From: Clavibacter zhangzhiyongii
GTDB lineage: Bacteria > Actinomycetota > Actinomycetes > Actinomycetales > Microbacteriaceae
NCBI RefSeq assembly: GCF_014775655.1
Contig: NZ_CP061274.1
Coordinates: 496,001-560,000 of the forward strand
Length of the DNA: 64,000 nt
Reading direction: 5' to 3'
The notes below the pieces were generated by a model that worked only from the letters and a program-made list of their open reading frames with translations, had not been told where the DNA came from and searched no databases. Of the stretch, positions 1 through 64,000 are shown piece after piece (within the stretch, counting starts at the first letter, position 1; each line of letters opens with the position of its first letter). Made by a program: the position numbers and the translations under genes.

Positions 1-134
1 CCCACGCCCCACCTCTCCTCGGACATCCCGGCGAACTCGTCGCCGCGGCGGGCGACCCAGAGTCCTGCGGCGACGGGGGACCAGCTGATGCCGGGGACGT
101 GGGTCGCACCGGGTGCGGTCTGCGTGAGAGCCAT
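1..134 (-). CDS. Hypothetical protein, N-terminal fragment (C-terminus outside window)
   Basis: Only the first 44 or so codons are inside the window. The start is ATG at 134, preceded by a strong AAGGAGGA ribosome site 6 nt upstream, so the reading frame is well supported. The visible N-terminus begins MALTQTAPGATH and contains a short WSPVAAGLWVARRG stretch; there is no signal peptide. I do not recognise the family. It is transcribed away from the sigma factor gene, with about 230 bp of non-coding DNA between them. A role cannot be assigned from the fragment. Confidence 0.7.
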   Translation of the reverse strand, partial: MALTQTAPGATHVPGISWSPVAAGLWVARRGDEFAGMSEERWGV

Positions 135-226
135 GGCTCCTCCTTCATCGCGGCTCGTCGTCGAGCCGCTTCGTGTCCTGGCGACGTGGATGCGCGCCGC
201 CGATGGGTGGACATCGAATGTATGCG

Positions 227-241
227 CACTAATGGCTAGTG
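227..241. repeat. Short inverted repeat in the promoter region of the fragmentary gene
   Basis: CACTA (227-231) and TAGTG (237-241) form a 5-bp inverted repeat with a 5-nt spacer in a locally AT-richer stretch upstream of the minus-strand gene starting at 134. It could be an operator or part of a promoter, but the arms are short and chance is a real possibility. Confidence 0.3.
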
Positions 242-311
242 GGCGTTCCACTCGGCGGATCCGCAGGAACGCAGGTCCCCGCGCACCCGCGTCCGACCCT
301 CCCCGCACGCG

Positions 312-346
312 CGAGGGCCGCCCGCGGCATGCGCGGACGGCCCTCG
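312..346 (-). terminator. Hairpin downstream of the sigma factor gene
   Basis: CGAGGGCCG (312-320) pairs perfectly with CGGCCCTCG (338-346) across a 17-nt GC-rich loop that can itself fold. It lies about 15 nt past the sigma factor stop codon. There is no T-tract, which is usual for terminator-like hairpins in high-GC actinobacteria. Confidence 0.65.
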
Positions 347-361
347 TGTGCGGCGTGACGA

Positions 362-1408
362 TCAGCCGCGGATGTACGTCTCCAGCTCCGGGATGCGGAG
401 CTTCGCGAGGCACTTCTTCTCGATCTGGCGCACGCGCTCGCGCGTCACGCCGAGCTGCTGGCTGACGAAGGCGAGCGAGCGGGGCTCGAGGCCGGCGAGG
501 CCGAAGCGCATCCGCACGACCTCGGCGTCGCGCTCGGCGAGCCCGTCGATGAGGCGCGTGACGTGCGCGGCCATGAGCTGCTGCGTCACCACGTCGATGG
601 GCTGCGTGACGTCGGCGTCCTCGATGAGGTCCGCCATCTCAGTGTCGCCGTCGCCGCCGCTGCCGCCCACGAGGACCTGCAGGGACATGGGCTCCTGCGC
701 GCGGTCGAGCAGGTAGCGCACCTTGGTGACGGGCGTGTCCGACTCGCGGGCGATCTCCTCCATCGAGGGGTCGCGCCCGAGCTCCACCGCGAGCTCGCGC
801 TGCACGGCGTTGATGCGGTTGATGTGCTCCACCGTGTGCACGGGGATCCGGATGGTGCGGCTCGTGTCGGCCATGCCCCGGGTGATCGACTGCTTGATCC
901 ACCACGACGCGTACGTCGAGAACTTGAAGCCGGCCTGGTAGTCGAACTTCTCGACCGCCCGGACGAGGCCCATGTTGCCCTCCTGGATGAGGTCCAGGAA
1001 CGGCAGGCCGCGGCCCGTGTAGCGCTTGGCGATGCTCACGACGAGGCGGAGGTTCGCGTTGACGAGGTGCTGCTTGGCGCGCATCCCGTCCTGGGCGAGC
1101 GTCTGGTGCTCGCGGCGCTCGGCGGCGGTGAGGTCGGTGCGGGTGTCGAGCACCTCCTGGGCGAGGACGCCCACCTCGATGCGGCGCGCGACGGTCACCT
1201 CCTGCTCGGCGGTGAGCAGCGGCACGCGGCCGATCTGGCGGAGGTAGTCCTTGACGGCGTCGGTGCTGGCACCGGGGGTGACGAGCGAGGGCTCGGGGAG
1301 GTCGGAGTCCGCATAGGGATCGACCGGGCCGACGGCCTCGACCTGGTCGAGGGAGGAGTCGGTGCTGGTGCTGTCGGTGGCCGTGGGCCTGGTCGGTGTC
1401 ATCGTCAT
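362..1408 (-). CDS. RNA polymerase sigma-70 family factor (group 1/2, SigB/HrdB-like)
   Basis: A 348-residue sigma factor. After a Thr/Ser-rich acidic N-terminus, region 1.2 (AVKDYLRQIGRVPLLTAEQE) is followed by regions 2.1-2.4 (NLRLVVSIAKRY, DLIQEGNMGLVRAVEKFDY, FSTYASWWIKQSITR), region 3 (RIPVHTVEHINR) and a region 4 helix-turn-helix near the C-terminus (LGVTRERVRQIEKKCLAKL). It lacks the long 1.1 extension expected of a housekeeping sigma, so it resembles the shorter group 2 or SigB-type actinobacterial factors. ATG at 1408 is chosen because GGAAGGA lies about 9 nt upstream. A 317-bp leader with an inverted repeat precedes it, and a hairpin follows. Whether it is the vegetative or an alternative sigma cannot be settled here. 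Confidence 0.95.
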   Translation of the reverse strand: MTMTPTRPTATDSTSTDSSLDQVEAVGPVDPYADSDLPEPSLVTPGASTDAVKDYLRQIGRVPLLTAEQEVTVARRIEVGVLAQEVLDTRTDLTAAERREHQTLAQDGMRAKQHLVNANLRLVVSIAKRYTGRGLPFLDLIQEGNMGLVRAVEKFDYQAGFKFSTYASWWIKQSITRGMADTSRTIRIPVHTVEHINRINAVQRELAVELGRDPSMEEIARESDTPVTKVRYLLDRAQEPMSLQVLVGGSGGDGDTEMADLIEDADVTQPIDVVTQQLMAAHVTRLIDGLAERDAEVVRMRFGLAGLEPRSLAFVSQQLGVTRERVRQIEKKCLAKLRIPELETYIRG

Positions 1409-1636
1409 GGTGCCCGTTCCTTCCGCGCCGTCCCGGACGGCATCGTCATGCGGGCCCGCGTCCGTTAGACGGGGGTCTCTGCGAGGTCCCGTGGTCCACG
1501 GGGCTCTCGCCCGGAGGCCGGATCACGACCTCGAGCACCTAACTTAGCGTGCGATTCCTTTGGGGCCCAAACGTTCGTATACGCATGTAACATCCGACCG
1601 GAGTGCAGTCCCGAGAGGCCGGCCCCCGCCGGTGTG

Positions 1637-1651
1637 CCCAATCGTATTGGG
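1637..1651. promoter_or_regulatory. Perfect inverted repeat CCCAAT-CGT-ATTGGG (operator candidate)
   Basis: Two 6-bp arms (1637-1642 and 1646-1651) flank a 3-nt spacer, about 75 bp upstream of the phosphatase start and 230 bp upstream of the sigma factor start. The size and symmetry fit a dimeric regulator site. No regulator can be named from the sequence. Confidence 0.4.
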
Positions 1652-1713
1652 GGCTAATGATTCGCGCAGGGGCTTGCGCAGGATGCTCGGCGGTTGTACA
1701 TCTGCCCGCCACC

Positions 1714-1719
1714 TACACT
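1714..1719 (+). promoter_or_regulatory. -10 element TACACT of a leaderless transcript
   Basis: TACACT ends 6 nt before the GTG at 1726, so transcription would begin at or next to the start codon. This spacing is typical of leaderless actinobacterial mRNAs and decides the start of the phosphatase gene. No well-spaced -35 is evident. Confidence 0.6.
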
Positions 1720-1725
1720 TGTCGC

Positions 1726-2370
1726 GTGGTCGCCTCACGAATCCATCTCGTCCGTCACGGCGAGGTGCACAACCCGCACGGAGTCCTCTACGGACGCATC
1801 CCGGGATACGGCCTCTCCGACCTCGGCCACCGCATGGCGGACGCCGCCGCACGGGCCCTCGAGGAGTCGGGCGCCCCCGTCAACCGGGTCATCGCGTCCC
1901 CGCTCCAGCGCGCGCAGGAGTCGGCCGCCCCCTGGGCCGAGCGGTTCGCCCTCGAGGTCGCCACCGACGAGCGCGTCATCGAGCCCACCAACCGCTTCGA
2001 GGGGTCGCGCTTCCCCTCGCCCGCGCGCATCGCCCGCTCGCCGCGGCTCTGGCCGCTGGTCGTCGACCCGGTCCGGCCGAGCTGGGGGGAGTCGTACCGC
2101 TCCATCGCCGCCCGCATGGCCGAGGCCGTGAAGGCGGCCCACCGCTCCGTCCCCGACGGGGACGTGGTCATCGTGACCCACCAGCTGCCCATCTGGATGG
2201 TGCACCTGTCCCTCGCGGGCGAGCGCCTCTTCCACGATCCGCGCAAGCGGCGGTGCGCGCTCTCCAGCATCACCACCGTCGAGCGCGTCGGCGACCGGTT
2301 CGTCGAGACGGGCTACATCGACGCCGCCGCGGGCCTCACGGAGCTCGCGGTCGACGAGGGCGCGGTCTGA
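1726..2370 (+). CDS. Histidine phosphatase (phosphoglycerate mutase-like) family protein
   Basis: A 214-residue member of the histidine phosphatase superfamily. The catalytic RHG motif is in IHLVRHGEVHNPHG near the N-terminus, an Arg follows in VIASPLQRAQESA, and the second catalytic His lies in VIVTHQLPIWM. GTG at 1726 is preferred over an in-frame ATG at 1603 because the family normally starts just before the RHG strand and a TACACT -10 sits 6 nt upstream. Its stop codon overlaps the start of the TlpA-like gene by 1 nt (TGATG), so it heads the cytochrome c maturation operon. Its substrate is unknown; sugar phosphates or other phosphoesters are typical. Confidence 0.88.
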   Translation: MVASRIHLVRHGEVHNPHGVLYGRIPGYGLSDLGHRMADAAARALEESGAPVNRVIASPLQRAQESAAPWAERFALEVATDERVIEPTNRFEGSRFPSPARIARSPRLWPLVVDPVRPSWGESYRSIAARMAEAVKAAHRSVPDGDVVIVTHQLPIWMVHLSLAGERLFHDPRKRRCALSSITTVERVGDRFVETGYIDAAAGLTELAVDEGAV

Positions 2371-2984
2371 TGCGCGCGCTCCGACGCCCGCGCCGTGCCG
2401 CGCTCACCGCGGTCGCCGCCGTCGCGCTGGCGGCCGTCGCGCTGACCGGCTGCACGCAGGATCCCCTCGCCGCCGAGTTCCGCGCCGGCGACAACAAGAG
2501 GTACATCGCCGGCGACGGCACCTTCACCGAGGTCCCGCTGGCGGAGCGGGCGGCTCCCGTCGACTTCTCCGGCACGCTCTCGGACGGCACCGACATCTCC
2601 TCCGCCGACTACCGCGGCGCCGTCACGGTCGTCAACTTCTGGTACGCCGAGTGCCCGCCCTGCCGGCTCGAGGCCAAGGACCTGCAGGCCGCGAGCGAGG
2701 AGCACGCGCCGGACGGCGTGCGGTTCCTGGGCGTGAACACCCGCGACCAGCGGCCGAACGTGGACTCGTTCGACAAGACCTACGGCATCACGTACCCCTC
2801 GGTGCTCGACGTCGAGGACACGAGCATGCAGCTCGCCTTCGCCGGCACCATCGCGCCGAACGCCGTGCCCGCCACCATCGTGCTCGACCGCCAGGGCCGC
2901 GTCGCGTCGCGGGTGCTCGGGAAGATCGACCCCGGCGTGCTCCGCACGCTCGTCTCCGACACCGTCGCGGAGCCGGCCGGCTAG
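2370..2984 (+). CDS. TlpA/ResA-like thiol-disulfide oxidoreductase lipoprotein
   Basis: A 204-residue exported thioredoxin-fold protein. The N-terminus has Arg residues, a hydrophobic Ala/Val core and a lipobox ending LTGC, so it is probably a lipoprotein anchored outside the membrane. The redox site is WYAECPPC, followed by the cis-Pro region AVPATIVLD. It is expected to reduce apocytochrome c haem-binding cysteines, receiving electrons from CcdA. The start overlaps the phosphatase stop by 1 nt, and ccdA begins directly after its stop. This ResA-CcdA-ResB-CcsB order is the standard System II set. Confidence 0.93.
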   Translation: MRALRRPRRAALTAVAAVALAAVALTGCTQDPLAAEFRAGDNKRYIAGDGTFTEVPLAERAAPVDFSGTLSDGTDISSADYRGAVTVVNFWYAECPPCRLEAKDLQAASEEHAPDGVRFLGVNTRDQRPNVDSFDKTYGITYPSVLDVEDTSMQLAFAGTIAPNAVPATIVLDRQGRVASRVLGKIDPGVLRTLVSDTVAEPAG

Positions 2985-3725
2985 GTGGACCAGATCCAGA
3001 GCGCCCTCTCCGGCCAACTCCTCGTCGCCGTGCCGCTGGCGCTGCTCGCGGGCCTGGTCTCGTTCGCGTCGCCCTGCGTGCTGCCGCTCGTGCCCGGGTA
3101 CCTCGGGTACATCGGCGGCATGGCCGAGGCCAAGGGCGGATCCGCGACGCGTCGCCGGCTGCTCCTCGGCACCGCGCTCTTCGTGCTCGGGTTCTCCGCG
3201 GTCTTCATCGTCACCACGCTCGTGTCCGCCACCGCGGGGTTCTGGCTGATGCGCTGGCAGGACCTCATCACGCGGATCCTCGGCGTCGTCCTCATCGTCA
3301 TGGGGCTCGTCTTCACCGGGCGGCTCGGGTTCCTGCAGCGCCAGGTGAAGAGCTCGTGGCGGCCGGCCACGGGGCTCGCGGGCGCTCCGCTGCTCGGCGT
3401 CGTGTTCGGCATCGGCTGGGCGCCGTGCATCGGCCCGACCCTCGCGGTCGTCATCTCCATGAGCCTCACCTCGGCCGACGCCGGCCGCGGCGTGCTCCTC
3501 GGCGTCGCCTACTGCGTCGGGCTCGGCGTGCCCTTCCTGCTCGTGGCCCTCGGCCTCGGCTGGATGACGCGCACCGTCGGCTTCCTCCGTCGCCACATCC
3601 GCACCGTCAACCTCATCGGGGGAGCCCTGCTCATCCTCATCGGCCTGCTCATGGTGTCCGGCCTCTGGTCGGCGTGGATGCTCCAGCTCCAGGGGGTGAT
3701 CGCCTCGTATGTCCCGGCCATCTGA
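2985..3725 (+). CDS. ccdA: Cytochrome c biogenesis protein CcdA (transmembrane thiol reductant carrier)
   Basis: A 246-residue polytopic membrane protein with six hydrophobic segments. The two cysteines expected for CcdA are visible: FASPCVLPLVPGYLGYIGG in the first segment and IGWAPCIGPTLA in the fourth. It passes electrons from cytoplasmic thioredoxin to the extracytoplasmic TlpA-like protein encoded just upstream. The GTG start at 2985 abuts the previous stop codon, and the 3' end overlaps resB by 17 nt, which implies translational coupling through the operon. Confidence 0.95.
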   Translation: MDQIQSALSGQLLVAVPLALLAGLVSFASPCVLPLVPGYLGYIGGMAEAKGGSATRRRLLLGTALFVLGFSAVFIVTTLVSATAGFWLMRWQDLITRILGVVLIVMGLVFTGRLGFLQRQVKSSWRPATGLAGAPLLGVVFGIGWAPCIGPTLAVVISMSLTSADAGRGVLLGVAYCVGLGVPFLLVALGLGWMTRTVGFLRRHIRTVNLIGGALLILIGLLMVSGLWSAWMLQLQGVIASYVPAI

Positions 3726-5367
3726 CCACGTCGACGCGCCGCGCCCGGCGCAGCGTCCGTCCTCCGACGACGGCGCGCCCATCACGCAGCCCAAGCTCGG
3801 CTTCGTCGGCACGCTCCGCTGGTTCTGGCGGCAGCTCACCAGCATGCGCACCGCGCTGTTCCTGCTGCTCATGCTCGCGTTCGCGGCCATCCCGGGATCG
3901 CTCGTGCCGCAGCGGAGCTCCGACCCGAACGGCGTCACCCAGTTCCGGGTCGACAACCCCGACCTCTACCCGGTCCTCGACGGGCTGCAGGTGTTCGACA
4001 CCTACAGCTCGGTGTGGTTCTCCTCCATCTACCTGCTGCTGTTCATCAGCCTCATCGGCTGCGTCGTGCCGCGCGCCAAGCACCACCTCGACGCGCTGCG
4101 CCAGGCCCCGCCGAAGACGCCCGCCCGCCTGTCGCGCCTCGCCGGCTATACGACGCGGACGACCACGGCGGATCCGGTCGACGCCGTCCGCCAGGCCCGC
4201 GCGCTCCTGAAGCGCCAGCGCTACCGCACGGTCCTCGTCGACGACGCCTCGGCCGCCGGCGGCGTGCTGTCCGTCTCGGCGGAGCGCGGCTACCTGCGCG
4301 AGACCGGCAACCTCGTCTTCCACTCGGCGCTCGTCGGGATCCTCGTCACGGTCGGCATCGGCGGCGGATTCGGCTACTCCGGGCAGAAGGTGCTCGTGGA
4401 GGGCCAGTCCTTCGTCAACACGCTCTCCACGTTCGACTCGTTCAACCCGGGCCGGTTCTTCGACGACTCCGCGCTCACCCCCTACCGGGTGAAGCTCGAC
4501 GCCCTGCACGTCGAGTACGAGCAGGAGAACCCGAACGCCATCGGCCAGCCGCTCGACTTCACGGCCGACGTCACCGCCGACGTGCCCGGCGGCCAGCCGC
4601 AGGACCGCGAGGTGAAGGTGAACGCGCCGCTCGCCATCGGCGGCACCGACATGTACCTGCTCGGCAACGGGTACGCGCCGCACGTCACCGTGCGGGATCC
4701 CGAGGGCGCGGTCGTCTACAGCGCCGACGTGCCGTTCCTCCCGCAGGACGCCAAGCTCACCTCCCTCGGCGTCGTCAAGGTGCCGGACGGGCTGCGCGAG
4801 CAGGTCGGCATGCTGGGCTTCTTCTACCCGACGCAGGGCGCGGAGAAGGCGCCGTTCTTCTCGTCCTACCCCGACCTCGACAACCCGCTGCTGACGCTCA
4901 ACGTCTACACGGGCGACCTCGGGATCGACGGCGGCGTGCCCACGTCGGTCTACACGCTCGACACGGGGGACCTCACGCAGCTCACGGGCGGCAAGACGGG
5001 CGTCGCGTCGATCGAGCTCGCGCCCGGACAGACCGTCGATCTGCCGGACGGGCTCGGCTCCGTGAGCCTCGACTCCGTGCCGCGCTTCGTGTCGTTCGAC
5101 GTGCACCACGACCCGACGCAGGGCTGGGTCCTGCTGTTCGCGATCCTGATCCTCGGCGGCCTGCTCACGTCCCTGTTCGTGCCGCGTCGGCGCGTGTGGG
5201 TCAAGGCGGTGCCGCAGGCCGACGGATCCACCACCCTCGAGTACGCGGGCCTCGCCCGCGGCGAGGACCCCACCCTCGAGGCCGCCGTCGCGGCCCTGGC
5301 GGACAAGCACGCGGCCGGCCTCCAGCCGGGCGCGATGTCAGAAGCGGAAGTTAGGCTCCACTCGTGA
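3709..5367 (+). CDS. resB: Cytochrome c biogenesis protein ResB
   Basis: A 552-residue membrane protein of the ResB family. An N-terminal segment WRQLTSMRTALFLLLMLAFA starts the core, with further membrane helices near residues 105-120, 205-220 and 475-495. A large extracytoplasmic domain lies between the third and fourth helices. With CcsB it forms the System II haem delivery and ligation complex. ATG at 3709 lies inside the end of ccdA. The stop overlaps the GTG of ccsB (GTGA). The length is normal for actinobacterial ResB. Confidence 0.95.
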   Translation: MSRPSDHVDAPRPAQRPSSDDGAPITQPKLGFVGTLRWFWRQLTSMRTALFLLLMLAFAAIPGSLVPQRSSDPNGVTQFRVDNPDLYPVLDGLQVFDTYSSVWFSSIYLLLFISLIGCVVPRAKHHLDALRQAPPKTPARLSRLAGYTTRTTTADPVDAVRQARALLKRQRYRTVLVDDASAAGGVLSVSAERGYLRETGNLVFHSALVGILVTVGIGGGFGYSGQKVLVEGQSFVNTLSTFDSFNPGRFFDDSALTPYRVKLDALHVEYEQENPNAIGQPLDFTADVTADVPGGQPQDREVKVNAPLAIGGTDMYLLGNGYAPHVTVRDPEGAVVYSADVPFLPQDAKLTSLGVVKVPDGLREQVGMLGFFYPTQGAEKAPFFSSYPDLDNPLLTLNVYTGDLGIDGGVPTSVYTLDTGDLTQLTGGKTGVASIELAPGQTVDLPDGLGSVSLDSVPRFVSFDVHHDPTQGWVLLFAILILGGLLTSLFVPRRRVWVKAVPQADGSTTLEYAGLARGEDPTLEAAVAALADKHAAGLQPGAMSEAEVRLHS

Positions 5368-6392
5368 ACACGGCCATGCTCGACGACGTCTCCCTCATCG
5401 CGCTCCTCGTCGCGATGGGCCTCTACGCGGCGGCGTTCATCGCGTTCGCCCTCGACCTCGCGCGCCGCTCGGCGCTCGTCGCGGACGCGGCCACCGCCGC
5501 GGCCCGCCAGCCCTCCGCGGTCGGCGCCACCGCCGCGCGCCGCGGCGGCGGCACCGCGACCATGGAGCGCGAGCCCGCGTCGGGTGCGAATGGCCGCCGC
5601 GCGACCGGGCCGGACGCGCCCGTGGCCGCCGGTCGATCCCTCAGCCTGAACGCGGCCATGGTCCTGCTCGTCGTCGGGTTCGTCGCGCACGCCGTCGCCA
5701 CCGTGCTCCGCGGCCTCGCCGCCTCGCGCGTGCCGTGGGCCAACATGTACGAGTTCGCCATGACGGGCACGCTGCTCATCCTCAGCGTCTACCTCATCGT
5801 GCTCACGCGCCGCGACCTGCGCTTCCTCGGCACATTCGTCACCGGGCTCATCCTCATCCTGCTGGGCGTCGCCGTCGTCCAGTACCGCGTGGAGGTGGCG
5901 CCGCTGCCGCCGTCGCTGCAGTCGTACTGGCTCGTGATCCACGTCTTCGTCGCCGCGCTCGGCACGGGGTTCTTCGCCCTCGCGTTCGCGCTCTCGGGCG
6001 TGCAGCTGCTGCAGTTCCGCCGCGAGTCGCTCGCCGCCGACGCCCAGGCCGTGCGGATGCGCTTCCTCGCGACGCTGCCCGACTCGGTCACGCTCGAGTC
6101 GATGGCCTACCGCCTCAACATCGTGGGCTTCATCTTCTGGACCTTCACGCTCATGGCCGGCGCCATCTGGGCCGAGCGCGCGTGGGGTCGCTACTGGGGA
6201 TGGGACACCAAGGAGGTCTGGACCTTCATCATCTGGGTGCTCTACGCCGGGTACATCCACGCGCGGGCCACGCGCGGCTGGCGCGGATCGCGCTCGGCGT
6301 GGCTGGCCATCATCGGGTTCTCCGCCGTCATGTTCAACTTCGGCGTCGTGAACGTGTTCTTCAAGGGTCTGCACACCTACAGCGGGCTGTAG
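5364..6392 (+). CDS. ccsB: Cytochrome c biogenesis protein CcsB (CcsA/ResC family haem handling)
   Basis: A 342-residue membrane protein. The family hallmark is the tryptophan-rich WWD-type motif in GRYWGWDTKEVWTFIIW, which presents haem outside the membrane. Flanking His residues (LVIHVFVAALG upstream, YAGYIHARA downstream) are candidate haem ligands. About eight hydrophobic segments are visible. An Ala/Arg-rich cytoplasmic linker of about 60 residues follows the first helix. GTG at 5364 overlaps the resB stop by 4 nt. It is the last gene of the block and converges on menC with 13 bp between the stops. Confidence 0.95.
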   Translation: MNTAMLDDVSLIALLVAMGLYAAAFIAFALDLARRSALVADAATAAARQPSAVGATAARRGGGTATMEREPASGANGRRATGPDAPVAAGRSLSLNAAMVLLVVGFVAHAVATVLRGLAASRVPWANMYEFAMTGTLLILSVYLIVLTRRDLRFLGTFVTGLILILLGVAVVQYRVEVAPLPPSLQSYWLVIHVFVAALGTGFFALAFALSGVQLLQFRRESLAADAQAVRMRFLATLPDSVTLESMAYRLNIVGFIFWTFTLMAGAIWAERAWGRYWGWDTKEVWTFIIWVLYAGYIHARATRGWRGSRSAWLAIIGFSAVMFNFGVVNVFFKGLHTYSGL

Positions 6393-6405
6393 GCGCGCGG
6401 CCGCC

Positions 6406-7392
6406 TCAGGAGCGCGTCGCGAGCAGGGCGTGCGTGCGGCGGATCCGGGCGAGCCACCAGTCGCGGCGGTCCGCATCGGCGGCGTGGGCGTCGAGGAGCC
6501 GGGCGTCCGGCGTCACGCGGCGCACGGGGATCCGGCCGTCGACCGGCACGAGCGGCTCGGCCACGACGTCCTCGACGAAGAGCGAGACGGTGCCGAGGCC
6601 GCAGTCGTGCGGCAGCTCCGGGATCGCGGCCGCGAGGTGCGCGGCCATCGCGATGCCGACGCTCGTGTCGAGGGCGCTGGAGACGACGACGGGCAGGCCC
6701 GCGTCCTGCGTGATGCGGAGCGCCCGGTGGATCCCGCCGAGCGGCTGCGCCTTGACGACCAGCAGGTCGGCGGCGCCGGCCCGCGCGACCCGCAGCGGGT
6801 CCTCCGCCTTGCGCACGCTCTCGTCGGCGGCGATCGGCACGCCGAGGTGGTGGATCCGGCCCCGCAGCTCCGCGAGCTCCTCGACGGAGGCGCACGGCTG
6901 CTCCACGTACTCGAGGTCGTGCTCGGCGAGGGCGTGGATCGCGTGCTCGGCCTCGTCGACGTTCCAGGCGGCGTTCGCGTCGATGCGCACGCGGCCCTCG
7001 GGGCCGAGCAGGCGGCGGACCTCCGCGACGCGCGCCACGTCGTCCGCGAGCGTCGTGCCGCGCTCGGCGACCTTGACCTTCGCGGTGCGGCAGCCGGGGA
7101 ACCGCGCCAGCACCTCGGCCACGCGCGACGCGTCCACGGCCGGGATCGTCGCATTCACGAGCACCTGGTCGCGGAGGGGCGCGGGCGGCGCGGTCCAGCC
7201 GAAGTCGACCGCGGCCTCGAGCCAGGCGGCGGACTCGGCGTCGTCGTACTCGACGAAGGGCGAGAACTCGGTCCAGCCGAGCGGGCCCTCGAGGAGCACG
7301 GCCTCGCGCACGTCGAGGCCGCGGAAGCGCGTGCGGAGGGGGAGGGCGACGACGCGGGCGGTGGCGAGGAGGTCGTCGAGGGCGGGGAGCAT
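6406..7392 (-). CDS. menC: o-Succinylbenzoate synthase
   Basis: A 328-residue enolase-superfamily enzyme that dehydrates SHCHC to o-succinylbenzoate in menaquinone synthesis. The expected residues appear in order: Lys in TAKVKVAE, the metal ligands Asp in RIDANAAWN, Glu in YVEQPC and Asp in IAADESV, then the second Lys in VVKAQPLGG. ATG at 7392 begins MLPALDDLL, with GAGGCT 6 nt upstream as a possible weak -10. It is divergent from menB across a 54-bp gap, so the men genes here form a divergent pair of units. Confidence 0.93.
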   Translation of the reverse strand: MLPALDDLLATARVVALPLRTRFRGLDVREAVLLEGPLGWTEFSPFVEYDDAESAAWLEAAVDFGWTAPPAPLRDQVLVNATIPAVDASRVAEVLARFPGCRTAKVKVAERGTTLADDVARVAEVRRLLGPEGRVRIDANAAWNVDEAEHAIHALAEHDLEYVEQPCASVEELAELRGRIHHLGVPIAADESVRKAEDPLRVARAGAADLLVVKAQPLGGIHRALRITQDAGLPVVVSSALDTSVGIAMAAHLAAAIPELPHDCGLGTVSLFVEDVVAEPLVPVDGRIPVRRVTPDARLLDAHAADADRRDWWLARIRRTHALLATRS

Positions 7393-7434
7393 GGATCCAG
7401 CCTCGCACCCGCGGGCGCCCGGCGGGTCGCCGCC

Positions 7435-7440
7435 TAGGCT
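7435..7440 (+). promoter_or_regulatory. -10 element TAGGCT of leaderless menB mRNA
   Basis: TAGGCT ends 6 nt before the ATG at 7447, placing the transcription start at the start codon. No ribosome site is present in the intervening GGACGC. Confidence 0.6.
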
Positions 7441-7446
7441 GGACGC

Positions 7447-8358
7447 ATGGTGAAGCAGGTCTCCGACATCCACGATCCCACCCGCTGGCGCGACGTCCCC
7501 CTCGCGGAGGGCTTCACCGACATCACGTACCACCACGACCTCACGGGCCGCATCGCGCGCATCGCCTTCGACCGCCCGGAGGTGCGCAACGCCTTCCGGC
7601 CGCGCACCGTCGACGAGCTGCACCAGGCGCTCGACGACGCCCGGCAGGATCCGCGCATCGGCGTCGTGCTCCTCACCGGCAACGGGCCGAGCCCGAAGGA
7701 CGGCGGCTGGGCGTTCTGCAGCGGCGGGGACCAGCGGATCCGCGGGCGCGACGGCTACAAGTACGCCGAGGGCGAGACGGCGGAGGGGGTCGACCCGACG
7801 CGAGCCGGACGCCTGCACATCCTCGAGGTGCAGCGGCTGATCCGCTTCATGCCCAAGGTCGTCATCGCGGTCGTTCCCGGCTGGGCGGCCGGCGGCGGGC
7901 ACTCGCTGCACGTGGTCTGCGACCTCACGATCGCCTCGGCCGAGCACGGCCGCTTCAAGCAGACGGACGCGGACGTCGGGTCGTTCGACGGCGGGTACGG
8001 ATCCGCGTACTTCGCCCGCCAGGTGGGGCAGAAGTCCGCGCGCGAGGTGTTCTTCCTCGCCGAGGAGCACAGCGCGCAGCGCATGTACGAGATGGGCGCC
8101 GTGAACCGCGTCGTGCCGCACGCCGAGCTCGAGGCGACCGCGCTGGACTGGGCCGAGACGATCCTCGGCAAGTCGCCCACCGCCATCCGCATGCTCAAGT
8201 ACGCCTTCAACGCGGTGGACGACGGCATGGTCGGCCAGCAGGTCTTCGCGGGCGAGGCGACGCGGCTCGCCTACGGCACGGACGAGGCCGTCGAGGGGCG
8301 CGACTCCTTCCTCGAGAAGCGCGCGCCCGACTGGTCGCCGTTCCCGTGGCAGTTCTGA
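7447..8358 (+). CDS. menB: 1,4-Dihydroxy-2-naphthoyl-CoA synthase
   Basis: A 303-residue crotonase-fold enzyme closing the second ring of the naphthoquinol head group of menaquinone. Family signatures include AFDRPEVRNAFRP near the N-terminus, the oxyanion-hole strands FCSGGDQRIRG and VPGWAAGGGHSLHVVCDL, and the MenB-specific QTDADVGSFDGGYGS. The C-terminal tail DWSPFPWQF is characteristic. The length fits the actinobacterial form. menE follows 19 bp downstream on the same strand, which suggests a two-gene transcript. Confidence 0.96.
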   Translation: MVKQVSDIHDPTRWRDVPLAEGFTDITYHHDLTGRIARIAFDRPEVRNAFRPRTVDELHQALDDARQDPRIGVVLLTGNGPSPKDGGWAFCSGGDQRIRGRDGYKYAEGETAEGVDPTRAGRLHILEVQRLIRFMPKVVIAVVPGWAAGGGHSLHVVCDLTIASAEHGRFKQTDADVGSFDGGYGSAYFARQVGQKSAREVFFLAEEHSAQRMYEMGAVNRVVPHAELEATALDWAETILGKSPTAIRMLKYAFNAVDDGMVGQQVFAGEATRLAYGTDEAVEGRDSFLEKRAPDWSPFPWQF

Positions 8359-8377
8359 CCCGCCGGGGCCGGGCGTC

Positions 8378-9568
8378 GTGAGGCGGCTCGAGCGCCTGAC
8401 CGCGTCGGGCGCCGACGTGGTGCCGCTCCTGCGTGCAGCGCTGGCGGGCGACGGCCCTGCGCTGCTCGCCCGGCCGGTCGATGCGGCTGCCGGCGACGGC
8501 CCGCCGCCGCCGGACGAGGTGGAGCGCCGCGTCGCGCTGGTGGTCGAGACGTCCGGCACCACGCGGCGGCCGAAGCGCGTGGCGCTGTCGGCGGACGCGC
8601 TGCTCGCCAGCGCGGCCGCCTCGCAGACGGCGCTCGGGGCGCCCGGGCAGTGGATCCTGGCGCTCCCCACCCACTACATCGCCGGCCTGCAGGTGCTCGT
8701 GCGCTCCATCGCCGCGGGCACGGCGCCGGTCGTGCTCGCGCCCGGCAGCTTCGACCCGCGCGCCTTCGCGGAGTCGGCCGCGTCGATGGACGCGCGCGTC
8801 GCCCGGTTCACGTCGCTCGTGCCGACGCAGCTGCACCGGCTGGTCGAGGCGGCGGAGGGCGGCTCGGGACGCGCGGACGGTGACGCCCGACGCATCCGGG
8901 ACGCCGTCGCCCGCCTCGACGCGATCCTCGTCGGCGGCCAGGCCACGCCGCCGCAGCTCGTCGACCGCGCGGCGACGCTCGGCTGGCGCGTGGTGCGGAC
9001 CTACGGATCCAGCGAGACCGCGGGCGGGTGCGTCTACGACGGCGTGCCGGTCGCGACGGCCGAGGTCGCCGTGGTCGACGGGCAGGTGGAGCTGGCGGGG
9101 CCCATGCTCGCGGAGGGATACCTCGGCGATCCGGGCGCGACCGACGCCGCGTTCGGCGAGCACGACGGCCGCCGCTGGTACCGCACGGGGGACGGCGGCG
9201 AGCTGGCCGACGGCGTGCTGCGGATCACCGGCCGGCTCGACGACGTCGTGATCTCCGGCGGGGAGAAGCTCCGGCTCGCCGCGGTCGAGGAGGCGGTGCG
9301 GTCGCTCGCGGGCTGGGACGCGCGCCTCGGCGAGGCCGTCGCGGTGCCCGGCGAGCACCCGGGCTGGGGTCAGCGGCCGGTGGTGTTCGTGCCCGGCGCG
9401 GGGGAGCCGCTGCTCGCCGAGCGCGTGCGCCGTGAGCTGGGGGAGCGCCTCGGCCGCGTCGCCGGGTCGACCGTCGTCCGCAGCGTCGAGGAGATGCCGA
9501 CGCTGCCGTCCGGCAAGCCCGACCGACGTGCGCTCCGGGCGCTGGCCGACGCGGACCCGGCCGCCTGA
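8378..9568 (+). CDS. menE: o-Succinylbenzoate-CoA ligase (AMP-forming)
   Basis: A 396-residue ANL-superfamily enzyme that activates o-succinylbenzoate as its CoA ester, the substrate of the upstream MenB. The phosphate loop reads TSGTTRRPKRVALS, more Arg-rich than the usual SGxTGxPKG. Later motifs are YGSSETAGGCVYDG, YRTGDGGELADG, ITGRLDDVVISGGEK and the C-terminal catalytic Lys in LPSGKPDRRAL. It is short because it lacks the long N-terminal portion of generic acyl-CoA ligases, as in other actinobacterial MenE. The start is GTG at 8378. Confidence 0.92.
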   Translation: MRRLERLTASGADVVPLLRAALAGDGPALLARPVDAAAGDGPPPPDEVERRVALVVETSGTTRRPKRVALSADALLASAAASQTALGAPGQWILALPTHYIAGLQVLVRSIAAGTAPVVLAPGSFDPRAFAESAASMDARVARFTSLVPTQLHRLVEAAEGGSGRADGDARRIRDAVARLDAILVGGQATPPQLVDRAATLGWRVVRTYGSSETAGGCVYDGVPVATAEVAVVDGQVELAGPMLAEGYLGDPGATDAAFGEHDGRRWYRTGDGGELADGVLRITGRLDDVVISGGEKLRLAAVEEAVRSLAGWDARLGEAVAVPGEHPGWGQRPVVFVPGAGEPLLAERVRRELGERLGRVAGSTVVRSVEEMPTLPSGKPDRRALRALADADPAA

Positions 9569-9631
9569 GCCCCCGGACCGCCGTGCGCCCTGTCGGACGA
9601 CACCGCGCGCTCCGCCGGCGGACATGACGAA

Positions 9632-9656
9632 GGGCCGGATGCTCGGCACCCGGCCC
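9632..9656. terminator. Hairpin between convergent menE and csbD-like gene
   Basis: GGGCCGG (9632-9638) pairs with CCGGCCC (9650-9656) across an 11-nt loop. It lies between the convergent menE and CsbD-like genes and could stop transcription from either side. Confidence 0.55.
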
Positions 9657-9667
9657 CTCGCCTCTCA

Positions 9668-9683
9668 GGAGGGACGTCCCTCC
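9668..9683. repeat. Perfect 16-bp palindrome GGAGGGAC-GTCCCTCC
   Basis: A perfect palindrome with no spacer lies just downstream of the CsbD-like stop codon and next to the hairpin at 9632-9656. Together they may form a compound bidirectional terminator. A protein site is also possible, because a loopless hairpin folds poorly. Confidence 0.4.
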
Positions 9684-9690
9684 GGAAGTC

Positions 9691-9864
9691 CTACTTCTTG
9701 AAGACGTCCTTCACGTTCTCGCCGGCCTGCTTGGCGCTTGCCCCGGCCTGCTTCGCTTCGCCTTCGGCGACCTTGCTGTCGTCGCCGGTCAGCTTCCCGA
9801 AGGCCTCCTCGGCCTTCCCCGCGAGCTTGTCGCCGGTGTTCTGGGCCTTGTCGTCTGCACTCAT
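9691..9864 (-). CDS. CsbD-like small stress protein
   Basis: A 57-residue hydrophilic, Lys/Ala/Glu-rich protein beginning MSADDKAQNTGDKLAGKAEE and ending NVKDVFKK. The repeating G-K-E-A pattern (LAGKAEEAFGKLTGDDSKVAEGEAKQAG) is typical of the CsbD family, linked to the general stress response in Gram-positive bacteria. ATG at 9864 has GAAGGAGCG a few nt upstream. No transmembrane or signal sequence is present. The molecular function of the family is unknown. Confidence 0.85.
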   Translation of the reverse strand: MSADDKAQNTGDKLAGKAEEAFGKLTGDDSKVAEGEAKQAGASAKQAGENVKDVFKK

Positions 9865-9995
9865 TCGCGCTCCTTCGTTCGGTGGATGGGACGCCTCCGA
9901 CGCTACGCCCGCTCGCGCTCGCCGTCACCCCCTCCCACCGGATGCACCGGCAGCGGGACCCGGGGGCGCCGCGGTCGCCGTGGGAGGATGGGCGC

Positions 9996-10304
9996 ATGGC
10001 CACCCGCACCCCCGACGCCCGCGCGAAGGGCCTCCTGTCCTGGCTCATCCTCGCGGTCGGCGTCGTCATGGCGGCGTTCACCGTCGCGATCCTCGTCGCC
10101 GCCGTGCAGGTCGACGGCGTGGGCGAGGTCACCGGCACGCTCGTCGCGGGCGGCATCGCGACCCTCGTGGCGGTCGTCGCGTTCGTCGACCAGCGGCGCA
10201 AGGTGCGGGCGACCCGCGCGGCCGAGCTGGCGGCGGGATCCGACGCCGCGGACGCCGCCGCGCGCGACGCCGTCGCCCCCGGGGACGACGCCGTCAGTCG
10301 ATGA
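9996..10304 (+). CDS. Small two-helix membrane protein, unknown function
   Basis: A 102-residue protein with two hydrophobic segments, LLSWLILAVGVVMAAFTVAILVAAV near residues 13-37 and a second near 47-64, followed by a basic patch DQRRKVRATRA and an acidic Ala-rich tail. I recognise no family. ATG at 9996 is preceded by GGGAGGATGG, a plausible ribosome site. The 3' end overlaps the convergent Nudix gene by 11 bp. Confidence 0.65.
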   Translation: MATRTPDARAKGLLSWLILAVGVVMAAFTVAILVAAVQVDGVGEVTGTLVAGGIATLVAVVAFVDQRRKVRATRAAELAAGSDAADAAARDAVAPGDDAVSR

Positions 10305-10827
10305 GCCGCAGCGCCACGAGGCGCTCGAGCGCCGCCCGGCCGGCGGGTGGGCAGCGGTCCGCGTCCGCGGATGTCACGAGCTCCACCTCGGCCACCTCGC
10401 CCGACGCCACGGGCTCATGCCGCGTGCCCGCGCGCGGCTCGGCGCGGTAGACGGTCATGCTCACCATCCGCCCGGCGTGCGCGCCGTGGGCCTCCTCGAG
10501 CACCGTGAAGAGGTCCTCGATGCTCGCCGGGTCGATCTCGAGCCCGACCTCCTCGGCGGCCTCCCGCACGAGCGCCTGCCGCGCTCCCTCGCCGGGCTCG
10601 ATCTTGCCGCCCGGCAGGTAGAGCACGTCCTGGCCCTCGACGCGCACCATCAGCACGCGGCGGTCGCGGACGAGGGCCAGCGCGGCGACCCGCAGCGGGC
10701 GCTCCTCGGCGGTGCGGCGCCGGGCCGCGGTGACGAGGGGATCCAGCTCGTCCAGCTCGTCGAGGTCGTCGTCATCGTCGTCGTCGAGGACGGGGGCCAC
10801 CGGTCGGGGGTCGGGGGTCGAGGTCAC
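10294..10827 (-). CDS. Nudix hydrolase with acidic N-terminal tract
   Basis: A 177-residue Nudix protein. The Nudix box is intact: GKIEPGEGARQALVREAAEEVGLEI matches G-x5-E-x7-R-E-x2-E-E-x-G. The preceding strand RVLMVRVEGQDVLYLPGG is typical. Such enzymes hydrolyse nucleoside diphosphate derivatives, and the substrate cannot be read from sequence. The N-terminus carries an unusual run of seven Asp followed by LDELDELD, encoded by a GAC/GAT triplet repeat. A shorter start within or after that run is conceivable. It is followed upstream at close range by two acetyltransferase genes on the same strand. Confidence 0.85.
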   Translation of the reverse strand: MTSTPDPRPVAPVLDDDDDDDLDELDELDPLVTAARRRTAEERPLRVAALALVRDRRVLMVRVEGQDVLYLPGGKIEPGEGARQALVREAAEEVGLEIDPASIEDLFTVLEEAHGAHAGRMVSMTVYRAEPRAGTRHEPVASGEVAEVELVTSADADRCPPAGRAALERLVALRLID

Positions 10828-10836
10828 GCGGTCCTC

Positions 10837-11442
10837 CTACAGTCCGTCGAGGCTCTGGCGAGCCGCCCACTCGACGTCGAGCAGGGCGACGACCACGGTA
10901 TCGGCCCAGGCCCCCTCGACCCACCGGTCGTGCACGAGGAGCGCCTCCCGGCGCATGCCGAGGCGTGCGGCGAGCCCGAGGGCGGCGGCGTCCCGCGCGT
11001 CGACGCGGGAGGCGACGCGGTGCACGCCCGCCTCGGCGAACACGAGCTCGAGGATCCGGTCGGCGGCCTCCCGCGCGAACCCCGCCCCCCGCGCGTCCGG
11101 GTGCAGGACGACGCCGACCTCGGCCTGGCGGGCGGCCGGGTCGTGCAGGAGCACGTGGACCTCGCCGACCACGCGCGCGGGCCGCGGGCCCTGGGCGGGC
11201 AGCTCGACGGCCAGCGCCAGGCGGTCGCCGACGCCGGCGAGGCGGGTCCAGCGGACGCGGTCGGCCAGCATGCGGGCGGCGTCGGACGCGGATCCCGCGA
11301 GGTGCGGCCGGGCGCCGGGAGCGGCGGCGTACTCGTCGACCGCGACCAGGTCGTCCGGCCCGAACGGGCGGAGGACGAGGCGCGGGGTGCGGATCGGACC
11401 GCGCACCTCGACCGGGTCGAGCGCCGGGAGGCCGTCGTGCAC
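10837..11442 (-). CDS. GNAT family N-acetyltransferase (RimJ/RimL-like), copy 1
   Basis: A 201-residue acetyltransferase. The opening IRTPRLVLRPFGPDDL is the classic RimJ-type start, and the acetyl-CoA loop region reads HPDARGAGFAREAADRI. The C-terminal LGMRREALLVHDRWVEGAW is typical of enzymes acting on protein N-termini or small amines. It resembles the next gene upstream along its whole length, so the pair probably arose by tandem duplication. The start is GTG at 11442, 13 nt from the stop of copy 2. Confidence 0.85.
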   Translation of the reverse strand: MHDGLPALDPVEVRGPIRTPRLVLRPFGPDDLVAVDEYAAAPGARPHLAGSASDAARMLADRVRWTRLAGVGDRLALAVELPAQGPRPARVVGEVHVLLHDPAARQAEVGVVLHPDARGAGFAREAADRILELVFAEAGVHRVASRVDARDAAALGLAARLGMRREALLVHDRWVEGAWADTVVVALLDVEWAARQSLDGL

Positions 11443-11455
11443 GCGGGGATCCCGA

Positions 11456-12043
11456 TCAGGCGCCGGGCGGCGTCGCCGCCCACTCGTCGGCCAGCACGGC
11501 GTAGTACAGGCTGTCCACCCACTCGCCCTTGACGCGGAGCTCCTCGCGGAAGTGCCCCTCGCGCCGCATGCCGAGCCGCTCGGCCATCCGCGCCGAGGCG
11601 GTGTTGCGGGCGTCGAGCTGCGCGACGACGCGGTGGGCGCCCGCGCGCCGGAAGGCGAGGTCGAGCATGGCGCGGCTGGCCTCGGTGGCGTATCCCCTGC
11701 CGGCGAAGTCCGGGTTCATGACCCAGCCGACCTCGAGCTGGCGCGCCGGCACGTTGCGGAGCAGGAGGGACACGTCGCCGATGACGCGGCCGGATCCCGG
11801 GCGCACGTTGAGGCTCGGCTCGTCCGGCAGCTCGACGGCGAGCCCCAGGAAGTCGTGGCCCTGCTCGAGGCGGGTCTTGCGGCGGCGGTCGGCCAGGTGC
11901 CGCTTCGAGGCGGCGCGGTCGCGGATCGGCCAGAACATGTACTCGACCACGTCGGGCCGGCGCTGGATGTCGGCGAAGTCGTCGAGGTCGTCGGCCGTGT
12001 AGGGCCGGATCACCAGGCGCTCGGTGCGCACCGGCTCGGTCAT
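11456..12043 (-). CDS. GNAT family N-acetyltransferase (RimJ/RimL-like), copy 2
   Basis: A 195-residue acetyltransferase starting MTEPVRTERLVIRPYTADDL. The acetyl-CoA loop region is NPDFAGRGYATEASRAM, and the C-terminal part LGMRREGHFREELRVKGEW matches ribosomal-protein-type acetyltransferases. An alternative GTG start at 12091 overlaps the hemA stop (GTGA) and would add 16 residues; that overlap suggests coupling to hemA. I keep ATG at 12043 because it fits the family N-terminus. Its function in relation to haem synthesis is unknown. Confidence 0.85.
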   Translation of the reverse strand: MTEPVRTERLVIRPYTADDLDDFADIQRRPDVVEYMFWPIRDRAASKRHLADRRRKTRLEQGHDFLGLAVELPDEPSLNVRPGSGRVIGDVSLLLRNVPARQLEVGWVMNPDFAGRGYATEASRAMLDLAFRRAGAHRVVAQLDARNTASARMAERLGMRREGHFREELRVKGEWVDSLYYAVLADEWAATPPGA

Positions 12044-12087
12044 CCTGAGCGGCGCGTCGAGGCGCGGGCCGCGGAGGATGCGGGGCC

Positions 12088-13407
12088 TCACGACGCCGAG
12101 CCCGCCTCGGCCGCGCGCGGCAGCGCGACGGCGACGGGGGAGGACACCGCGGCGGGCATCTCCACGTCGAGGCCGAACAGCGCCTGGACGGCGTCGGCCA
12201 CGCGCGCGCCCTCGCCCTGGCGCGCGAGCTCCCGCGCGCGGACGGACGGCTGGTGCACGAGGACGCTCACGAGGTGGCGGAGCGCCTTCTCGGTGGCCTC
12301 GGAGGAGTCGCCGCGCTTGCGCACGCGCTCCAGCTCGCCCTCGAGGACGTCGAAGATGTGGCTGCGGAGGGCGACGACGGCGGGGGCCACCTCGTCCTCG
12401 GCGGACGCGGCGCGGAACTCGGCGGCGGCGGTGCTGACGATCTCGCGGGCGTCGTCCGTGGCGGTGAGGTCGCGCAGCGGCGCGTGCAGGCTGATGGTCT
12501 CGAGGTCGAGCAGCTCGACGCCCTCGACGGTGACGACGTCGGGATCCACGTTGCGGGGGAGGCCCAGGTCGATGACGAGCCGACGGCGGCCGTCGCCCGA
12601 CACGGCGGCCGCGGCCTGGAGGTGGTGCGCGGCGAGGACGGACTTCGGGGCGGTGCTGCAGGTGACGACGATGTCGGAGGCGGCGAGCGCGCGGAGCAGG
12701 TCGCGGCCCTCCACGGCCGGGATCCCGTGCGGGCCGGCGAACTTCGCGGCGCGGCCGGACGGGGAGTAGACGTGCACGTCGACGACGCCGCGGTCGCGGA
12801 GTGCCGCGAGGCTCGCGCCGGCGTACGCGCCCGTGCCGACGAGGAGGACCCGCGTGGCCGACCAGTCGGCGATGCGGCTCTCCGCGAGGTCGAGCGCGAG
12901 GCGGACCATGGACCGGCCGGCGCTCTGCAGGCCCGTGCGGGTCTTGACGCCGCGCGAGGTGTTGGACGCGGTCTGGAAGAGGCGCTCGAGCCCGGTGCTC
13001 GTGGTGCCGCCGGTGCGGGCGCCCTCGAGCGCGCGGCGGACCTGCCCGGCGATCTCGCCCTCGCCGACCACCACGGACTCGAGGCCCGAGGAGACGGCGA
13101 ACAGGTGCTCGGCGACCGCGTCGCCGCACTTCACGTCGACGCTGCCGCGGACGTCGTCGCGGGCGATCCCGCTGGCGCCGCTGACCACGTCGACCGTGGC
13201 CTCGACGGCCAGCGCGCGGGCGGCGGTGAGGGGCTCCTCGACGTCGAGGTAGGCCTCGAAGCGGTTGCAGGTGGCGAGGACGACGGCCCCCGCGATGAAG
13301 TCGTTCCGCTCCATGAGCGTGCCGGCGACGGAGGGTGCGGCCACGGACAGCTTCTCGAGGACCTCGAAGCTGGCGTTGTGATGACTCGCCGTCAGACATA
13401 TGAGCAC
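12088..13407 (-). CDS. hemA: Glutamyl-tRNA reductase
   Basis: A 439-residue enzyme that reduces glutamyl-tRNA to glutamate-1-semialdehyde, the first committed step of the C5 tetrapyrrole pathway. The catalytic Cys lies in [13 protein letters not shown], the NADP-binding loop in [17 protein letters not shown], and the dimerisation helices fill the C-terminal third. The start is GTG at 13407 ([16 protein letters not shown]). GGGAGG lies about 11 nt upstream, a slightly long spacing. It is divergent from hemE, so the two could share regulation across the 163-bp gap. Confidence 0.93.
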
Positions 13408-13570
13408 ACCCCATGGTAAACCTCCCGGTCGTGTGCTCGGGCCCGGGGGTCGGCGGGTGAGGGCACCCTGGCGACGCGTGCCAGCACGCGCGCGGGCGAG
13501 CCCGCGGACCCGCGTCCGCTCCCTCCCCAGCGGGGCGGGCGCGCAGGCGCGGGATGCGATGATCGTCCCC

Positions 13571-14683
13571 GTGACCACGCCCTCCGCTCCCGCCTCCGCG
13601 CCCGCATCCGCCGCCGTCCCGCTCCCCGCGGAGCACCCGCTCAACACCCGCACCGCGTCGTCGCTGCTCGTCGAGGCCTACCGCGGCCACCGCGGCGAGC
13701 GCGCGCCCGTGTGGTTCATGCGCCAGGCCGGACGGTCGCTGCCCGAGTACCGGGAGCTCCGCGTGGGCACCCGCATGCTCGACGCGTGCCTCGACCCGGA
13801 GATGGCCAGCGAGATCACGCTGCAGCCGGTGCGCCGCCACCACGTGGACGCGGGCATCTTCTTCAGCGACATCGTCATCCCCCTGAAGCTCGCGGGCGTG
13901 GGCGTCGACATCGTCGCGGGCCGCGGCCCGGTGCTCGAGGAGCCCGTGCGCACCGCCGCCGACGTCGCCGCCCTGCCGTCGCTCGACCCCGCCGCGCTGG
14001 AGCCCATCCGCCAGGCCGTCGCGCGCACGGTCGCCGAGCTCGGCGACACCCCGCTCATCGGCTTCGCGGGCGCCCCGTTCACGCTCGCCGCGTACCTCGT
14101 CGAGGGCGGCCCGAGCAAGGACCACATCGCGGCCCGCGGCCTCATGCACGCGGATCCCGACGCCTGGGACGCCCTCATGCGCTGGTGCGCCGAGATCACC
14201 GGCGTCTTCCTGCACGCGCAGGTCATGGCCGGCGCCTCCGCCGCGCAGCTCTTCGACTCGTGGGCCGGCGGCCTCTCGCTCGCCGACTACACCCAGCGCG
14301 TCGCCCCGGCGTCCGCGCTCGCGCTCGACCACGTGCGCACCGTCACCGCCGCCGACGGCCGCACCGTCCCCCTCGTCCACTTCGGCGTCGGCACCGGCGA
14401 GCTCCTCGGCGCGATGCGCGACGTGGGCGTCGACACGGTCGGCGTCGACTGGCGCATCCCGCTCGACGAGGCGTCGCGCCGGCTCGGCGGGTCGACGCCC
14501 GTGCAGGGCAACGTCGACCCGGCGCTGCTCGCGGCCCCCTGGCCGATCCTCGAGGCGCACGTCCGCGACGTGCTCGAGCGCGGGAAGGCCGCGCCCGCGC
14601 ACGTCCTCAACCTCGGCCACGGCGTGCCGCCCGAGACCGACCCCACCGTGCTCACCCGCATCGTGGACCTCGTCCGTGAGTAG
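13571..14683 (+). CDS. hemE: Uroporphyrinogen decarboxylase
   Basis: A 370-residue enzyme that decarboxylates uroporphyrinogen III to coproporphyrinogen III. The signature [18 protein letters not shown] and the IIFFSDI-like stretch [18 protein letters not shown] are present, as is [16 protein letters not shown] at 13571 (MTTPSAPAS) is preferred because GATGAT ends 7 nt upstream, as in leaderless genes nearby; an in-frame ATG at 13559 is possible and would add 4 residues. The stop codon overlaps the start of the oxidase gene by 8 nt. Confidence 0.93.
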
Positions 14684-16115
14684 CGATCCCCGGCAGGCGG
14701 CCGGCGAGGTCGACCCGACCGACGTCGTGGTCGTCGGCGGCGGCGTGGGCGGGCTCATCGCGGCCCGCGCGTGCGCGCTGGCCGGCAGGCGCGTGATCCT
14801 CGTGGAGGCGTCGCCCGCGCTCGGCGGCACCGTCGGGTCCCACGTGGTCGACGGCCTCCGCCTCGACAGCGGCGCGGAGAGCTTCGCCACGCGCCGCGGC
14901 ACGGTCGCCGCCTACCTGGCCGAGCTCGGCCTCGCGGACCGCATCGTGCAGCCGAACCCGGACGGCGCGTGGGTGCAGCTCGCCGAGCGGGCCATCCAGC
15001 TGCCGCGCACGGGCCTGCTCGGGATCCCCGCGCACCCGTTCGACCCCACCATCGCCACCGCCATCGGCCGCCTCGGCGTCGCCCGCGCCAAGGCCGACCT
15101 GCTGCTCCCGGCCGCGGTCGGCGCGAAGGAGCGCACCCTCGGCGGCCTGGTTCGCGCCCGCATGGGCGACCGGGTCGTCGACCGGCTCGTCGCCCCCATC
15201 GTCTCCGGCGTGCACAGCGCCCACCCCGACGAGGTCGATGCCGACGCGGTCGCGCCCGGCCTCCGCCAGGGCCTCGCCGAGCAGGGCTCGCTCGGCCGCG
15301 CGGTCGCGTCGATGCGCGCCGCCTCGCCCGCCGGATCCGCCGTGAGCGGCATCGTCGGCGGCGTCCACCTGCTGGTGGACGCGCTCGTCGCCGACCTGGA
15401 GCGCCTCGGCGTCGACGTCCGCACCCAGCTCGCCGTCGCGTCCGTGCACCGCCACCGCTCCCACGAGGGCGCGGCCGCGTCCGACGACTGGCACGTCGAG
15501 CTCGCCGACGGACGCGGCATCGACGCGCAGGGCGTCGTCCTCGCGATCCCCGCCGCCGGCCTCGTCCGCCTCTTCTCCGGCCTCGCGCCGCGGAGCGTCA
15601 CCGACGGCTGGCCCGAGCCGTCCTCCGTCGAGCTCGTGACGCTGGTCGTCCGCGCGCCGGAGCTCGACGCGGCTCCGCGCGGCACGGGCGTGCTCGTGGC
15701 GGCGGACGCCCCAGGGATCCGCGCGAAGGCCCTCACGCACGCCACCGCCAAGTGGCCGTGGCTGAAGGACCTCGCGGGCGACCGCCACGTGCTCCGCCTC
15801 TCGTTCGGGCGTGCCGGCGGCGACGACGACACCGCGGGCGTCCCCGACGACGAGCTCACCGCGATCGCCGTCCGCGGCGCGTCCGCGCTCCTCGGCGTCG
15901 ACCTCGCCGGCCGGGTGACCGGATCCGCGCGCGTGCGCTGGACCAACGCCCTCCCGTTCGCCGCCTCCGGGCACCGCGAGCGCGTGCAGGCGGTGCGCGA
16001 CGAGGCGGCCGAGCACCCGGGCCTCGAGATCACCGGCTCCGCCGTCGCGGGCACCGGCCTCGCCTCCGTGGTGGCCGACGCGCGGGCCGCGGCCGACCGC
16101 GTGCTCGGGCGCTGA
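14676..16115 (+). CDS. hemY: Coproporphyrinogen III/protoporphyrinogen oxidase (HemY/CgoX type)
   Basis: A 479-residue FAD-dependent oxidase. The N-terminal dinucleotide fold is VVVVGGGVGGLIAARACALAGRRVILVE, and a second FAD-contacting Gly region is at the C-terminus (ITGSAVAGTGLASVVADAR). In actinobacteria that carry HemQ, this enzyme oxidises coproporphyrinogen III to coproporphyrin III with oxygen. GTG at 14676 overlaps hemE, so the pair is translationally coupled. hemQ and hemH lie about 3.6 kb downstream. Confidence 0.92.
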   Translation: MSSDPRQAAGEVDPTDVVVVGGGVGGLIAARACALAGRRVILVEASPALGGTVGSHVVDGLRLDSGAESFATRRGTVAAYLAELGLADRIVQPNPDGAWVQLAERAIQLPRTGLLGIPAHPFDPTIATAIGRLGVARAKADLLLPAAVGAKERTLGGLVRARMGDRVVDRLVAPIVSGVHSAHPDEVDADAVAPGLRQGLAEQGSLGRAVASMRAASPAGSAVSGIVGGVHLLVDALVADLERLGVDVRTQLAVASVHRHRSHEGAAASDDWHVELADGRGIDAQGVVLAIPAAGLVRLFSGLAPRSVTDGWPEPSSVELVTLVVRAPELDAAPRGTGVLVAADAPGIRAKALTHATAKWPWLKDLAGDRHVLRLSFGRAGGDDDTAGVPDDELTAIAVRGASALLGVDLAGRVTGSARVRWTNALPFAASGHRERVQAVRDEAAEHPGLEITGSAVAGTGLASVVADARAAADRVLGR

Positions 16116-16242
16116 TGCGCCCGTCCGGCCCGCCCCGGCCGGGCACCGAACGCCGCGTCGCCCCCGACCACGGGGCCGCGCCGGAGGGATACGCTGAACG
16201 GGCGTGTGCTGCACGTGCCCCCTCAACGATCGGAGATCTCCC

Positions 16243-16584
16243 ATGAAAGGCAAGCTTCTCTTCGTCGCCGGAGCCGGTGTCGGCTACGTCCTCGGCGCCC
16301 GCGCCGGACGCAAGCGCTACGAGCAGATCCGCACGAACGCCAAGAAGGTCTGGGACGACCCGAAGGTCCAGCGCCAGGTCGACAACGCGACCGGCTTCGT
16401 GAAGGACCACACCCCCGACGTCGCGCACGCGGTCGTCGGCGGCGCCAAGAAGGTCGTCGGCACCGTCACCGGCGGCAAGAAGGACTCCTCGAACGGATCC
16501 ACCCCCTCCAGCAGCGGCTCCTCGCAGTACCCGACGATGGACCCCGCCTCGCCCGAGCCCCACGGCTCCGGCACCACCCGCTGA
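16243..16584 (+). CDS. YtxH-like small membrane-associated protein
   Basis: A 113-residue protein starting MKGKLLFVAGAGVGYVLGARAGRKRYEQI, a short Gly-rich hydrophobic helix followed directly by a basic stretch, as in YtxH-like proteins. The middle is amphipathic and Lys-rich; the tail is a disordered Ser/Pro/Gly-rich segment. GGAGAT lies about 7 nt before the ATG. It is followed by two other short membrane-associated genes on the same strand, a grouping common in actinobacteria. Function is not established. Confidence 0.8.
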   Translation: MKGKLLFVAGAGVGYVLGARAGRKRYEQIRTNAKKVWDDPKVQRQVDNATGFVKDHTPDVAHAVVGGAKKVVGTVTGGKKDSSNGSTPSSSGSSQYPTMDPASPEPHGSGTTR

Positions 16585-16616
16585 CCCGCCCGCCCATCCC
16601 CAGGAGGGAAACCCGC

Positions 16617-17033
16617 ATGACGGATCAGGACTTCAATCCGAAGAGCAAGCGCTCGCTCATCCGGCTCGTCGCCGACCTGCCGACGCTCATCGTCCAGCTG
16701 ATCAAGGACGAGATCGAGTCGGCCAAGAACGAGCTGGTCTCGAAGGCCAAGCACGCGGGGATCGGCGCCGGCTTCCTCGTCGTCGCCCTGTTCTTCGCCT
16801 TCATCGCGTTCCTGGTGCTCGTCGCCGCCGCGATCCTCGGCCTGGCCGAGGCGTTCGCGCCGTGGCTCGCCGCGCTCATCGTCGCGGGCGTCTTCCTGCT
16901 GATCACGGTGGTGCTGGCGCTGCTCGGCATCCGCTGGTTCAAGAAGGGCGTCCCGCCGACGCCCGAGGAGACCGTCGACAGCCTCAAGGAGGACGTCGAC
17001 GCGGTGAAGGGGACCGGGAAGTATGAGCACTGA
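16617..17033 (+). CDS. Phage holin family / actinobacterial holin-X-like membrane protein
   Basis: A 138-residue protein with an amphipathic N-terminus (LIRLVADLPTLIVQLIKDEIESAKNELVSKAK), two strong hydrophobic segments (FLVVALFFAFIAFLVLVAAAILGL and LAALIVAGVFLLITVVLALLGI) and an acidic C-terminus. This is the pattern of the putative actinobacterial holin-X family. The holin name comes from topology; a chromosomal housekeeping envelope role is at least as likely, since no phage genes surround it. AGGAGG lies 8 nt upstream of the ATG. The 3' end overlaps the next gene by 11 nt. Confidence 0.82.
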   Translation: MTDQDFNPKSKRSLIRLVADLPTLIVQLIKDEIESAKNELVSKAKHAGIGAGFLVVALFFAFIAFLVLVAAAILGLAEAFAPWLAALIVAGVFLLITVVLALLGIRWFKKGVPPTPEETVDSLKEDVDAVKGTGKYEH

Positions 17034-17298
17034 CCGCCCCCGTCCCGTCGGCCCGCGCTCGCGCGCGGAGCTGAAGCTCGACATCCAGCACACGCGCGAG
17101 GAGATCTCCTCGACGCTCGACGCCCTCGAGGCGAAGCTGAACGTGCGCCGCCGCGCGAGGGACGGCATCGCCGACCTCCGCCGCCGCATCCGCCGCACGG
17201 CCGACGAGGACCCGCTGCTCCTCGTCGCCGTCGGCGTGGGCGCGGTCGTCGTGGTCGGCGGCGTGGTCTGGGCCGTGGCCCGCGCCGCGCGTCGCTGA
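17023..17298 (+). CDS. DUF3618 family protein
   Basis: A 91-residue protein. The motif RAELKLDIQHTREEISSTLDALEAKLN is the DUF3618 signature (I-xx-TR-xx-L-xx-TLDAL), and a single C-terminal transmembrane helix (LLLVAVGVGAVVVVGGVVWAVA) follows a basic linker. It is translationally coupled to the holin-like gene. The set of YtxH-like, holin-like and DUF3618 proteins recurs in actinobacteria and probably acts at the membrane, but the role is unknown. Confidence 0.85.
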   Translation: MSTDRPRPVGPRSRAELKLDIQHTREEISSTLDALEAKLNVRRRARDGIADLRRRIRRTADEDPLLLVAVGVGAVVVVGGVVWAVARAARR

Positions 17299-17323
17299 CC
17301 GGCGCGGGACCGGGGCGCAGGCC

Positions 17324-18961
17324 ATGACCGGGGGGACGCCGGCTCGCGCGCGCCGTCGGGGCGATCGGGATCCGAGCGACCTCGGCGCCCACCCGCTGCT
17401 CCTCCCCGGGCTCGTCGGGCTCGTCGGATCCCTGCTGCTGCTGGCGGCCTCGTTCGTCGTGGGCCACGCGCCCGCGGAGTCCGAGCTCTCGCGCCTCCCC
17501 GTCATCGGCGCCCTCCGGGTGTCGCCCGTCGCCACCGGGACCGCGTCCGTCGCGGTCGTCGTGGGCGGGATCATGCTCACGGCCGCCTGGCTCCTCCTCG
17601 GCGCCCTGCTGCCCCGGCTCGGCGCGTCCGGCCTCCGCGCGACCCTCCGGCTCGCGGCCCTGTGGACCGTGCCGCTCCTGCCGAGCGCCCCGCTGTTCAG
17701 CCGGGACGTCTACTCGTACATCGCGCAGGGGCGCGTGCTCGCCGCCGGCCTCTCGCCGTACGAGCAAGGGCCCGCGGTGCTCGCGGACTGGCGGAACACG
17801 GGCGTCGACCCGCTCTGGGCGCACAACCCGGCGCCCTACGGCCCGCTGTACCTCGTCGTCGAGCGCCTGCTCGGCGGCGTCGACACGGCCGTCGGGCTCG
17901 AGGCGGCGGTCATCCTCGCGCGGCTGATCTCCCTCGCCGGCGTCGCGCTCATGGTCGCGTGCGGGCTGCGGATCGCGCGCCGCCGCCGCATCGACCCGGT
18001 CCGCACGGTGTGGTTCCACGCCGCAAGCCCCCTCGTCATCTTCAACTTCGTGGTGGCCGCCCACAACGACGCGCTCATGATGGGCCTCCTGCTGGCCGGC
18101 CTGCTCGCCGCGATCGACTCGCGCCCCGTGCTCGGCGTGCTGCTGGTGACCTGCGCCGTCGCCGTGAAGCCCATCGCGCTCGTGGCCCTGCCCATCGTGG
18201 CGATCGTGCACGCCGAGATGCGGGCCCGCCGCGTCGACGACCGGGCGCCCGCGGGCGTGGCCGTCGACGGATCCGCGGGCGGCGTCCCGGGCCTGCGCCC
18301 GCCCACGCGGGACCCGCGCGTCTGGGCTGCGTGGACCGCCTCCGGAATCGGCGCCATGGGCCTCCTCGCGCTCGGCGGGGAGCTGCTCGGCGTCGGCCTC
18401 GGCTGGATCGGCGCGCTCTCCAGCCCCGTCTCCGTCGTCTCCTGGTTCATGCCGTTCGGCCTCGCCGCCGGCGCGTTCGGGCCGTTCGTCGACCTGCTGG
18501 GCGGGCCGGGCGGCGCGGTGGAGGGCGGGATCAAGACCGCCGGCATCCTCATCGGGTTCGCCGGCGCCGCCTGGTGCATCCTCACCACCCGGACCCTGTC
18601 GGGGGAGGCGCGCCTCGCGCTCGCCTTCGCCTGCATCGTCGCGATGTCGCCCGTCGTCTACCCCTGGTACGGCCTGTGGGTGCTCGTCGTGCTCGCGGTC
18701 GTCGGCATCGCGGACGGCGCGGCCATGTCGCTCGCGGTCTCCGCGACGGTCTTCCTCATCGGCGTCAACCTGCTGGAGCCCATGGCGGTCGTGCACACGG
18801 TCGCGTCCGGCTGGCCGCGCCTGGTCGTGGTGCTGGTGGCCGTCGTCGGGATCCTCGGGGTGCTGGCGCCGGGGCTGCAGGGCCTCGCGGGCACCGATCC
18901 CTTCCGCGCCCTCCGCGCGCCGCGCCACCAGTTCTCCGCCGCGCGGCAGCCCCCGGCCTGA
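17324..18961 (+). CDS. mptB: Polyprenol-phosphomannose-dependent alpha-1,6-mannosyltransferase (MptB-like)
   Basis: A 545-residue GT-C-fold membrane glycosyltransferase with about a dozen hydrophobic segments. The first extracytoplasmic loop carries RDVYSYIAQGRVLAAGLSPY and the HNPAPYGPLYLVVE motif, which match MptA/MptB enzymes that build the alpha-1,6-mannan core of lipomannan using polyprenol-phosphate mannose. In the Microbacteriaceae this fits membrane lipoglycan synthesis. It follows the DUF3618 gene by 25 bp and may be co-transcribed. The exact acceptor cannot be read from sequence. Confidence 0.85.
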   Translation: MTGGTPARARRRGDRDPSDLGAHPLLLPGLVGLVGSLLLLAASFVVGHAPAESELSRLPVIGALRVSPVATGTASVAVVVGGIMLTAAWLLLGALLPRLGASGLRATLRLAALWTVPLLPSAPLFSRDVYSYIAQGRVLAAGLSPYEQGPAVLADWRNTGVDPLWAHNPAPYGPLYLVVERLLGGVDTAVGLEAAVILARLISLAGVALMVACGLRIARRRRIDPVRTVWFHAASPLVIFNFVVAAHNDALMMGLLLAGLLAAIDSRPVLGVLLVTCAVAVKPIALVALPIVAIVHAEMRARRVDDRAPAGVAVDGSAGGVPGLRPPTRDPRVWAAWTASGIGAMGLLALGGELLGVGLGWIGALSSPVSVVSWFMPFGLAAGAFGPFVDLLGGPGGAVEGGIKTAGILIGFAGAAWCILTTRTLSGEARLALAFACIVAMSPVVYPWYGLWVLVVLAVVGIADGAAMSLAVSATVFLIGVNLLEPMAVVHTVASGWPRLVVVLVAVVGILGVLAPGLQGLAGTDPFRALRAPRHQFSAARQPPA

Positions 18962-19071
18962 CCCGGTCGCGGCCGCAGCCCGCCGCCGGGGCCCGGCCCG
19001 CGCACGCGGCACGGGAATGCGCGCGCCCGCCGCCGACGTTCCCCGGGGACACCACCGACGGGAGCGCGACC

Positions 19072-19635
19072 ATGGACACCGACCTCGACTGGCACGACCT
19101 GATCCGCCGCGCGCACAGCGGCTTCGCCGACCGCCTGGGCCACGTCACCGACTGGACGGCCCCGACGCCCGACGTCGAGTGGGACGTCCGCGAGCTGGTG
19201 TCGCACGTCATCGAGGAGCAGCAGTGGGTGCCGCTCCTGCTCGCCGGCCACACCGCGCAGACCGGGCAGGCGCTCATCCGCCCGCTGGAGGACGACCTCG
19301 TCGCCGAGTGGGGCCGCTACTCCCGCGAGGCGCTCGCGGCGTGGCAGGGCGTGGATCCGGAGCGCCCCGTCGTGCTGTCGACCGACCGCGTGCCCGCCCG
19401 CGAGTACCTCCGCGAGCAGCTGTCCGACGTCGTGATCCACGGCTGGGACCTCGCGCGCGCCACCGGTGCCGACGAGCGCATCGACGACGAGCTGGTCCGC
19501 GCCACCTGGACGGTGTTCGCGCCGCAGAAGGACACGCTCGAGGCGAGCGGCCTGTTCGCGTCGCCCGTCCCGGTCGGCGACGACGCCCCGCTGCAGGTGC
19601 GGCTGCTCGCGCTCACGGGCCGCGACGCCCGGTAG
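19072..19635 (+). CDS. Maleylpyruvate isomerase / mycothiol-dependent (DinB-like) family protein
   Basis: A 187-residue four-helix-bundle protein of the TIGR03086/DinB-like group. Candidate metal-ligand histidines are in LVSHVIEEQQWVP near residue 44 and VVIHGWDLARATG near residue 123. These proteins often use mycothiol as cofactor in isomerase or transferase reactions. The substrate is unknown and the haem neighbourhood gives no clue. ATG at 19072 follows GGGAGCG, a modest ribosome site. Confidence 0.78.
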   Translation: MDTDLDWHDLIRRAHSGFADRLGHVTDWTAPTPDVEWDVRELVSHVIEEQQWVPLLLAGHTAQTGQALIRPLEDDLVAEWGRYSREALAAWQGVDPERPVVLSTDRVPAREYLREQLSDVVIHGWDLARATGADERIDDELVRATWTVFAPQKDTLEASGLFASPVPVGDDAPLQVRLLALTGRDAR

Positions 19636-19691
19636 GCCGGGAATGATCTGACGGGCGCCCGCCCGATGCGGGACGGGGTGTCCGTGCGACG

Positions 19692-19697
19692 TACGAT
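19692..19697 (+). promoter_or_regulatory. -10 element TACGAT before hemQ
   Basis: TACGAT ends 7 nt before the ATG at 19705. The intervening GGAGATC could also serve as a weak ribosome site if transcription starts earlier. The position supports 19705 over the upstream in-frame ATGs at 19666 and 19696. Confidence 0.55.
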
Positions 19698-19704
19698 GGA
19701 GATC

Positions 19705-20475
19705 ATGAGCATCCCGGCTGCCGAGTCGGCGGCATCTCAGGTCCCCCCGATCGAGTCCTCCGGAGAGGTCCGTCCCGGTGACGGGTCGACCCCCGAGGCG
19801 TCCCCGAGCGGATACGCCCTCTGGGCGGTCCTCCGCCGCGATCCGCAGCGCCCCGACGACCTCGACGGCCGCGAGGTCCCCGGCGCGGTCGACGAGCTCG
19901 ACGGCATCGTCTCCATCGTCGAGGCCGAGGGCGTCACCGTCCGCGGCTTCTACGACGTCTCCGGCATGCGCGCCGACGCCGACCTCATGGTCTGGATCCA
20001 CGGCCCGCAGATGGAGACCCTCCAGTGGGCGTTCCGCGAGATCCGCCGCGCGCGCCTCATCCGCGCGCTCATCCCGTCGTGGAGCGCCGCGGGCGTCCAC
20101 CGCGACGCCGAGTTCAACCGCAGCCACGTGCCCGGCTTCCTCCGGGGCGAGGAGCCGCGCGAGTGGCTCTGCGTCTACCCCTTCGTCCGCTCCTACGAGT
20201 GGTACCTGCTGCCGCCCGAGGAGCGCGGGCGCATGCTCGCCCAGCACGGCCGCCAGGGCGCGGCCTTCCGCAGCGTCATCGCCAACACGGTCTCGTCGTT
20301 CGGCCTCGGCGACTACGAGTGGATCCTTCCGCTCGAGTCGGACGAGCTCGTCGACCTGGTCGACATGATGCGCGACCTGCGCAACACCGACGCGCGCCGG
20401 CACGTGCGCGAGGAGGTCCCGTTCTACACGGGCCGCCGCATCACCACCGCCGAGCTCGTGGAGGTCCTCCAGTAA
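19705..20475 (+). CDS. hemQ: Coproheme decarboxylase / haem synthase HemQ (chlorite dismutase-like fold)
   Basis: A 256-residue member of the chlorite dismutase superfamily that performs the final step of the coproporphyrin-dependent pathway, oxidative decarboxylation of coprohaem to haem b. YALWAVLRRD opens the ferredoxin-like fold, and the proximal haem ligand His is in RGRMLAQHGRQGAAF. The Gln-less, His-ligated family form and the adjacency to ferrochelatase identify it. Start 19705 (MSIPAAES) is chosen from the -10 position. Its stop codon overlaps the hemH start by 1 nt (TAATG). It heads the operon hemQ-H-C-D-B. Confidence 0.95.
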   Translation: MSIPAAESAASQVPPIESSGEVRPGDGSTPEASPSGYALWAVLRRDPQRPDDLDGREVPGAVDELDGIVSIVEAEGVTVRGFYDVSGMRADADLMVWIHGPQMETLQWAFREIRRARLIRALIPSWSAAGVHRDAEFNRSHVPGFLRGEEPREWLCVYPFVRSYEWYLLPPEERGRMLAQHGRQGAAFRSVIANTVSSFGLGDYEWILPLESDELVDLVDMMRDLRNTDARRHVREEVPFYTGRRITTAELVEVLQ

Positions 20476-21725
20476 TGGCCGCAGTGAACCTGGGTCGCAA
20501 GCCCGCCCCCGCCACCGACGCGCCCCGCGCGCCCGGCGCCCTCGTCTCCGCCGCGAGCGAGGCCGCCAAGATGGGCCCCCCGCACGTCGAGGAGCCCGTC
20601 GCGTACGACGCGATCCTGCTGGCGTCCTTCGGTGGCCCCGAGGGCCAGGACGACGTCATCCCGTTCCTCCGCAACGTCACCGCCGGCCGCGGGATCCCCG
20701 AGGAGCGCCTCGAGGAGGTCGCCCACCACTACCGCGCGTTCGGCGGCATCAGCCCCATCAACGAGCAGAACCGCGAGCTGAAGGCCGCCCTCGAGGTGCG
20801 CCTCGCCGAGCGCGGCATCGACCTGCCCGTGCTGTGGGGCAACCGCAACTGGGGCCCGTACCTCAACGACGCGCTCCGCGAGGCCGAGGAGAAGGGCTAC
20901 CGCCAGCTCATCGCGGTCGCCACGAGCGCGTACAGCTCATACTCCTCCTGCCGCCAGTACCGCGAGGACTTCGCGGACGCGCTCGAGGACACGAGCCTGC
21001 AGGGCGTCGTGCGCATCGACAAGGTGCGCCAGTTCTTCGACCACCCGGGCTTCGTCACGCCGTTCATCGAGGGCACGCGCGACGGGATCCGCGACGTCAT
21101 CGCGCACTTCGAGGCCGAGGGCGCGCCCGTCGACCTCGCGACCGACGTCGAGATCCTGTTCTCCACGCACTCCATCCCATCCTCCGACGCGTCCAAGTCC
21201 GGCCCCGCCGAGCGCGGCTTCGACGAGGACGGCGCGTACGCCGCGCAGCACCTCGCCGTCGCCGAGGTCGTCATGCACGAGGTCCGCAAGGAGCTCGGCA
21301 TCGACCAGGACGTGCCGTGGCAGCTCGTCTACCAGTCGCGCTCCGGCCCGCCCTCCATGCCGTGGCTCGAGCCCGACGTGAACGACGCCATCGGCGAGCT
21401 GCCCGCGCAGGGCCGCCGCGCCGTCGTGATCGTGCCCCTCGGGTTCGTCAGCGACCACATGGAGGTCAAGTGGGACCTCGACAACGAGGCCACCGAGTCG
21501 GCGGCTGAGAACGGCCTCTACTCGGTGCGCGTCCCCACGCCCGGCGTGCACTCCGCGTACGTCGACGGCCTCATCGACCTCGTGCTCGAGCGCCGCGACG
21601 GCGTGAAGGCCGCCGACCGCCCGCACATGACCGACCTCGGGCCCTGGTACGACGTCTGCCGTCCCGGCTGCTGCGAGAACGTGCGGCTGGGCTTCAAGCC
21701 CGCCGTCTCCGGGCTGGCGCCGTGA
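20475..21725 (+). CDS. hemH: Coproporphyrin ferrochelatase (CpfC/HemH)
   Basis: A 416-residue enzyme that inserts iron into coproporphyrin III. An N-terminal extension of about 40 residues precedes the core, which starts YDAILLASFGGPEG. The metal-site motif is ILFSTHSIPSSD. Cysteines in YSSCRQY and in the C-terminal VCRPGCCENVRLGF fit the [2Fe-2S] cluster found in actinobacterial ferrochelatases. It overlaps hemQ by 1 nt and hemC by 4 nt, so stoichiometric expression with both is likely. Confidence 0.95.
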   Translation: MAAVNLGRKPAPATDAPRAPGALVSAASEAAKMGPPHVEEPVAYDAILLASFGGPEGQDDVIPFLRNVTAGRGIPEERLEEVAHHYRAFGGISPINEQNRELKAALEVRLAERGIDLPVLWGNRNWGPYLNDALREAEEKGYRQLIAVATSAYSSYSSCRQYREDFADALEDTSLQGVVRIDKVRQFFDHPGFVTPFIEGTRDGIRDVIAHFEAEGAPVDLATDVEILFSTHSIPSSDASKSGPAERGFDEDGAYAAQHLAVAEVVMHEVRKELGIDQDVPWQLVYQSRSGPPSMPWLEPDVNDAIGELPAQGRRAVVIVPLGFVSDHMEVKWDLDNEATESAAENGLYSVRVPTPGVHSAYVDGLIDLVLERRDGVKAADRPHMTDLGPWYDVCRPGCCENVRLGFKPAVSGLAP

Positions 21726-22708
21726 CCGACGGTCCCACGACGTCGGAGGACCGCGGCACGCTCCGCATCGGGACCCGGGGGAGCGCGCTCGCCCTGGCCC
21801 AGACGCGGGCGATCGCCGAGGAGATCTCCGACGCGTCGGGACTCGAGGTCGAGCTCGTACCCGTGACCACGCACGGCGACACGTCGCGCGAGTCCCTGGC
21901 GACCCTCGGCGGCACCGGCGTCTTCGCCAGCGCCCTCCGGGAGTCGCTGCTGCGCGGCGAGTGCGACCTCGTGGTCCACTCGCTGAAGGACCTGCCGACC
22001 GCTCCGTACGCCGGCCTCACGGTCGCGTCGGTGCCCGCCCGCGAGGATCCGCGCGACGTCGTGTGCGCCCGTGACGGCCTGACGCTCCGGACCCTGCCGC
22101 GCGGCGCCCGCGTCGGCACCGGGTCCCCGCGCCGCCGGGCCCAGGTGCTCGCCGAGCGCCCGGACCTCGACGTCGTCGACATCCGCGGCAACATCGACAC
22201 CCGGCTCTCCCGCGTGGTCGCCGGCGACCTCGACGCCGTGATCCTCGCCGCCGCCGGCCTCGAGCGCATCGGCCGCATCGACGCCGCGACCGAGCACCTC
22301 GAGCTCGACCGCTGGCCCACGGCTCCCGGGCAGGGCGCGCTCGCGCTCGAGATCCGCACGGAGGACGCGGAGACGCACTCCGTGGTGGGCCGCGCGGTCG
22401 AGGCCGTCGACGATCCCTTCGCGCACGCCGCCGTCCTCGCCGAGCGCGGCGTCCTCGCCGCCCTCGAGGCCGGTTGCGCGGCCCCCATCGGCGCGTACGC
22501 CACCGTCACGAGCGCCCGCCTCGCCCTGACCGCCGTGGTCTACCGGCCCGACGGCACGCAGCGCATGACCGCGAGCCACGAGCTCGACACCTCGGGTCTC
22601 GACGTCGCCCAGGTGGGCGCGCGGGCCGCCACGCTCTCGGGACCGGTGTCCCAGGAGCTCCTCGACGCCGGAGCGGCCGGCCTCGCGCCGCTGGGAGGGA
22701 CCCGATGA
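21722..22708 (+). CDS. hemC: Hydroxymethylbilane synthase (porphobilinogen deaminase)
   Basis: A 328-residue enzyme that polymerises four porphobilinogens to hydroxymethylbilane. The N-terminus [15 protein letters not shown], the phosphate-binding [10 protein letters not shown] and [15 protein letters not shown] segments and the dipyrromethane-binding Cys in [14 protein letters not shown] are all present. GTG at 21722 overlaps the hemH stop (GTGA). Its 3' end overlaps hemD by 4 nt (ATGA). Confidence 0.96.
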
Positions 22709-23544
22709 CCTCGACGGACCAGAAGCCCCTGAAGGGCTGGCGCGTGCTCGTGCCGCGCGGCGGGCCGTGGGGCGACGGCGTCGCCTACGACCTCCGCGCG
22801 CAGGGCGCCACGCCCGTGGTCGCGCCCATGATCAACTTCGCCGCCACGCAGGACGCGCAGGCGCTCGAGTCGGCCCTCGCCGACCTCGCCGCGGGATCCT
22901 TCGACTGGCTCACCGTCACGAGCGCGACCACGGTCGACGTCCTCTCGTCGCACCGCGCGGTCGTGCCCGAGGGCACGCGCATCGCGGCGGTCGGCGAGAC
23001 CACGGCGGCGGCCCTCGTGGCCGCCGGGTACACGGTCGACTTCGTGCCCTCCATCGACTCCTCGGCCACCGCCCTCCTCGAGGAGTGGACCGAGATGGCC
23101 GCGGGATCGCCGCGCCGTCGCGTGCTCACGCTGCGGTCGGAGATCGCGAAGCCCACGCTCACGGACGGCCTCATCGCGCGCGGCCACGACGTCCGCTCGG
23201 TCGTCGCGTACCGCACGGTGGGCGTGCCCGTGAGCGACCGGATCCGCGAGGACGTCGCCTCGGGCCGCGTCCGCGCGATCCTCGTCACGTCCGGCAGCGT
23301 CGCGGAGCAGGTGCACGAGCAGCTCGGCGACGTGCCCGAGGGCGTGCTCATCGCGTGCATCGGCCCGCGCACCGCGAAGGACGCGCGCCGCTCCGGCGTC
23401 CGCGTCGACGTGGTCGCGTCGGAGCGCTCGGCCGCGTCCCTCATCCAGTCCCTCGTCGACATCAGCCGCCACGAGGAGCCGCGCCCCGACACGGCGGGCC
23501 TCGCGGGACTCGCCGACCTCCTCGATCGGAACACCACGGAATGA
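22705..23544 (+). CDS. hemD: Uroporphyrinogen-III synthase
   Basis: A 279-residue two-domain protein that cyclises hydroxymethylbilane with inversion of ring D. The family is poorly conserved, but [44 protein letters not shown] and [16 protein letters not shown] follow the usual order, and the position between hemC and hemB is diagnostic. It is a stand-alone HemD, not fused to a methyltransferase. Overlaps of 4 nt at both ends indicate coupling. Confidence 0.92.
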
Positions 23545-24521
23545 CCGCCCCCTACTACCGTCCCCGCCGCCTCCGCACCTCGCCGGCCATGCGCCGGCTC
23601 ACCGCCGAGACGCGCCTGCACGCGGCCGACCTCGTGCTGCCGATGTTCGTGCGCGAGGGCCTGACGGAGGCGTCGCCCATCACGTCGATGCCGGGCGTCG
23701 CGCAGCACTCGCTCGACAGCCTGCGGCGCGCGCTCGTGGAGGCGGCCGAGGCCGGCATCGGCGGCGTGATGCTCTTCGGCGTGCCGTCCGTGCGCGATGC
23801 CGTGGGCTCCGGCGCCAGCGACCCCGACGGCATCCTCAACGTCGCGACCCGCGTCGCGGTCGAGGAGGTCGGCGACGCGCTCGTCGTGCAGACCGACCTG
23901 TGCCTCGACGAGTTCACCGACCACGGCCACTGCGGCGTGCTCGACGCCGACGGCGTGGTCGACAACGACCGCACGCTCGACCGCTACCGCGCCATGGGCC
24001 TCGCCCAGGCGGAGGCGGGATCCCACCTGCTCGGCCTCAGCGGCATGATGGACGGCCAGGTCGCCGCCGTGCGCGAGGCCCTCGACGACGCCGGGCACCA
24101 CGACGTCGCGATCCTCGCCTACGCGGCCAAGTACGCGAGCGCCTTCTACGGCCCCTTCCGCGAGGCCGTCGACTCGCAGCTCGTGGGCGACCGTCGCACC
24201 TACCAGATGGACAACGGCAACCGTCGCGAGGCCCTCCGCGAGGTGGAGCTCGACATCGAGGAGGGCGCCGACGTCGTCATGGTGAAGCCCGCCATGAGCT
24301 ACCTCGACATCCTCGCCGACGTCGCCGCCACGAGCAGCGTGCCGGTCTGGGCGTACCAGATCTCGGGCGAGTACGCGATGATCGAGGCCGCCGCGCAGAA
24401 CGGCTGGATCGACCGCGAGCGCGCCATCGAGGAGAGCGTCCTCGGCATCAAGCGGGCCGGCGCCGACGCGATCCTCACCTACTGGGCCGTCGAGCTGGCC
24501 GAGCGCCTCGCCCGGCGCTGA
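23541..24521 (+). CDS. hemB: Delta-aminolevulinic acid dehydratase (porphobilinogen synthase)
   Basis: A 326-residue TIM-barrel enzyme that condenses two 5-aminolevulinates to porphobilinogen. The Schiff-base lysines lie in [16 protein letters not shown] and in [12 protein letters not shown]. The metal-site segment reads [13 protein letters not shown]. Zinc enzymes have three Cys here, while magnesium or potassium enzymes have Asp/Ala; this version has Cys, Asp, Cys, so the metal class is ambiguous. It overlaps hemD by 4 nt; hemL follows after 92 bp. Confidence 0.95.
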
Positions 24522-24613
24522 GCCGGCCCTCCGCACACCTGCACCGGCCAGGATCCGCCACGGATCCGCCGCCCGAACCGAGCGCGACACCGCCGCGCAC
24601 CGAAGGACACACC

Positions 24614-25981
24614 GTGACCCACTCCCAGGACCTCTTCGACCGCGCCCGCGACGTCATCCCCGGCGGCGTCAACTCGCCCGTCCGGGCCTTCGGCTCCGTC
24701 GGCGGCACGCCCCGCATGATGGTCAAGGCCGCCGGCCCCTACGTGACCGACGCGGACGGCGTCGAGTACGTCGACCTCGTCAACTCGTGGGGTCCCGCGA
24801 TCCTCGGCCACGCCCGCCCGGAGGTCGTGAAGGCGGTGCAGGACGCCGCCGCCCTCGGCCTCGGCTTCGGCGCGACCACCCCCGCGGAGACGGAGCTCGC
24901 CGAGCTGGTCACCGAGCGCGTGCGCGTCGCGGGCGTCGACGGATCCCCCGACCGCCGCCCCGTCGAGAAGCTGCGCCTCGTCTCCACGGGCACCGAGGCC
25001 ACCATGACCGCGATCCGCCTCGCCCGCGGCTTCACCGGCCGCGACCTCCTCGTGAAGTTCGCCGGCCACTACCACGGCCACTCCGACAGCCTCCTCGCCG
25101 AGGCCGGCTCCGGCGTCGCCACGCTCGCGCTGCCCGGCTCCGCGGGCATCCCCGAGGCCATCGCCGCGCAGACGATCGTCGTGCCCTACAACGACCTCGG
25201 CGCCGTGCGCGCCGTGTTCGCCGAGCACGGCCCGCGCATCGCCGCCGTGATCACCGAGGCCGCCGCCGCGAACATGGGCGTCGTGCCGCCGCTGCCCGGC
25301 TTCACCGCCGAGCTCGCGCGCATCGCCCACGACAACGGATCCCTCCTCATCTCCGACGAGGTGCTCACGGGCTTCCGCGTGCACCCGGCCGGCTACTGGG
25401 GCCTCGACAACGCCGGCCTCGCGGCCGACCACCCCGACGCCTGGACGCCCGACCTCGTCACGTACGGCAAGGTCATCGGCGGCGGCCTCCCCGTCGCCGC
25501 GCTCGGCGGCCGGGCCGACGTGATGGACCACCTCGCGCCCCTCGGCCCCGTGTACCAGGCGGGCACGCTCTCCGGGAACCCGGTCGCGGTCGCCGCGGGC
25601 CTCACCACCCTCCGCCTCGCCGACGCCGACGTGTACCGCGCGCTCGACATCGCCGCCGACATCCTCATCTACGCCGTCGAGCTGGCCTTCGACCGGGCCG
25701 GCCTCGCCTACTCCGTGCAGCGCGCGGGCAGCCTCTTCAGCTTCACGTTCGGCACGCCACCCGAGCACGGGATCACCGACTACGCCACGGTGCAGGCGCA
25801 GGAGACGTGGCGCTACCCCGCGTTCTTCCACTCCATGCTCGACGCGGGCGTGAGCCTCCCGCCGTCGGTCTTCGAGGCGTGGTTCGTCTCGGCCGCCATG
25901 GACGAGGCCTCGCTCGACCGCGTGATCCGCGCCCTCCCGGCCGCCGCCCGCGCGGCCGCCGCCGCGACCCCGCCCGCGTAG
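24614..25981 (+). CDS. hemL: Glutamate-1-semialdehyde 2,1-aminomutase
   Basis: A 455-residue PLP enzyme of the class III aminotransferase fold that makes 5-aminolevulinate, the substrate of Hem[15 protein letters not shown] at the N-terminus, [32 protein letters not shown] and the PLP Lys in [17 protein letters not shown] are diagnostic. GTG at 24614 has GAAGGACA about 7 nt upstream. A strong hairpin after the gene ends the haem operon. Confidence 0.95.
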
Positions 25982-25993
25982 CCCACCCCGCGC

Positions 25994-26033
25994 ACGACGG
26001 GAGGCCCGGCCGCTCGGCCGGGCCTCCCGTCGT
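25994..26033. terminator. 18-bp perfect hairpin ending the haem operon
   Basis: Two perfectly complementary 18-nt arms (25994-26011 and 26016-26033) flank a GCTC loop. The hairpin begins 13 nt after the hemL stop and lies 26 bp from the stop of the convergent nuclease gene, so it probably terminates both. No T-tract is present on either strand. Confidence 0.9.
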
Positions 26034-26058
26034 GCCGGCGCCCGGGCGCCGACGCGCC

Positions 26059-26880
26059 TCAGAGCGTGATCGCCGCGAACCGCTCCAGCTCCACCCAGCC
26101 GTCGCGGCCGTCGGCGGGCGTGCCGGCGCGCGCGGTCGCGGGCACGCCGAGCCGGTCGGCCGCGGCGAGCTGCGTCACGTCGAAGCCCGTGAGCGCGCCG
26201 ATCTCCGACACGGCCACCTGGTAGGTCCGGTACGGCCCCAGCTCGGGCGCCTCCGGGGAGGCCGTCGTGCGGTCGAGGTCGCCGAGCTGCGGCGCCTGGT
26301 CGAGGAGGTAGGCCGTGGCCGCCAGCTCGTCGCCGGAGACCCAGGCGGCGATCTTCCAGAACATCAGCGGGATCCGCACCCCCCGGTACACGGGGTCGTC
26401 GGCCGAGAAGACGGGCCCGGTGAACACGGTCATGCGCCGGTCGCCGAGGTCGGCGTTGCCCAGCACGTAGTCCTCGAGCCCGAGCCACAGCTCCTTGGAC
26501 TGGTTGAACTCCGCCGCCTGCGGCGCCGCGTTCGTGTACGCGAAGGTGTCGGCGCTTGCGCGGGCGGCCTCCGCGATCTCGCCCCACACCGGATCCCGCC
26601 GCCGCACGAGGTGCCCGCGGTCGATGTCGTTGCGCGCGTACAGCTCGGGGCCGCACTGCTGGTCGGCCGGGAGGCGCGGATCCAGGTGCCAGTCGTCGCT
26701 GCGCTCCACGTCGACGAGGCGCCCGCCGTCGATGTTCACGGCCGTGAGCGCGGCGAGGCGCCGGTCGGTGTCCATGAGCACCGTGAAGTGCAGGTAGTCG
26801 AGCCGCACGGGCCGGGCGTCGGCCGGGGCCTCGGGCAGCGGGAGCGGGATGGGCAGGAAGTCGAGGTCGTAGCCGTCCAT
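26059..26880 (-). CDS. DNA/RNA non-specific endonuclease family protein (DRGH nuclease)
   Basis: A 273-residue protein of the Serratia-nuclease (beta-beta-alpha metal) family. The catalytic D-R-G-H is at residues 87-90 in NDIDRGHLVRRRD, with His90 as general base. The Mg-binding Asn is in NAAPQAAEFNQ (Asn126), followed by Trp132. No signal peptide or membrane helix is seen; the N-terminus is MDGYDLDFLPIPLPLPE. Secretion by the general route is therefore unlikely, which is unusual for this family. TAGGCT lies 6 nt before the ATG. It could be an intracellular nuclease, a toxin whose partner is elsewhere, or a protein exported by another route. Confidence 0.85.
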   Translation of the reverse strand: MDGYDLDFLPIPLPLPEAPADARPVRLDYLHFTVLMDTDRRLAALTAVNIDGGRLVDVERSDDWHLDPRLPADQQCGPELYARNDIDRGHLVRRRDPVWGEIAEAARASADTFAYTNAAPQAAEFNQSKELWLGLEDYVLGNADLGDRRMTVFTGPVFSADDPVYRGVRIPLMFWKIAAWVSGDELAATAYLLDQAPQLGDLDRTTASPEAPELGPYRTYQVAVSEIGALTGFDVTQLAAADRLGVPATARAGTPADGRDGWVELERFAAITL

Positions 26881-26886
26881 GCCCGG

Positions 26887-26892
26887 AGCCTA
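26887..26892 (-). promoter_or_regulatory. -10 element TAGGCT of leaderless nuclease mRNA
   Basis: On the minus strand TAGGCT ends 6 nt before the ATG at 26880, with no ribosome site between them. Confidence 0.6.
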
Positions 26893-26966
26893 TGCCCGGC
26901 CTCGGACGCCCGACCGGGCCGCCGGGTGGACGCGCAGGGGACGGCGTGCGGCCGGCGGGGAGCGGA

Positions 26967-27626
26967 TCAGGCCCGGCGCAGAGGCGCCGTGGCGCGACCG
27001 CGCGCGAGCTCGGCGAAGACGTCGGTGGTGAGCCGATAGGCGTTCTCGACCTCCGCGACCACGCGGGCGCGCTCGTCGTCGTCCCACGGCACCTGGTCGA
27101 GCGCCTCGCGGTAGGTGCTGCAGAAGCGGCGGGGCTCCGCGATCTCGGCGAAGAGGTAGAGGCCCACGCCGTTGGTGTCGAAGCCGAACTGGCGCTGGAG
27201 GAGCGAGCGCAGCAGGCGCCCGCCGGACAGGTCGCCGAGGTAGCGCGTGTAGTGGTGCGCGACGAAGCCGCCGACCCAGACGGAGGCGACCTGCTCGATC
27301 CGCTCGACGTACGCCGTCGTGCTCGCGAGCGGCCGGACCACGTCGCGCCAGTCCGGCCCGACCAGGAAGCCGAGGTCGGCCTCGATGGCCGGGAGGCGCG
27401 TGAGGCGGGGGCTGATGAAGCGCGCGGCGACGGGATCCGCCGCCATGCGCTCGGTGGCCGCCTCGATGGCGCGGTAGACGAAGTAGTGCTGGGCGACGAG
27501 CGCGACGTAGTCGTCGCGGCAGCCGCGGCCGGTGACGAGCGCGGTCATGAACTCGTCCGCGTCCTGTGCCTCGGCGCGGGGTCGTGCGCGGTCGCGGAGG
27601 GCCTCGGTGAGGGAGACGACGGTCAT
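26967..27626 (-). CDS. Haem-oxygenase-fold protein lacking the usual proximal histidine
   Basis: A 219-residue protein of the biliverdin-producing haem oxygenase family. FMTALVTGR, LVAQHYFVYRAIE, FVAHHYTRYLGDLSGGRLLRSLL and the C-terminal EVENAYRLTTDVFAEL match the fold, including the distal helix GDLSGG. The N-terminal helix, where the haem-ligating His should be, reads RARPRAEAQDADEF; an ungapped alignment with corynebacterial HmuO puts Ala19 there, and no His occurs before residue 47. Activity may therefore be altered or lost. A DtxR/IdeR box overlaps the promoter, which points to iron-regulated expression. Confidence 0.85.
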   Translation of the reverse strand: MTVVSLTEALRDRARPRAEAQDADEFMTALVTGRGCRDDYVALVAQHYFVYRAIEAATERMAADPVAARFISPRLTRLPAIEADLGFLVGPDWRDVVRPLASTTAYVERIEQVASVWVGGFVAHHYTRYLGDLSGGRLLRSLLQRQFGFDTNGVGLYLFAEIAEPRRFCSTYREALDQVPWDDDERARVVAEVENAYRLTTDVFAELARGRATAPLRRA

Positions 27627-27629
27627 GAT

Positions 27630-27648
27630 GTAGGTGAGCCTAACCTCA
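27630..27648 (-). promoter_or_regulatory. DtxR/IdeR iron box upstream of the haem oxygenase-like gene
   Basis: The 19-mer GTAGGTGAGCCTAACCTCA agrees with the DtxR consensus TTAGGTTAGCCTAACCTAA at 16 of 19 positions and is roughly palindromic. It ends 3 bp before the ATG at 27626 and overlaps TAGGCT, a possible -10. Binding of iron-loaded DtxR/IdeR would block transcription, so the gene should be induced by iron limitation. Confidence 0.85.
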
Positions 27649-27718
27649 TGTGCCGTCCGGGCGGAAGGGCCGGGATCCGAGGACGGCGGCCGGTGTCACG
27701 ACCTCAGGACGCGGTGCC

Positions 27719-28111
27719 TCAGGACGCGGCGGCGAAGAAGACGAGGCCGAGCAGCGGGGGCACGCCCTGGACGAGCGCCGGCACCAGGTACTTCTTGCCG
27801 GTGCTCGCGATGATGATCGAGGCGAGCACCATGCACGCGGTCGTGAAGAGCACGAGCGTGAGGCCGGCGGGGACGTTGCCGACGAAGTAGAGGATCAGGC
27901 CGAGGCCCGCGCCGAGCGCGAGGAACAGGTTGTAGAAGCCCTGGTTGTAGGCCCACGGCTTGATGATGAGCGCCTTCTCCTGGTCGGCGACGCCGAAGCG
28001 CTTCCACGCGAACGGCTTCTCGAACCACACGCTCTCGAGGAGGAAGAAGAAGACGTGCAGCAGGGCCGCGAGTCCGACGAAGATGGTGCCGGTGGCGGCG
28101 ACTGCGGTCAT
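27719..28111 (-). CDS. DUF1304 family membrane protein
   Basis: A 130-residue membrane protein with four hydrophobic segments. The conserved elements of the family are visible: HVFFFLLESVWFEKPFAWKRF, then YNQGFYNLFLALGAG. Its biochemical function is unknown. ATG at 28111 has GGAGTGAGGG upstream. It is 92 bp upstream of the haem oxygenase-like start, but the iron box lies between them, so the two are probably separately controlled. Confidence 0.88.
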   Translation of the reverse strand: MTAVAATGTIFVGLAALLHVFFFLLESVWFEKPFAWKRFGVADQEKALIIKPWAYNQGFYNLFLALGAGLGLILYFVGNVPAGLTLVLFTTACMVLASIIIASTGKKYLVPALVQGVPPLLGLVFFAAAS

Positions 28112-28195
28112 GATCCCTCACTCCGGCGGCAGGGTGCCGCGTCGCCGCCCAGGCTAGCGCGGCCGGGTCGCGTGCAGCGCCGCTCCGGCAAGGGG

Positions 28196-29221
28196 CTAGG
28201 CGCGGACGTCGACGACCACGCGTCCGCTGGAGGCGCCCGCGAGGATCCGCGCGCCCGCCTCGATCGCCCCGTCGAGCGGCACGGTCGTCGTGATGGAGTC
28301 GAGGAGCGCGGGGTCGAGGTCCGTCGCGAGCCGCGCCCACGCCTCCCGGCGGAGCCCAGCAGGCGCCTCGACCGAGTTGATTCCCGCGAGCGTGACCGCC
28401 CGGAGGATGAAGGGGAGCACGGTGCCCGGCAGGTCGGATCCCTGCGCGAGGCCCGCCGCCGTGACGACGCCGCCCCAGCGCGTCTGCGCGAGGACGTTCA
28501 CGAGGGTCGCGCTGCCGACGCCGTCGACGGCGCCCGCCCAGCGCACGCTCTGCAGCGGCTTCCCCGGAGCGCCGAGCTCGGAGCGGTCGATGACCTCGGC
28601 GGCGCCGAGCGCGCGCAGCCGGTCGCCGAGCTCGTCGACGCGGCCGGTCGAGGCGACCACGCGGTGGCCGAGGCGCGCGAGGAGCGCGACCGCGACCGAG
28701 CCCACGCCGCCGCCCGCGCCCGTGACGAGCACGTCACCGGATCCGGCCTCCACCCCGCCGCGCTCGAGCGCGAGCACCGAGAGCATCGCGGTGAAGCCGG
28801 CGGTGCCGATCGCGGCGGCGCGCGCCGCGGTGATCCCGTCGGGCACGCGCACCAGCGCCGCGGCGGGCACGCGCACGCGCTCGGCGAGCCCGCCGTCGCG
28901 GCTCTCGCCGAGGCCGGCGCCGTTCAGCACGACCAGCTCGCCGGGGGAGAAGGCGCCGGATCCGCCCGCCGCGACCGTGCCGACCGCGTCGATGCCGGCG
29001 ACGAGCGGGCTGGTCCGCGCGATCCCCGGGCGGCCGCCGAGCAGCATGCCGTCCTTGTAGTTCACGCTGGAGAAGAGGACGTCGAGCACGACCTCGCCGT
29101 CGCCCGGTCCGTCGGCGCCGCCCGTCGCCTGCTCGTCGGGGAGGTCGCGCAGCGCGACGTCGATGCCCGGGGTGCCGTCGTCGGCGACGGTCTGCTCGGC
29201 CACGAGCGCGCGATACGTCAT
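28196..29221 (-). CDS. MDR-family oxidoreductase (YhdH/YhfP, acrylyl-CoA reductase-like)
   Basis: A 341-residue zinc-independent medium-chain dehydrogenase/reductase. The nucleotide-binding motif is VLVTGAGGGVGSVAVALLARLG, and VLFSSVNYKDGMLLGG near the N-terminus is characteristic of the YhdH/YhfP quinone oxidoreductase subgroup. Such enzymes reduce activated double bonds with NADPH. TAGCGT lies 6 nt before the ATG, so the mRNA may be leaderless. Neighbours give no pathway context. Confidence 0.88.
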   Translation of the reverse strand: MTYRALVAEQTVADDGTPGIDVALRDLPDEQATGGADGPGDGEVVLDVLFSSVNYKDGMLLGGRPGIARTSPLVAGIDAVGTVAAGGSGAFSPGELVVLNGAGLGESRDGGLAERVRVPAAALVRVPDGITAARAAAIGTAGFTAMLSVLALERGGVEAGSGDVLVTGAGGGVGSVAVALLARLGHRVVASTGRVDELGDRLRALGAAEVIDRSELGAPGKPLQSVRWAGAVDGVGSATLVNVLAQTRWGGVVTAAGLAQGSDLPGTVLPFILRAVTLAGINSVEAPAGLRREAWARLATDLDPALLDSITTTVPLDGAIEAGARILAGASSGRVVVDVRA

Positions 29222-29227
29222 GCCATC

Positions 29228-29233
29228 ACGCTA
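29228..29233 (-). promoter_or_regulatory. -10 element TAGCGT of leaderless oxidoreductase mRNA
   Basis: On the minus strand TAGCGT ends 6 nt before the ATG at 29221. Confidence 0.55.
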
Positions 29234-29278
29234 CGCCCGGGCGCTCCCGCGAGGCGAGCCGCCCGGTGGCCGCGCGGC

Positions 29279-30304
29279 TCAGCCGAATAGGATCGCGGCC
29301 TCGTCGTAGCGGTGCTGCGGCACGGTCTTGAGGCGGCCGAGCGCCTCCTCGAAGCCCACGTGCACGATGTCGGTGCCGCGGAGCGCCACCATGCGGCCCC
29401 AGTGGCCGTCGCGCACGCTGTCGACCGCGGCGAGGCCGAGGCGGGTCGCGAGCACGCGGTCGTACGACGAGGGCGTGCCGCCGCGCTGGATGTGGCCGAG
29501 GGTCGTCGCGCGCGTCTCGATGCCCGTGCGCTCCTCGATGATGGGAGCGATCTGCTCGCCGATGCCGCCGAGCCGCGGACGGCCGAAGGCGTCGAGCCCG
29601 CGCTCGCCGTGCGCGTCGGAGGCGTGCTCGGGGATGAAGCCCTCCGCGACGACCACGAGCGGTGCGCGCCCGCGGTCGTAGGCCGAGCGGACCCAGCCGA
29701 TGATCTCGTCCATCGACGTCTTCTGCTCGGGGATGAGGATCGCGTGCGCGCCCGCGGCCATGCCGGAGTGCAGCGCGATCCAGCCGACGTGGCGGCCCAT
29801 GACCTCCGCCACCATGCAGCGGCTGTGCGAGTCGCCCGTGGTGCGGAGGCGGTCCATGGCGTCGGTCGCGATCTGCACCGCGGTGTCGAAGCCGAACGTG
29901 TAGTCGGTGGCGTCGAGGTCGTTGTCGACGGTCTTGGGGACGCCCACGATCTTGAGGCCCGCGTCGGTGAGGCGCTTCGCGGCCGCGAGGGTGCCCTCGC
30001 CGCCGATGGCGAGGATCGCGTCGATGCCGAGGCGGTCGAGGTTCTCCTGGATCCGCTCGACGCCGCCGTCGCCCTCGAACGGGTTCGTGCGGCTGGTGCC
30101 GAGGATCGTGCCGCCCTGCTTGCCGATGCCCTGGATGTCGCGGCGCGCGAGCGGCATGACGTCGCCGTCGACGACGCCCCGCCAGCCGTCGCGGAAGCCC
30201 ACGAACTCCTGCTTGTGGATGGTCGTTCCCTTGAGCACCGCCCCGCGGATCACCGCGTTGAGTCCGGGGCAGTCTCCGCCTGAGGTGAGGATTCCGATGC
30301 GCAC
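29279..30304 (-). CDS. pfkA: 6-Phosphofructokinase
   Basis: A 341-residue phosphofructokinase. MRIGILTSGGDCPGLNAVIRG opens the fold, IGGEGTLAAAKRL holds the phosphate-donor site, PKTVDNDLDATDYTFGFDTAV holds the catalytic Asp, and MGRHVGWIALHSGMAAGA contacts fructose-6-phosphate. Gly rather than Asp in GGEG suggests ATP over pyrophosphate as donor. GTG at 30304 starts directly at MRIGIL; CATGAT lies 6 nt upstream as a possible -10. It is divergent from the P-loop kinase gene with only 38 bp between. Confidence 0.93.
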   Translation of the reverse strand: MRIGILTSGGDCPGLNAVIRGAVLKGTTIHKQEFVGFRDGWRGVVDGDVMPLARRDIQGIGKQGGTILGTSRTNPFEGDGGVERIQENLDRLGIDAILAIGGEGTLAAAKRLTDAGLKIVGVPKTVDNDLDATDYTFGFDTAVQIATDAMDRLRTTGDSHSRCMVAEVMGRHVGWIALHSGMAAGAHAILIPEQKTSMDEIIGWVRSAYDRGRAPLVVVAEGFIPEHASDAHGERGLDAFGRPRLGGIGEQIAPIIEERTGIETRATTLGHIQRGGTPSSYDRVLATRLGLAAVDSVRDGHWGRMVALRGTDIVHVGFEEALGRLKTVPQHRYDEAAILFG

Positions 30305-30342
30305 GACTCCATCATGGGGCACGGCCCCGCGAGACTGGGCGG

Positions 30343-31050
30343 ATGGACATCGAGCCGGGCGCGCGCCCGCACCCCTCCTCCCCACCCGTCGCCGACCTGG
30401 ACGCCCTGGCGCGCCGCGCGCTCGGCCTCGTCCGCGACGGCAGGCGGGCGATCCTCGCCATCGCGGGCAGCCCCGGCGCCGGGAAGACGACGCTCGCGCG
30501 GGCGCTCGTGGCGCGCGTCGACGCGCTCGCGGGCGCGGGCACCGCCGCGTACGTGCCCATGGACGGCTTCCACCTCGCGAACGCCACGCTCGACCGACTG
30601 GGGCGGCACGACCGCAAGGGCGCGATCGACACCTTCGACGGCTGGGGCGTCGTGGCGCTCGTCCGCCGCCTCCGCGCTGAGACGGAGCACGCGGTCTACG
30701 CGCCGTCGTTCGACCGTGCGGTCGACGAGGGGGTGGCCGGCGCCATCGCGGTGGATCCGGCCGCGCGCCTCGTCGTGGTCGAGGGCAACTACCTGCTGGT
30801 CGACGACGGGCCGTGGGCGCAGCTGGCCGCGGAGCTCGACGAGGCGTGGTTCTGCGCGACGCCCGCGGACGACCGGTTCGCGCGGCTCGTCGAGCGGCAC
30901 ACCGCGGGCGGGCGCGCGCCGACCGCCGCCGAGGCGTGGGCGCGCGAGGTCGACGGCGCGAACGCGGTGCTCATCGAGGGCACGCGCGGCCGCGCCGACC
31001 TCGTGGTGGACGGCACGGCGGCGGGCGTCCCGGAGGCGCTCGGCCCGTAG
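30343..31050 (+). CDS. Nucleoside/nucleotide kinase family protein (uridine kinase-like P-loop)
   Basis: A 235-residue P-loop kinase. Walker A is GSPGAGKT at residues 42-49, VPMDGFHLANATLDRLG is the substrate-binding DGFH motif, and VVVEGNYLLVDDGPWA is the Walker B region. The same set occurs in PanK/uridine kinase-like proteins and in putative fructose or ribose-derivative kinases. The exact substrate is unknown; the gene next door encodes phosphofructokinase, which hints at sugar metabolism but proves nothing. GAGACT lies 6 nt before the ATG. Confidence 0.85.
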   Translation: MDIEPGARPHPSSPPVADLDALARRALGLVRDGRRAILAIAGSPGAGKTTLARALVARVDALAGAGTAAYVPMDGFHLANATLDRLGRHDRKGAIDTFDGWGVVALVRRLRAETEHAVYAPSFDRAVDEGVAGAIAVDPAARLVVVEGNYLLVDDGPWAQLAAELDEAWFCATPADDRFARLVERHTAGGRAPTAAEAWAREVDGANAVLIEGTRGRADLVVDGTAAGVPEALGP

Positions 31051-31086
31051 CCGCGGCCCCTGTCCGGTCGCCGCGCGCCGTGCGGA

Positions 31087-31587
31087 TCAGAGCTCGACGG
31101 TGCCGTGCTCCCCGACGTCCTTCGGACGCTGGCCCGTGATCGCGGCCTTCGCGTACTTGATGAGCGCGACGGGCTTCGGGGTGTCCTGGTACCAGTACTC
31201 GGCGGCGTCGGCGTGCACGCGGATCAGCGCGACCGTCGGGTCGTCCTTGCCGCCCTCGAACCACGCCTCCGCGCCGGCGGACCACAGCTCGTCGATGCGC
31301 GCCCGGTCGCGCGTGATCTCGGCGGTGCCGGCGATGGAGAGGAACCCGTCGCCGGACTGCAGCGACACGTTCACCTGGTCGCTTGCTCGGATCTCGGCGG
31401 TCTTGTCGCTCGGGTCCTGCGTGAAGAACCAGAGGTCGCCGTCGAAGTCACGCTCCTGGCTGGCGAGCGGGCGGCTCACGAGCTGGCCGTGCGCGTTGAC
31501 GGTGGTGAGGAGGGCGATGCGGGCGCTCTTCACGAGCTCCGCGACGCGCTCGAGGTCGTCCTGGTGGTGGTCCGTGGTGTCGGTCAT
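31087..31587 (-). CDS. Pyridoxamine 5'-phosphate oxidase family protein (general stress protein 26-like)
   Basis: A 166-residue split-barrel flavin-type protein. RIALLTTVNAHGQLVSRPLA, DGDLWFFTQDPSDKTAEI and VNVSLQSGDGFLSIAGTAEI match the general stress protein 26/PPOX-like group. It is too short and divergent to be an authentic PNPOx; reduction or binding of FMN, F420 or haem-like ligands is possible. TAGCGT lies 7 nt before the ATG at 31587. It is convergent with the P-loop kinase and divergent from the glycosylase gene. Confidence 0.85.
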   Translation of the reverse strand: MTDTTDHHQDDLERVAELVKSARIALLTTVNAHGQLVSRPLASQERDFDGDLWFFTQDPSDKTAEIRASDQVNVSLQSGDGFLSIAGTAEITRDRARIDELWSAGAEAWFEGGKDDPTVALIRVHADAAEYWYQDTPKPVALIKYAKAAITGQRPKDVGEHGTVEL

Positions 31588-31594
31588 GCCGTCG

Positions 31595-31600
31595 ACGCTA
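31595..31600 (-). promoter_or_regulatory. -10 element TAGCGT of leaderless PPOX-family mRNA
   Basis: On the minus strand TAGCGT ends 7 nt before the ATG at 31587. Confidence 0.55.
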
Positions 31601-31639
31601 CGCGCGCCCGATGCGGGGAGCGGCGTCGGCGGCCGTGCG

Positions 31640-31645
31640 TACCCT
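31640..31645 (+). promoter_or_regulatory. -10 element TACCCT of leaderless glycosylase mRNA
   Basis: TACCCT ends 6 nt before the ATG at 31652. The intervening GAGGGG could be read as a ribosome site, but its distance to the ATG would be zero. Confidence 0.55.
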
Positions 31646-31651
31646 GAGGGG

Positions 31652-32617
31652 ATGGATCAGGGCGGTGCGGAGGCGACGGCGCCCGACGCGCGCACGACCT
31701 ACCTCCCCGACCGCGAGGTCGACCTCCGGCTCGTGCTGCGGCCGCTGTTCCGGGGCGTCGTCGATCCGACCTGCCGCTGGGATCCGGCCCCGCCCGGCGC
31801 CCGCCGCGTCGGCGTCTGGCGCACGGCCCGCACCCCGCTCGGGAGCGCCTCGCTGCGGCTGGACCCGCGCCCCGACGGCGGCGTCGACGCGCGCGCCTGG
31901 GGCCCCGGCGCCGAGTGGGTGGTCGCCGGCGTGCCGGAGCTCCTCGGCGAGGGCGACGACTGGTCCGACCTCGACGTCTCCGCGCATCCGCTCCTCCGCG
32001 ACGCGCGTCGGCGCCTGCCCGCCCTCCGGCTCATGCGCACCAACCACGTGTTCGAGGCGATGGCGTCGGCGGTGCTCGAGCAGAAGGTCACCGGGCTCGA
32101 GGCCCGGCGGGCGTGGCGGCAGCTGATCCTCGCGCACGGCGAGCCCGCGCCCGGTCCCGTCCCGCCCGGCATGCGCGTGCTGCCGTCGCCGGAGCGCTGG
32201 CGCCTCATCCCGTCGTGGGAGTGGCACCGCGCGGGCGTCGATCCGAAGCGGTCGCGCACCCTCATCGCCGTCGCGACCTCGGCCGCGGGCCTCGAGCGGA
32301 CGCTCGCGCTCGGCCGGGGGAGCGACGAGATCACCCGGCGGCTGCGCTCGATCCCGGGTGTGGGGATCTGGACCGCGGCCGAGACCACGCAGCGCGCCCA
32401 CGGCGATCCGGACTCCGTGAGCGTCGGCGACTACCACGTGCACGACACCGTGGGATGGGCGCTCGTCGGCCACGCGGTCGACGACGACGGCATGCTCGAG
32501 CTGCTGGAGCCGTGGCGCGGCCACCGTCAGCGCGTGATGCGCCTCATCGAGGCGAGCGGGTTCCGCAAGCCGCGGTTCGGCCCGCGCATGACGGTGCAGG
32601 ACCACCGCGCGCACTGA
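31652..32617 (+). CDS. DNA-3-methyladenine glycosylase II family protein (AlkA-like HhH-GPD)
   Basis: A 321-residue HhH-GPD superfamily DNA glycosylase. The helix-hairpin-helix is RRLRSIPGVGIWTAAE, and the catalytic Asp is in the following SVGDYHVHDTVGW. NHVFEAMASAVLEQKVTGLEA is the AlkA-type helix that opens the domain. The N-terminal 120 residues replace the AlkA N domain and are divergent. Expected role is removal of alkylated bases in base excision repair. Start 31652 is set by the leaderless -10. Confidence 0.87.
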   Translation: MDQGGAEATAPDARTTYLPDREVDLRLVLRPLFRGVVDPTCRWDPAPPGARRVGVWRTARTPLGSASLRLDPRPDGGVDARAWGPGAEWVVAGVPELLGEGDDWSDLDVSAHPLLRDARRRLPALRLMRTNHVFEAMASAVLEQKVTGLEARRAWRQLILAHGEPAPGPVPPGMRVLPSPERWRLIPSWEWHRAGVDPKRSRTLIAVATSAAGLERTLALGRGSDEITRRLRSIPGVGIWTAAETTQRAHGDPDSVSVGDYHVHDTVGWALVGHAVDDDGMLELLEPWRGHRQRVMRLIEASGFRKPRFGPRMTVQDHRAH

Positions 32618-32641
32618 GCGCGGCGGCCCGTCCCGTCGGGA

Positions 32642-33442
32642 TCAGCTGTCGGCGGCGATGCCCTCGGGGAGCTGCGCGCCCGCCTTCGCGAGCGCGTCCA
32701 CGAGGTCCTGGCCGGCGACGGTCGTGATGATGTCGCCCTGGATCCGCAGGGTCGGCGTGCCCGTGACGCCCGCGGCGCTCGCGTCCGAGGTGTTCTCCGT
32801 GATCCACGAGGAGTACTTGCCCTCGGCCACGCACGTGCGGGCGGCGTCCGCCGTCACGCCCTGGGTGGTGAGCCAGGTGACGAAGTCGGCGTGGGTCCAC
32901 GAGTCGGTGACGGTGGAGTGGTTGTCGAAGAGCGCGGAGTGCACGGCGGGCCACTTGTCGGGCTCCTCGGCGAGGACGCAGGCGGCGGCGCTGCCGGCGA
33001 CCTGGCCGTACTTCGTGACGATCTGGATGGGGTGGTAGACGATGCGCACCTGGCCGGTGGCGGCGATCCGGTCGAGCAGCGGGCCGGACTCGGCCTCGTA
33101 CTGCGCGCAGTGGGGGCACGAGTAGTCCTCGAACACGTCGAGCGTGACGGGGGCGTCGGCGGCGCCCACGCTGACGCCGTGCGGCTCGGTCGCGACGCGC
33201 ACCTGGTCGCCCGTGGACAGCGGCGCCGTGGTCTCCTGGACGGGACCCGCCGCGCTCGCCGCCTGCGACTGGCCGAGGAGGTAGACGCCGCCGGCGATGG
33301 CCGCGATGACGACCACGAGGCCGCCCGCGACGGAGAACTGGGTGATGAGGCGGCGGCGCTTGCGGCGCCGGTCGTCGAGGGCCCTCTCGATGCGTGCCTT
33401 CTCGCGGATCGCGCGTACCTTCTCGTTCTCATGCCGGGCCAT
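32642..33442 (-). CDS. Membrane-anchored DsbA-family thiol-disulfide oxidoreductase
   Basis: A 266-residue protein with a basic cytoplasmic N-terminus (RRRKRRRLITQF), one transmembrane helix (VAGGLVVVIAAIAGGVYLLG) and an extracytoplasmic thioredoxin-like domain. The redox site is YSCPHC after VTLDVFED, and the cis-Pro loop is GVTGTPTLRIQ. It resembles actinobacterial DsbA/MSMEG-type oxidases that form disulfides in exported proteins. TAGGAT lies 7 nt before the ATG. The function relative to the convergent glycosylase is unrelated as far as I can see. Confidence 0.9.
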   Translation of the reverse strand: MARHENEKVRAIREKARIERALDDRRRKRRRLITQFSVAGGLVVVIAAIAGGVYLLGQSQAASAAGPVQETTAPLSTGDQVRVATEPHGVSVGAADAPVTLDVFEDYSCPHCAQYEAESGPLLDRIAATGQVRIVYHPIQIVTKYGQVAGSAAACVLAEEPDKWPAVHSALFDNHSTVTDSWTHADFVTWLTTQGVTADAARTCVAEGKYSSWITENTSDASAAGVTGTPTLRIQGDIITTVAGQDLVDALAKAGAQLPEGIAADS

Positions 33443-33449
33443 GCCGACG

Positions 33450-33455
33450 ATCCTA
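33450..33455 (-). promoter_or_regulatory. -10 element TAGGAT of leaderless DsbA-like mRNA
   Basis: On the minus strand TAGGAT ends 7 nt before the ATG at 33442. A second TANNNT hexamer for the divergent epimerase gene lies 50 bp away. Confidence 0.6.
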
Positions 33456-33505
33456 GGGAGCGGCGTGCCCGCGCCCCTGGGAGGCGCCACAGCGCCCGGT
33501 GCGGA

Positions 33506-33511
33506 TAGGCT
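33506..33511 (+). promoter_or_regulatory. -10 element TAGGCT of leaderless aldose epimerase mRNA
   Basis: TAGGCT ends 6 nt before the GTG at 33518 and supports that start codon. Confidence 0.6.
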
Positions 33512-33517
33512 CGGCGG

Positions 33518-34471
33518 GTGCCCGAAGACGTGTCGTACATCCCCCGCCTCCCCACCGGCCAGCAGCACGAGCTCGTCGCGGAGGTGGACGGCCGCACCCA
33601 GCGCATGGTGATCGCGGAGGTCGGCGCCGCGCTCCGCGTGCTCCAGGTGGACGGCACCGACCTCGTCCAGTCCTACCGGGACCAGGCGCGTCCCCCCTTC
33701 TGCAGCGGCATCGTGCTCGCGCCCTGGCCCAACCGGATCCGCGACGGCATCTGGCAGCAGGGCGACGTGACGCACCAGCTCGACATCACCGAGGTCGACC
33801 GCGAGAACGCGATCCACGGCCTGCTCGAGAACGCGCCGTACCGCCTCGTCGACCGCGACGACGTCTTCGTCACCCTCGCCGCCGACGTGCACCCGCAGCG
33901 CGGCTACCCCTTCGCCCTCGAGACCACCGTGCGCTACGAGCTCACGGGCTCCGGCGTGCGGGTGACCCACGGGATCCGCAACGTCGGCGAGGCGGACGCC
34001 CCCGTCGCCGTCGGCACGCACCCCTTCCTCCGCGTCGGCGACGTGCCGACCGAGGACCTCGAGGTCGTCATCGACGCGCCCACCCACATCGAGGTGGATC
34101 CCGTCCGCCTCAACCCCACGGGCGCCCAGACCCCGGTCGAGGGCACGCGCTACGACCTCCGCGGCGGCGTCCGCGTGCGCGACGCGCAGCTCGACGACGC
34201 GTGGGCCGACGCCCGCGTGGTCGACGGCGTCACCCGCCACGGCGTGCAGGCGCCCGACGGTCGGCGCACCGAGATCTGGGCCGACGGCGAGTTCACCTAC
34301 TGGCAGGTGTTCGTGACGCCGTGGTATCCGGTCGCCGACGGCCACGTGTGGGCGGTCGCGGTCGAGCCGATGACGGCGCCGGCCGACGCCTTCAACTCGG
34401 GCGACGGGCTCATCACGCTCGAGCCCGGATCCGAGTGGTCCGGCACCTGGGGCATCGACCTCCACGACTGA
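33518..34471 (+). CDS. Aldose 1-epimerase family protein
   Basis: A 317-residue galactose mutarotase-like protein. LAPWPNRIRDG contains the sugar-binding Asn-Arg, AIHGLLENAPYRL the first catalytic His, GTHPFLRVG the second, and VEPMTAPADAFNSGDGL the catalytic Glu. Such enzymes interconvert anomers of aldoses or hexose-6-phosphates. No sugar operon surrounds it, so the physiological sugar is unknown. GTG at 33518 is set by the leaderless -10. Confidence 0.9.
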   Translation: MPEDVSYIPRLPTGQQHELVAEVDGRTQRMVIAEVGAALRVLQVDGTDLVQSYRDQARPPFCSGIVLAPWPNRIRDGIWQQGDVTHQLDITEVDRENAIHGLLENAPYRLVDRDDVFVTLAADVHPQRGYPFALETTVRYELTGSGVRVTHGIRNVGEADAPVAVGTHPFLRVGDVPTEDLEVVIDAPTHIEVDPVRLNPTGAQTPVEGTRYDLRGGVRVRDAQLDDAWADARVVDGVTRHGVQAPDGRRTEIWADGEFTYWQVFVTPWYPVADGHVWAVAVEPMTAPADAFNSGDGLITLEPGSEWSGTWGIDLHD

Positions 34472-34557
34472 TCCGGGTCGGGCGGGCCGCGCCTGACCGC
34501 GACCTGGGAGCAGTGGTCGGAGAACGAACCGGCCCGGGCGCGGCCGGCGCACCGTCC

Positions 34558-34563
34558 TAGCGT
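34558..34563 (+). promoter_or_regulatory. -10 element TAGCGT of leaderless VOC-protein mRNA
   Basis: TAGCGT ends 6 nt before the ATG at 34570. Confidence 0.55.
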
Positions 34564-34569
34564 CGGACC

Positions 34570-35019
34570 ATGACCGACGACACCGCGACCACCGCTCCCC
34601 TCCGCAGCATCACGGGCGTGCACCACGTGCGCCTCTCCGTGTCCGACCTGGCACGCTCGCGCGCCTTCTACGAGGGGGTGCTCGGCCTCTCGCCCGCCAT
34701 CGAGAGCGAGGCGGACCCGAGCGACCCGGGCGTCCTCGATGACCCGTCCGTCTTCTTCGGCGGCGTGGTCTACGGGGTCGGCGACCAGCTCCTCGGCCTC
34801 CGCCCCGTGGCGGGAGACGGCGGCACGTTCGACCCCGCGGTCCGCGGCCTCGACCACGTGAGCCTCGCGGTCCCGTCGCGCGACGACCTCGTGACGGCCG
34901 CCGCGCTCTTCGAGGCGGAGGGGATCGAGCACGGCGAGGTCATGGACCTCGAGGGCATGTCGATCCTGTCCGTGCAGGACCCGGACGGCATCAACGTCGA
35001 GCTCGTCGCCGCGGGCTGA
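34570..35019 (+). CDS. VOC family (glyoxalase/bleomycin resistance/dioxygenase-like) protein
   Basis: A 149-residue vicinal-oxygen-chelate protein made of two beta-alpha-beta-beta-beta modules. The first module opens ITGVHHVRLSVSDLARSRAFYEGVLGL with the metal-ligand His, and the second opens RGLDHVSLAVPSRDDL. The end, SVQDPDGINVELVA, has the Glu ligand. The substrate is unknown. A MarR regulator gene follows 98 bp downstream. Confidence 0.87.
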   Translation: MTDDTATTAPLRSITGVHHVRLSVSDLARSRAFYEGVLGLSPAIESEADPSDPGVLDDPSVFFGGVVYGVGDQLLGLRPVAGDGGTFDPAVRGLDHVSLAVPSRDDLVTAAALFEAEGIEHGEVMDLEGMSILSVQDPDGINVELVAAG

Positions 35020-35117
35020 TCCGACGCCCGCCTGCGGCGTCAGCCGTATTTCCCCGCTTGCGTAACATCTATCCGGTGTACTGAGCGGTACGACGAGGGA
35101 CGGCCGAGGAGGACGGG

Positions 35118-35585
35118 ATGACGACGGATCCGCTGGCGCTCGAGAGCCAGGTCTGCTTCCAGGCGGTGGTGGCCGCGCGCACGGTGGTGGCGGTCTACCG
35201 GCCGATCCTCGAGCCGCTCGGCCTCACGCATCCGCAGTACCTGGTGATGCTCGCCCTCTGGGAGCGCGACGACCGCTCCATCTCCGAGCTCGGCGTCGCG
35301 CTGCAGCTCGAGCCCGCGACCCTCACCCCGCTGCTCAAGCGCCTGCAGGTGGCCGGCTTCGTCGACCGCACGCGCAGCACGGCGGACGAGCGCGTGGTCG
35401 TCGTCTCGCTCACCGAGACGGGGCGGGACCTGCGCGCCCGGGCCCTCGACGTGCCCGCCCGGGCGGCGGCGCGAACCGGCCTGAGCGTCACCGAGCTCGA
35501 GGCCGTGAGCGACATGCTCAACGACGTGATCGGGCGGCTGAACGGGTCGCTCGCGGCAGCGGACGCGGAGGGACGCGCCGCCTGA
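35118..35585 (+). CDS. MarR family transcriptional regulator (OhrR-like)
   Basis: A 155-residue winged-helix regulator. LTHPQYLVMLALWERDDRSISELGVALQLEPATLTPLLKRLQ is the MarR helix-turn-helix, followed by the wing RSTADERVVVVSLTETG. The N-terminal LESQVCFQAVVAARTVVAVYRP carries a Cys in the position of the redox-sensing Cys of OhrR-type repressors, so peroxide sensing is plausible. No ohr gene is adjacent. ATG at 35118 has GAGGAGGAC upstream. The 98-bp leader contains AT-rich sequence where an operator could lie. Confidence 0.88.
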   Translation: MTTDPLALESQVCFQAVVAARTVVAVYRPILEPLGLTHPQYLVMLALWERDDRSISELGVALQLEPATLTPLLKRLQVAGFVDRTRSTADERVVVVSLTETGRDLRARALDVPARAAARTGLSVTELEAVSDMLNDVIGRLNGSLAAADAEGRAA

Positions 35586-35647
35586 CCGGGGCGCGTCTCC
35601 GGGGCCGGCCCGGGCGCCCGCCGCCGCGTCCTCCCGGGCCGGTCATC

Positions 35648-35653
35648 TACACT
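35648..35653 (+). promoter_or_regulatory. -10 element TACACT of leaderless membrane-protein mRNA
   Basis: TACACT ends 7 nt before the ATG at 35661. Confidence 0.55.
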
Positions 35654-35660
35654 TCCGTCG

Positions 35661-36311
35661 ATGCCTGCCCCGACCCCGATCGCCCCGCGCGTCCAGCGCG
35701 TGATCCGGGGGCTCGCCGCATCCACCACCGCCACGTTCGTGGCCGCCCTCTTCCACGAGGCCGGAGGCGGGGCCGCGCCGTCCTGGGCCGTCGTCGCGTT
35801 CGGGCTCGCGCTCGCGTCGCTGGCGGCCATCGCGCTCGCCGGATCCCGCGCCTCGCTCTGGCGCCTCACCGCGGCTGTCGGCGTCAGTCAGCTGCTGTTC
35901 CACGGGCTGTTCACGGCGGCGGGCGACGCGTCGGGCGCGGTCGTCGCGGGGGATCCGCACGCGGGCATGGCCGGGCACGGCGCGCTGCCGTCCGCCCTGC
36001 CGGGCACGGGCGCCGCGACGGCCGGCGGGGCGTCCGCGCTCGACGCCGGCATGCTCGTCTCGCACGCCGCGGCCCTCGTGCTGACGGTGCTCGCGCTCCG
36101 GCACGGCGAGTCCGCCCTCCGTGCGCTCGGCGCCGCCGCGGGCCTCCGGGTGGTGCTCGCGCTCGCGATCCCGTTCCTCCGACCCGAGGGCCGGCGCACC
36201 GCCGCGCTCACCCGCGTCGAGCGGGCGCCGATGCCGCTGCGCGACCTCCGCGCCCGCATCGGCCGGCTGCGCCACCGCGGACCGCCGCGCCGCGTCGCCC
36301 TCGCCGCCTGA
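35661..36311 (+). CDS. Hydrophobic membrane protein with His/Met loop, upstream of copper genes
   Basis: A 216-residue protein with about four to five hydrophobic segments and a basic C-terminal tail. A loop between segments three and four reads DPHAGMAGHGALP, rich in His and Met, which suits a copper-binding role. I do not recognise a named family with certainty. It lies upstream of ycnI-like and copC-like genes on the same strand, separated by 240 bp of GC-rich DNA without a visible gene, and may belong to the same copper-handling group. Confidence 0.72.
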   Translation: MPAPTPIAPRVQRVIRGLAASTTATFVAALFHEAGGGAAPSWAVVAFGLALASLAAIALAGSRASLWRLTAAVGVSQLLFHGLFTAAGDASGAVVAGDPHAGMAGHGALPSALPGTGAATAGGASALDAGMLVSHAAALVLTVLALRHGESALRALGAAAGLRVVLALAIPFLRPEGRRTAALTRVERAPMPLRDLRARIGRLRHRGPPRRVALAA

Positions 36312-36551
36312 CGCGCCGGCCGGTCCCCGCGACCGCCCGCGCCTCGGCGGCATGACCCGCCCCGGCGCGACCCGCCCGGGTGCGGGTCGCGGATCCCGCC
36401 GCCGCGGCCGGACCCGCCGCCCTCCCGCGACCCCGTCGCGCCGCGGCCGCGATGCCCCGCGCATCCGCCGCCCCTCACCCTCCGCACCGGACGTCGGCAC
36501 CGCCGCGTCCGCCCCCGGGGCCGCCCCGCGCGGCCCGGAACAGGACATGCC

Positions 36552-37316
36552 ATGACCACCTCATCCACCCCCGCCCCGCGCCGGATCCTCCGCGCGGCCA
36601 CCGCGCTCGTCGGCGGCGTCGCGCTCGCCGTGGCCCTGCCGCTCGCGGCCTCGGCGCACGTGCGCGTCTCGCCCGACCAGGCCGCGGCGGGCAGCTACAG
36701 CACGCTGACGTTCAAGGTCCCGACCGAGTCCGCGACCGCGACGACCACGAGCGTCACGGTCGACCTGCCGAAGGGCACCCCCTTCTCCAGCCTCTCCACG
36801 GAGCCGGTCCCCGGCTGGACCGCGAAGGTCACGACGGAGCGGCTCGACACCCCCGTGGAGACGGACGACGCGACCATCACCGACGCGCCCATCGAGGTCA
36901 CCTGGACCGCGGACGACGGGGTGGGGCTGAAGGCGGGCGAGTTCCAGCGCTTCACGATCTCGGTCGGCCCCGTGCCCGAGACCGGCAGCATCATGCTGCC
37001 CGCCCACCAGGGCTACTCGGACGGCTCGGTCGTCGACTGGGACGAGGCGACGCCGGCGTCCGGCGAGGAGCCGGAGCACCCCGCGCCCACGCTGTACGTG
37101 CAGGACGCGCCGCCCGCCGACTCCATGGGCTCGATGACCACCACGGCGCCCGACGCCTCCGCCGCGGCGACGACCCCGGCGCCCTCCACGGATGCCGCGA
37201 GCGGTGCGGTCGCGGTCGGCCTCGGCGTCGGGGGCCTCGCCCTCGGCGCGGTCGCGCTCGTGGTCGCGGTGTTCGCGCTCACCCGCGTGCGCCGCGAGGG
37301 CGGCGGCCAGGCGTGA
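36552..37316 (+). CDS. YcnI-like (DUF1775) copper-associated membrane protein
   Basis: A 254-residue exported protein. The signal peptide ends ASAHVRVSPDQ, so the mature protein would begin with His, the copper ligand of YcnI proteins. The DUF1775 domain continues with STLTFKVPTES and EVTWTADDGVGLKAGEF, where the conserved Trp lies. A Ser/Thr/Ala linker and a C-terminal transmembrane helix follow. The stop overlaps the copC-like start by 4 nt. It is expected to bind Cu(II) outside the membrane. Confidence 0.9.
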   Translation: MTTSSTPAPRRILRAATALVGGVALAVALPLAASAHVRVSPDQAAAGSYSTLTFKVPTESATATTTSVTVDLPKGTPFSSLSTEPVPGWTAKVTTERLDTPVETDDATITDAPIEVTWTADDGVGLKAGEFQRFTISVGPVPETGSIMLPAHQGYSDGSVVDWDEATPASGEEPEHPAPTLYVQDAPPADSMGSMTTTAPDASAAATTPAPSTDAASGAVAVGLGVGGLALGAVALVVAVFALTRVRREGGGQA

Positions 37317-38164
37317 CGCCCGGGGATCGGATCCGCCGGCCCTCGCGCCGCGCCGCCACCGGACGCCACCCGCTCGCCCGGGTGGCCGCCGCCCTCGCCG
37401 GCACCGCGCTCGCGACCGCCGCGGTGGCGCTCGCGGGCGTGGCCGGGGGGAGCGGGCCGGACGGCGCGCTGTCGGCGTCCGCGCACAACTACCTCGTGTC
37501 CAGCTCGCCCGCGGCGGGGTCGACGATCGACGCCCCGCCGTCCGAGGTCACGCTGACGTTCAACGACGTGATCCTCGACCTCGGCACCCCCGGCGACCCC
37601 GCCTCCGCGGGCGCGACCCCGGCCGTCGGCGGCTCGTCGATCGTGCAGGTCACGGGCCCGGGCGACCAGGGCACGCACTTCGAGACCGGCTGCGCGACGG
37701 ACGCCGGGCGCACCGTCTCCGTGCCGGTCGCGCTCGGCGGCTCGGGCGAGTACCGGGTGACCTGGCGCGTGGTGTCGGCGGACGGGCACCCCGTCTCGGA
37801 CTCGATCGCGTTCACGTACCAGGCGCCCGCGGGAGCCGCGGCCTCGGCCGGCACCGCCGACGGGCCGGGCTGCGCGGCGGCGGCGGGCGGGTCGGCCGGG
37901 TCCGGCGCGTCGTCGGGATCCGGGACCGGCGGGACCGCGGGATCCGGCGCGGAGGGCTCCGACCCGTCCGCCGCCGACCCGGGCACCGCGGCCGGCCAGG
38001 AGGAGGGCGTCGCGCCCTACCTCGGCGTGGTCGTGGGCGTGGGCATCGGCATCGTCGTGCTCGCGGCGGCCGCCGTGGTGCTGATCGTGGTGACCGGGCG
38101 GCGGAAGCCGGCCGGGGCGACCGCGCCGGGGCCCGACGCGGGAGACGGGCCGCCCGCGGACTGA
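37313..38164 (+). CDS. CopC domain protein with C-terminal membrane anchor
   Basis: A 283-residue protein. After a signal sequence ending SASA, the mature part starts HNYLVSSSPAAGSTID, giving the N-terminal His ligand of CopC. DUF/CopC motifs VTLTFNDVILDLG and YRVTWRVVSADGHPVSDSIAFTY, with the second Cu-ligand His in DGHPV, follow. A long Gly/Ser/Ala linker leads to one transmembrane helix and a short Pro-rich tail. GTG at 37313 overlaps the YcnI-like stop (GTGA). No fused CopD domain is present. Confidence 0.9.
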   Translation: MTPGDRIRRPSRRAATGRHPLARVAAALAGTALATAAVALAGVAGGSGPDGALSASAHNYLVSSSPAAGSTIDAPPSEVTLTFNDVILDLGTPGDPASAGATPAVGGSSIVQVTGPGDQGTHFETGCATDAGRTVSVPVALGGSGEYRVTWRVVSADGHPVSDSIAFTYQAPAGAAASAGTADGPGCAAAAGGSAGSGASSGSGTGGTAGSGAEGSDPSAADPGTAAGQEEGVAPYLGVVVGVGIGIVVLAAAAVVLIVVTGRRKPAGATAPGPDAGDGPPAD

Positions 38165-38195
38165 GCGCCGCGAGGCGGCCGCGCATGCGGACGGT

Positions 38196-38223
38196 GGGCC
38201 CGGATCCTCGCGGATCCGGGCCC
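38196..38223. terminator. 12-bp perfect hairpin between copC-like and lysR genes
   Basis: GGGCCCGGATCC (38196-38207) and GGATCCGGGCCC (38212-38223) flank a TCGC loop. It sits 32 bp past the copC-like stop and 16 bp from the stop of the convergent LysR gene, so it can serve both directions. Confidence 0.85.
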
Positions 38224-38238
38224 GTCGTCGTCCGGGGC

Positions 38239-39141
38239 TCAGCCCGCGCCCGGCCCCATCGTCTCGACCGCGCGCGCCAGGGCGTCCCGGCAGGCGCGGA
38301 TCCCCGGGCGGTCGAGGCTGCCCACGCGCGACGACGTGAACACCGTGCGCCGCGGCGAGCCCGGCAGGCCGATGAGCCGCACGTCGGGCTCGCGCCCCGC
38401 CCACACGAGGTCCGGCAGCACGGACGCGGCGTGCCCGCCGCGCACGAGGTCGATGTGGGCCTGCAGGTCGGCCGTCACGTACCGCACGTCCGGCTCGAAG
38501 CCCGCGACGCGGCACACCTGCTCCGCGAAGTGGCGCGAGGCTGTGCCCGCGGGTTCCATCACCCACGGCAGGCGGCGGGCGTCGGAGATCGAGCGCACGT
38601 CGTCGCGGCCGGGCGGGAGGCCGAGGCGGAGCGGATCCACGCACAGCTCCTCGCGGTCGAGGTCGGCCGGCCGGGGCGCCGCGTGCGCCGGGTACTGCTC
38701 GGCGATGACGAGGTCGTGGTCGCGCGCCCACACGTCGTGGAGGCCCGACTCGGGCTCGCGCATCGTGATCTCGACGCGCAGGTCGGGGTAGTCGTCGCGG
38801 AGGATCGTCAGCGCCGGCGGCACCAGCGCGAGCAGCGCGGACTGGAACGCGGCCACGCGGATGGTGCCGGAGACGTTCGCGAGCGATGCGTTGACCTCGG
38901 TCTCGGCGCGCTCCAGCCGCTCGAGCAGCGCGGTCGTGTGCTCGACGAGGATCTCGGCCTGCGGCGTGAGCACCACCCGCCGCCCGACCCGGCGCAGCAG
39001 CGTGACGCCCGCCTCCCGCTCCAGCTGGGCGAGCTGCTGCGACACCGACGACGGGCTGAACGACAGCGCGTCGGCGACCGCGCCGATCGTGCCGCGGAGC
39101 TTGAGCTCGCGCAGGAGCCGCAGCCGTCGCATCTCGAGCAC
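38239..39141 (-). CDS. LysR family transcriptional regulator, probably of putA
   Basis: A 300-residue LysR protein. The DNA-binding helix-turn-helix is GTIGAVADALSFSPSSVSQQLAQLE, followed by the linker helix and the periplasmic-binding-like effector domain from about residue 90. GTG at 39141 has GGGAGG 6 nt upstream. It is divergent from putA, the usual arrangement for a LysR activator and its target, and the 90-bp gap carries repeated ATCATCG half-sites. The effector is unknown; proline or a related amino acid is an inference from the neighbour. Confidence 0.9.
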   Translation of the reverse strand: MLEMRRLRLLRELKLRGTIGAVADALSFSPSSVSQQLAQLEREAGVTLLRRVGRRVVLTPQAEILVEHTTALLERLERAETEVNASLANVSGTIRVAAFQSALLALVPPALTILRDDYPDLRVEITMREPESGLHDVWARDHDLVIAEQYPAHAAPRPADLDREELCVDPLRLGLPPGRDDVRSISDARRLPWVMEPAGTASRHFAEQVCRVAGFEPDVRYVTADLQAHIDLVRGGHAASVLPDLVWAGREPDVRLIGLPGSPRRTVFTSSRVGSLDRPGIRACRDALARAVETMGPGAG

Positions 39142-39174
39142 GTGCGCCTCCCGCGGATCCGGCCGTCGCGTGGA

Positions 39175-39205
39175 ATCATCGGCAGGGCCGCACGATGATC
39201 ATCGG
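39175..39205. promoter_or_regulatory. Candidate LysR site: ATCATCG-N11-CGATGAT plus overlapping palindrome
   Basis: ATCATCG (39175-39181) and CGATGAT (39193-39199) form an inverted repeat with an 11-nt spacer, the classic T-N11-A geometry. A third half-site (39198-39204) makes CGATGATCATCG a perfect 12-bp palindrome at 39193-39204. The element lies in the lysR-putA divergent promoter region, within 30-60 bp of the putA start. Confidence 0.6.
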
Positions 39206-39231
39206 AAACGTTCAGCGCATCCGATGAGAGC

Positions 39232-42200
39232 ATGGTCGCACACTGGGAGGACGCGCCCGCAGCGCGGCCGACGACGGGGCTCCTGGCCCGACCCGAGACG
39301 AAGAGGCTCCGCATGACCGCCGACACCGCATCCGCATCCGACACCGCCGCCGTGCCGACCGCCGGCCACGACCGCGAGGAGCTCGCCGACCGGGCCGTCG
39401 AGCTCGTGCGCACCTGGCTCGCCGAGGCGGCCGAGCACCCCGCCGACCCGTCCGCCGAGCGCCTCGCCGGCGTCCTCAAGGACGAGAACGGCCTCGCCTT
39501 CACCATCGGCTTCGTCGACCGGGTCGTCCGCCCCGAGGACCTGCCGGTCGCCGGCAACAGCCTCGCCGCGCTCACGTCGAAGACCCCCGGCTTCCTGCCC
39601 TGGTACATGCAGGGCGCGATCCGCGCGGGCGGCATCCTCGGCCCGGTCCTCCCGCAGGTGGTCGTGCCGGTCGCGCGCCGCGTGCTCCGCGAGATGGTCG
39701 GGCACCTCATCGTCGACGCGACGAGCGACAAGCTCGGGCCGGCCATCGAGAAGCTGCGTGAGGGCGGGTCCCGCCTCAACCTCAACCTCCTCGGCGAGGC
39801 GGTGCTCGGCGAGAAGGAGGCCGCGCGCCGCCTCGCGGGCACGCGCGAGCTGCTCGCCCGCGACGACGTGGACTACGTCTCCATCAAGGTGTCGAGCGTC
39901 GTCTCGCAGCTGTCGATGTGGGCGTTCGACGAGGCCGTCGAGAAGGTCGTCGAGCGGCTCACCCCGCTCTACGAGCTGGCGTCGGAGGCCGCGGCGCCGA
40001 AGTTCATCAACCTCGACATGGAGGAGTACAAGGACCTCGACCTCACCATCGAGGTGTTCACGCGCGTGCTCGACCAGCCGCAGCTGAAGGACCTCGAGGC
40101 CGGCATCGTGCTCCAGGCCTACCTGCCCGACGCGCTCGCGGGCCTGCAGCGGCTCACCGCGTGGGCCGAGGAGCGGCGCGCGGCGGGCGGGGCGCCCATC
40201 AAGGTCCGCATCGTCAAGGGCGCGAACCTCGCGATGGAGCAGGTCGACGGGCGGATGCACGACTGGCCCGTCGCCACCTGGGCCACCAAGGAGCAGACCG
40301 ACACGCACTACAAGCGCATGCTCGAGCACGCGCTGCAGCCGACCGCGGCCGACGCCGTGAAGGTCGGCGTCGCCGGCCACAACCTCTTCGACGTCGCCTA
40401 CGCGTGGCTGCTCGCCGAGGAGCGCGGCGTCACCGACCGCATCGAGTTCGAGATGCTGCTCGGCATGGCGACCGGCCAGGCCGAGGCCGTGAAGCGCACG
40501 GTGGGCGGGCTGCTGCTCTACACGCCCGTCGTGCACCCGACCGAGTTCGACGTGGCGATCTCGTACCTCATCCGCCGCCTGGAGGAGAACGCGAGCCAGG
40601 AGAACTTCATGTCGGCCGTGTTCGAGCTGAGCACGTCGAGCGCGCTGTTCGCGCGCGAGGAGTCGCGGTTCCGCTCGTCGCTCGCCGCGGTCGACGACGC
40701 GATCCCGGCGCCGAACCGCACGCAGGACCGCCGGTTCCCGCCGGAGCTCGACGACGTGGATCCGCTCGCCGAGCCCGAGACGCCGGAGGAGCCCGAGGAG
40801 GAGGTCGACCCGCAGCTCACGAGCGTGGTCATGGGCTTCACGCGCGGCTCCCTGCTGACGCCCGACGCGCTCGTCGACCCCGACGCCTCCACCACGCCGT
40901 TCCGCAACGCGGCCGACACGGATCCGGCGCTGCCGACGAACCGCGCCTGGGGCCGCGAGATCCTGTCGCGCGTCGCCGCCTCGCAGCTCGGCGTCGCGAC
41001 CATCGACGCCGCGCGCATCGACTCCACCGACCAGCTCGACGACATCATCGACGGCGTGCGCACCGCGGCCGCCGCCTGGGGCGCGCGCTCCGGCGACCAG
41101 CGGGCCGCGCTCCTGCACCGCGTGGGCGTCGCCATCGAGCGCAACCGCGCGCGCCTCATCGAGGTCATGGCGTCGGAGACCGGCAAGACCATCGCGGAGG
41201 CCGACCCCGAGGTCAGCGAGGCCGTGGACTTCGCGCACTACTACGCCGAGCGCGCCCGCGACCTCGACCGCGTGCAGGGCGCCCGGTTCGTGCCGTCGCG
41301 CGTCACCGTCGTGGCGCCGCCCTGGAACTTCCCCGTCGCGATCCCCGCGGGCAGCATGCTCGCGGCCCTCGCCGCCGGCAGCGGCGTGGTCGTCAAGCCC
41401 GCCGGCCAGGCCCGCCGCTCCGGCGCCGTGCTGGTCGAGGCGCTCCGCGAGGCCGGCGTGCCGCGCGAGCTCCTCGCGCTCGTCGACGCCGGCGAGGCCG
41501 AGTTCGGCGAGCACCTCATCTCGCACCCGTCGGTCGACCGCGTGATCCTCACGGGCGGCTACGAGACCGCCGAGGTCTTCCGCTCCTGGCGCTCCGACCT
41601 GCCGCTCCTCGCGGAGACCAGCGGCAAGAACGCGATCATCGTCACGCCCAGCGCCGACCTCGACCTGGCCGCGGCCGACGTCGTGAAGAGCGCGTTCGGC
41701 CACGCCGGCCAGAAGTGCTCGGCGGCGAGCCTCGTGATCCTCGTGGGCTCGGTCGGGAGGTCCCGCCGGTTCCTCACGCAGCTCACCGACGCGGTGTCGT
41801 CGCTGCGCGTGGGATACCCGCAGGACCCGACGACGCAGATGGGCCCGATCATCGAGCCGGCCGCGGGCAAGCTCAAGCACGCGCTCACGCAGCTGGGCGT
41901 CGGCGAGAAGTGGCTCGTCGAGCCCGAGCAGATGGACGAGACCGGCCGCCTCTGGTCGCCGGGCGTCCGCGACGGCGTGAAGCCCGGGTCGTACTTCCAC
42001 CTCACCGAGTTCTTCGGCCCCGTGCTCGGCGTGATGCGCGCGCGGAACCTCGAGGAGGCCATCCGGTTCCAGAACGCGATCCCGTACGGCCTCACCGCGG
42101 GCCTGCACAGCCTGGACGCGCGCGAGCTCGACCAGTGGCTCGAGACCGTCGAGGCGGGCAACCTCTACGTGAACCGCGGGATCACCGGCGCGATCGTGCA

Positions 42201-42948
42201 GCGCCAGCCGTTCGGCGGCTGGAAGCGCTCCTCCGTCGGATCCGGCACCAAGGCCGGCGGCCCGAACTACCTCATGGGCCTCGGCTCCTGGGTCACCGAC
42301 GAGGGCCGGCACTCCAGCTCGCTGCACCTGCGCGGGCTCGCGCCGCGGGTCACGGAGCTCATCGAGTCGGCGCAGCCCGCGATCCGCTACGAGGACTTCG
42401 ACCTCGTCCGCCGCTCCGCCCTCAGCGACGCGGTCGCGTGGCACGAGGAGTTCGGCCAGGTGAAGGACCCGAGCGGCCTCGGCGTCGAGCGCAACCTGTT
42501 CCGCTACCGGTCGCTGCCCGTCACGGTGCGCCTCGACGAGTCGGGTGCCCTCGCCGACCTGCTGCGCGTGCTCGCGGCCGGGCGCCTCGCGTACGCGGAG
42601 ATGCACGTGTCGGTGCCGGGGATCCTCCCGGCCGGCCTCGGCCAGGTGCTCGACGACCTGCCGAGCGTGCACGTGACCATCGAGACGGACGACGCGTGGC
42701 TCGCCCGCGTCGCGGCCGACGGGATCGCGACGGAGCGCGTGCGGCTCGTCGCCGACCCCGCCACGCGGATCGCCGAGGCGCGCGCCCTCTCGGACGCGCT
42801 GCGCGGCACGCCCGACGTCGCCGTCTTCGCCGACGAGGTCACCGCGGCCGGCCGCGTCGAGATGCTCACGTTCCTGCGCGAGCAGGCGATCAGCATCACG
42901 GCCCATCGCTTCGGCAACCCGGACGACTGGAGCGAGGCGGTCATCTAG
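39232..42948 (+). CDS. putA: Bifunctional proline dehydrogenase / L-glutamate-gamma-semialdehyde dehydrogenase
   Basis: A protein of up to 1238 residues that oxidises proline to glutamate. The N-terminal half holds the FAD-dependent ProDH barrel (YVSIKVSSVVSQL, IVLQAYLPDAL, IKVRIVKGANLAMEQ, IEFEMLLGMA). The C-terminal half is an aldehyde dehydrogenase with AETSGKNAIIV (general base Glu) and the catalytic Cys in GHAGQKCSAAS. About 200 further residues follow the ALDH core. There is no N-terminal ribbon-helix-helix, so this PutA does not self-regulate; the divergent LysR protein probably does. An ATG at 39313 (MTADTASAS) is an equally plausible start. Confidence 0.93.
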   Translation: MVAHWEDAPAARPTTGLLARPETKRLRMTADTASASDTAAVPTAGHDREELADRAVELVRTWLAEAAEHPADPSAERLAGVLKDENGLAFTIGFVDRVVRPEDLPVAGNSLAALTSKTPGFLPWYMQGAIRAGGILGPVLPQVVVPVARRVLREMVGHLIVDATSDKLGPAIEKLREGGSRLNLNLLGEAVLGEKEAARRLAGTRELLARDDVDYVSIKVSSVVSQLSMWAFDEAVEKVVERLTPLYELASEAAAPKFINLDMEEYKDLDLTIEVFTRVLDQPQLKDLEAGIVLQAYLPDALAGLQRLTAWAEERRAAGGAPIKVRIVKGANLAMEQVDGRMHDWPVATWATKEQTDTHYKRMLEHALQPTAADAVKVGVAGHNLFDVAYAWLLAEERGVTDRIEFEMLLGMATGQAEAVKRTVGGLLLYTPVVHPTEFDVAISYLIRRLEENASQENFMSAVFELSTSSALFAREESRFRSSLAAVDDAIPAPNRTQDRRFPPELDDVDPLAEPETPEEPEEEVDPQLTSVVMGFTRGSLLTPDALVDPDASTTPFRNAADTDPALPTNRAWGREILSRVAASQLGVATIDAARIDSTDQLDDIIDGVRTAAAAWGARSGDQRAALLHRVGVAIERNRARLIEVMASETGKTIAEADPEVSEAVDFAHYYAERARDLDRVQGARFVPSRVTVVAPPWNFPVAIPAGSMLAALAAGSGVVVKPAGQARRSGAVLVEALREAGVPRELLALVDAGEAEFGEHLISHPSVDRVILTGGYETAEVFRSWRSDLPLLAETSGKNAIIVTPSADLDLAAADVVKSAFGHAGQKCSAASLVILVGSVGRSRRFLTQLTDAVSSLRVGYPQDPTTQMGPIIEPAAGKLKHALTQLGVGEKWLVEPEQMDETGRLWSPGVRDGVKPGSYFHLTEFFGPVLGVMRARNLEEAIRFQNAIPYGLTAGLHSLDARELDQWLETVEAGNLYVNRGITGAIVQRQPFGGWKRSSVGSGTKAGGPNYLMGLGSWVTDEGRHSSSLHLRGLAPRVTELIESAQPAIRYEDFDLVRRSALSDAVAWHEEFGQVKDPSGLGVERNLFRYRSLPVTVRLDESGALADLLRVLAAGRLAYAEMHVSVPGILPAGLGQVLDDLPSVHVTIETDDAWLARVAADGIATERVRLVADPATRIAEARALSDALRGTPDVAVFADEVTAAGRVEMLTFLREQAISITAHRFGNPDDWSEAVI

Positions 42949-43075
42949 CCGACCGCGATCGAGGTCCGCGCGCTCGCGGCCCCGGAGATCGAGCCGCCCG
43001 GCCGCGGCCAGGGCGCGCGGACCTGAGCGCCGGTCGGCGTGCCGGCGTGCCCATCCGAGCTGACAGCATGGGCGC

Positions 43076-43744
43076 ATGCACGAGACGGAGGCCGTCGCCC
43101 GCGCCCGAGCGATGTGGGACGCGGGGCGGCGTCGGGAGGCGACCGCGTCGCTCGTGGACCGGGTCCGCAGCCACCCCCGCGAGGAGGTCGCGCGCCTCAC
43201 GCTCGCGGGCTGGTACCGCGAGCTCGGGGCACCGGATCAGGCGGGCCGCTGGGGCATCGCGACGCCGGGCTGGACCACCGCGCCGGAGCGCGACCGGCTG
43301 GCGCGCATGATCGCGACGTCCGGGCACCGCGGGGACGGGATCCTCCGGTTCCTCGACCTGCCCGAGCGGGACGTCCCCGCGGACGTGGCCGAGCTGCTGC
43401 CGCTGGTGGAGCGCCATCGGGAGCGGTACGCCCGCGCCGGGGTGCCGATCGCCGAGGTCGCGCCGCCCGCCGATCCCCGACACGAGGTCGCCGTCGGGCT
43501 GTGCGTCGGCGCCGGGGCGGTGTTCGCCGTGGGGATGCTCCTCGCGGGGATCCTGTCCCTCTTCGGCGTGGCCGTGGTCGGCGTCGCGCGCTGGACCGGC
43601 GTGGTGGCGCTCGTCCTGCTGAAGCTCGCCGTGATCGCCGAGGGCACGCGCCCGCGGCCGGGCCGGCGGTGGATCACGGCGCTCGCCTTCGTCGTGGCCG
43701 TGGCGCTGGCCTTCGCCTACTGGGGCCTGGCGCGGATCGCGTAG
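43076..43744 (+). CDS. Tandem paralogue 1: soluble helical domain plus two membrane helices (DUF6584-like)
   Basis: A 222-residue protein. The first 85 residues form a helical domain with the motif AGWYRELGAPDQAGRWGIATPGWTT, shared with the next two genes; it resembles what has been called DUF6584, though I cannot confirm that here. Two hydrophobic segments follow (GAGAVFAVGMLLAGILSLFG and a second near residue 170), then a third near the C-terminus. The WYRE-xx-DQAGRW pattern resembles a tetratricopeptide-like repeat. CAGCAT lies 6 nt before the ATG as a weak -10. No function can be assigned. Confidence 0.82.
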   Translation: MHETEAVARARAMWDAGRRREATASLVDRVRSHPREEVARLTLAGWYRELGAPDQAGRWGIATPGWTTAPERDRLARMIATSGHRGDGILRFLDLPERDVPADVAELLPLVERHRERYARAGVPIAEVAPPADPRHEVAVGLCVGAGAVFAVGMLLAGILSLFGVAVVGVARWTGVVALVLLKLAVIAEGTRPRPGRRWITALAFVVAVALAFAYWGLARIA

Positions 43745-43829
43745 CGGGGAGCGCCGGGGTGCTCGCGCAGGAGGTCCTGCGCCGGGGATGATCCGCGCGC
43801 GGCCCGCTGGGATCCGCGACCCTGGGCGC

Positions 43830-44492
43830 ATGCAGCGATCCGAGGTCGTCGACCGCGCCCGGACGCTGTGGGACGCCGGACGGCGGCGGGACGCGATCGT
43901 CGAGCTGCGCACCCGCGTGCGGCGCGAGCCGGGCGACGCGGTCGCGCGCCTGCTCCTCGCGTCCTGGTACCGCGAGGTCCGCGCCCCCGACCAGGCCGCG
44001 CGGTGGGGCATCGCCCTCCCCGGCTGGACCACCCCGCGCGAGCGCGAGCTGCTGGCGCGCCTGATCGCGTCGTCCGGCGTGCGCGACGAGGACCTCGGCC
44101 GCTTCCTCGCGCTGCCGGCGGGTGAGCGGCCCGGCGAGCTCGACGAGGTCATGGCGGTCGTGGGCGGCCTCCGCGCGCCCGACGGGTGGCGCGGCGCGAA
44201 GCCGCTGCGGCGATCCGACCGGCGGAGCGAGATCGCGCGCACCCTGGGCGCGCTGGGCGTCGTGGTGCTCGCGGGCGCCCTGCTCGTGTCGGGGCTCGTG
44301 GCGCTGGTCGGCGACGGCGCGACGCCCCCGGCGCGGGGCGGCGTCGCCCTGGCCCTCGCGCTGCTCGCCGCCGCCGCGCTCGTGGAGGGGACCCGTGCGC
44401 GCGCGGGCTGGTGGTGGGTCGGGCCGTCGGCGGTCGCGCTCGCGGCGGTGCTCGCGGCGGCCGCCGCGGCGCTCGCGCGGCTCGCCGTCTGA
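43830..44492 (+). CDS. Tandem paralogue 2: helical domain plus membrane helices
   Basis: A 220-residue paralogue of the preceding protein. VDRARTLWDAGRRRDAI and ASWYREVRAPDQAARWGIALPGWTT align without gaps to paralogue 1. The C-terminal half has two to three hydrophobic segments, with a different sequence from paralogues 1 and 3. ATG at 43830 (MQRSEVV) is chosen by alignment of the N-termini; GACCCT lies 6 nt upstream. A separate 85-bp spacer before it suggests its own promoter. Confidence 0.82.
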   Translation: MQRSEVVDRARTLWDAGRRRDAIVELRTRVRREPGDAVARLLLASWYREVRAPDQAARWGIALPGWTTPRERELLARLIASSGVRDEDLGRFLALPAGERPGELDEVMAVVGGLRAPDGWRGAKPLRRSDRRSEIARTLGALGVVVLAGALLVSGLVALVGDGATPPARGGVALALALLAAAALVEGTRARAGWWWVGPSAVALAAVLAAAAAALARLAV

Positions 44493-44567
44493 CGCGTGCG
44501 GTGGCACCCGGGCGTCCGGCGGCGCGCGCCGGATGCGGACGCGCCGCCCGCCTGCCACGATGAGCGG

Positions 44568-45260
44568 ATGGACGAGGCCGGGGCGATCGCGCGCGCCACG
44601 GCGATGCGGGAGGCCGGCGAGCGCGCGAAGGGGATCCAGTCCCTGCGGTCGCGCGTCGAGGCGCATCCGACCGAGAGGTCCGCGCGGCGCCTGCTCGCCG
44701 AGTGGTACCGCGACGACGGCACGCACGACCAGGCCGGCCGCTGGGGCATCGTGCTCCCCGGCTGGACCACCACCTACGAGCGCGACCGCGCCGCGCGCCT
44801 GTTCGCGGCGTCGTACCCCGTGGGCGGCGACGTGCGCGCGTTCCTGCACCTGCCCGCGGGGCCCGTGCCGGAGGACGCGCGGCTGCTGGCGGCGCGGATC
44901 CCGGTGCAGCGGGAGCTGCTGTCCCGCCGGGCGCAGCCGCCGATGCCGCCGCCGCTCCCGGCGCCCCCGGGACCGCTGGACGGGTACGCCCCGGTCGTGG
45001 GCATCATCGCCTTCGTGCTCTTCCTCGTCGACGTCGCCCTGACCTTCGGCGGGACGCTCCTCGGCTGGCCGATGGCCGCCGTCACGCGCTGGGTCTCGCT
45101 CGGGGTGGTGGTGCTCGCGGCCGCCGCGGTCGTGCTGGGGCTGCTCAACGCCTTCCTCACCCCGGCGCGGCCGACCGCGGAGGAGACGGACGAGGGCGTC
45201 GTGCCCGCGGATCCGCCCGACGACGGCGCTCCCGACGCGGGCGCCCCGGGCGGCTCGTGA
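44568..45260 (+). CDS. Tandem paralogue 3: helical domain plus membrane helices
   Basis: A 230-residue paralogue. AEWYRDDGTHDQAGRWGIVLPGWTT matches the other two in the shared domain. A Pro-rich linker (PPMPPPLPAPPGP) then leads to two transmembrane helices and an acidic tail. ATG at 44568 is chosen by alignment; CACGAT lies 6 nt upstream. The stop overlaps the start of the phosphopantetheinyl transferase gene (GTGA), so those two are coupled. Confidence 0.82.
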   Translation: MDEAGAIARATAMREAGERAKGIQSLRSRVEAHPTERSARRLLAEWYRDDGTHDQAGRWGIVLPGWTTTYERDRAARLFAASYPVGGDVRAFLHLPAGPVPEDARLLAARIPVQRELLSRRAQPPMPPPLPAPPGPLDGYAPVVGIIAFVLFLVDVALTFGGTLLGWPMAAVTRWVSLGVVVLAAAAVVLGLLNAFLTPARPTAEETDEGVVPADPPDDGAPDAGAPGGS

Positions 45261-45829
45261 CCCCCGGCGACGTCACGGTCGCGCGCGTGACGGTCGACGC
45301 GTCGGCCGACCGCCCCGCCCGCACCGCCGCCGGCCGCGCGGCCCTCCGCGAGCTGGCCGCGGAGCTGGTGGGCGCCCGGCCCGACGAGGTGACGATCCGC
45401 GCCCGCTGCGCGACCTGCGGCGGCGCGCACGGGCGGCCGGTGCCCGGCGGATCCTGGGCGCTCGACAGCCTGCACGCGAGCGTCGCGCACGCGGGCGACG
45501 CGGTGGTGGTCGCGGTGAGCGCCGAGGGGCCGATCGGCATCGACGCGGAGCCGCGCGACCGCGAGGCGCCTCCCGGGACGACGCTCGCCGACTGGGTGCG
45601 GATCGAGGCGGTGCTGAAGGCCGACGGGCGCGGCCTCCGCGTCGAGCCGGAGCGCGTCCGGTTCGCGGACGACGCGTGGGGGACCGTCGCGTGGATCGAC
45701 GGCGAGCCCGCGCGCTACCGCGTCCTGGACGTCGCGCTGGCGCCCGACCTCGTGGTCACCGTCGCCCGCCGTGCGCGGCGCGCCGGTGTGGAGCCGCTCA
45801 CGGTCGAGATCCGCGTGCTCGACCGCTGA
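45257..45829 (+). CDS. Sfp-like 4'-phosphopantetheinyl transferase family protein
   Basis: A 190-residue protein. The motifs LHASVAHAGDAVVVAVS, GPIGIDAEPRD (Mg-binding Asp) and DWVRIEAVLKADGRGL correspond to the order of Sfp-type enzymes, which load coenzyme A-derived phosphopantetheine onto carrier proteins. The usual WxxKEAxxK reads WVRIEAVLK, with Ile for the first Lys but Glu and the last Lys kept. It is small for an Sfp enzyme. The carrier domain of the synthetase gene about 5 kb away is a natural candidate substrate. GTG at 45257 overlaps paralogue 3. Confidence 0.75.
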   Translation: MTPGDVTVARVTVDASADRPARTAAGRAALRELAAELVGARPDEVTIRARCATCGGAHGRPVPGGSWALDSLHASVAHAGDAVVVAVSAEGPIGIDAEPRDREAPPGTTLADWVRIEAVLKADGRGLRVEPERVRFADDAWGTVAWIDGEPARYRVLDVALAPDLVVTVARRARRAGVEPLTVEIRVLDR

Positions 45830-45856
45830 ACGGGACGCGGCATCCGAGACGGAGAC

Positions 45857-47077
45857 TCACTCGTTCTCCGCCTGGTCCAGCACGAACTCCGTGAACCCCG
45901 GCACGGTGAAGGACAGGTGCCCGTGCTTGTTCGCGTCGAGGAGCCCCTTGTCCAGGAGCTTCTGGCGGGCGACCGAGATGGCCCTCGTGGTCGTCCCCAG
46001 GGCTTCGGCGAGATCGGCGCGCTTGACGTCCACTCCGCCCAGCCGCGCGACTGCCACGAGCATGTCCTGCTGACGTGGGCTGGCAGACCTCCAGCGTGCG
46101 CTGAAGAGCGTCTCCATCTCCGAATCCACGGACGGCAGCGCGGCCAGGACATCCTGGAGCGCGATGGCGTCATCCGGTCGCAGGCCGTCACGCGCGAGTC
46201 GGTGGGAGGCCGCCCGCCATGACGCATCGCCGATCAGCTGCACCTTGTAGGGGTAGCCGCCTGATTCCGCCACAGCCCGGTCGAGGGCGGCCAGGTCCCA
46301 GTCGACGGCGACGCTCGCCGCCGTGGCCTGGAGCGCCTCCCGCGCGCCGGCGTCGGACAGGCCGTGCAGGGGCTGGAAGCTGAACCGCTCGCTGAACGTC
46401 ACCGCCTTGTTGATCTTCGTCGGGGCACCCGGCAGTCCGACGGCGAAGAGCGCGGTCCGCGGCTGCCCGGGTTCGACGGCGCGAAGCGGGGCCATCTCCT
46501 GCCATGCGTAGGCGAGCGTGCGCAGGCTCTCGGGGTCCGCCTCCTGGATCTCGTCGATGAGCAGTGCTATCCCCGCGTCCCCGTCGTGGATCACCGCATC
46601 CACGGCGGCGCGGATCGCCTTCTGGACCTGCTTCGCCGACGCGGCCGTCCGTGCGCGCTCCGGGGTCAGCGAGACGCCGACCTGCACGATGCCGGGCGCC
46701 CCCAGCGTGACCGTCGCCGAGTCGATCGCCTCGAGTGCGGACTTCCGCAGGCGGTTGCCGGTTCCCACGACCTGCCGGAGCTCTCCGAGCAGGGATCGCA
46801 CCAGGTCCTCGTCGGGATTGGCCGTGATCAGCACGGTCCGGATGCGGTACCCGCCGAAGATGCGCTGCGCCTCCCGGAGCAGCGACGTCTTGCCGATCCC
46901 ACGGGGTCCGTGGTCGACGTGCACACGGGGGATGAACAGTCCGTCGGATGCCATGCGCTGTGCCGCCTCGCGGAACTGCTGCAGCTTGTCCGCCCGTCCG
47001 GGCAGGCTCGTCGGCACGGATCCCGGCGTGTACGGGCTCAGCGACTCGCTCGGATGACGCCCATCGTCGTTATACAT
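45857..47077 (-). CDS. AAA/ATPase-domain protein with C-terminal winged-helix region
   Basis: A 406-residue STAND-like or archaeal-type ATPase. Walker A is GPRGIGKTS at residues 57-65 in DHGPRGIGKTSLLREAQR, Walker B is IALLIDEIQEAD near residue 170, and an Arg-rich sensor follows. The last 90 residues (LGGVDVKRADLAEALGTTTRAISVARQKLLDKGLL) look like a winged helix-turn-helix. A TATACT -10 lies 8 nt before the ATG, and a 14-bp inverted repeat overlaps the start, so autoregulation is plausible. It is not tied to any obvious operon. Its biological role is unknown. Confidence 0.85.
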   Translation of the reverse strand: MYNDDGRHPSESLSPYTPGSVPTSLPGRADKLQQFREAAQRMASDGLFIPRVHVDHGPRGIGKTSLLREAQRIFGGYRIRTVLITANPDEDLVRSLLGELRQVVGTGNRLRKSALEAIDSATVTLGAPGIVQVGVSLTPERARTAASAKQVQKAIRAAVDAVIHDGDAGIALLIDEIQEADPESLRTLAYAWQEMAPLRAVEPGQPRTALFAVGLPGAPTKINKAVTFSERFSFQPLHGLSDAGAREALQATAASVAVDWDLAALDRAVAESGGYPYKVQLIGDASWRAASHRLARDGLRPDDAIALQDVLAALPSVDSEMETLFSARWRSASPRQQDMLVAVARLGGVDVKRADLAEALGTTTRAISVARQKLLDKGLLDANKHGHLSFTVPGFTEFVLDQAENE

Positions 47078-47100
47078 CGTCTTGAAGTATAACGACGATG
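47062..47100. promoter_or_regulatory. Perfect 14-bp inverted repeat spanning the ATPase start codon
   Basis: CATCGTCGTTATAC (47062-47075) and GTATAACGACGATG (47087-47100) are exact reverse complements separated by 11 nt. The minus-strand ATG is at 47077-47075, and the minus-strand -10 TATACT (47091-47086) lies in the right arm and spacer edge. The repeat is AT-rich compared with its surroundings. It is best explained as an operator or an RNA hairpin that hides the start codon. Confidence 0.85.
47086..47091 (-). promoter_or_regulatory. -10 element TATACT of the ATPase gene
   Basis: On the minus strand TATACT ends 8 nt before the ATG at 47077. It is the closest match to the TATAAT consensus in the window and lies inside the inverted repeat. 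Confidence 0.6.
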
Positions 47101-47131
47101 ACCCGCATCTGGAGGAGTCGCGATCTGCGGC

Positions 47132-48445
47132 TCAGCGACGCCCGACCCGCGGCAGCGCGGGCAGCGGCCCTTCCGCGAGCCACGCCCGCAGCAGCGCGCC
47201 CGCGTCGCCGGCCGCGCCGACGAGGTCCGCGGTGGTGCGCGGGGCCGTCCAGGCCGGATCCGTCCACCGCAGCAGCAGCTCGCGCCACCCCGCGTCGCCG
47301 AGCGTCAGCCGCAGCGCGTGCACCGCGAGGGCGCCGCGCTTGTAGACGACGTCGTCGAACATCGAGTCGGGCCCGGGATCGCCGATGCCGAGGCGCGTGC
47401 CCTCGCGGACCAGGCGCGCGTGGTGCTCGCGCGCGAGCTGATCCGCCGACGGCCCGCCCGACTCCTCCGACCACAGCCACTCGGCGTAGCAGGCGAAGCC
47501 CTCGTTGAGCCAGATGTGCCGCCACGCCGCGAGGCCCACCCGGTTGCCGAACCACTGGTGCGCGAGCTCGTGCGCGACGAGCCGCTCGGATCCGCCCGTG
47601 CCGTCGGCGTGGTTCGACCCCAGCACCGCCATGGCCTGCGCCTCGAGCGGGATCTCCAGCTCGTCGTCGGTGACGACCACGCGGTACTCGTCGAACGGGT
47701 ACGGCCCGAACAGCGACTCGAAGAACGCCATCATGCGCGGCACGAGCGCGAGGTCGGCGAGCACGCGGGCCTCCCGAGGCCGCGGGTACGCGAAGACGGC
47801 CTCGGTGGATCCGGCGGGCACGCGCCTCTCCGCGTACCGGCCGATCTGCACGGTCGCCAGGTACGGCGCGGTGGGCGCGTCCTGCGCGTAGGTCCAGGTG
47901 GCGCGGCCGGAGCGCTCGACGCGGGAGAGGAGCCGTCCGCTCGCGACGACGGAGTAGTCGACCTCGCACGCGACGCGCACGACGAAGGCGGCCCGGTCGT
48001 CCGGCCGGTCGTTGCAGGGGAACCAGGTGGACGCGCCGCTCGGCTGCGACGCGACGAGCACGCCGTCGCCGAGCTCCTCCCAGCCGAGCTCGCCCCAGAC
48101 GGTGCGGCGCGGGCCGGGCTCGCCGGAGTACGCGACGTCGACCGTGAAGGTCGCGCCCGCCGGGATCGGCGCGGCCGGCGTGACGACGAGACGCCCGCCG
48201 CGCTGCACGTGCCGGGTCTCGCGGCGGCCGTCGACGCGCACGTCGGTGGCGCGGAGGCCCGTGAGGTCGAGCTCGAACCGGGCGAGCGGCTCGCGGGCGA
48301 CGGCCGTGAGGATCGCACGCGCCTTCAGCCGGTTGCGGGCCACGCGGTAGTCGAGGTCGAGGTCGTAGCGCTCGACCGCGTACGTGGAGGAGCCGACCTC
48401 GGGGGTGTAGTCGTCGCCGGACGCCGGTCCCGTCGCGGCCCTCAC
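47132..48445 (-). CDS. M1 family zinc metallopeptidase (aminopeptidase-like), coupled to the Pls-type synthetase
   Basis: A 437-residue gluzincin. The zinc site is HELAH at residues 292-296 with Glu315 in WLNEGFA, exactly HExxH-x18-E. The canonical GxMEN substrate motif is replaced by IPLEAQ (Glu268). The beta-saddle N-terminal domain and the catalytic domain are present, but the C-terminal helical domain of large M1 enzymes is missing. No signal peptide is seen. GTG at 48445 overlaps the synthetase stop (GTGA). In epsilon-poly-lysine producers an M1-family peptidase that degrades the polymer accompanies pls, so the context supports a degradation or immunity role. Confidence 0.9.
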   Translation of the reverse strand: MRAATGPASGDDYTPEVGSSTYAVERYDLDLDYRVARNRLKARAILTAVAREPLARFELDLTGLRATDVRVDGRRETRHVQRGGRLVVTPAAPIPAGATFTVDVAYSGEPGPRRTVWGELGWEELGDGVLVASQPSGASTWFPCNDRPDDRAAFVVRVACEVDYSVVASGRLLSRVERSGRATWTYAQDAPTAPYLATVQIGRYAERRVPAGSTEAVFAYPRPREARVLADLALVPRMMAFFESLFGPYPFDEYRVVVTDDELEIPLEAQAMAVLGSNHADGTGGSERLVAHELAHQWFGNRVGLAAWRHIWLNEGFACYAEWLWSEESGGPSADQLAREHHARLVREGTRLGIGDPGPDSMFDDVVYKRGALAVHALRLTLGDAGWRELLLRWTDPAWTAPRTTADLVGAAGDAGALLRAWLAEGPLPALPRVGRR

Positions 48446-51400
48446 CGGCGACCGGCGGTCGCGGGCGCCTCGGTCGCGGGATCCGCGACGGTCGCGGACG
48501 CGGACGCGCTCGCCCCCGCGGGCAGGTACCGTCCGAGCTTCACCTCGCGCCACGGGCCGATCGGGTTGCCGCTCCAGCGGCTCGCCTCGGGCACGAGCTC
48601 CCCGCGCATCACGAGGCTCGCGGGGCCGACGGTGGCCTGCGGGCCGATGCGCGCCGCGGGGAGGATGACGCTGTGCGGCCCGAGGGTCGCACCCGCGTCG
48701 AGGGTGACGGTGTCCATGCTCATGATCCGATCATGGAACAGATGCGTCTGCACGACGCACCCGCGGTTGATCGTGGATGCATCGCCGAGGGTCACGAGGT
48801 CCGCCTCGGGCAGCCAGTGCGAGTCGCACCACACGCCGGATCCGATGCGCGCGCCGAGGCTCCGCAGCCACCAGACGAGCGCGGGCGTGCCCGCGGCCGA
48901 CGACGCGAACCAGGGCGCGGCCACCATCTCCGTGAAGACGTCCGACACCTCGCTGCGCCACACGAACGACGACCACAGCGGGTGCTCCTCCGCGCGGATG
49001 CGGCCGATGAGGATCCACTTCGCCGCCGTCGAGATGCCCGCCGCGACCGCGCCCGCCGCGAGCAGCACGACGCCGCCCAGCAGGAACGCGACGAATGGGC
49101 CCCACGCCTCGGTGAGCGCGGCGAGCGCCACGAGCACCGCGAGGCCGATCGCGCAGGTCACGATCACGGGAACGACGCGCAGCAGCTCCCAGAGGATGCG
49201 CGCCACGCGCAGCCGCGTCGGCGGCCTGAACGTGCGGGAGTCGTCGGCCGCGGCGACCGTGCGCCGGAGCCGGACGGGCGGGGAGCCGAGCCACGAGGAT
49301 CCCGCCTTCGACTTGGTGGGCGCCGCCGAGAGCACGGCGACGAGGCCGTCCTTCGGGACCTTGTGGCCGGGACCCGCCATGCCGGAGTTGCCGAGGAACG
49401 CGCGCTGGCCGATCTCCGCGCGGGCGACGCGCATCCACCCGCCGCCGAGCTCGTAGCCGGCCACGAGCGTGTCGTCGGCGAGGAAGGCGCCGTCGCGGAT
49501 CGTGGTCATCGCGGGGATGAGGAGCACGGTCGACGCCTCGACGTCCTTGCCCACGCGCGCGCCGAGGAGGCGCAGCCACACGGGCGTGAAGAGGCCGGCG
49601 TAGAGCGGGAAGAGCACGGTGCGCGCGAGGTCGAGGAGGCGCTCGGTAGACCACAGCTGCCAGCCGACGCGGCTCCGCACCGCGTGGATGCCCTCGGTGA
49701 CGCCGAGGCCGAGCAGGCGCACGGATCCGACCACGAGCAGCGCGAGCACCAGCCCCGTGACCAGCACGGCGGGCACGAGCGCGCCGAGGCCGCGCCACCA
49801 GACGTCGCCCAGGTCGGCGGATCCTCGGATCGCGGCCGCGAGGATCCCGCCGCCCGCGACGAACGCCACCACGGGCACGAGCGCGGTGGCGACCGAGGCG
49901 GCGCCGTACGCCGCGACCCAGCGGGTGTTGCGCGGCGGCCGGTGGTCGGGCCACCAGACGCGCGCCTTGCCGACGCGCGCGGCGGGGGATCCGGCCCAGC
50001 GCTGGCCCGACGGCACGCGTCCGAAGACGGCCGAGCCCGGCGCGATCTCCGCGCCCTTGCCGATGCGCGTGCCCGGCAGCAGGGTCGAGCGGGTGCCGAC
50101 CGTGGATCCCGCGCCGATGCGGACCGCGCCGACGCGCACGGTGTCGCCGTCGATCCAGTAGCCGGAGAGGTCGACCTCGGGCTCGACGGATGCGCCCCGG
50201 CCGATGCGGAGCATGCCCGTCACCGGCGGCAGCGTGTGCAGGTCGACGTCGTCCGCGATGCGCGCGCCGAGCGCCCGCGCGTAGTACGTAATCCACGGCG
50301 CGCCCGCGAGCCCGACCGCGCCGATCTGCTGCGCGATCTGCTCGGCCAGCCAGAGCCGCAGGTGCCAGCGGCCGCCGCGCGGGTGGTCGCCGGGCGTGAG
50401 GCCGCGGAGGAGGAGGCGCGCGGCGACCGCGGAGATCGCCATGCGGCCGAACGGCGTCGCGAAGAGGAGGAGGCCCGGCGCGAGCACCCACCAGGAGACG
50501 TCGGGCAGCGCGTCGAAGCCGCCGAGCGGGCTCAGCAGCGCGCTGGCGGTGAGCAGGAGCGCGAGCCAGCGGAGGCTCTGCAGGGCGAGGAGGGGCGCGC
50601 CGAGGAGGGTCTGGATCCACTGCGTGCGGCGGGGCGTGGGCGTCACGTCCACGCGCGGCCCGCTGCGCTCGGCCCGCGGCGCGCGTCCGGCGATGGCGGC
50701 GTGCATGGCGCCGAGGCGCGGGTGCGCGTAGACGTCGGCGACCGTGAACTCGGGGTCGATCGTGCGGATCCGCGCCACGAGCTGCGCGGCCGACAGGGAT
50801 CCGCCGCCCAGGTCGAAGAAGTTGGCGTCGGCGCTCGCGACGGGCGTGCCGAGCGCGGCGGACCACATCTCGGCGAGCGGGCGGAGCTCCGCGTCGAGGT
50901 CGGCGCCGTCGTCGCCCGCGGCGCCCGGCAGCGGCCACGGCAGCGCGGCCCGGTCGACCTTGCCGGAGGTGCGGGTGGGCAGCGAGTCGACGACGCCGAT
51001 GAGCGGCACGAGCGCGGCGGGCAGCGCGACGCGGAGGCGCTGCACCGCGTCCTCGCGGGAGAAGGCGGCCGGATCCCGCGGCACGAGGTAGCCGACGAGC
51101 ACCTGGTTGCCGGCGTCCGTGGTCTGCACGGCGACGGCCGCGCCCTGCACGTCGTCGAGGTCCTGCAGCGCCGCCTCGATCTCGCCCAGCTCGATGCGCC
51201 GGCCGCCGACCTTCACCTGGTCGTCCGCGCGGCCCTGGAAGACGAGGCCCTCGGCCTCGAAGCGCACGAGGTCGCCGCTGCGGTACGCGCGGTCCCACGC
51301 GAGCGCGGGGAACGGGGCGTACTTCTCGGCGTCCTTCGCGGGATCCAGGTAGCGGGCGAGCCCGACGCCGCCGATGATCAGCTCGCCGACGCCGCCCTCG

Positions 51401-52560
51401 GGCACGCGCGCGCCCTCGGCGTCGACCACGGCGAGGGTCCAGCCGTCCAGGGGCAGGCCGATCCGCACCGGGCCGGGTCCGCCGAGCGGGGCCGCGCACG
51501 CGACGACGGTGGCCTCGGTGGGGCCGTACGTGTTCCAGACCTCGCGGCCGTCGGTCGCGAGCCGCTGCCCGAGCTCGGGCGGGCAGGCCTCGCCGCCGAA
51601 GATGAGCAGCCGCACGTTCTCGAGCGACTCCGCGGGCCACAGCGCCGCGAGCGTCGGGACGGTGGACACGATCGTCACGCCGTGCGTGGTGAGCCAGGGC
51701 CCGAGGTCCATGCCGCTGCGGACGAGGCTGCGGGGCGCGGGCACGAGGCACGCGCCGTGGCGCCACGCCAGCCACATCTCCTCGCAGCTGGCGTCGAACG
51801 CGACCGAGAGGCCCGCGAGCACGCGGTCGCCGGGGCCGATCGGCTCCTCCTGCAGGAACAGGCGCGCCTCCGCGTCGACGAAGGCCGCGGCCGAGCGGTG
51901 CGAGACGGCGACGCCCTTGGGGGTGCCGGTGGATCCCGAGGTGAAGATGATCCACGCGTCGTCCTCCGGCGCGGGCGGCGCCACGAGCGGCAGCGCGGAG
52001 GTGGAGGCGTGCGCGGCGGCGGCGGGGAGCACGCGGAGTGCCGCGGCGGCAGCGGCCTCGGCGTCGGCGGCGTCGGCCGTGCGCGGCGCGTACTCGCCCG
52101 TGCCGGTCACGACGCCCGCGACGCGGGCCTCGCCGAACACGAGCCGGGCGCGCTCATCGGGGTCGTCCGCGTCCACCGGCACGTAGGCCGCGCCGGCCGC
52201 GAGCACGCCGAGCACGGTGACGTAGAGGTCGCGGGATCCCGACGGCATGCGGATCCCGACCCGGTCGCCCTTCCCCACGCCCGCCTCCCGCAGCGACGCG
52301 GCGACCTGCACGACGCGCGCCATGAGCTCGCGGTAGCTGAGCGCGCCGTCGCCGTCCTCGATGGCGGACGCGTCGGGGTGCGCGGCGACCGTGGCCCGGA
52401 GCACGTCCACCAGCGTGCGCGGCGGGGTGACGGCGTCCGCGCGGTCGAGCACGCGCTGGGCGCCCTCGCCCGCACCCGCGAGGTCCGCGGCGTCCTCCGC
52501 GGGAGGCGCGGCCACGGCGTCGTCGTGCGGCGTCGCCGCCTCCGGGGAGGACTCGGGCAT
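48442..52560 (-). CDS. Pls/PosA-type non-ribosomal peptide synthetase (poly-amino-acid synthetase-like)
   Basis: A 1372-residue membrane NRPS. An adenylation domain (about residues 45-540) has FTSGSTGTPKGVAVSHRS, NTYGPTEATVVA, YRSGDLVRF and GRADDQVKVGGRRIELGEIE. A thiolation domain follows with phosphopantetheine Ser588 in FFDLGGGSLSAAQ. The C-terminal 750 residues have six hydrophobic segments and three soluble repeats with hexapeptide-like VGTRSTLLPGTRIGKGAEI turns, the layout of epsilon-poly-lysine synthetase, which makes homopolymers without thioesterase or normal condensation domains. Length is close to the 1319 residues of the Streptomyces enzyme. The amino acid used is not known. It lies between a GntR gene and a coupled M1 peptidase gene. 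Confidence 0.9.
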   Translation of the reverse strand: MPESSPEAATPHDDAVAAPPAEDAADLAGAGEGAQRVLDRADAVTPPRTLVDVLRATVAAHPDASAIEDGDGALSYRELMARVVQVAASLREAGVGKGDRVGIRMPSGSRDLYVTVLGVLAAGAAYVPVDADDPDERARLVFGEARVAGVVTGTGEYAPRTADAADAEAAAAAALRVLPAAAAHASTSALPLVAPPAPEDDAWIIFTSGSTGTPKGVAVSHRSAAAFVDAEARLFLQEEPIGPGDRVLAGLSVAFDASCEEMWLAWRHGACLVPAPRSLVRSGMDLGPWLTTHGVTIVSTVPTLAALWPAESLENVRLLIFGGEACPPELGQRLATDGREVWNTYGPTEATVVACAAPLGGPGPVRIGLPLDGWTLAVVDAEGARVPEGGVGELIIGGVGLARYLDPAKDAEKYAPFPALAWDRAYRSGDLVRFEAEGLVFQGRADDQVKVGGRRIELGEIEAALQDLDDVQGAAVAVQTTDAGNQVLVGYLVPRDPAAFSREDAVQRLRVALPAALVPLIGVVDSLPTRTSGKVDRAALPWPLPGAAGDDGADLDAELRPLAEMWSAALGTPVASADANFFDLGGGSLSAAQLVARIRTIDPEFTVADVYAHPRLGAMHAAIAGRAPRAERSGPRVDVTPTPRRTQWIQTLLGAPLLALQSLRWLALLLTASALLSPLGGFDALPDVSWWVLAPGLLLFATPFGRMAISAVAARLLLRGLTPGDHPRGGRWHLRLWLAEQIAQQIGAVGLAGAPWITYYARALGARIADDVDLHTLPPVTGMLRIGRGASVEPEVDLSGYWIDGDTVRVGAVRIGAGSTVGTRSTLLPGTRIGKGAEIAPGSAVFGRVPSGQRWAGSPAARVGKARVWWPDHRPPRNTRWVAAYGAASVATALVPVVAFVAGGGILAAAIRGSADLGDVWWRGLGALVPAVLVTGLVLALLVVGSVRLLGLGVTEGIHAVRSRVGWQLWSTERLLDLARTVLFPLYAGLFTPVWLRLLGARVGKDVEASTVLLIPAMTTIRDGAFLADDTLVAGYELGGGWMRVARAEIGQRAFLGNSGMAGPGHKVPKDGLVAVLSAAPTKSKAGSSWLGSPPVRLRRTVAAADDSRTFRPPTRLRVARILWELLRVVPVIVTCAIGLAVLVALAALTEAWGPFVAFLLGGVVLLAAGAVAAGISTAAKWILIGRIRAEEHPLWSSFVWRSEVSDVFTEMVAAPWFASSAAGTPALVWWLRSLGARIGSGVWCDSHWLPEADLVTLGDASTINRGCVVQTHLFHDRIMSMDTVTLDAGATLGPHSVILPAARIGPQATVGPASLVMRGELVPEASRWSGNPIGPWREVKLGRYLPAGASASASATVADPATEAPATAGRR

Positions 52561-52664
52561 GTGGTCTCCGTTCGGGTCGGGCGGCGTCCGTACTGTCCGG
52601 CCTCCGGGTGAACGGGAGGTGGAATCGCGGCGACCCGGCGTCGCCTGGTGCCGCAGGGGCGGGA

Positions 52665-53033
52665 TCAGCCGGCGGCGAGCGCCTCGTCGACCACGCGCCG
52701 CGCGTCGTCGTCGGGGGCGCCGAGCCGGCGCGCGAGCTGCGCGTACGCGACGGCCGCGGCGCGGAGCGCGGCGGGCACGTCGTCCTGCGCGGCGACGTAC
52801 GAACCGGCGCGACCGCGCGTCTCGATCACCCCGTCGGCCTCGAGCTCCCGGTACGCCCGCGCCACCGTGTTGACGGCGACGCCGGCCTGCTCCGCGAGCG
52901 CCCGCACGGTCGGCAGTCGCGCACCGACCGGCAGCTCGCCGGCGGCGGCCCGGCGCGCGACCTCCGCGCGGAGCTGCTCGTAGGGCGGGATCGCGGAGCC
53001 CGGGTCTATGCGGTAGCCGGGCGCGGGATCCAT
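52665..53033 (-). CDS. GntR family transcriptional regulator (YtrA-like, short)
   Basis: A 122-residue regulator. IPPYEQLRAEVARRAAAGELPVGARLPTVRALAEQAGVAVNTVARAYRELEADGVIETRGRAGSYV is the GntR winged helix; only about 40 residues follow, as in the YtrA subfamily with no large effector domain. It is on the same strand as the synthetase, 104 bp upstream, and is the natural candidate to control it. TAGCCT lies 6 nt before the ATG. YtrA-type regulators often control envelope-stress or antibiotic-linked transport genes. Confidence 0.9.
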   Translation of the reverse strand: MDPAPGYRIDPGSAIPPYEQLRAEVARRAAAGELPVGARLPTVRALAEQAGVAVNTVARAYRELEADGVIETRGRAGSYVAAQDDVPAALRAAAVAYAQLARRLGAPDDDARRVVDEALAAG

Positions 53034-53039
53034 GCGCCG

Positions 53040-53045
53040 AGGCTA
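53040..53045 (-). promoter_or_regulatory. -10 element TAGCCT of leaderless gntR mRNA
   Basis: On the minus strand TAGCCT ends 6 nt before the ATG at 53033. Confidence 0.55.
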
Positions 53046-53169
53046 GCGGTCGAAGGCGTTCGTGCCGTTTTTCAGTCGGAGTTTCACCGTGACTTTCTTG
53101 TGTTGAACGGACCTTCGGGTTCCCCACGGACTGATAAGCGCAGTCTGAGCAGAGGTAGTGTCTAGGACT

Positions 53170-54105
53170 ATGCCAGCTCAAGACGCTTATCTCCGTCGGC
53201 TCGAGACTCTCCTTCATGCGATAGAGGGTATTGATGGGGTCACCGACGAGGGCAAGAGGCTCGCAACTCAAGCCGTGCAACGTGTTCTAGAAACTTGGAC
53301 AAATGACCCCTTCTTGCTTGAGTCTTCCGATACGATGCCCTCGTTCTGGGATGAGGCAGATGAGGTTTTGGCCGCGCTGCCAAATGTGCCCTCCGATGAG
53401 CCTGCGGCTCTTCACGCCTGGGCGAGAAATTTGACTTTTAAACTTATCAATCAGGTCGATAGCTACATCGAATACGATGAAGGAAGTCCTAGGCAGAGGG
53501 CTTCCGCTTTCGATCTGCAGCGAAATCTCGCGTCAGATATTCAGGACATCGCAACTTCTGAGACGGGTGAGCGAATGCAAGCTCGCGCCGACAAAGTGCT
53601 AGCTGGTATAGAGAATACCGAGCGGTCGGTACAAGTTGCGGCAGGCAACGTTGGTGGCACAAAGCTCTTTGAGTACTTCGGGGACTACGCAGATTCACAG
53701 CTTAAGGCAGCTAATTTCTTTCGCTGGGCAACGATACTCTTAATTTCGGCTGGTGGGATAGTGTCGCTTGCGCTACCGCTGCCGGGACGCGCGGACTGGG
53801 CTACAGTCGCAGCTCGGCTGAGCGTGCTTGCGGCCGTAGTGGGGCTTGCCGCGTACTGTGGCCGGCAATCAACGCACCACAGGCGTATCGCAGATTGGGC
53901 CCGAGCGCTTGAGGTGCAGCTGAAATCGTTACCGGCATTCATTGAGCCCATTCAGGCAGATGAGCAGCGAGACGGAATCTACGCGGCTTTCGCAAGGCGA
54001 ATTCTGGGAAATCCACCAGATGGGTCATCGGCGAATAGTGATACGACAGAACTTTCAATGACCCAAGTTATTGATCTGTTGTCCGTCGTGATCAAAAAAG
54101 CGTAA
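53170..54105 (+). CDS. Unrecognised lower-GC protein: long helical domain, two membrane helices, C-terminal helix
   Basis: A 311-residue protein I do not recognise. Residues 1-180 are hydrophilic and mostly helical in composition; two transmembrane segments lie at about 183-203 (FFRWATILLISAGGIVSLALPL) and 213-230; an HHRRIADWARALEVQL helix and a Ser/Thr-rich tail follow. The 2TM-after-helical-domain layout resembles SLATT-type membrane effectors in defence systems, but I see no diagnostic motif. Base use differs from its neighbours: two 60-nt lines inside it (53461-53520 and 53701-53760) have 31 and 27 G+C by hand count. TAGTGT lies 8 nt before the ATG; GTG at 53158 is an alternative start. 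Confidence 0.75.
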   Translation: MPAQDAYLRRLETLLHAIEGIDGVTDEGKRLATQAVQRVLETWTNDPFLLESSDTMPSFWDEADEVLAALPNVPSDEPAALHAWARNLTFKLINQVDSYIEYDEGSPRQRASAFDLQRNLASDIQDIATSETGERMQARADKVLAGIENTERSVQVAAGNVGGTKLFEYFGDYADSQLKAANFFRWATILLISAGGIVSLALPLPGRADWATVAARLSVLAAVVGLAAYCGRQSTHHRRIADWARALEVQLKSLPAFIEPIQADEQRDGIYAAFARRILGNPPDGSSANSDTTELSMTQVIDLLSVVIKKA

Positions 54106-54271
54106 ATAAAGGAAAGAGTGCTTTGTTGGTCATCGATGATGACTGCCGAATCGCGTGCTTCATGAGGGTCACGCATTCTGGCTCAAGTGCATGGTGGGTG
54201 GATGAGATCCACGCGACGGCGGGGCAAGATGGAGGAGCGGCGATCCCACCGCCGCCGACTGGAGGTCCCGC

Positions 54272-54643
54272 ATGTCCGAGCTCGAGCTGATCACCATGTG
54301 GTCGCGCGCCCGCAAGCAGATGATTACGAGCCAGCTCGGCCCGATCTTCCTGCTCACCGCCACCGTGTTCCTACTGCGCACCGGCCTCGCCGACGCCGAC
54401 CTGGGCACGCGACTCGCCGCCGCCCTGATCCTGCTCGCTACCGGCGCCCTCGGTGCCGCCGTGCAGTTCTCCCTCAACTCGCAGGCCATCGCGATCGCCC
54501 GCGACCTCCGCGAGTCGGGCGCCACGTCGCACGCGGCCCGCGTGGTCATCGCCGCGGAGGGCCTCACGAACCTCGTCCGCTACGCGATCCCGGCGCTGTT
54601 CGTGGTCATCTACGTCGTGATCCTAGTGGCGCTGTTTGCGTAG
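54272..54643 (+). CDS. Small three-helix membrane protein
   Basis: A 123-residue membrane protein with three hydrophobic segments (IFLLTATVFLLRTGLA; RLAAALILLATGALGAAVQF; YAIPALFVVIYVVILVALFA) and a positively charged loop before the last one. Its base use is high-GC like the chromosome, unlike the genes on both sides. ATG at 54272 has GGAGG 7 nt upstream. No known family is evident. Confidence 0.75.
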   Translation: MSELELITMWSRARKQMITSQLGPIFLLTATVFLLRTGLADADLGTRLAAALILLATGALGAAVQFSLNSQAIAIARDLRESGATSHAARVVIAAEGLTNLVRYAIPALFVVIYVVILVALFA

Positions 54644-54698
54644 GCGCGATTTGAGGTGTTCATCATCGTGTAGTCGACTCGGTCACAATCGGAGGTCT

Positions 54699-55412
54699 AT
54701 GGTGAAGCAGTATCCGGAGACGCCGGAAGAGAGTCCTGCGCAGAGCGTGGCGGTCGCAGTCGGTATGGGGGCTCTCGGATCTATTCCTCTTGTGGGAGGA
54801 ATGGTGGCGGGAGGTTTGTCAGCAGTCATCGCAGCGAAGCAACGTGAGCGCGACGAGGAGTTCTGGGCATGGACCGCTGCCCGAGTCCGTGCCTTAGAGG
54901 AGCGTCTGGCAGGCGTCTTTGATCCGACGGATGATGAGTTCTTCGTGGCCGCGCAGAAGGTTATTAGAGCGTCACGCGAGACGGCGGATCAAGAGAAGCG
55001 GCGACTTCTGGCCGAGGTGCTCGCGGAGTCGGGTTCGTGGTCAGACATTCCTTACGATCGGCGAGAGCGATACCTCGACGTTGTCGTAAGGATGACACCC
55101 TGGCATATGAGGGTGCTTTCGTATTTCCAAGATCCGAGCGGGTGGTTTCACCGACGGGGGTTGGAGCATGAGCTTTATCGTTTATCGGGCAGCATGACGT
55201 CGATCGTGCAGGTCGCGACTGACTACGTGGTGCCGGCGGATTTACCATTTGAGCTTATCGTTTCGGATCTGGAACGGGAGCGCCTGGTGGATGTGCCATT
55301 ACATACATTGATGACCGGTAGTGGAACTGTCGATGCGCGAACGACCGGCGACGGCGCTGGTTTGTTAGGATTCTTAAACGGTGCCCCCGCCGCTTCTTGG
55401 CCGACTTCGTAG
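54699..55412 (+). CDS. Unrecognised lower-GC protein with Gly-rich hydrophobic N-terminal segment
   Basis: A 237-residue protein. Residues 20-50 (MGALGSIPLVGGMVAGGLSAVIAAKQRERD) form a Gly-rich membrane-like hairpin, followed by a charged helical domain (FFVAAQKVIRASRETADQEKRRLLAEVLAES) and RYLDVVVRMTPWHMRVLSYF. The GG-hairpin plus this helical region recurs in accessory-region hypothetical proteins of many bacteria, including ones near defence genes; I know of no assigned function. GGAGG is 3 nt before ATG 54699, so GTG 54702 may be the real start. Base use is lower in GC than the chromosome. Confidence 0.75.
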   Translation: MVKQYPETPEESPAQSVAVAVGMGALGSIPLVGGMVAGGLSAVIAAKQRERDEEFWAWTAARVRALEERLAGVFDPTDDEFFVAAQKVIRASRETADQEKRRLLAEVLAESGSWSDIPYDRRERYLDVVVRMTPWHMRVLSYFQDPSGWFHRRGLEHELYRLSGSMTSIVQVATDYVVPADLPFELIVSDLERERLVDVPLHTLMTGSGTVDARTTGDGAGLLGFLNGAPAASWPTS

Positions 55413-55496
55413 GAGACGCTGTAAGGCGGCCCCGCATAGCTGCTGCAGGCTTTGGGTGATTTTTTCGTTTGATTCAGGCTCTGAAGCACATCAGCG

Positions 55497-55934
55497 CTAC
55501 TCCAGCGTCCGGTTCACCAGCCGCGAGAGCACGATCGCGCTGCGGGTGTGGTCGACGTTCGGGGCCACGCGCACCTTCTCGAGGGCGTCCTCGAGGCTCG
55601 GGATGTCGCGGGAGCGGATGCGGACGATGGCGTCGGCGTCGCCCGTGACGGTGCCCGCGTCGACGACCTCGGGCACGCCCTGGAGGATGCGGCGCAGCTC
55701 GTCGGGCGCGACCGTGCCGCGGCAGAACAGCTCGACGTAGGCCTCGGTGCTGAGGCCGTCGACCGCGGGATCCACCTGGATGGTGAAGCCGCGGATCACG
55801 CCGTCGGCCACCAGCCGGTCGACCCGCCGCTTCACCGCGCTCGCCGAGAGCCCGACGGTGCCGCCGATGTCGCCGTACCCGGCGCGGCCGTTCTGGCGGA
55901 GGAGGTCGATGATCCGGTGGTCCAGGTTGTCCAT
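55497..55934 (-). CDS. Lrp/AsnC family transcriptional regulator
   Basis: A 145-residue regulator with an N-terminal helix-turn-helix (IIDLLRQNGRAGYGDIGGTVGLSASAVKRRVDRL) and a C-terminal RAM effector-binding domain (DADAIVRIRSRDIPSLEDAL). It is divergent from ddaH-rocD across 181 bp, so it is the likely regulator of that pair, with an arginine- or ornithine-related effector by inference. TAGGCT lies 6 nt before the ATG. Confidence 0.92.
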   Translation of the reverse strand: MDNLDHRIIDLLRQNGRAGYGDIGGTVGLSASAVKRRVDRLVADGVIRGFTIQVDPAVDGLSTEAYVELFCRGTVAPDELRRILQGVPEVVDAGTVTGDADAIVRIRSRDIPSLEDALEKVRVAPNVDHTRSAIVLSRLVNRTLE

Positions 55935-55940
55935 GGGGCG

Positions 55941-55946
55941 AGCCTA
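55941..55946 (-). promoter_or_regulatory. -10 element TAGGCT of leaderless lrp-like mRNA
   Basis: On the minus strand TAGGCT ends 6 nt before the ATG at 55934. Confidence 0.6.
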
Positions 55947-56115
55947 CGGCGGGATCGTGCGCGCGACCGGCCCCTCACGCGCGGAATCCGCGTGGCGACC
56001 GGTCGATCGGGCGCGATCCGCGTGCCAGGCTGGCGGGAAGGCGTCCCCTCGGGGCTCTGGGACATCGTCCGCCTCCACGACCGCGTCCCGGCGCGCCGCA
56101 CGAAGCAGGAGCACC

Positions 56116-56958
56116 ATGCCCTCCACCCTCCCCCTGTCCGCGGACACCGCATCGGGCCGCACGGCCGTCGCGAAGCGCGTCCTTATGTGCCGGCCCGACC
56201 ACTTCGACGTGGTCTACAAGATCAACCCGTGGATGGATCCCGCGATCCCGACCGACACGTCGCTCGCGGTCCGCCAGTGGCAGACCCTGTACGACACCTA
56301 CGTGGGGCTCGGCTTCCAGGTCGACCTGATCGACGGGATCGCGGGCCTTCCCGACATGGTCTACGCGGCCAACGGCGGCTTCACCCTCGACGGCATCGCG
56401 TACGGCGCCGCGTTCCAGCACCCCGAGCGCCAGCCCGAGGGCCCCGCGTACATGGACTGGTTCCGCGAGGCCGGCTTCGACGTGCGCGTGCCCGCCGAGG
56501 TCAACGAGGGCGAGGGCGACATCCTCCTCGTCGGCGACACGATCCTCGCGGGCACCGGCTTCCGCAGCGACAGCACGAGCCACGCGGAGATCGCCCGGAT
56601 CTTCGACCGCGAGGTCGTGACCCTGCGCCTCGTGGACCCGTCGTTCTACCACCTGGACACCGCCATCGCCGTGCTCGACGACACGAACATCGCGTACCTG
56701 CCGAGCGCCTTCGACGCCGTGAGCCTCGACGAGATCGAGCGCCGCTACCCCGACGCGGTCGAGGTCAGCGAGCAGGACGCGTCGATCCTCGGCCTCAACT
56801 CCTACAGCGACGGGCACCACGTCGTCATCGCCGAGAAGGCGGTCGGCTTCGAGGCGTCGCTGCGGGAGCGCGGCTACGAGCCCATCGGCGTCGACCTGTC
56901 CGAGCTGCTGCTCGGCGGCGGCGGCGTGAAGTGCTGCACGCTCGAGCTCCGGAAGTAG
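56116..56958 (+). CDS. ddaH: N(G),N(G)-dimethylarginine dimethylaminohydrolase family protein
   Basis: A 280-residue guanidino-group hydrolase (DDAH family of the pentein fold). VLMCRPDHFDV, DMVYAANGGFTLDGIA, EGEGDILLVGDTILAGTGFRSD, SFYHLDTAIAVLDDTNIAYLP (catalytic His) and the C-terminal GGGVKCCTLEL (catalytic Cys) are in place. It would release citrulline or ornithine-type products from arginine derivatives. It is 11 bp upstream of rocD and divergent from an Lrp regulator, consistent with arginine-derivative catabolism. ATG at 56116 has CAGGAGC upstream. Confidence 0.9.
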   Translation: MPSTLPLSADTASGRTAVAKRVLMCRPDHFDVVYKINPWMDPAIPTDTSLAVRQWQTLYDTYVGLGFQVDLIDGIAGLPDMVYAANGGFTLDGIAYGAAFQHPERQPEGPAYMDWFREAGFDVRVPAEVNEGEGDILLVGDTILAGTGFRSDSTSHAEIARIFDREVVTLRLVDPSFYHLDTAIAVLDDTNIAYLPSAFDAVSLDEIERRYPDAVEVSEQDASILGLNSYSDGHHVVIAEKAVGFEASLRERGYEPIGVDLSELLLGGGGVKCCTLELRK

Positions 56959-56969
56959 AGGGCGAGGAC

Positions 56970-58214
56970 ATGACCGACACCCTCGACCGTCCCGCCGCCT
57001 CCGAGGCGGGCGCCCTCGCGATCCACGCCGAGGAGGCGCACGCCGCGCACAACTACCACCCGCTGCCCGTCGTGGTCGCGTCCGGCCAGGGCGCGTGGGT
57101 CACCGACCTCGACGGCCGGCGCCTGCTCGACTGCCTCGCCGCCTACTCGGCGGTGAACTTCGGGCACTCGCACCCGGAGCTCGTGCGGGTCGCGACGGAG
57201 CAGCTCGGGCGGATCACGCTCACCAGCCGCGCGTTCCACAACGACAGGCTCGGGCCGTTCGTCACGGCGCTCGCCGCGCTCGCCGGCAAGGACATGGTCC
57301 TGCCGATGAACACGGGCGCCGAGGCCGTGGAGTCGGGGATCAAGGTCGCGCGCGCCTGGGGCTACCGCGTGAAGGGCGTGGCCGCGGGCCGGGCGAAGAT
57401 CATCGTGATGGCCGGCAACTTCCACGGCCGCACCACCACCATCGTCAGCTTCAGCGACGACGAGGAGGCGCGGGCCGACTTCGGGCCGTTCACGCCCGGC
57501 TTCGTCACCGTGCCCTACGGCGACGCGGCGGCGCTCGAGGCCGCGATCGACGCGGACACGGTCGCCGTGCTCGTCGAGCCAATCCAGGGCGAGGCCGGCA
57601 TCGTCGTGCCGCCCGAGGGGTACCTCGCCGACGTGCGGCGGATCTGCACGCGCGAGCGGGTGCTCATGGTCGCCGACGAGATCCAGTCGGGCCTCGGCCG
57701 CACGGGCGCGACCTTCGAGTGCGACAACGCGGGCGTCGTGCCCGACCTCTACCTCCTCGGCAAGGCGCTCGGCGGCGGCATCGTGCCCGTCTCCGCGGTC
57801 GTCGGCGACGCGGACGTGCTGGGCGTCATCCAGCCGGGGCAGCACGGATCCACGTTCGGCGGCAACCCGCTGGCCGCGGCCGTGGGGCAGGCGGTCGTCG
57901 ACATGCTCGCGACGGGCGAGCCGCAGGAGCGCGCGCGTCGCCTCGGCGCGGTGCTGCACGCGCGGCTCGGCGAGCTGGTCGGGCACGGCGTGCTCGAGGT
58001 GCGCGGCCGCGGCCTGTGGGCCGGCATCGACATCGACCCCGCGCTCGCCACGGGCCGCGCGGTGTGCGAGCGGCTGGCCGAGCGCGGTGTGCTCGCCAAG
58101 GACACGCACGGCTCGACGATCCGGCTCGCGCCGCCCATCGTCGTGGAGGAGGAGGACCTGGTCTGGGCCGTGGGCCAGCTCGCCGAGGTGCTGACGGAGC
58201 TCGGGGCGAGCTGA
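56970..58214 (+). CDS. rocD: Ornithine aminotransferase
   Basis: A 414-residue class III PLP aminotransferase that converts ornithine to glutamate-gamma-semialdehyde. NYHPLPVVVASGQGAWV is the ornithine aminotransferase N-terminus; MNTGAEAVESGIKVARAWGY, AGNFHGRTTTIVSFSDD, VEPIQGEAGIVVPPEGYL, ADEIQSGLGRTG and the PLP Lys in LLGKALGGGIVPVSAV are all present. It follows ddaH by 11 bp. The semialdehyde product feeds the dehydrogenase half of the PutA encoded elsewhere in the window. Confidence 0.94.
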   Translation: MTDTLDRPAASEAGALAIHAEEAHAAHNYHPLPVVVASGQGAWVTDLDGRRLLDCLAAYSAVNFGHSHPELVRVATEQLGRITLTSRAFHNDRLGPFVTALAALAGKDMVLPMNTGAEAVESGIKVARAWGYRVKGVAAGRAKIIVMAGNFHGRTTTIVSFSDDEEARADFGPFTPGFVTVPYGDAAALEAAIDADTVAVLVEPIQGEAGIVVPPEGYLADVRRICTRERVLMVADEIQSGLGRTGATFECDNAGVVPDLYLLGKALGGGIVPVSAVVGDADVLGVIQPGQHGSTFGGNPLAAAVGQAVVDMLATGEPQERARRLGAVLHARLGELVGHGVLEVRGRGLWAGIDIDPALATGRAVCERLAERGVLAKDTHGSTIRLAPPIVVEEEDLVWAVGQLAEVLTELGAS

Positions 58215-58234
58215 CCCGCATCCCGACCCGGTCC

Positions 58235-58266
58235 GCGCCCGGCCGCCCTACGGGGTGGTCGGGCGC
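58235..58266. terminator. Hairpin between convergent rocD and EamA genes
   Basis: GCGCCCGGCC (58235-58244) pairs with GGTCGGGCGC (58257-58266) with one G-T wobble and a 12-nt loop. It runs into the last codons of the EamA-type gene, so it may act mainly on rocD transcripts. Confidence 0.45.
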
Positions 58267-59264
58267 CGTCGTGTCGGGGATCCGCCGGGTCCGGCTGGCG
58301 CGCGCGTCGCGATGGCGACGCCCGCGGCGACGCACACCACGACGATCGCGCCGAGCTGCACGGGCGAGAGCGACTCGCGCAGCACGATCACGCCGAGGAT
58401 CGCCGCGACCACCGGGCTGAGGCTCGTCAGCACGGCGAACAGGCGCGGGGTGATGCGGCGGAGGATCACGGTGTCGAGCGAGTACGGCACGGCCGACGAG
58501 AGCAGGCCGATCGCCGCGAGCAGGCCGACGACCCGCCCGTCGAGCGCCGCGACGTCGAGCGTGAGGAGGGCCCACGGTACGAGCACGACGAGGCTCACGA
58601 CGCTCGCGACCGCGATGCCCTGGAAGCCCGGCAGCCGCTCCGCCACCCGGCGCGTGAAGACGATGTAGGCGGCCCACGTGACGGCGGCGGTCGCGCCGCA
58701 GACGAGGCCGAACGCGTCGATGCGCCCCTCGAGACCCGTGAGCACGACGACGCCCGCCGCGGCGACGAGCGCGCACGCCGCGTCGAGCAGGCGGCGCGAC
58801 GCGAGCAGCGCGATGGACAGCGGCCCGAGGAACTCGATGGTCGCCGCGATGCCGAGCCCCAGCCGGTCGACGGCCGCGTAGTAGGAGAGGTTCATCAGCG
58901 AGAGGGAGAGGCCGAGCATCACGGCGGGCACGAGCTGTGCGCGCGTCATGCGGTGGATCCGGGGCCTCGCCACGGGCAGCACGAGCGCCGCCATCATCAC
59001 CTGGCGCGCGGCGACGACGAGCACGGCGCCGACCACGGGGATCACGAGGCCGGCGAGCGAGGACCCGAGGCTGACGCTGACGATCGTGCCCACCTGGAGC
59101 GCGGCGCCCGCGGCGGTGGTGCGGGCGCCCGGGGCGGAGGCTGGGCCGGTGCCGGCTGCGGCCGCCGCGTCGGCGACCGCGCCCTCGACGCCGGCCGGGG
59201 TGGTGCCGGGCGCGGATCCGGGGTGCGCGCCGGCCGGGTCGGCGGGGTCCCCGGGGTGCGTCAC
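58248..59264 (-). CDS. EamA family (DMT superfamily, RhtA-like) membrane transporter
   Basis: A 338-residue transporter with about ten hydrophobic segments after a low-complexity Ala/Gly/Pro-rich N-terminus of about 50 residues. MNLSYYAAVDRLGLGIAATIEFLGPLSIAL is the core of RhtA-type inner-membrane exporters of amino acids such as threonine or homoserine, and SSAVPYSLDTVILRRI is typical of the second EamA repeat. The C-terminus is Pro/Arg-rich. GTG at 59264 has TACGCT 6 nt upstream. The substrate is not known. Confidence 0.85.
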   Translation of the reverse strand: MTHPGDPADPAGAHPGSAPGTTPAGVEGAVADAAAAAGTGPASAPGARTTAAGAALQVGTIVSVSLGSSLAGLVIPVVGAVLVVAARQVMMAALVLPVARPRIHRMTRAQLVPAVMLGLSLSLMNLSYYAAVDRLGLGIAATIEFLGPLSIALLASRRLLDAACALVAAAGVVVLTGLEGRIDAFGLVCGATAAVTWAAYIVFTRRVAERLPGFQGIAVASVVSLVVLVPWALLTLDVAALDGRVVGLLAAIGLLSSAVPYSLDTVILRRITPRLFAVLTSLSPVVAAILGVIVLRESLSPVQLGAIVVVCVAAGVAIATRAPAGPGGSPTRRRPTTP

Positions 59265-59270
59265 CTCGCG

Positions 59271-59276
59271 AGCGTA
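59271..59276 (-). promoter_or_regulatory. -10 element TACGCT of leaderless EamA-transporter mRNA
   Basis: On the minus strand TACGCT ends 6 nt before the GTG at 59264. Confidence 0.55.
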
Positions 59277-59330
59277 CCGACGCGGGGGACGGGCGACCGC
59301 GCGGCCTGGCCCGGCTCCCCGTCCCCGCGC

Positions 59331-60170
59331 TCAGTCGACCGCGGCCCGCTCCGCCGCCCGGGCCCGCCGCTCGAGCGGGAAGCGCGCGCCCGGGCGGGCG
59401 AGCAGCGTCGCGACGGCGGGGCCGGCGGCCTCCGCGGCGTCCGCGAGGATCCGCGGGGCGAGCGCCGGGTCCGCGATGTGGCTGACGAGCAGCGTGTCGA
59501 CCCGGGATCCCGCGGCCACCGCACCCGCGCCCGCACCGGTGAGGTGCCCGTGGCCCTCCAGCTCCTGCGGCGTGGCCGTGAGGTAGGTCGCCTCGCAGAC
59601 GAACAGGTCGGCCTCGTGCGCGGCGGCGCGGAGTCCGGGGCAGTCGGAGGTGTCGCTCGAGAAGGCGATCGTCGCGCCCGTCTCGAGGTCCTCGAAGCGC
59701 AGCGACGCGCTCGGCACCGCGTGGTGGGCGGCGAAGGCGGTGAGGCGGAGGCCCGGAGCGACCTCGAACGGGGTCGGCGTCGCGAGGTCGAGCCCGCGCA
59801 CGTCGAAGGCCTGCGCGAGCGGGGCCTGCAGCGTCGGCACGGTCGGGATCCCGATCAGCTCGTCGAAGGACTCCACGTAGTCGAGGCTCTCGGCGGGCAG
59901 GTACAGGGGCACGCGCCGCTCGCGCGGCCGCGGGAACTGCAGCCGGAACGCGAGCGCCCCGAGGTCGAGCGCGTGGTCGGCGTGCCGGTGCGTGACGACC
60001 ACCGCGACGAGGTCGTCGAGGGCGCCCCGCTCCGCGAGCTCGCGCACGATGCCGGGGCCGCAGTCGACCAGCACCGAGCCGCGCGGGCCGCGCAGCAGGT
60101 AGCCGCTGGCGGCGGATCCGGCGACGGGCGCGGTCGCCGCGACGCCGAGGATGTCGAGGGTCCAGGTCAT
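59331..60170 (-). CDS. MBL-fold metallo-hydrolase (RNase Z/PhnP-like group), coupled to the ABC operon
   Basis: A 279-residue metallo-beta-lactamase-fold protein. The di-metal motif is VVVTHRHADHALDLG; the downstream ligands are in AFAAHHAVPSASL, FSSDTSDCPG and TLLVSHIAD. A Gly-His pair occurs in LEGHGHLTGA. ATG at 60170 overlaps the stop of the ABC ATPase gene (ATGA), so it is the last gene of the importer operon and probably acts on the imported compound or a product of it. Alternatives are a tRNA 3'-processing-like nuclease or a phosphodiesterase similar to PhnP. Confidence 0.87.
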   Translation of the reverse strand: MTWTLDILGVAATAPVAGSAASGYLLRGPRGSVLVDCGPGIVRELAERGALDDLVAVVVTHRHADHALDLGALAFRLQFPRPRERRVPLYLPAESLDYVESFDELIGIPTVPTLQAPLAQAFDVRGLDLATPTPFEVAPGLRLTAFAAHHAVPSASLRFEDLETGATIAFSSDTSDCPGLRAAAHEADLFVCEATYLTATPQELEGHGHLTGAGAGAVAAGSRVDTLLVSHIADPALAPRILADAAEAAGPAVATLLARPGARFPLERRARAAERAAVD

Positions 60171-61387
60171 GCGCGTCGTCCTCCCGTGCGGGTGCGGCCG
60201 CGGCGCGGGGCGTCCGGGCCGGGGTCCGGGGCCGCCGGATCGGGACCGGGATCGGGATCCGGGTCGGGGGAGGCGTGCACGGTGGTGCCCGGCGCATCGA
60301 GGCGCAGGTGCACGGCGTGGCCCGGCAGGTGCGGGGCGGCGGTCGAGGCGGTGAGCTCGGTGCCGTCGACCGCGCTGGATCCGTCGCCCACGAGCCGCAG
60401 CCGGAGCGACCAGCTGGACCCGCGCGGCTCGACGTCCACGACCACGGCGGGACGGGATCCGGCGACCGGCCGCTCGTGCAGGCTCGCGCCGCCGACCGGG
60501 CGGACCACCGCGAAGCACGGCCCGTCGACCGGCGCGGCGCCGTCGGCGAGGAAGGGCGCGAGCGGCATGCGCCAGCCCTCCGCGACGACGAGCTCGCCGT
60601 CGGCCGCGAGGGCGGGCAGGGCCGCGGCGCCCGCGACGAACTCGGCGACGAACGGATCCGCGGGCCGGCTCCACACGCCCTCGACGGTGTCGCGCTGGAT
60701 GAGCCGCCCGTCGCGCATCACCGCGACCTCGTCGGCCAGCGCGAGCGCCTCGGCCTGGTCGTGGGTGACGATGATCGTGCAGCAGTCGGCCTCGGCGAGC
60801 AGGCGCCGGAGGTCGCGCCGCATGCCGTCGCGCAGCTGCGGGTCGAGTGCGGAGAGCGGCTCGTCGAGGAGCAGCACGCGGGGCCGGATCGCGAGGGCCC
60901 GGGCGAGCGCGACGCGCTGGCGCTGGCCGCCGGAGAGCTGGGCGGGGGAGCGGTCGGCGTAGGCGGTCATGCGCGTGAGCTCGAGCGCGTGGTCCACCCG
61001 CTCGTCCCGCTCGGCGCGGGGCACCCGCTGCGCGCGGAGGCCGTACGCCACGTTGTCGCGGACGCTCAGGTGCGGGAACAGCGCGTACGACTGCGGCACG
61101 TAGCCGATGCGGCGGCGCTCGGCGCGGAGGCGGGTGGCGTCGTCGCCGTCGAGGTGGAGGGATCCGCTCGACGGCGTGAGGAGGCCCGCGATGAGGCGCA
61201 GCAGCGTCGACTTGCCGCAGCCGCTCGGGCCGACGAGCGCGAGCACGCGGCCGGGCGCGACCTCGAGGCTCACGTCGGCGACGGCCTGGGTGGATCCGTA
61301 GCGGTGGCCGATCCCCTCCAACCGCAGGGCGGGGACGGGTGCGGCCGCGGCGGTCGCGGGGGCGGCCGGGGCGTCGATGACGGTCAT
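60167..61387 (-). CDS. ABC transporter ATP-binding protein (iron/spermidine/phosphonate-type importer)
   Basis: A 406-residue ATPase. Walker A is GPSGCGKST, the Q-loop YVPQSYALFP, the signature LSGGQRQRVALARAL, Walker B VLLLDEP, and the His switch IIVTHDQAEALALAD. The region after residue 240 is a MalK/PotA-like regulatory domain, followed by a Pro/Asp repeat tail (SPDPDPDPGPDPAAPDPG) and a basic end. It is coupled at both ends: ATG 61387 overlaps the permease stop, and its stop overlaps the MBL gene. Binding protein, two permeases and this ATPase make one importer. Confidence 0.93.
   Translation of the reverse strand: MTVIDAPAAPATAAAAPVPALRLEGIGHRYGSTQAVADVSLEVAPGRVLALVGPSGCGKSTLLRLIAGLLTPSSGSLHLDGDDATRLRAERRRIGYVPQSYALFPHLSVRDNVAYGLRAQRVPRAERDERVDHALELTRMTAYADRSPAQLSGGQRQRVALARALAIRPRVLLLDEPLSALDPQLRDGMRRDLRRLLAEADCCTIIVTHDQAEALALADEVAVMRDGRLIQRDTVEGVWSRPADPFVAEFVAGAAALPALAADGELVVAEGWRMPLAPFLADGAAPVDGPCFAVVRPVGGASLHERPVAGSRPAVVVDVEPRGSSWSLRLRLVGDGSSAVDGTELTASTAAPHLPGHAVHLRLDAPGTTVHASPDPDPDPGPDPAAPDPGPDAPRRGRTRTGGRRA
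60242..60270 (+). other. G-quadruplex-forming sequence (five G-runs)
   Basis: On the plus strand, GGG runs at 60242-60244, 60248-60250, 60254-60256 and 60261-60263, then GGGGG at 60266-60270, are separated by loops of 3, 3, 4 and 2 nt. This satisfies the usual G3N1-7 quadruplex rule. More G-runs lie just upstream (60207-60231). It is the template strand of the Asp-Pro repeat tail of the ABC ATPase gene. Confidence 0.6.
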
Positions 61388-62181
61388 GCGTTCTCCTTCC
61401 GGGAGAGGGCGTTGCGCGCCAGCAGGGCCGCGGCGACGGCGGCGGGCACGAGGGCCACGCCGAAGAGCAGGGATCCCGCGGCGCCGAGCTCGAGCCGCTG
61501 GGTCGTGAAGGCGGAGTAGAGCGCGAACGGCGCGGTCTGGTTCGCGGGCGGCACCACGAAGAAGCTGAGGTTGAACTCGCCGATGGACAGCGCCGCCGCC
61601 ATGAGGAGCGCGGCCGCGAGCGGGAGGCGGATCGCCGGCAGCGTGATCGTGACCAGCCGCCGCACAGGCCCCGCGCCGAGGGTCGCGGCCACGCGCTCCG
61701 CCTCCACGAGCTCCGGCGCCGCGAGCGACGGCACGAGCCCCGCGACGAGGAACGGCAGCGCGATGAGCAGCTGGCCCACCACGAGGAGAGCGCCGCTCGA
61801 GCGCAGCCCGGGATCCGACGCCGCGAGCGCGAGGCCGAGCGCGACGCCCGGCACCGCGAGCGGGAGCATCGTGATCTGCCGCACGACCGCCCCGCCCGGC
61901 ACCAGCCGGCGGGCGAGCGCGTGGCAGAGCGGCAGCACGACGACGAGCGCGAGCACGAGCACGACCGCGGTCACCGCGAGCGTCGGGCCGACGCGCGGGC
62001 GCAGCAGCTCCCACGCCATCGCGTACCAGTCGGCGGTGATCCCGCCGACGAGCGGCCCGCGGGACGCGTCGGGCGAGATCGAGACGACGACGGTGCCGAG
62101 GATGGGGATGAGCACGAACGCGACGCACAGCGCGAGGGCGGCGGGGCCGACCCGGTCGCGGTGCCCGGGGCGGCGGCTCAC
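61384..62181 (-). CDS. ABC transporter permease (second)
   Basis: A 265-residue permease with six hydrophobic segments. The EAA loop region is LVEAERVAATLGAGPVRRLVTITLPAIRLP. GTG at 62181 overlaps the stop of the first permease (GTGA), and the stop overlaps the ATPase start (ATGA), so expression is tightly linked. The pair of separate permeases fits the ferric-iron, spermidine/putrescine and 2-aminoethylphosphonate importer group. Confidence 0.92.
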   Translation of the reverse strand: MSRRPGHRDRVGPAALALCVAFVLIPILGTVVVSISPDASRGPLVGGITADWYAMAWELLRPRVGPTLAVTAVVLVLALVVVLPLCHALARRLVPGGAVVRQITMLPLAVPGVALGLALAASDPGLRSSGALLVVGQLLIALPFLVAGLVPSLAAPELVEAERVAATLGAGPVRRLVTITLPAIRLPLAAALLMAAALSIGEFNLSFFVVPPANQTAPFALYSAFTTQRLELGAAGSLLFGVALVPAAVAAALLARNALSRKENA

Positions 62182-63140
62182 CGGATCCCCCGGCCGGCCG
62201 CGACGGGCGCGGCGGCGGCGACCGGCGCGACGGAGGCGACCGATGCGACCAGCGCATCCGACGCGCCGCCGGAGCGCCCGACGCGCCCGCTCCGCCCGTC
62301 GACGATCCGCGCACCGACCGCGCACAGCACGAGCGACAGCACCGCGAGCAGCGCGAGCACCACGGAGAGCGCGGCCGCGAGGCCCTGGTCGCCCTGGTTG
62401 TAGAGGGCGTCCGCCACGTCGAGCGGCAGCACGCGGATCCCCTCGGACAGCGTCGCGGCGGTGCCGTACGCCCCGAGCGAGGTCGCCATGCAGACCCCGG
62501 CCGCGGCGAGCAGCGGGCCGCGCAGCAGCGGCATGGTCACCGACCAGGCGACGCGGGCGGGGAACGCGCCGAGCGACGCGGCGACGGCCGTGAGCTCGGG
62601 GTCGAGCCCCGACGCGGCGCCGCGCAGCGTGCCGATCACGCGCGGGATGCAGAAGTAGACGTACGCCGCCGCGAGCCCGCCGGCCGTGTAGGCCCAGCGC
62701 CCGCCGGGATCGCCCGTGACCGCCTCGATCGCCTGCGACAGCAGCCCGTTGCGGCCGAGCATCACGATGACGAAGAAGCCGATGACGATGCCCGGGAACG
62801 CGAGGGGGAAGACGAGCACGGCGTCCACGAGCGCGGACGTGCGCGGCCCGGAGCGGGCGAGCGTGATGGCGGCGGGCGTGCAGATCGCGAGCGTCACGAG
62901 CGTGACGCCGGCGGACAGCAGCACCGTGGTGACGAGCGAGGCGCGGAGCCGGTCGTCGGTCACGAGCGCCGCGTAGTTGTCGAGCGTGAGCCCGCCCTCG
63001 CGCACCCCGAGGACCGTGCGGTGCAGCGAGTCGATCACGAGACCCGCGAGGGGCCGCAGCAGGAACCAGACGAGGAGCGCGAGGGCGGGGAGGGCGACGA
63101 CGAGGCCGCCCCAGCCGACCCGGAGGGGTCGCGTGGGCAC
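62178..63140 (-). CDS. ABC transporter permease (first)
   Basis: A 320-residue permease with six hydrophobic segments and an Ala/Val-rich C-terminal tail. The EAA loop reads LTAVAASLGAFPARVAWSVTMPLLRGP. GTG at 63140 lies 3 nt after the stop of the binding-protein gene. It belongs to the binding-protein-dependent inner-membrane component family and is most like iron/phosphonate-type permeases by its layout. Confidence 0.92.
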   Translation of the reverse strand: MPTRPLRVGWGGLVVALPALALLVWFLLRPLAGLVIDSLHRTVLGVREGGLTLDNYAALVTDDRLRASLVTTVLLSAGVTLVTLAICTPAAITLARSGPRTSALVDAVLVFPLAFPGIVIGFFVIVMLGRNGLLSQAIEAVTGDPGGRWAYTAGGLAAAYVYFCIPRVIGTLRGAASGLDPELTAVAASLGAFPARVAWSVTMPLLRGPLLAAAGVCMATSLGAYGTAATLSEGIRVLPLDVADALYNQGDQGLAAALSVVLALLAVLSLVLCAVGARIVDGRSGRVGRSGGASDALVASVASVAPVAAAAPVAAGRGIR

Positions 63141-63143
63141 GGT

Positions 63144-64000
63144 CTAGCGGACCTCCGCCTGGTACCGCGTGACGAAGCCGGCCTGCGCGTCCGCGAGGGC
63201 GGCGTAGTCCACGACCTCGGCGCGCGCGAAGTCCTCCGCGCTCTCCACCTTGTCGGCGATCTCCGCGGGCACCTCGCCCGAGATCGGCCGCACGTAGCCG
63301 CCGGCGAGCGTCGACTGGCCCTCCTCCGAGAGCAGGTAGTCGAGCCACTCCTTCGCGAGCTCCGGGTGCGGTGCGCCCTTCACGAGCGCGGCGACGTACG
63401 GCACCTGGAGGGAGCCCTCGGCGGGGATCACGACGTCGAGCGGGGCGCCGTCGTTGTACTTCGCCGCGTAGCCGTTGAAGTCGGCGTCGATGAGGATCGG
63501 GATCTCGCCCTGCACGACCTTGGCCGTGGCGGTCTGCGCGGGCGTGACCGCGCCGTTCGCCTTGAGCTGCTTGAGGTAGTCGATGCCGGGGCCGAAGTCG
63601 TCGACCGACCCGCCCATCGCCAGGTTGACGGCGGCGGCGACCGAGTAGCCGACGGCGGCCTGGGACGGGTCGAGGTACCCGGTCAGCCCCGTGTACTCGG
63701 GCTTCAGCAGATCCGCCCAGCTGGTGGGGCAGGGGAGGTCGCCGAGCGCCTCGGTGTTGCAGATGAACGCGATGGCGCCCGTGTGCACGGCGAACCAGCG
63801 GCCGTCGGGGTCCTTGAGGCCGTCGGGGATGGCGTCGAAGCCGGCCGGCTCGTAGGGCTCGGTCACGCCGGCCTCGACGGCCTTGGGCCCGAACGCGATG
63901 CCGAGGTACACGGCGTCGGCCTGGGGCGCGGCCTGCTCCGCCACGAGCGCGGCGAGCGCCTGGCCGGAGTTCTTGGTGTCGCTGGGCGCGGCGACCGACT
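63144..64000 (-). CDS. Extracellular solute-binding protein of the ABC importer (N-terminus outside window)
   Basis: The frame stays open to the window edge, so about 285 residues are visible and the signal peptide is missing. The sequence is a type II periplasmic-binding fold of the ferric/thiamine/2-aminoethylphosphonate group: AVYLGIAFGPKAVEAGV, AFICNTEALGDLPCPTSWADLLKPEY, TAKVVQGEIPILIDADFNGYAAKYND and HPELAKEWLDYLLSEEGQSTLAGGYVRP. No Tyr pair or Cys that would fix an iron ligand set is obvious. Its stop is 3 nt before the first permease start. The ligand remains unknown; phosphonate or polyamine are both possible. Confidence 0.9.
   Translation of the reverse strand, partial: SVAAPSDTKNSGQALAALVAEQAAPQADAVYLGIAFGPKAVEAGVTEPYEPAGFDAIPDGLKDPDGRWFAVHTGAIAFICNTEALGDLPCPTSWADLLKPEYTGLTGYLDPSQAAVGYSVAAAVNLAMGGSVDDFGPGIDYLKQLKANGAVTPAQTATAKVVQGEIPILIDADFNGYAAKYNDGAPLDVVIPAEGSLQVPYVAALVKGAPHPELAKEWLDYLLSEEGQSTLAGGYVRPISGEVPAEIADKVESAEDFARAEVVDYAALADAQAGFVTRYQAEVR

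Follow-up and report, generated by a model that had tools for sequence, protein, structure and literature searches.

A putative epsilon-poly-L-lysine synthesis and degradation locus in Clavibacter zhangzhiyongii, with a nearby Sfp-type phosphopantetheinyl transferase

Known Pls and PosA Systems

Among the described systems closest to the locus presented here, the pls and pldII genes of Streptomyces albulus overlap by 4 nt and form one operon, according to passages of PMC4361855. PosA, the delta-poly-L-ornithine synthetase from Acinetobacter baumannii, has a published model with three left-handed beta-helices, and the available portions of the same source (PMC10522769) relate position 2 of the adenylation pocket to the monomer, with Ala for lysine, Met for ornithine, and Phe for diaminopropionate or diaminobutyrate. 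Passages of PMC8117764 report that a Corynebacterium homologue yielded epsilon-poly-L-lysine (epsilon-PL) in S. coelicolor, that C. variabile gave no epsilon-PL in culture, and that its gene, when placed in C. glutamicum, resulted in the protein being present and no epsilon-PL.

Pls genes or clusters have also been published from Microbacterium, Agrococcus, and Leifsonia (passages of PMC8117764 and PMC12067966). The gene set for synthesis and degradation of epsilon-PL, an antimicrobial polymer, is not new to the Microbacteriaceae, and it is common in the family. An earlier sequence-only reading of the DNA analysed here knew of no such product from this family, which holds for the chemistry but not for the genes: no chemically shown product was found in the open literature, whose passages (including those of PMC4668381, PMC8949500, PMC11078813, PMC12689991, PMC12287039, PMC13388484, and PMC13163003, which also define the literature scope for the transferase discussed below) go no further than gene clusters, except for the expression in S. 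coelicolor in PMC8117764.

Family and Architecture of the Synthetase

The window (the whole stretch of 64,000 nucleotides that was analysed) holds an operon on its reverse strand, where the pls, M1 peptidase, and GntR frames lie as the sequence-only reading had placed them. The pls gene (48442..52560, minus strand) is a reading frame with no internal stops and encodes a putative epsilon-PL synthetase of 1372 residues, whose best phmmer match is PDB 7WEW. This protein belongs over its full length to the NCBIfam entry TIGR02353 (Pls/PosA family, equivalog domain), with a match far beyond chance (728.6 bits against a cut-off of 423.1, E = 7.1e-219) that spans positions 2–695 of the 695 of the profile and residues 649–1334 of the protein. 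The same profile exceeded its cut-off in one of 14 control genomes, that of C. glutamicum, so that this host, used for expression in published work, itself encodes a member of the family.

The protein is organized as an adenylation domain, a thiolation domain, and six transmembrane helices with three soluble blocks. The adenylation domain (residues 55–534; 50959..52398, minus strand) comprises Pfam AMP-binding (55–403) and AMP-binding_C (460–534), and is followed by the thiolation or carrier domain (PP-binding, residues 562–620; 50701..50877, minus strand) with its phosphopantetheine site at Ser588. The Pfam scan of the synthetase also returned one Hexapep match (813–845) and, as had been claimed, neither a condensation nor a thioesterase domain.

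The membrane polymerisation region (residues 649–1334; 48559..50616, minus strand) was characterized by TIGR02353, hydropathy, internal homology, AlphaFold2, and Foldseek. Hydrophobic segments lie at approximately 652–676, 681–718 (above threshold in the family-averaged profile only), 880–915, and 920–958, with two adjacent ones within 1119–1186; two extra segments above threshold, 111–130 and 506–529, fall inside the soluble adenylation domain. An AlphaFold2 model of the C-terminal region, built on 39 relatives that are 58–82% identical (pTM 0.83, mean pLDDT 77), places six membrane-type helices in three pairs at the hydropathy positions, the second helix being broken in two. The three soluble blocks are mutually homologous, with hhalign probabilities of 98.3, 99.1, and 96.9%. 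Both the six segments and the three repeats had been anticipated from the sequence. In the model, the region would thus consist of three transmembrane pairs, each followed by a hexapeptide or left-handed beta-helix block.

Foldseek searches with the C-terminal model mostly returned hexapeptide acetyltransferases as top matches, all with weak E-values above 0.001, and one 120-residue piece of this region had no match by sequence to a solved structure. Alignment of the C-terminal half to acyltransferases had been named beforehand as an outcome that would speak against polymer synthesis; this was mis-set, because the acetyltransferase resemblance is the known character of the Pls/PosA C-terminal region in the passages of PMC8117764 and PMC10522769.

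Adenylation Pocket and Predicted Monomer

The sequence-only reading had left the monomer as lysine, diaminobutyrate, or ornithine, and had proposed a comparison with Streptomyces Pls and with PosA. This comparison was made through TIGR02353 and, by direct alignment, with the adenylation domain of the S. albulus epsilon-poly-lysine synthetase (7WEW), to which 318 of 472 aligned residues are identical. The ten-residue pocket, DAESIGTVVK (residues 256, 257, 260, 299, 320, 322, 344, 352, 353, and 534), is the same as that of 7WEW. Owing to this identity and to that of the whole domain, L-lysine is the predicted monomer. Across an alignment of 122 rows that includes the window sequence and 7WEW, the same ten residues are found in 120, with V for I in one row and one fragment without the site, and Ser588 is Ser in all 120 rows covering its position; the 121 loci compared are not fully independent, as some come from the same genome (e.g., L043/L168 and L052/L142) and one genome, G016, contributes two pieces.

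The same machinery might instead polymerise another monomer, namely ornithine, diaminobutyrate, or diaminopropionate. TIGR02353 is named for PosA as well as Pls, and apparent arginine/ornithine catabolic genes, an AsnC-type regulator and, read by eye, an ornithine-aminotransferase-like frame, are located near the locus. Nevertheless, position 2 of the pocket is Ala257, rather than the Met or Phe of PosA, poly-diaminobutyrate, and poly-diaminopropionate synthetases, and a non-lysine pocket was ruled out by the match to 7WEW at all ten positions. The Microbacteriaceae do also contain a Phe-type pocket, and it is unlike the one here: in the genus Planctomonas, a second synthetase has DFECLSVVTK and is 31% identical in three of three genomes, with no M1 match in the 13–17.5 kb examined around it in any of the three. 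Three other synthetases are likewise described in passages of PMC8117764 as 31–33% identical to Corynebacterium Pls and in a different gene context. A monomer other than lysine is consequently regarded as highly improbable.

Coupled Peptidase and Co-Inheritance

The gene downstream of pls encodes a PldII-like M1-family metallopeptidase of 437 residues (Pfam Peptidase_M1; 47132..48445, minus strand). It runs from a GTG start at 48445 to its stop at 47132, and this GTG shares 4 nt with the TGA of the synthetase (GTGA), so that both genes are translationally coupled. The HExxH-x18-E motif lies at residues 292–315, and H292, E293, H296, and E315 are invariant in all 119 aligned M1 sequences (window included). 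The motif and the overlap agree with the earlier description, and an M1 domain of this kind coupled downstream of pls is the arrangement sought for a PldII-type enzyme. PldII is said in passages of PMC9223678 to be located outside the membrane, whereas no N-terminal hydrophobic segment is evident by eye in the window protein, which is a point against the present reading.

At E ≤ 1e-50, pls was found in 80 of 199 sampled Microbacteriaceae genomes (one per species, with only four from the window's genus, and counted regardless of species relatedness), and the M1 gene (E ≤ 1e-40) in exactly the same 80, directly downstream and within 400 nt in all of them. Thus, approximately two fifths of the sampled genomes carry the epsilon-PL gene set with the degrading peptidase adjoining, and the use of the polymer by such common bacteria against competitors becomes directly testable. 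Among the named loci, which are the best 80 of at least 587 related stretches and were all covered by tblastn for the M1, GntR, and transferase genes, all 80 have the M1 gene on the strand of pls and downstream of it, and in 75 it is no more than 250 nt away from the match to the synthetase; the families and orders of their genera are those that we presume. The pairing of synthetase and peptidase, on which the sequence-only reading had made its polymer hypothesis depend, therefore extends well beyond the window.

The pls gene could still be degenerate or never expressed. C. variabile is silent in culture (passages of PMC8117764), pls of genome G016 of the genus is split at about residue 764 into two distant places, and the match lies in two pieces in G014 (genus) and G131 (family sample). 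However, the pocket and carrier residues of the window protein are all intact, and pls is present, whole or partial, at 92–95% identity in 17 of 17 other genomes of the genus, which makes a degenerate or unexpressed synthetase unlikely. The window locus may nonetheless be silent, since the C. variabile gene gave no epsilon-PL either in culture of its own species or in C. glutamicum, where the protein was present.

Neighbouring Transferase and Regulator

A gene missed by the earlier reading (45257..45829, plus strand; its GTG start at 45257 is inferred) is convergent with the pls operon and encodes an Sfp-type 4'-phosphopantetheinyl transferase (PPTase) of 190 residues. By itself, its sequence scores 16.7 bits, under the Pfam cut-off of 25. 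A family profile (A1, made with 17 of 72 retrieved sequences) matches Bacillus Sfp (1QR0) with E = 2.2e-14 over positions 4–184 of 190, and the family has a two-lobed length with GxDxE and WxxxEAxxKAxGxGL as conserved columns, which we take to be Sfp-type PPTase motifs.

This PPTase type occurs in 80 of 80 pls-bearing and 10 of 119 pls-less genomes of the family sample; as these counts take no account of species relatedness, their Fisher p is not a true probability. It lies beside pls in 71 of the 80, in two different arrangements, while it is distant in six (four of these on another contig). In three genomes of the Planctomonas genus, its place is instead near the second synthetase, at a distance of up to about 10 kb. 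This suggests that the epsilon-PL locus of Micrococcales, most clearly in Microbacteriaceae, unites three enzymes, the synthetase, its degrading peptidase, and an Sfp-type PPTase dedicated to priming the synthetase, whose window copy has diverged beyond the reach of the Pfam model; we give this proposal an even chance. It is weakened by two of 17 further genomes of the genus in which pls persists but no intact PPTase gene does, G011 with a weak, distant match only and G015 with a truncated one.

These two genomes are also consistent with an Sfp-type PPTase that acts cell-wide, on other carriers too, and whose location near pls is a matter of history. The own genome holds two other carrier domains (a free one of ACP size and a reductase-type adenylation–thiolation protein), and the gene is kept in the 10 pls-less genomes and is away from pls in the six mentioned above. 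Order-wide, where the search is less specific than at family level, the profile matches 86 of 90 pls genomes, leaving four with none, and also 50 of 207 pls-less ones. Against this, the reductase-type protein was rejected as the reason for the PPTase, as it occurs in no more than 3 of the 199 genomes and cannot account for the distribution. The full coverage of pls genomes in the family, the two arrangements beside pls, and the proximity to the second synthetase in Planctomonas also speak against a general enzyme. We rate this general role as a serious possibility, somewhat short of even. If the dedicated PPTase is real, synthetases moved into other hosts might remain silent partly because it is missing or does not match them, and expression work could add this probable activating enzyme, now that it has been named.

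On the other side of pls, 104 nt upstream, a small GntR-type regulator of 122 residues is encoded (Pfam GntR; 52665..53033, minus strand). Its best NCBIfam match, the Rv1152 family, reaches 119.2 bits, under the cut-off of 170. The gntR-pls-M1 set that had been proposed for a synteny check is retained for pls-M1 in all 80 family genomes, but the GntR gene is conserved upstream only within the genus. Outside it, no GntR match was found directly upstream of pls at E 1e-3 (best match per locus; a diverged regulator could escape), and the idea that the conserved set includes the regulator was rejected.

Proposed Mechanism

With the domain identity, pocket identity, architecture, gene order, and co-inheritance observed here, a Pls-type locus for epsilon-PL synthesis and degradation is the best explanation, and very probably the right one. 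The cationic isopeptide synthetase with a degrading M1 partner proposed earlier is in keeping with the family model, pocket, architecture, and co-inheritance. By analogy with characterised relatives, L-lysine would be activated by the adenylation domain and held by the carrier domain through a phosphopantetheine arm on Ser588; judging from the neighbourhood, the nearby PPTase probably attaches this arm. The membrane region, with its three transmembrane pairs and three beta-helix blocks, would link the lysines via the epsilon-amino group and export the chain. The coupled M1 metallopeptidase would hydrolyse the polymer, limiting self-damage and setting the accumulated amount. The position of the GntR gene suggests that the operon is probably under its control within this genus.

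Comparison with Known Systems

The nearby Sfp-type PPTase is a testable new detail. No PPTase–pls link was found in print in an open-literature search of limited listings and passages, and the passages of PMC8117764 and PMC12067966 make no mention of a PPTase neighbour for the Corynebacterium, Microbacterium, Agrococcus, and Leifsonia clusters. The window protein shares with Bacillus Sfp (1QR0) the match of its family profile, and differs in falling under the Pfam cut-off when taken alone.

According to the same two sources, the Microbacterium, Agrococcus, and Leifsonia clusters have the same synthetase family and belong to the same bacterial family as the window, whereas C. variabile Pls shares the synthetase family and the gene pair (PMC8117764). 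PosA has the same adenylation–thiolation–membrane layout, but it differs by Met at pocket position 2 and by a single-gene operon (passages of PMC10522769). The closest likeness in detail is to S. albulus Pls–PldII, in the pocket, the adenylation domain, the family model, and the coupled peptidase with a 4-nt overlap, a comparison made on the sequence of the adenylation domain, with the M1 protein likened to PldII by its domain, motif, and coupling. Unlike that system, the window is known from its genes alone, and it adds a convergent PPTase gene and, in this genus, a GntR gene ahead of pls.

The operon and its synthetase

By its sequence features, the locus reads as an ordinary, well-formed epsilon-poly-lysine locus of a type widespread in Microbacteriaceae. 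Three genes on the reverse strand follow one another in transcription order, namely a GntR-type regulator of 122 residues (52665-53033), the synthetase gene pls of 1372 residues (48442-52560), and an M1 metallopeptidase gene of 437 residues (47132-48445), whose GTG start shares four bases with the synthetase stop; the coordinates and counts that a sequence-only reading had given for them are correct. Residues 649-1334 of the synthetase match end-to-end the NCBIfam model TIGR02353 ('Pls/PosA family non-ribosomal peptide synthetase'), scoring 728.6 bits where the cut-off is 423.1. In the N-terminal part, a Pfam scan recovers domains of the AMP-binding and carrier types and detects neither a condensation nor a thioesterase domain. 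The top Protein Data Bank sequence match is 7WEW, 'Epsilon-poly-L-lysine synthase', which we take to be the S. albulus enzyme, with 318 of 472 aligned residues identical.

The ten specificity positions, set by hand after the gramicidin-synthetase numbering, read DAESIGTVVK in the window synthetase and likewise in 7WEW. This pocket is identical in 120 of the 122 rows of an alignment comprising the window, 7WEW, and 120 loci; in one further row V replaces I, and the last is a fragment without the site. According to the available text of PMC10522769, the residue at position 2 is Ala for lysine, Met for ornithine, and Phe for the shorter diamino acids. A contrast is found inside the same family, where a second synthetase of the Planctomonas genus (L167, L169, and L170), 31% identical, holds the pocket DFECLSVVTK, with Phe at position 2, and shows no M1 neighbour within these fetched stretches. 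Its Phe-type pocket suggests a predicted polymer of diaminobutyrate or diaminopropionate.

The gene set is already known in Microbacteriaceae, since the portions consulted of two papers list Microbacterium among genera with Pls homologues (PMC8117764) and report epsilon-PL clusters from Agrococcus, Microbacterium, and Leifsonia (PMC12067966); the parts of the literature examined yielded no chemically shown epsilon-PL product from this family. As described in the same portion of PMC8117764, a Corynebacterium variabile enzyme led to epsilon-PL in S. coelicolor, and to none when C. variabile or C. glutamicum was cultured. C. glutamicum, the productless host there, is the only one of our 14 control genomes above the TIGR02353 cut-off.

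A phosphopantetheinyl transferase beside the locus

Convergent with the operon lies a gene absent from the sequence-only reading, encoding an Sfp-type phosphopantetheinyl transferase (PPTase) of 190 residues (45257-45829, forward strand). Alone, the window protein scores below the Pfam cut-off (16.7 of 25 bits), whereas the profile of its relatives matches Bacillus Sfp over almost its full length (E = 2.2e-14). The motifs CxxCGxxHG, GxDxE, and WxxxEAxxKAxGxGL are common to the relatives located near pls. In its own genome the window PPTase is the sole match to this profile; one other PF01648 match, at 2730151, is presumably the fatty-acid AcpS.

Among 199 Microbacteriaceae genomes, the profile matches in 80 of 80 synthetase bearers versus 10 of 119 others. 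The gene is convergent downstream in 66 of these 80, immediately upstream in the same orientation in five, near the second synthetase in three Planctomonas-genus genomes, and elsewhere in six (four of them on another contig). Within the fetched DNA of 80 named loci, kept from at least 587 and some ending early at contig ends, it occurs in 39 of 44 from Micrococcales (Microbacteriaceae 23/26, Micrococcaceae 15/17, Intrasporangiaceae 1/1) versus 0 of 36 others, with genera placed in families and orders as we assume them to belong. A conserved PPTase beside the epsilon-poly-lysine locus is a useful addition, and no mention of such a pls neighbour was found in the portions of the literature examined.

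A role dedicated to the synthetase is weakened order-wide, where the profile is present in 86 of 90 synthetase bearers, yet also in 50 of 207 other genomes, and thus is not exclusive outside Microbacteriaceae. Five Clavibacter genomes, in which a full PPTase match was absent from the fetched pls stretch or pls lay in pieces, were searched whole. The gene was found near the second pls piece in G016, just past the fetched stretch in G009 (~8.4 kb from the synthetase match), on another contig in G002, only as a truncated copy ~7 kb away in G015, and only as a weak 46-bit match distant from pls in G011. Since the synthetase match remains full-length in G011 and G015, another enzyme can probably serve there, or the loss is recent.

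The other large carrier protein of the window's genome (C1:55808-59128, reverse strand) is an A-T-reductase protein, which we take to be like a carboxylic acid reductase. It was rejected as the cause of the PPTase distribution, as its reductase half is confined to 3 of the 199 family genomes, each of them Clavibacter.

Regulator and variable neighbours

The sequence-only reading had proposed checking the synteny of the gntR-pls-M1 set; the pls-M1 pair recurs in relatives, and the regulator holds throughout the genus only. In 17 of 17 other Clavibacter genomes (G016 via the piece L163) a match to it lies upstream of pls, ending 101-126 nt before the gene, and none was detected at E 1e-3 in 22 loci belonging to other genera. 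In the set of 80 named loci (kept from at least 587), none of the four best matches (L061, L081, L089, and L095) lies directly upstream on the same strand. GntR is a genus-level addition, and would be a candidate regulator of pls.

Upstream of it, 53158-55412 (forward strand) holds three genes. That of 123 residues (54272) is found upstream of pls in 17 of 17 other genus genomes, that of 315 residues is matched among them in L126 only, and that of 258 residues in none. Because of these differences in conservation, this stretch seems to be in part a variable insert.

Between the M1 and PPTase genes, an AAA ATPase gene (45857-47077, reverse strand) is variably present within the genus, being downstream of M1 in four (L126, L132, L137, and L139) of the 16 other genomes with a fetched stretch spanning this position. 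Three tandem DUF6584/TPR-like genes (43076-45260, forward strand), with hydrophobic tails by eye, differ in copy number across the genus. In G016, pls is broken near residue 764-765 and its two parts (L163 and L139) lie far apart on the same contig, reflecting either a rearrangement with its breakpoint in the gene or a faulty assembly.

Peptidase coupling and comparison with known systems

Residues H292, E293, H296, and E315 of the M1 peptidase are invariant in all 119 aligned sequences, the window among them. In the 80 named loci, kept from at least 587 related stretches, the M1 gene always lies downstream of the synthetase and on its strand, starting within 250 nt of its match in 75 and after a gap of 0.6-2.2 kb in five (Tsukamurella and Williamsia). 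Across the 199 Microbacteriaceae genomes (85 genera; E<=1e-50 for the synthetase, E<=1e-40 for M1), both proteins occur in exactly the same 80, always with M1 within 400 nt downstream. The proposed conservation of the pair is therefore borne out, and this complete co-occurrence is a further useful addition.

The C-terminal half of the synthetase holds three pairs of hydrophobic segments by hydropathy, separated and followed by three soluble blocks that are mutually homologous (hhalign 98.3, 99.1, and 96.9%). Modelled with AlphaFold2 (pTM 0.83, mean pLDDT 77), residues 636-1340 form six membrane-type helices together with blocks of short strands; the first-listed Foldseek matches of the model are mostly hexapeptide acetyltransferases, with weak E-values, none better than 0.02. 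The sequence-only reading had held that alignment to acyltransferases would speak against a polymer. This likeness is instead expected in Pls/PosA proteins and does not count against the polymer reading, as the accessible text of PMC8117764 terms the three blocks related to acetyltransferases, and that of PMC10522769 models PosA as three left-handed beta-helices packed together, as in sugar nucleotide acyltransferases, a picture with which our model and matches agree. The synthetase-peptidase pair has the same arrangement as in S. albulus, where, according to the part of PMC4361855 consulted, pls and pldII share an operon and overlap by 4 bp, PldII being the main degradase.
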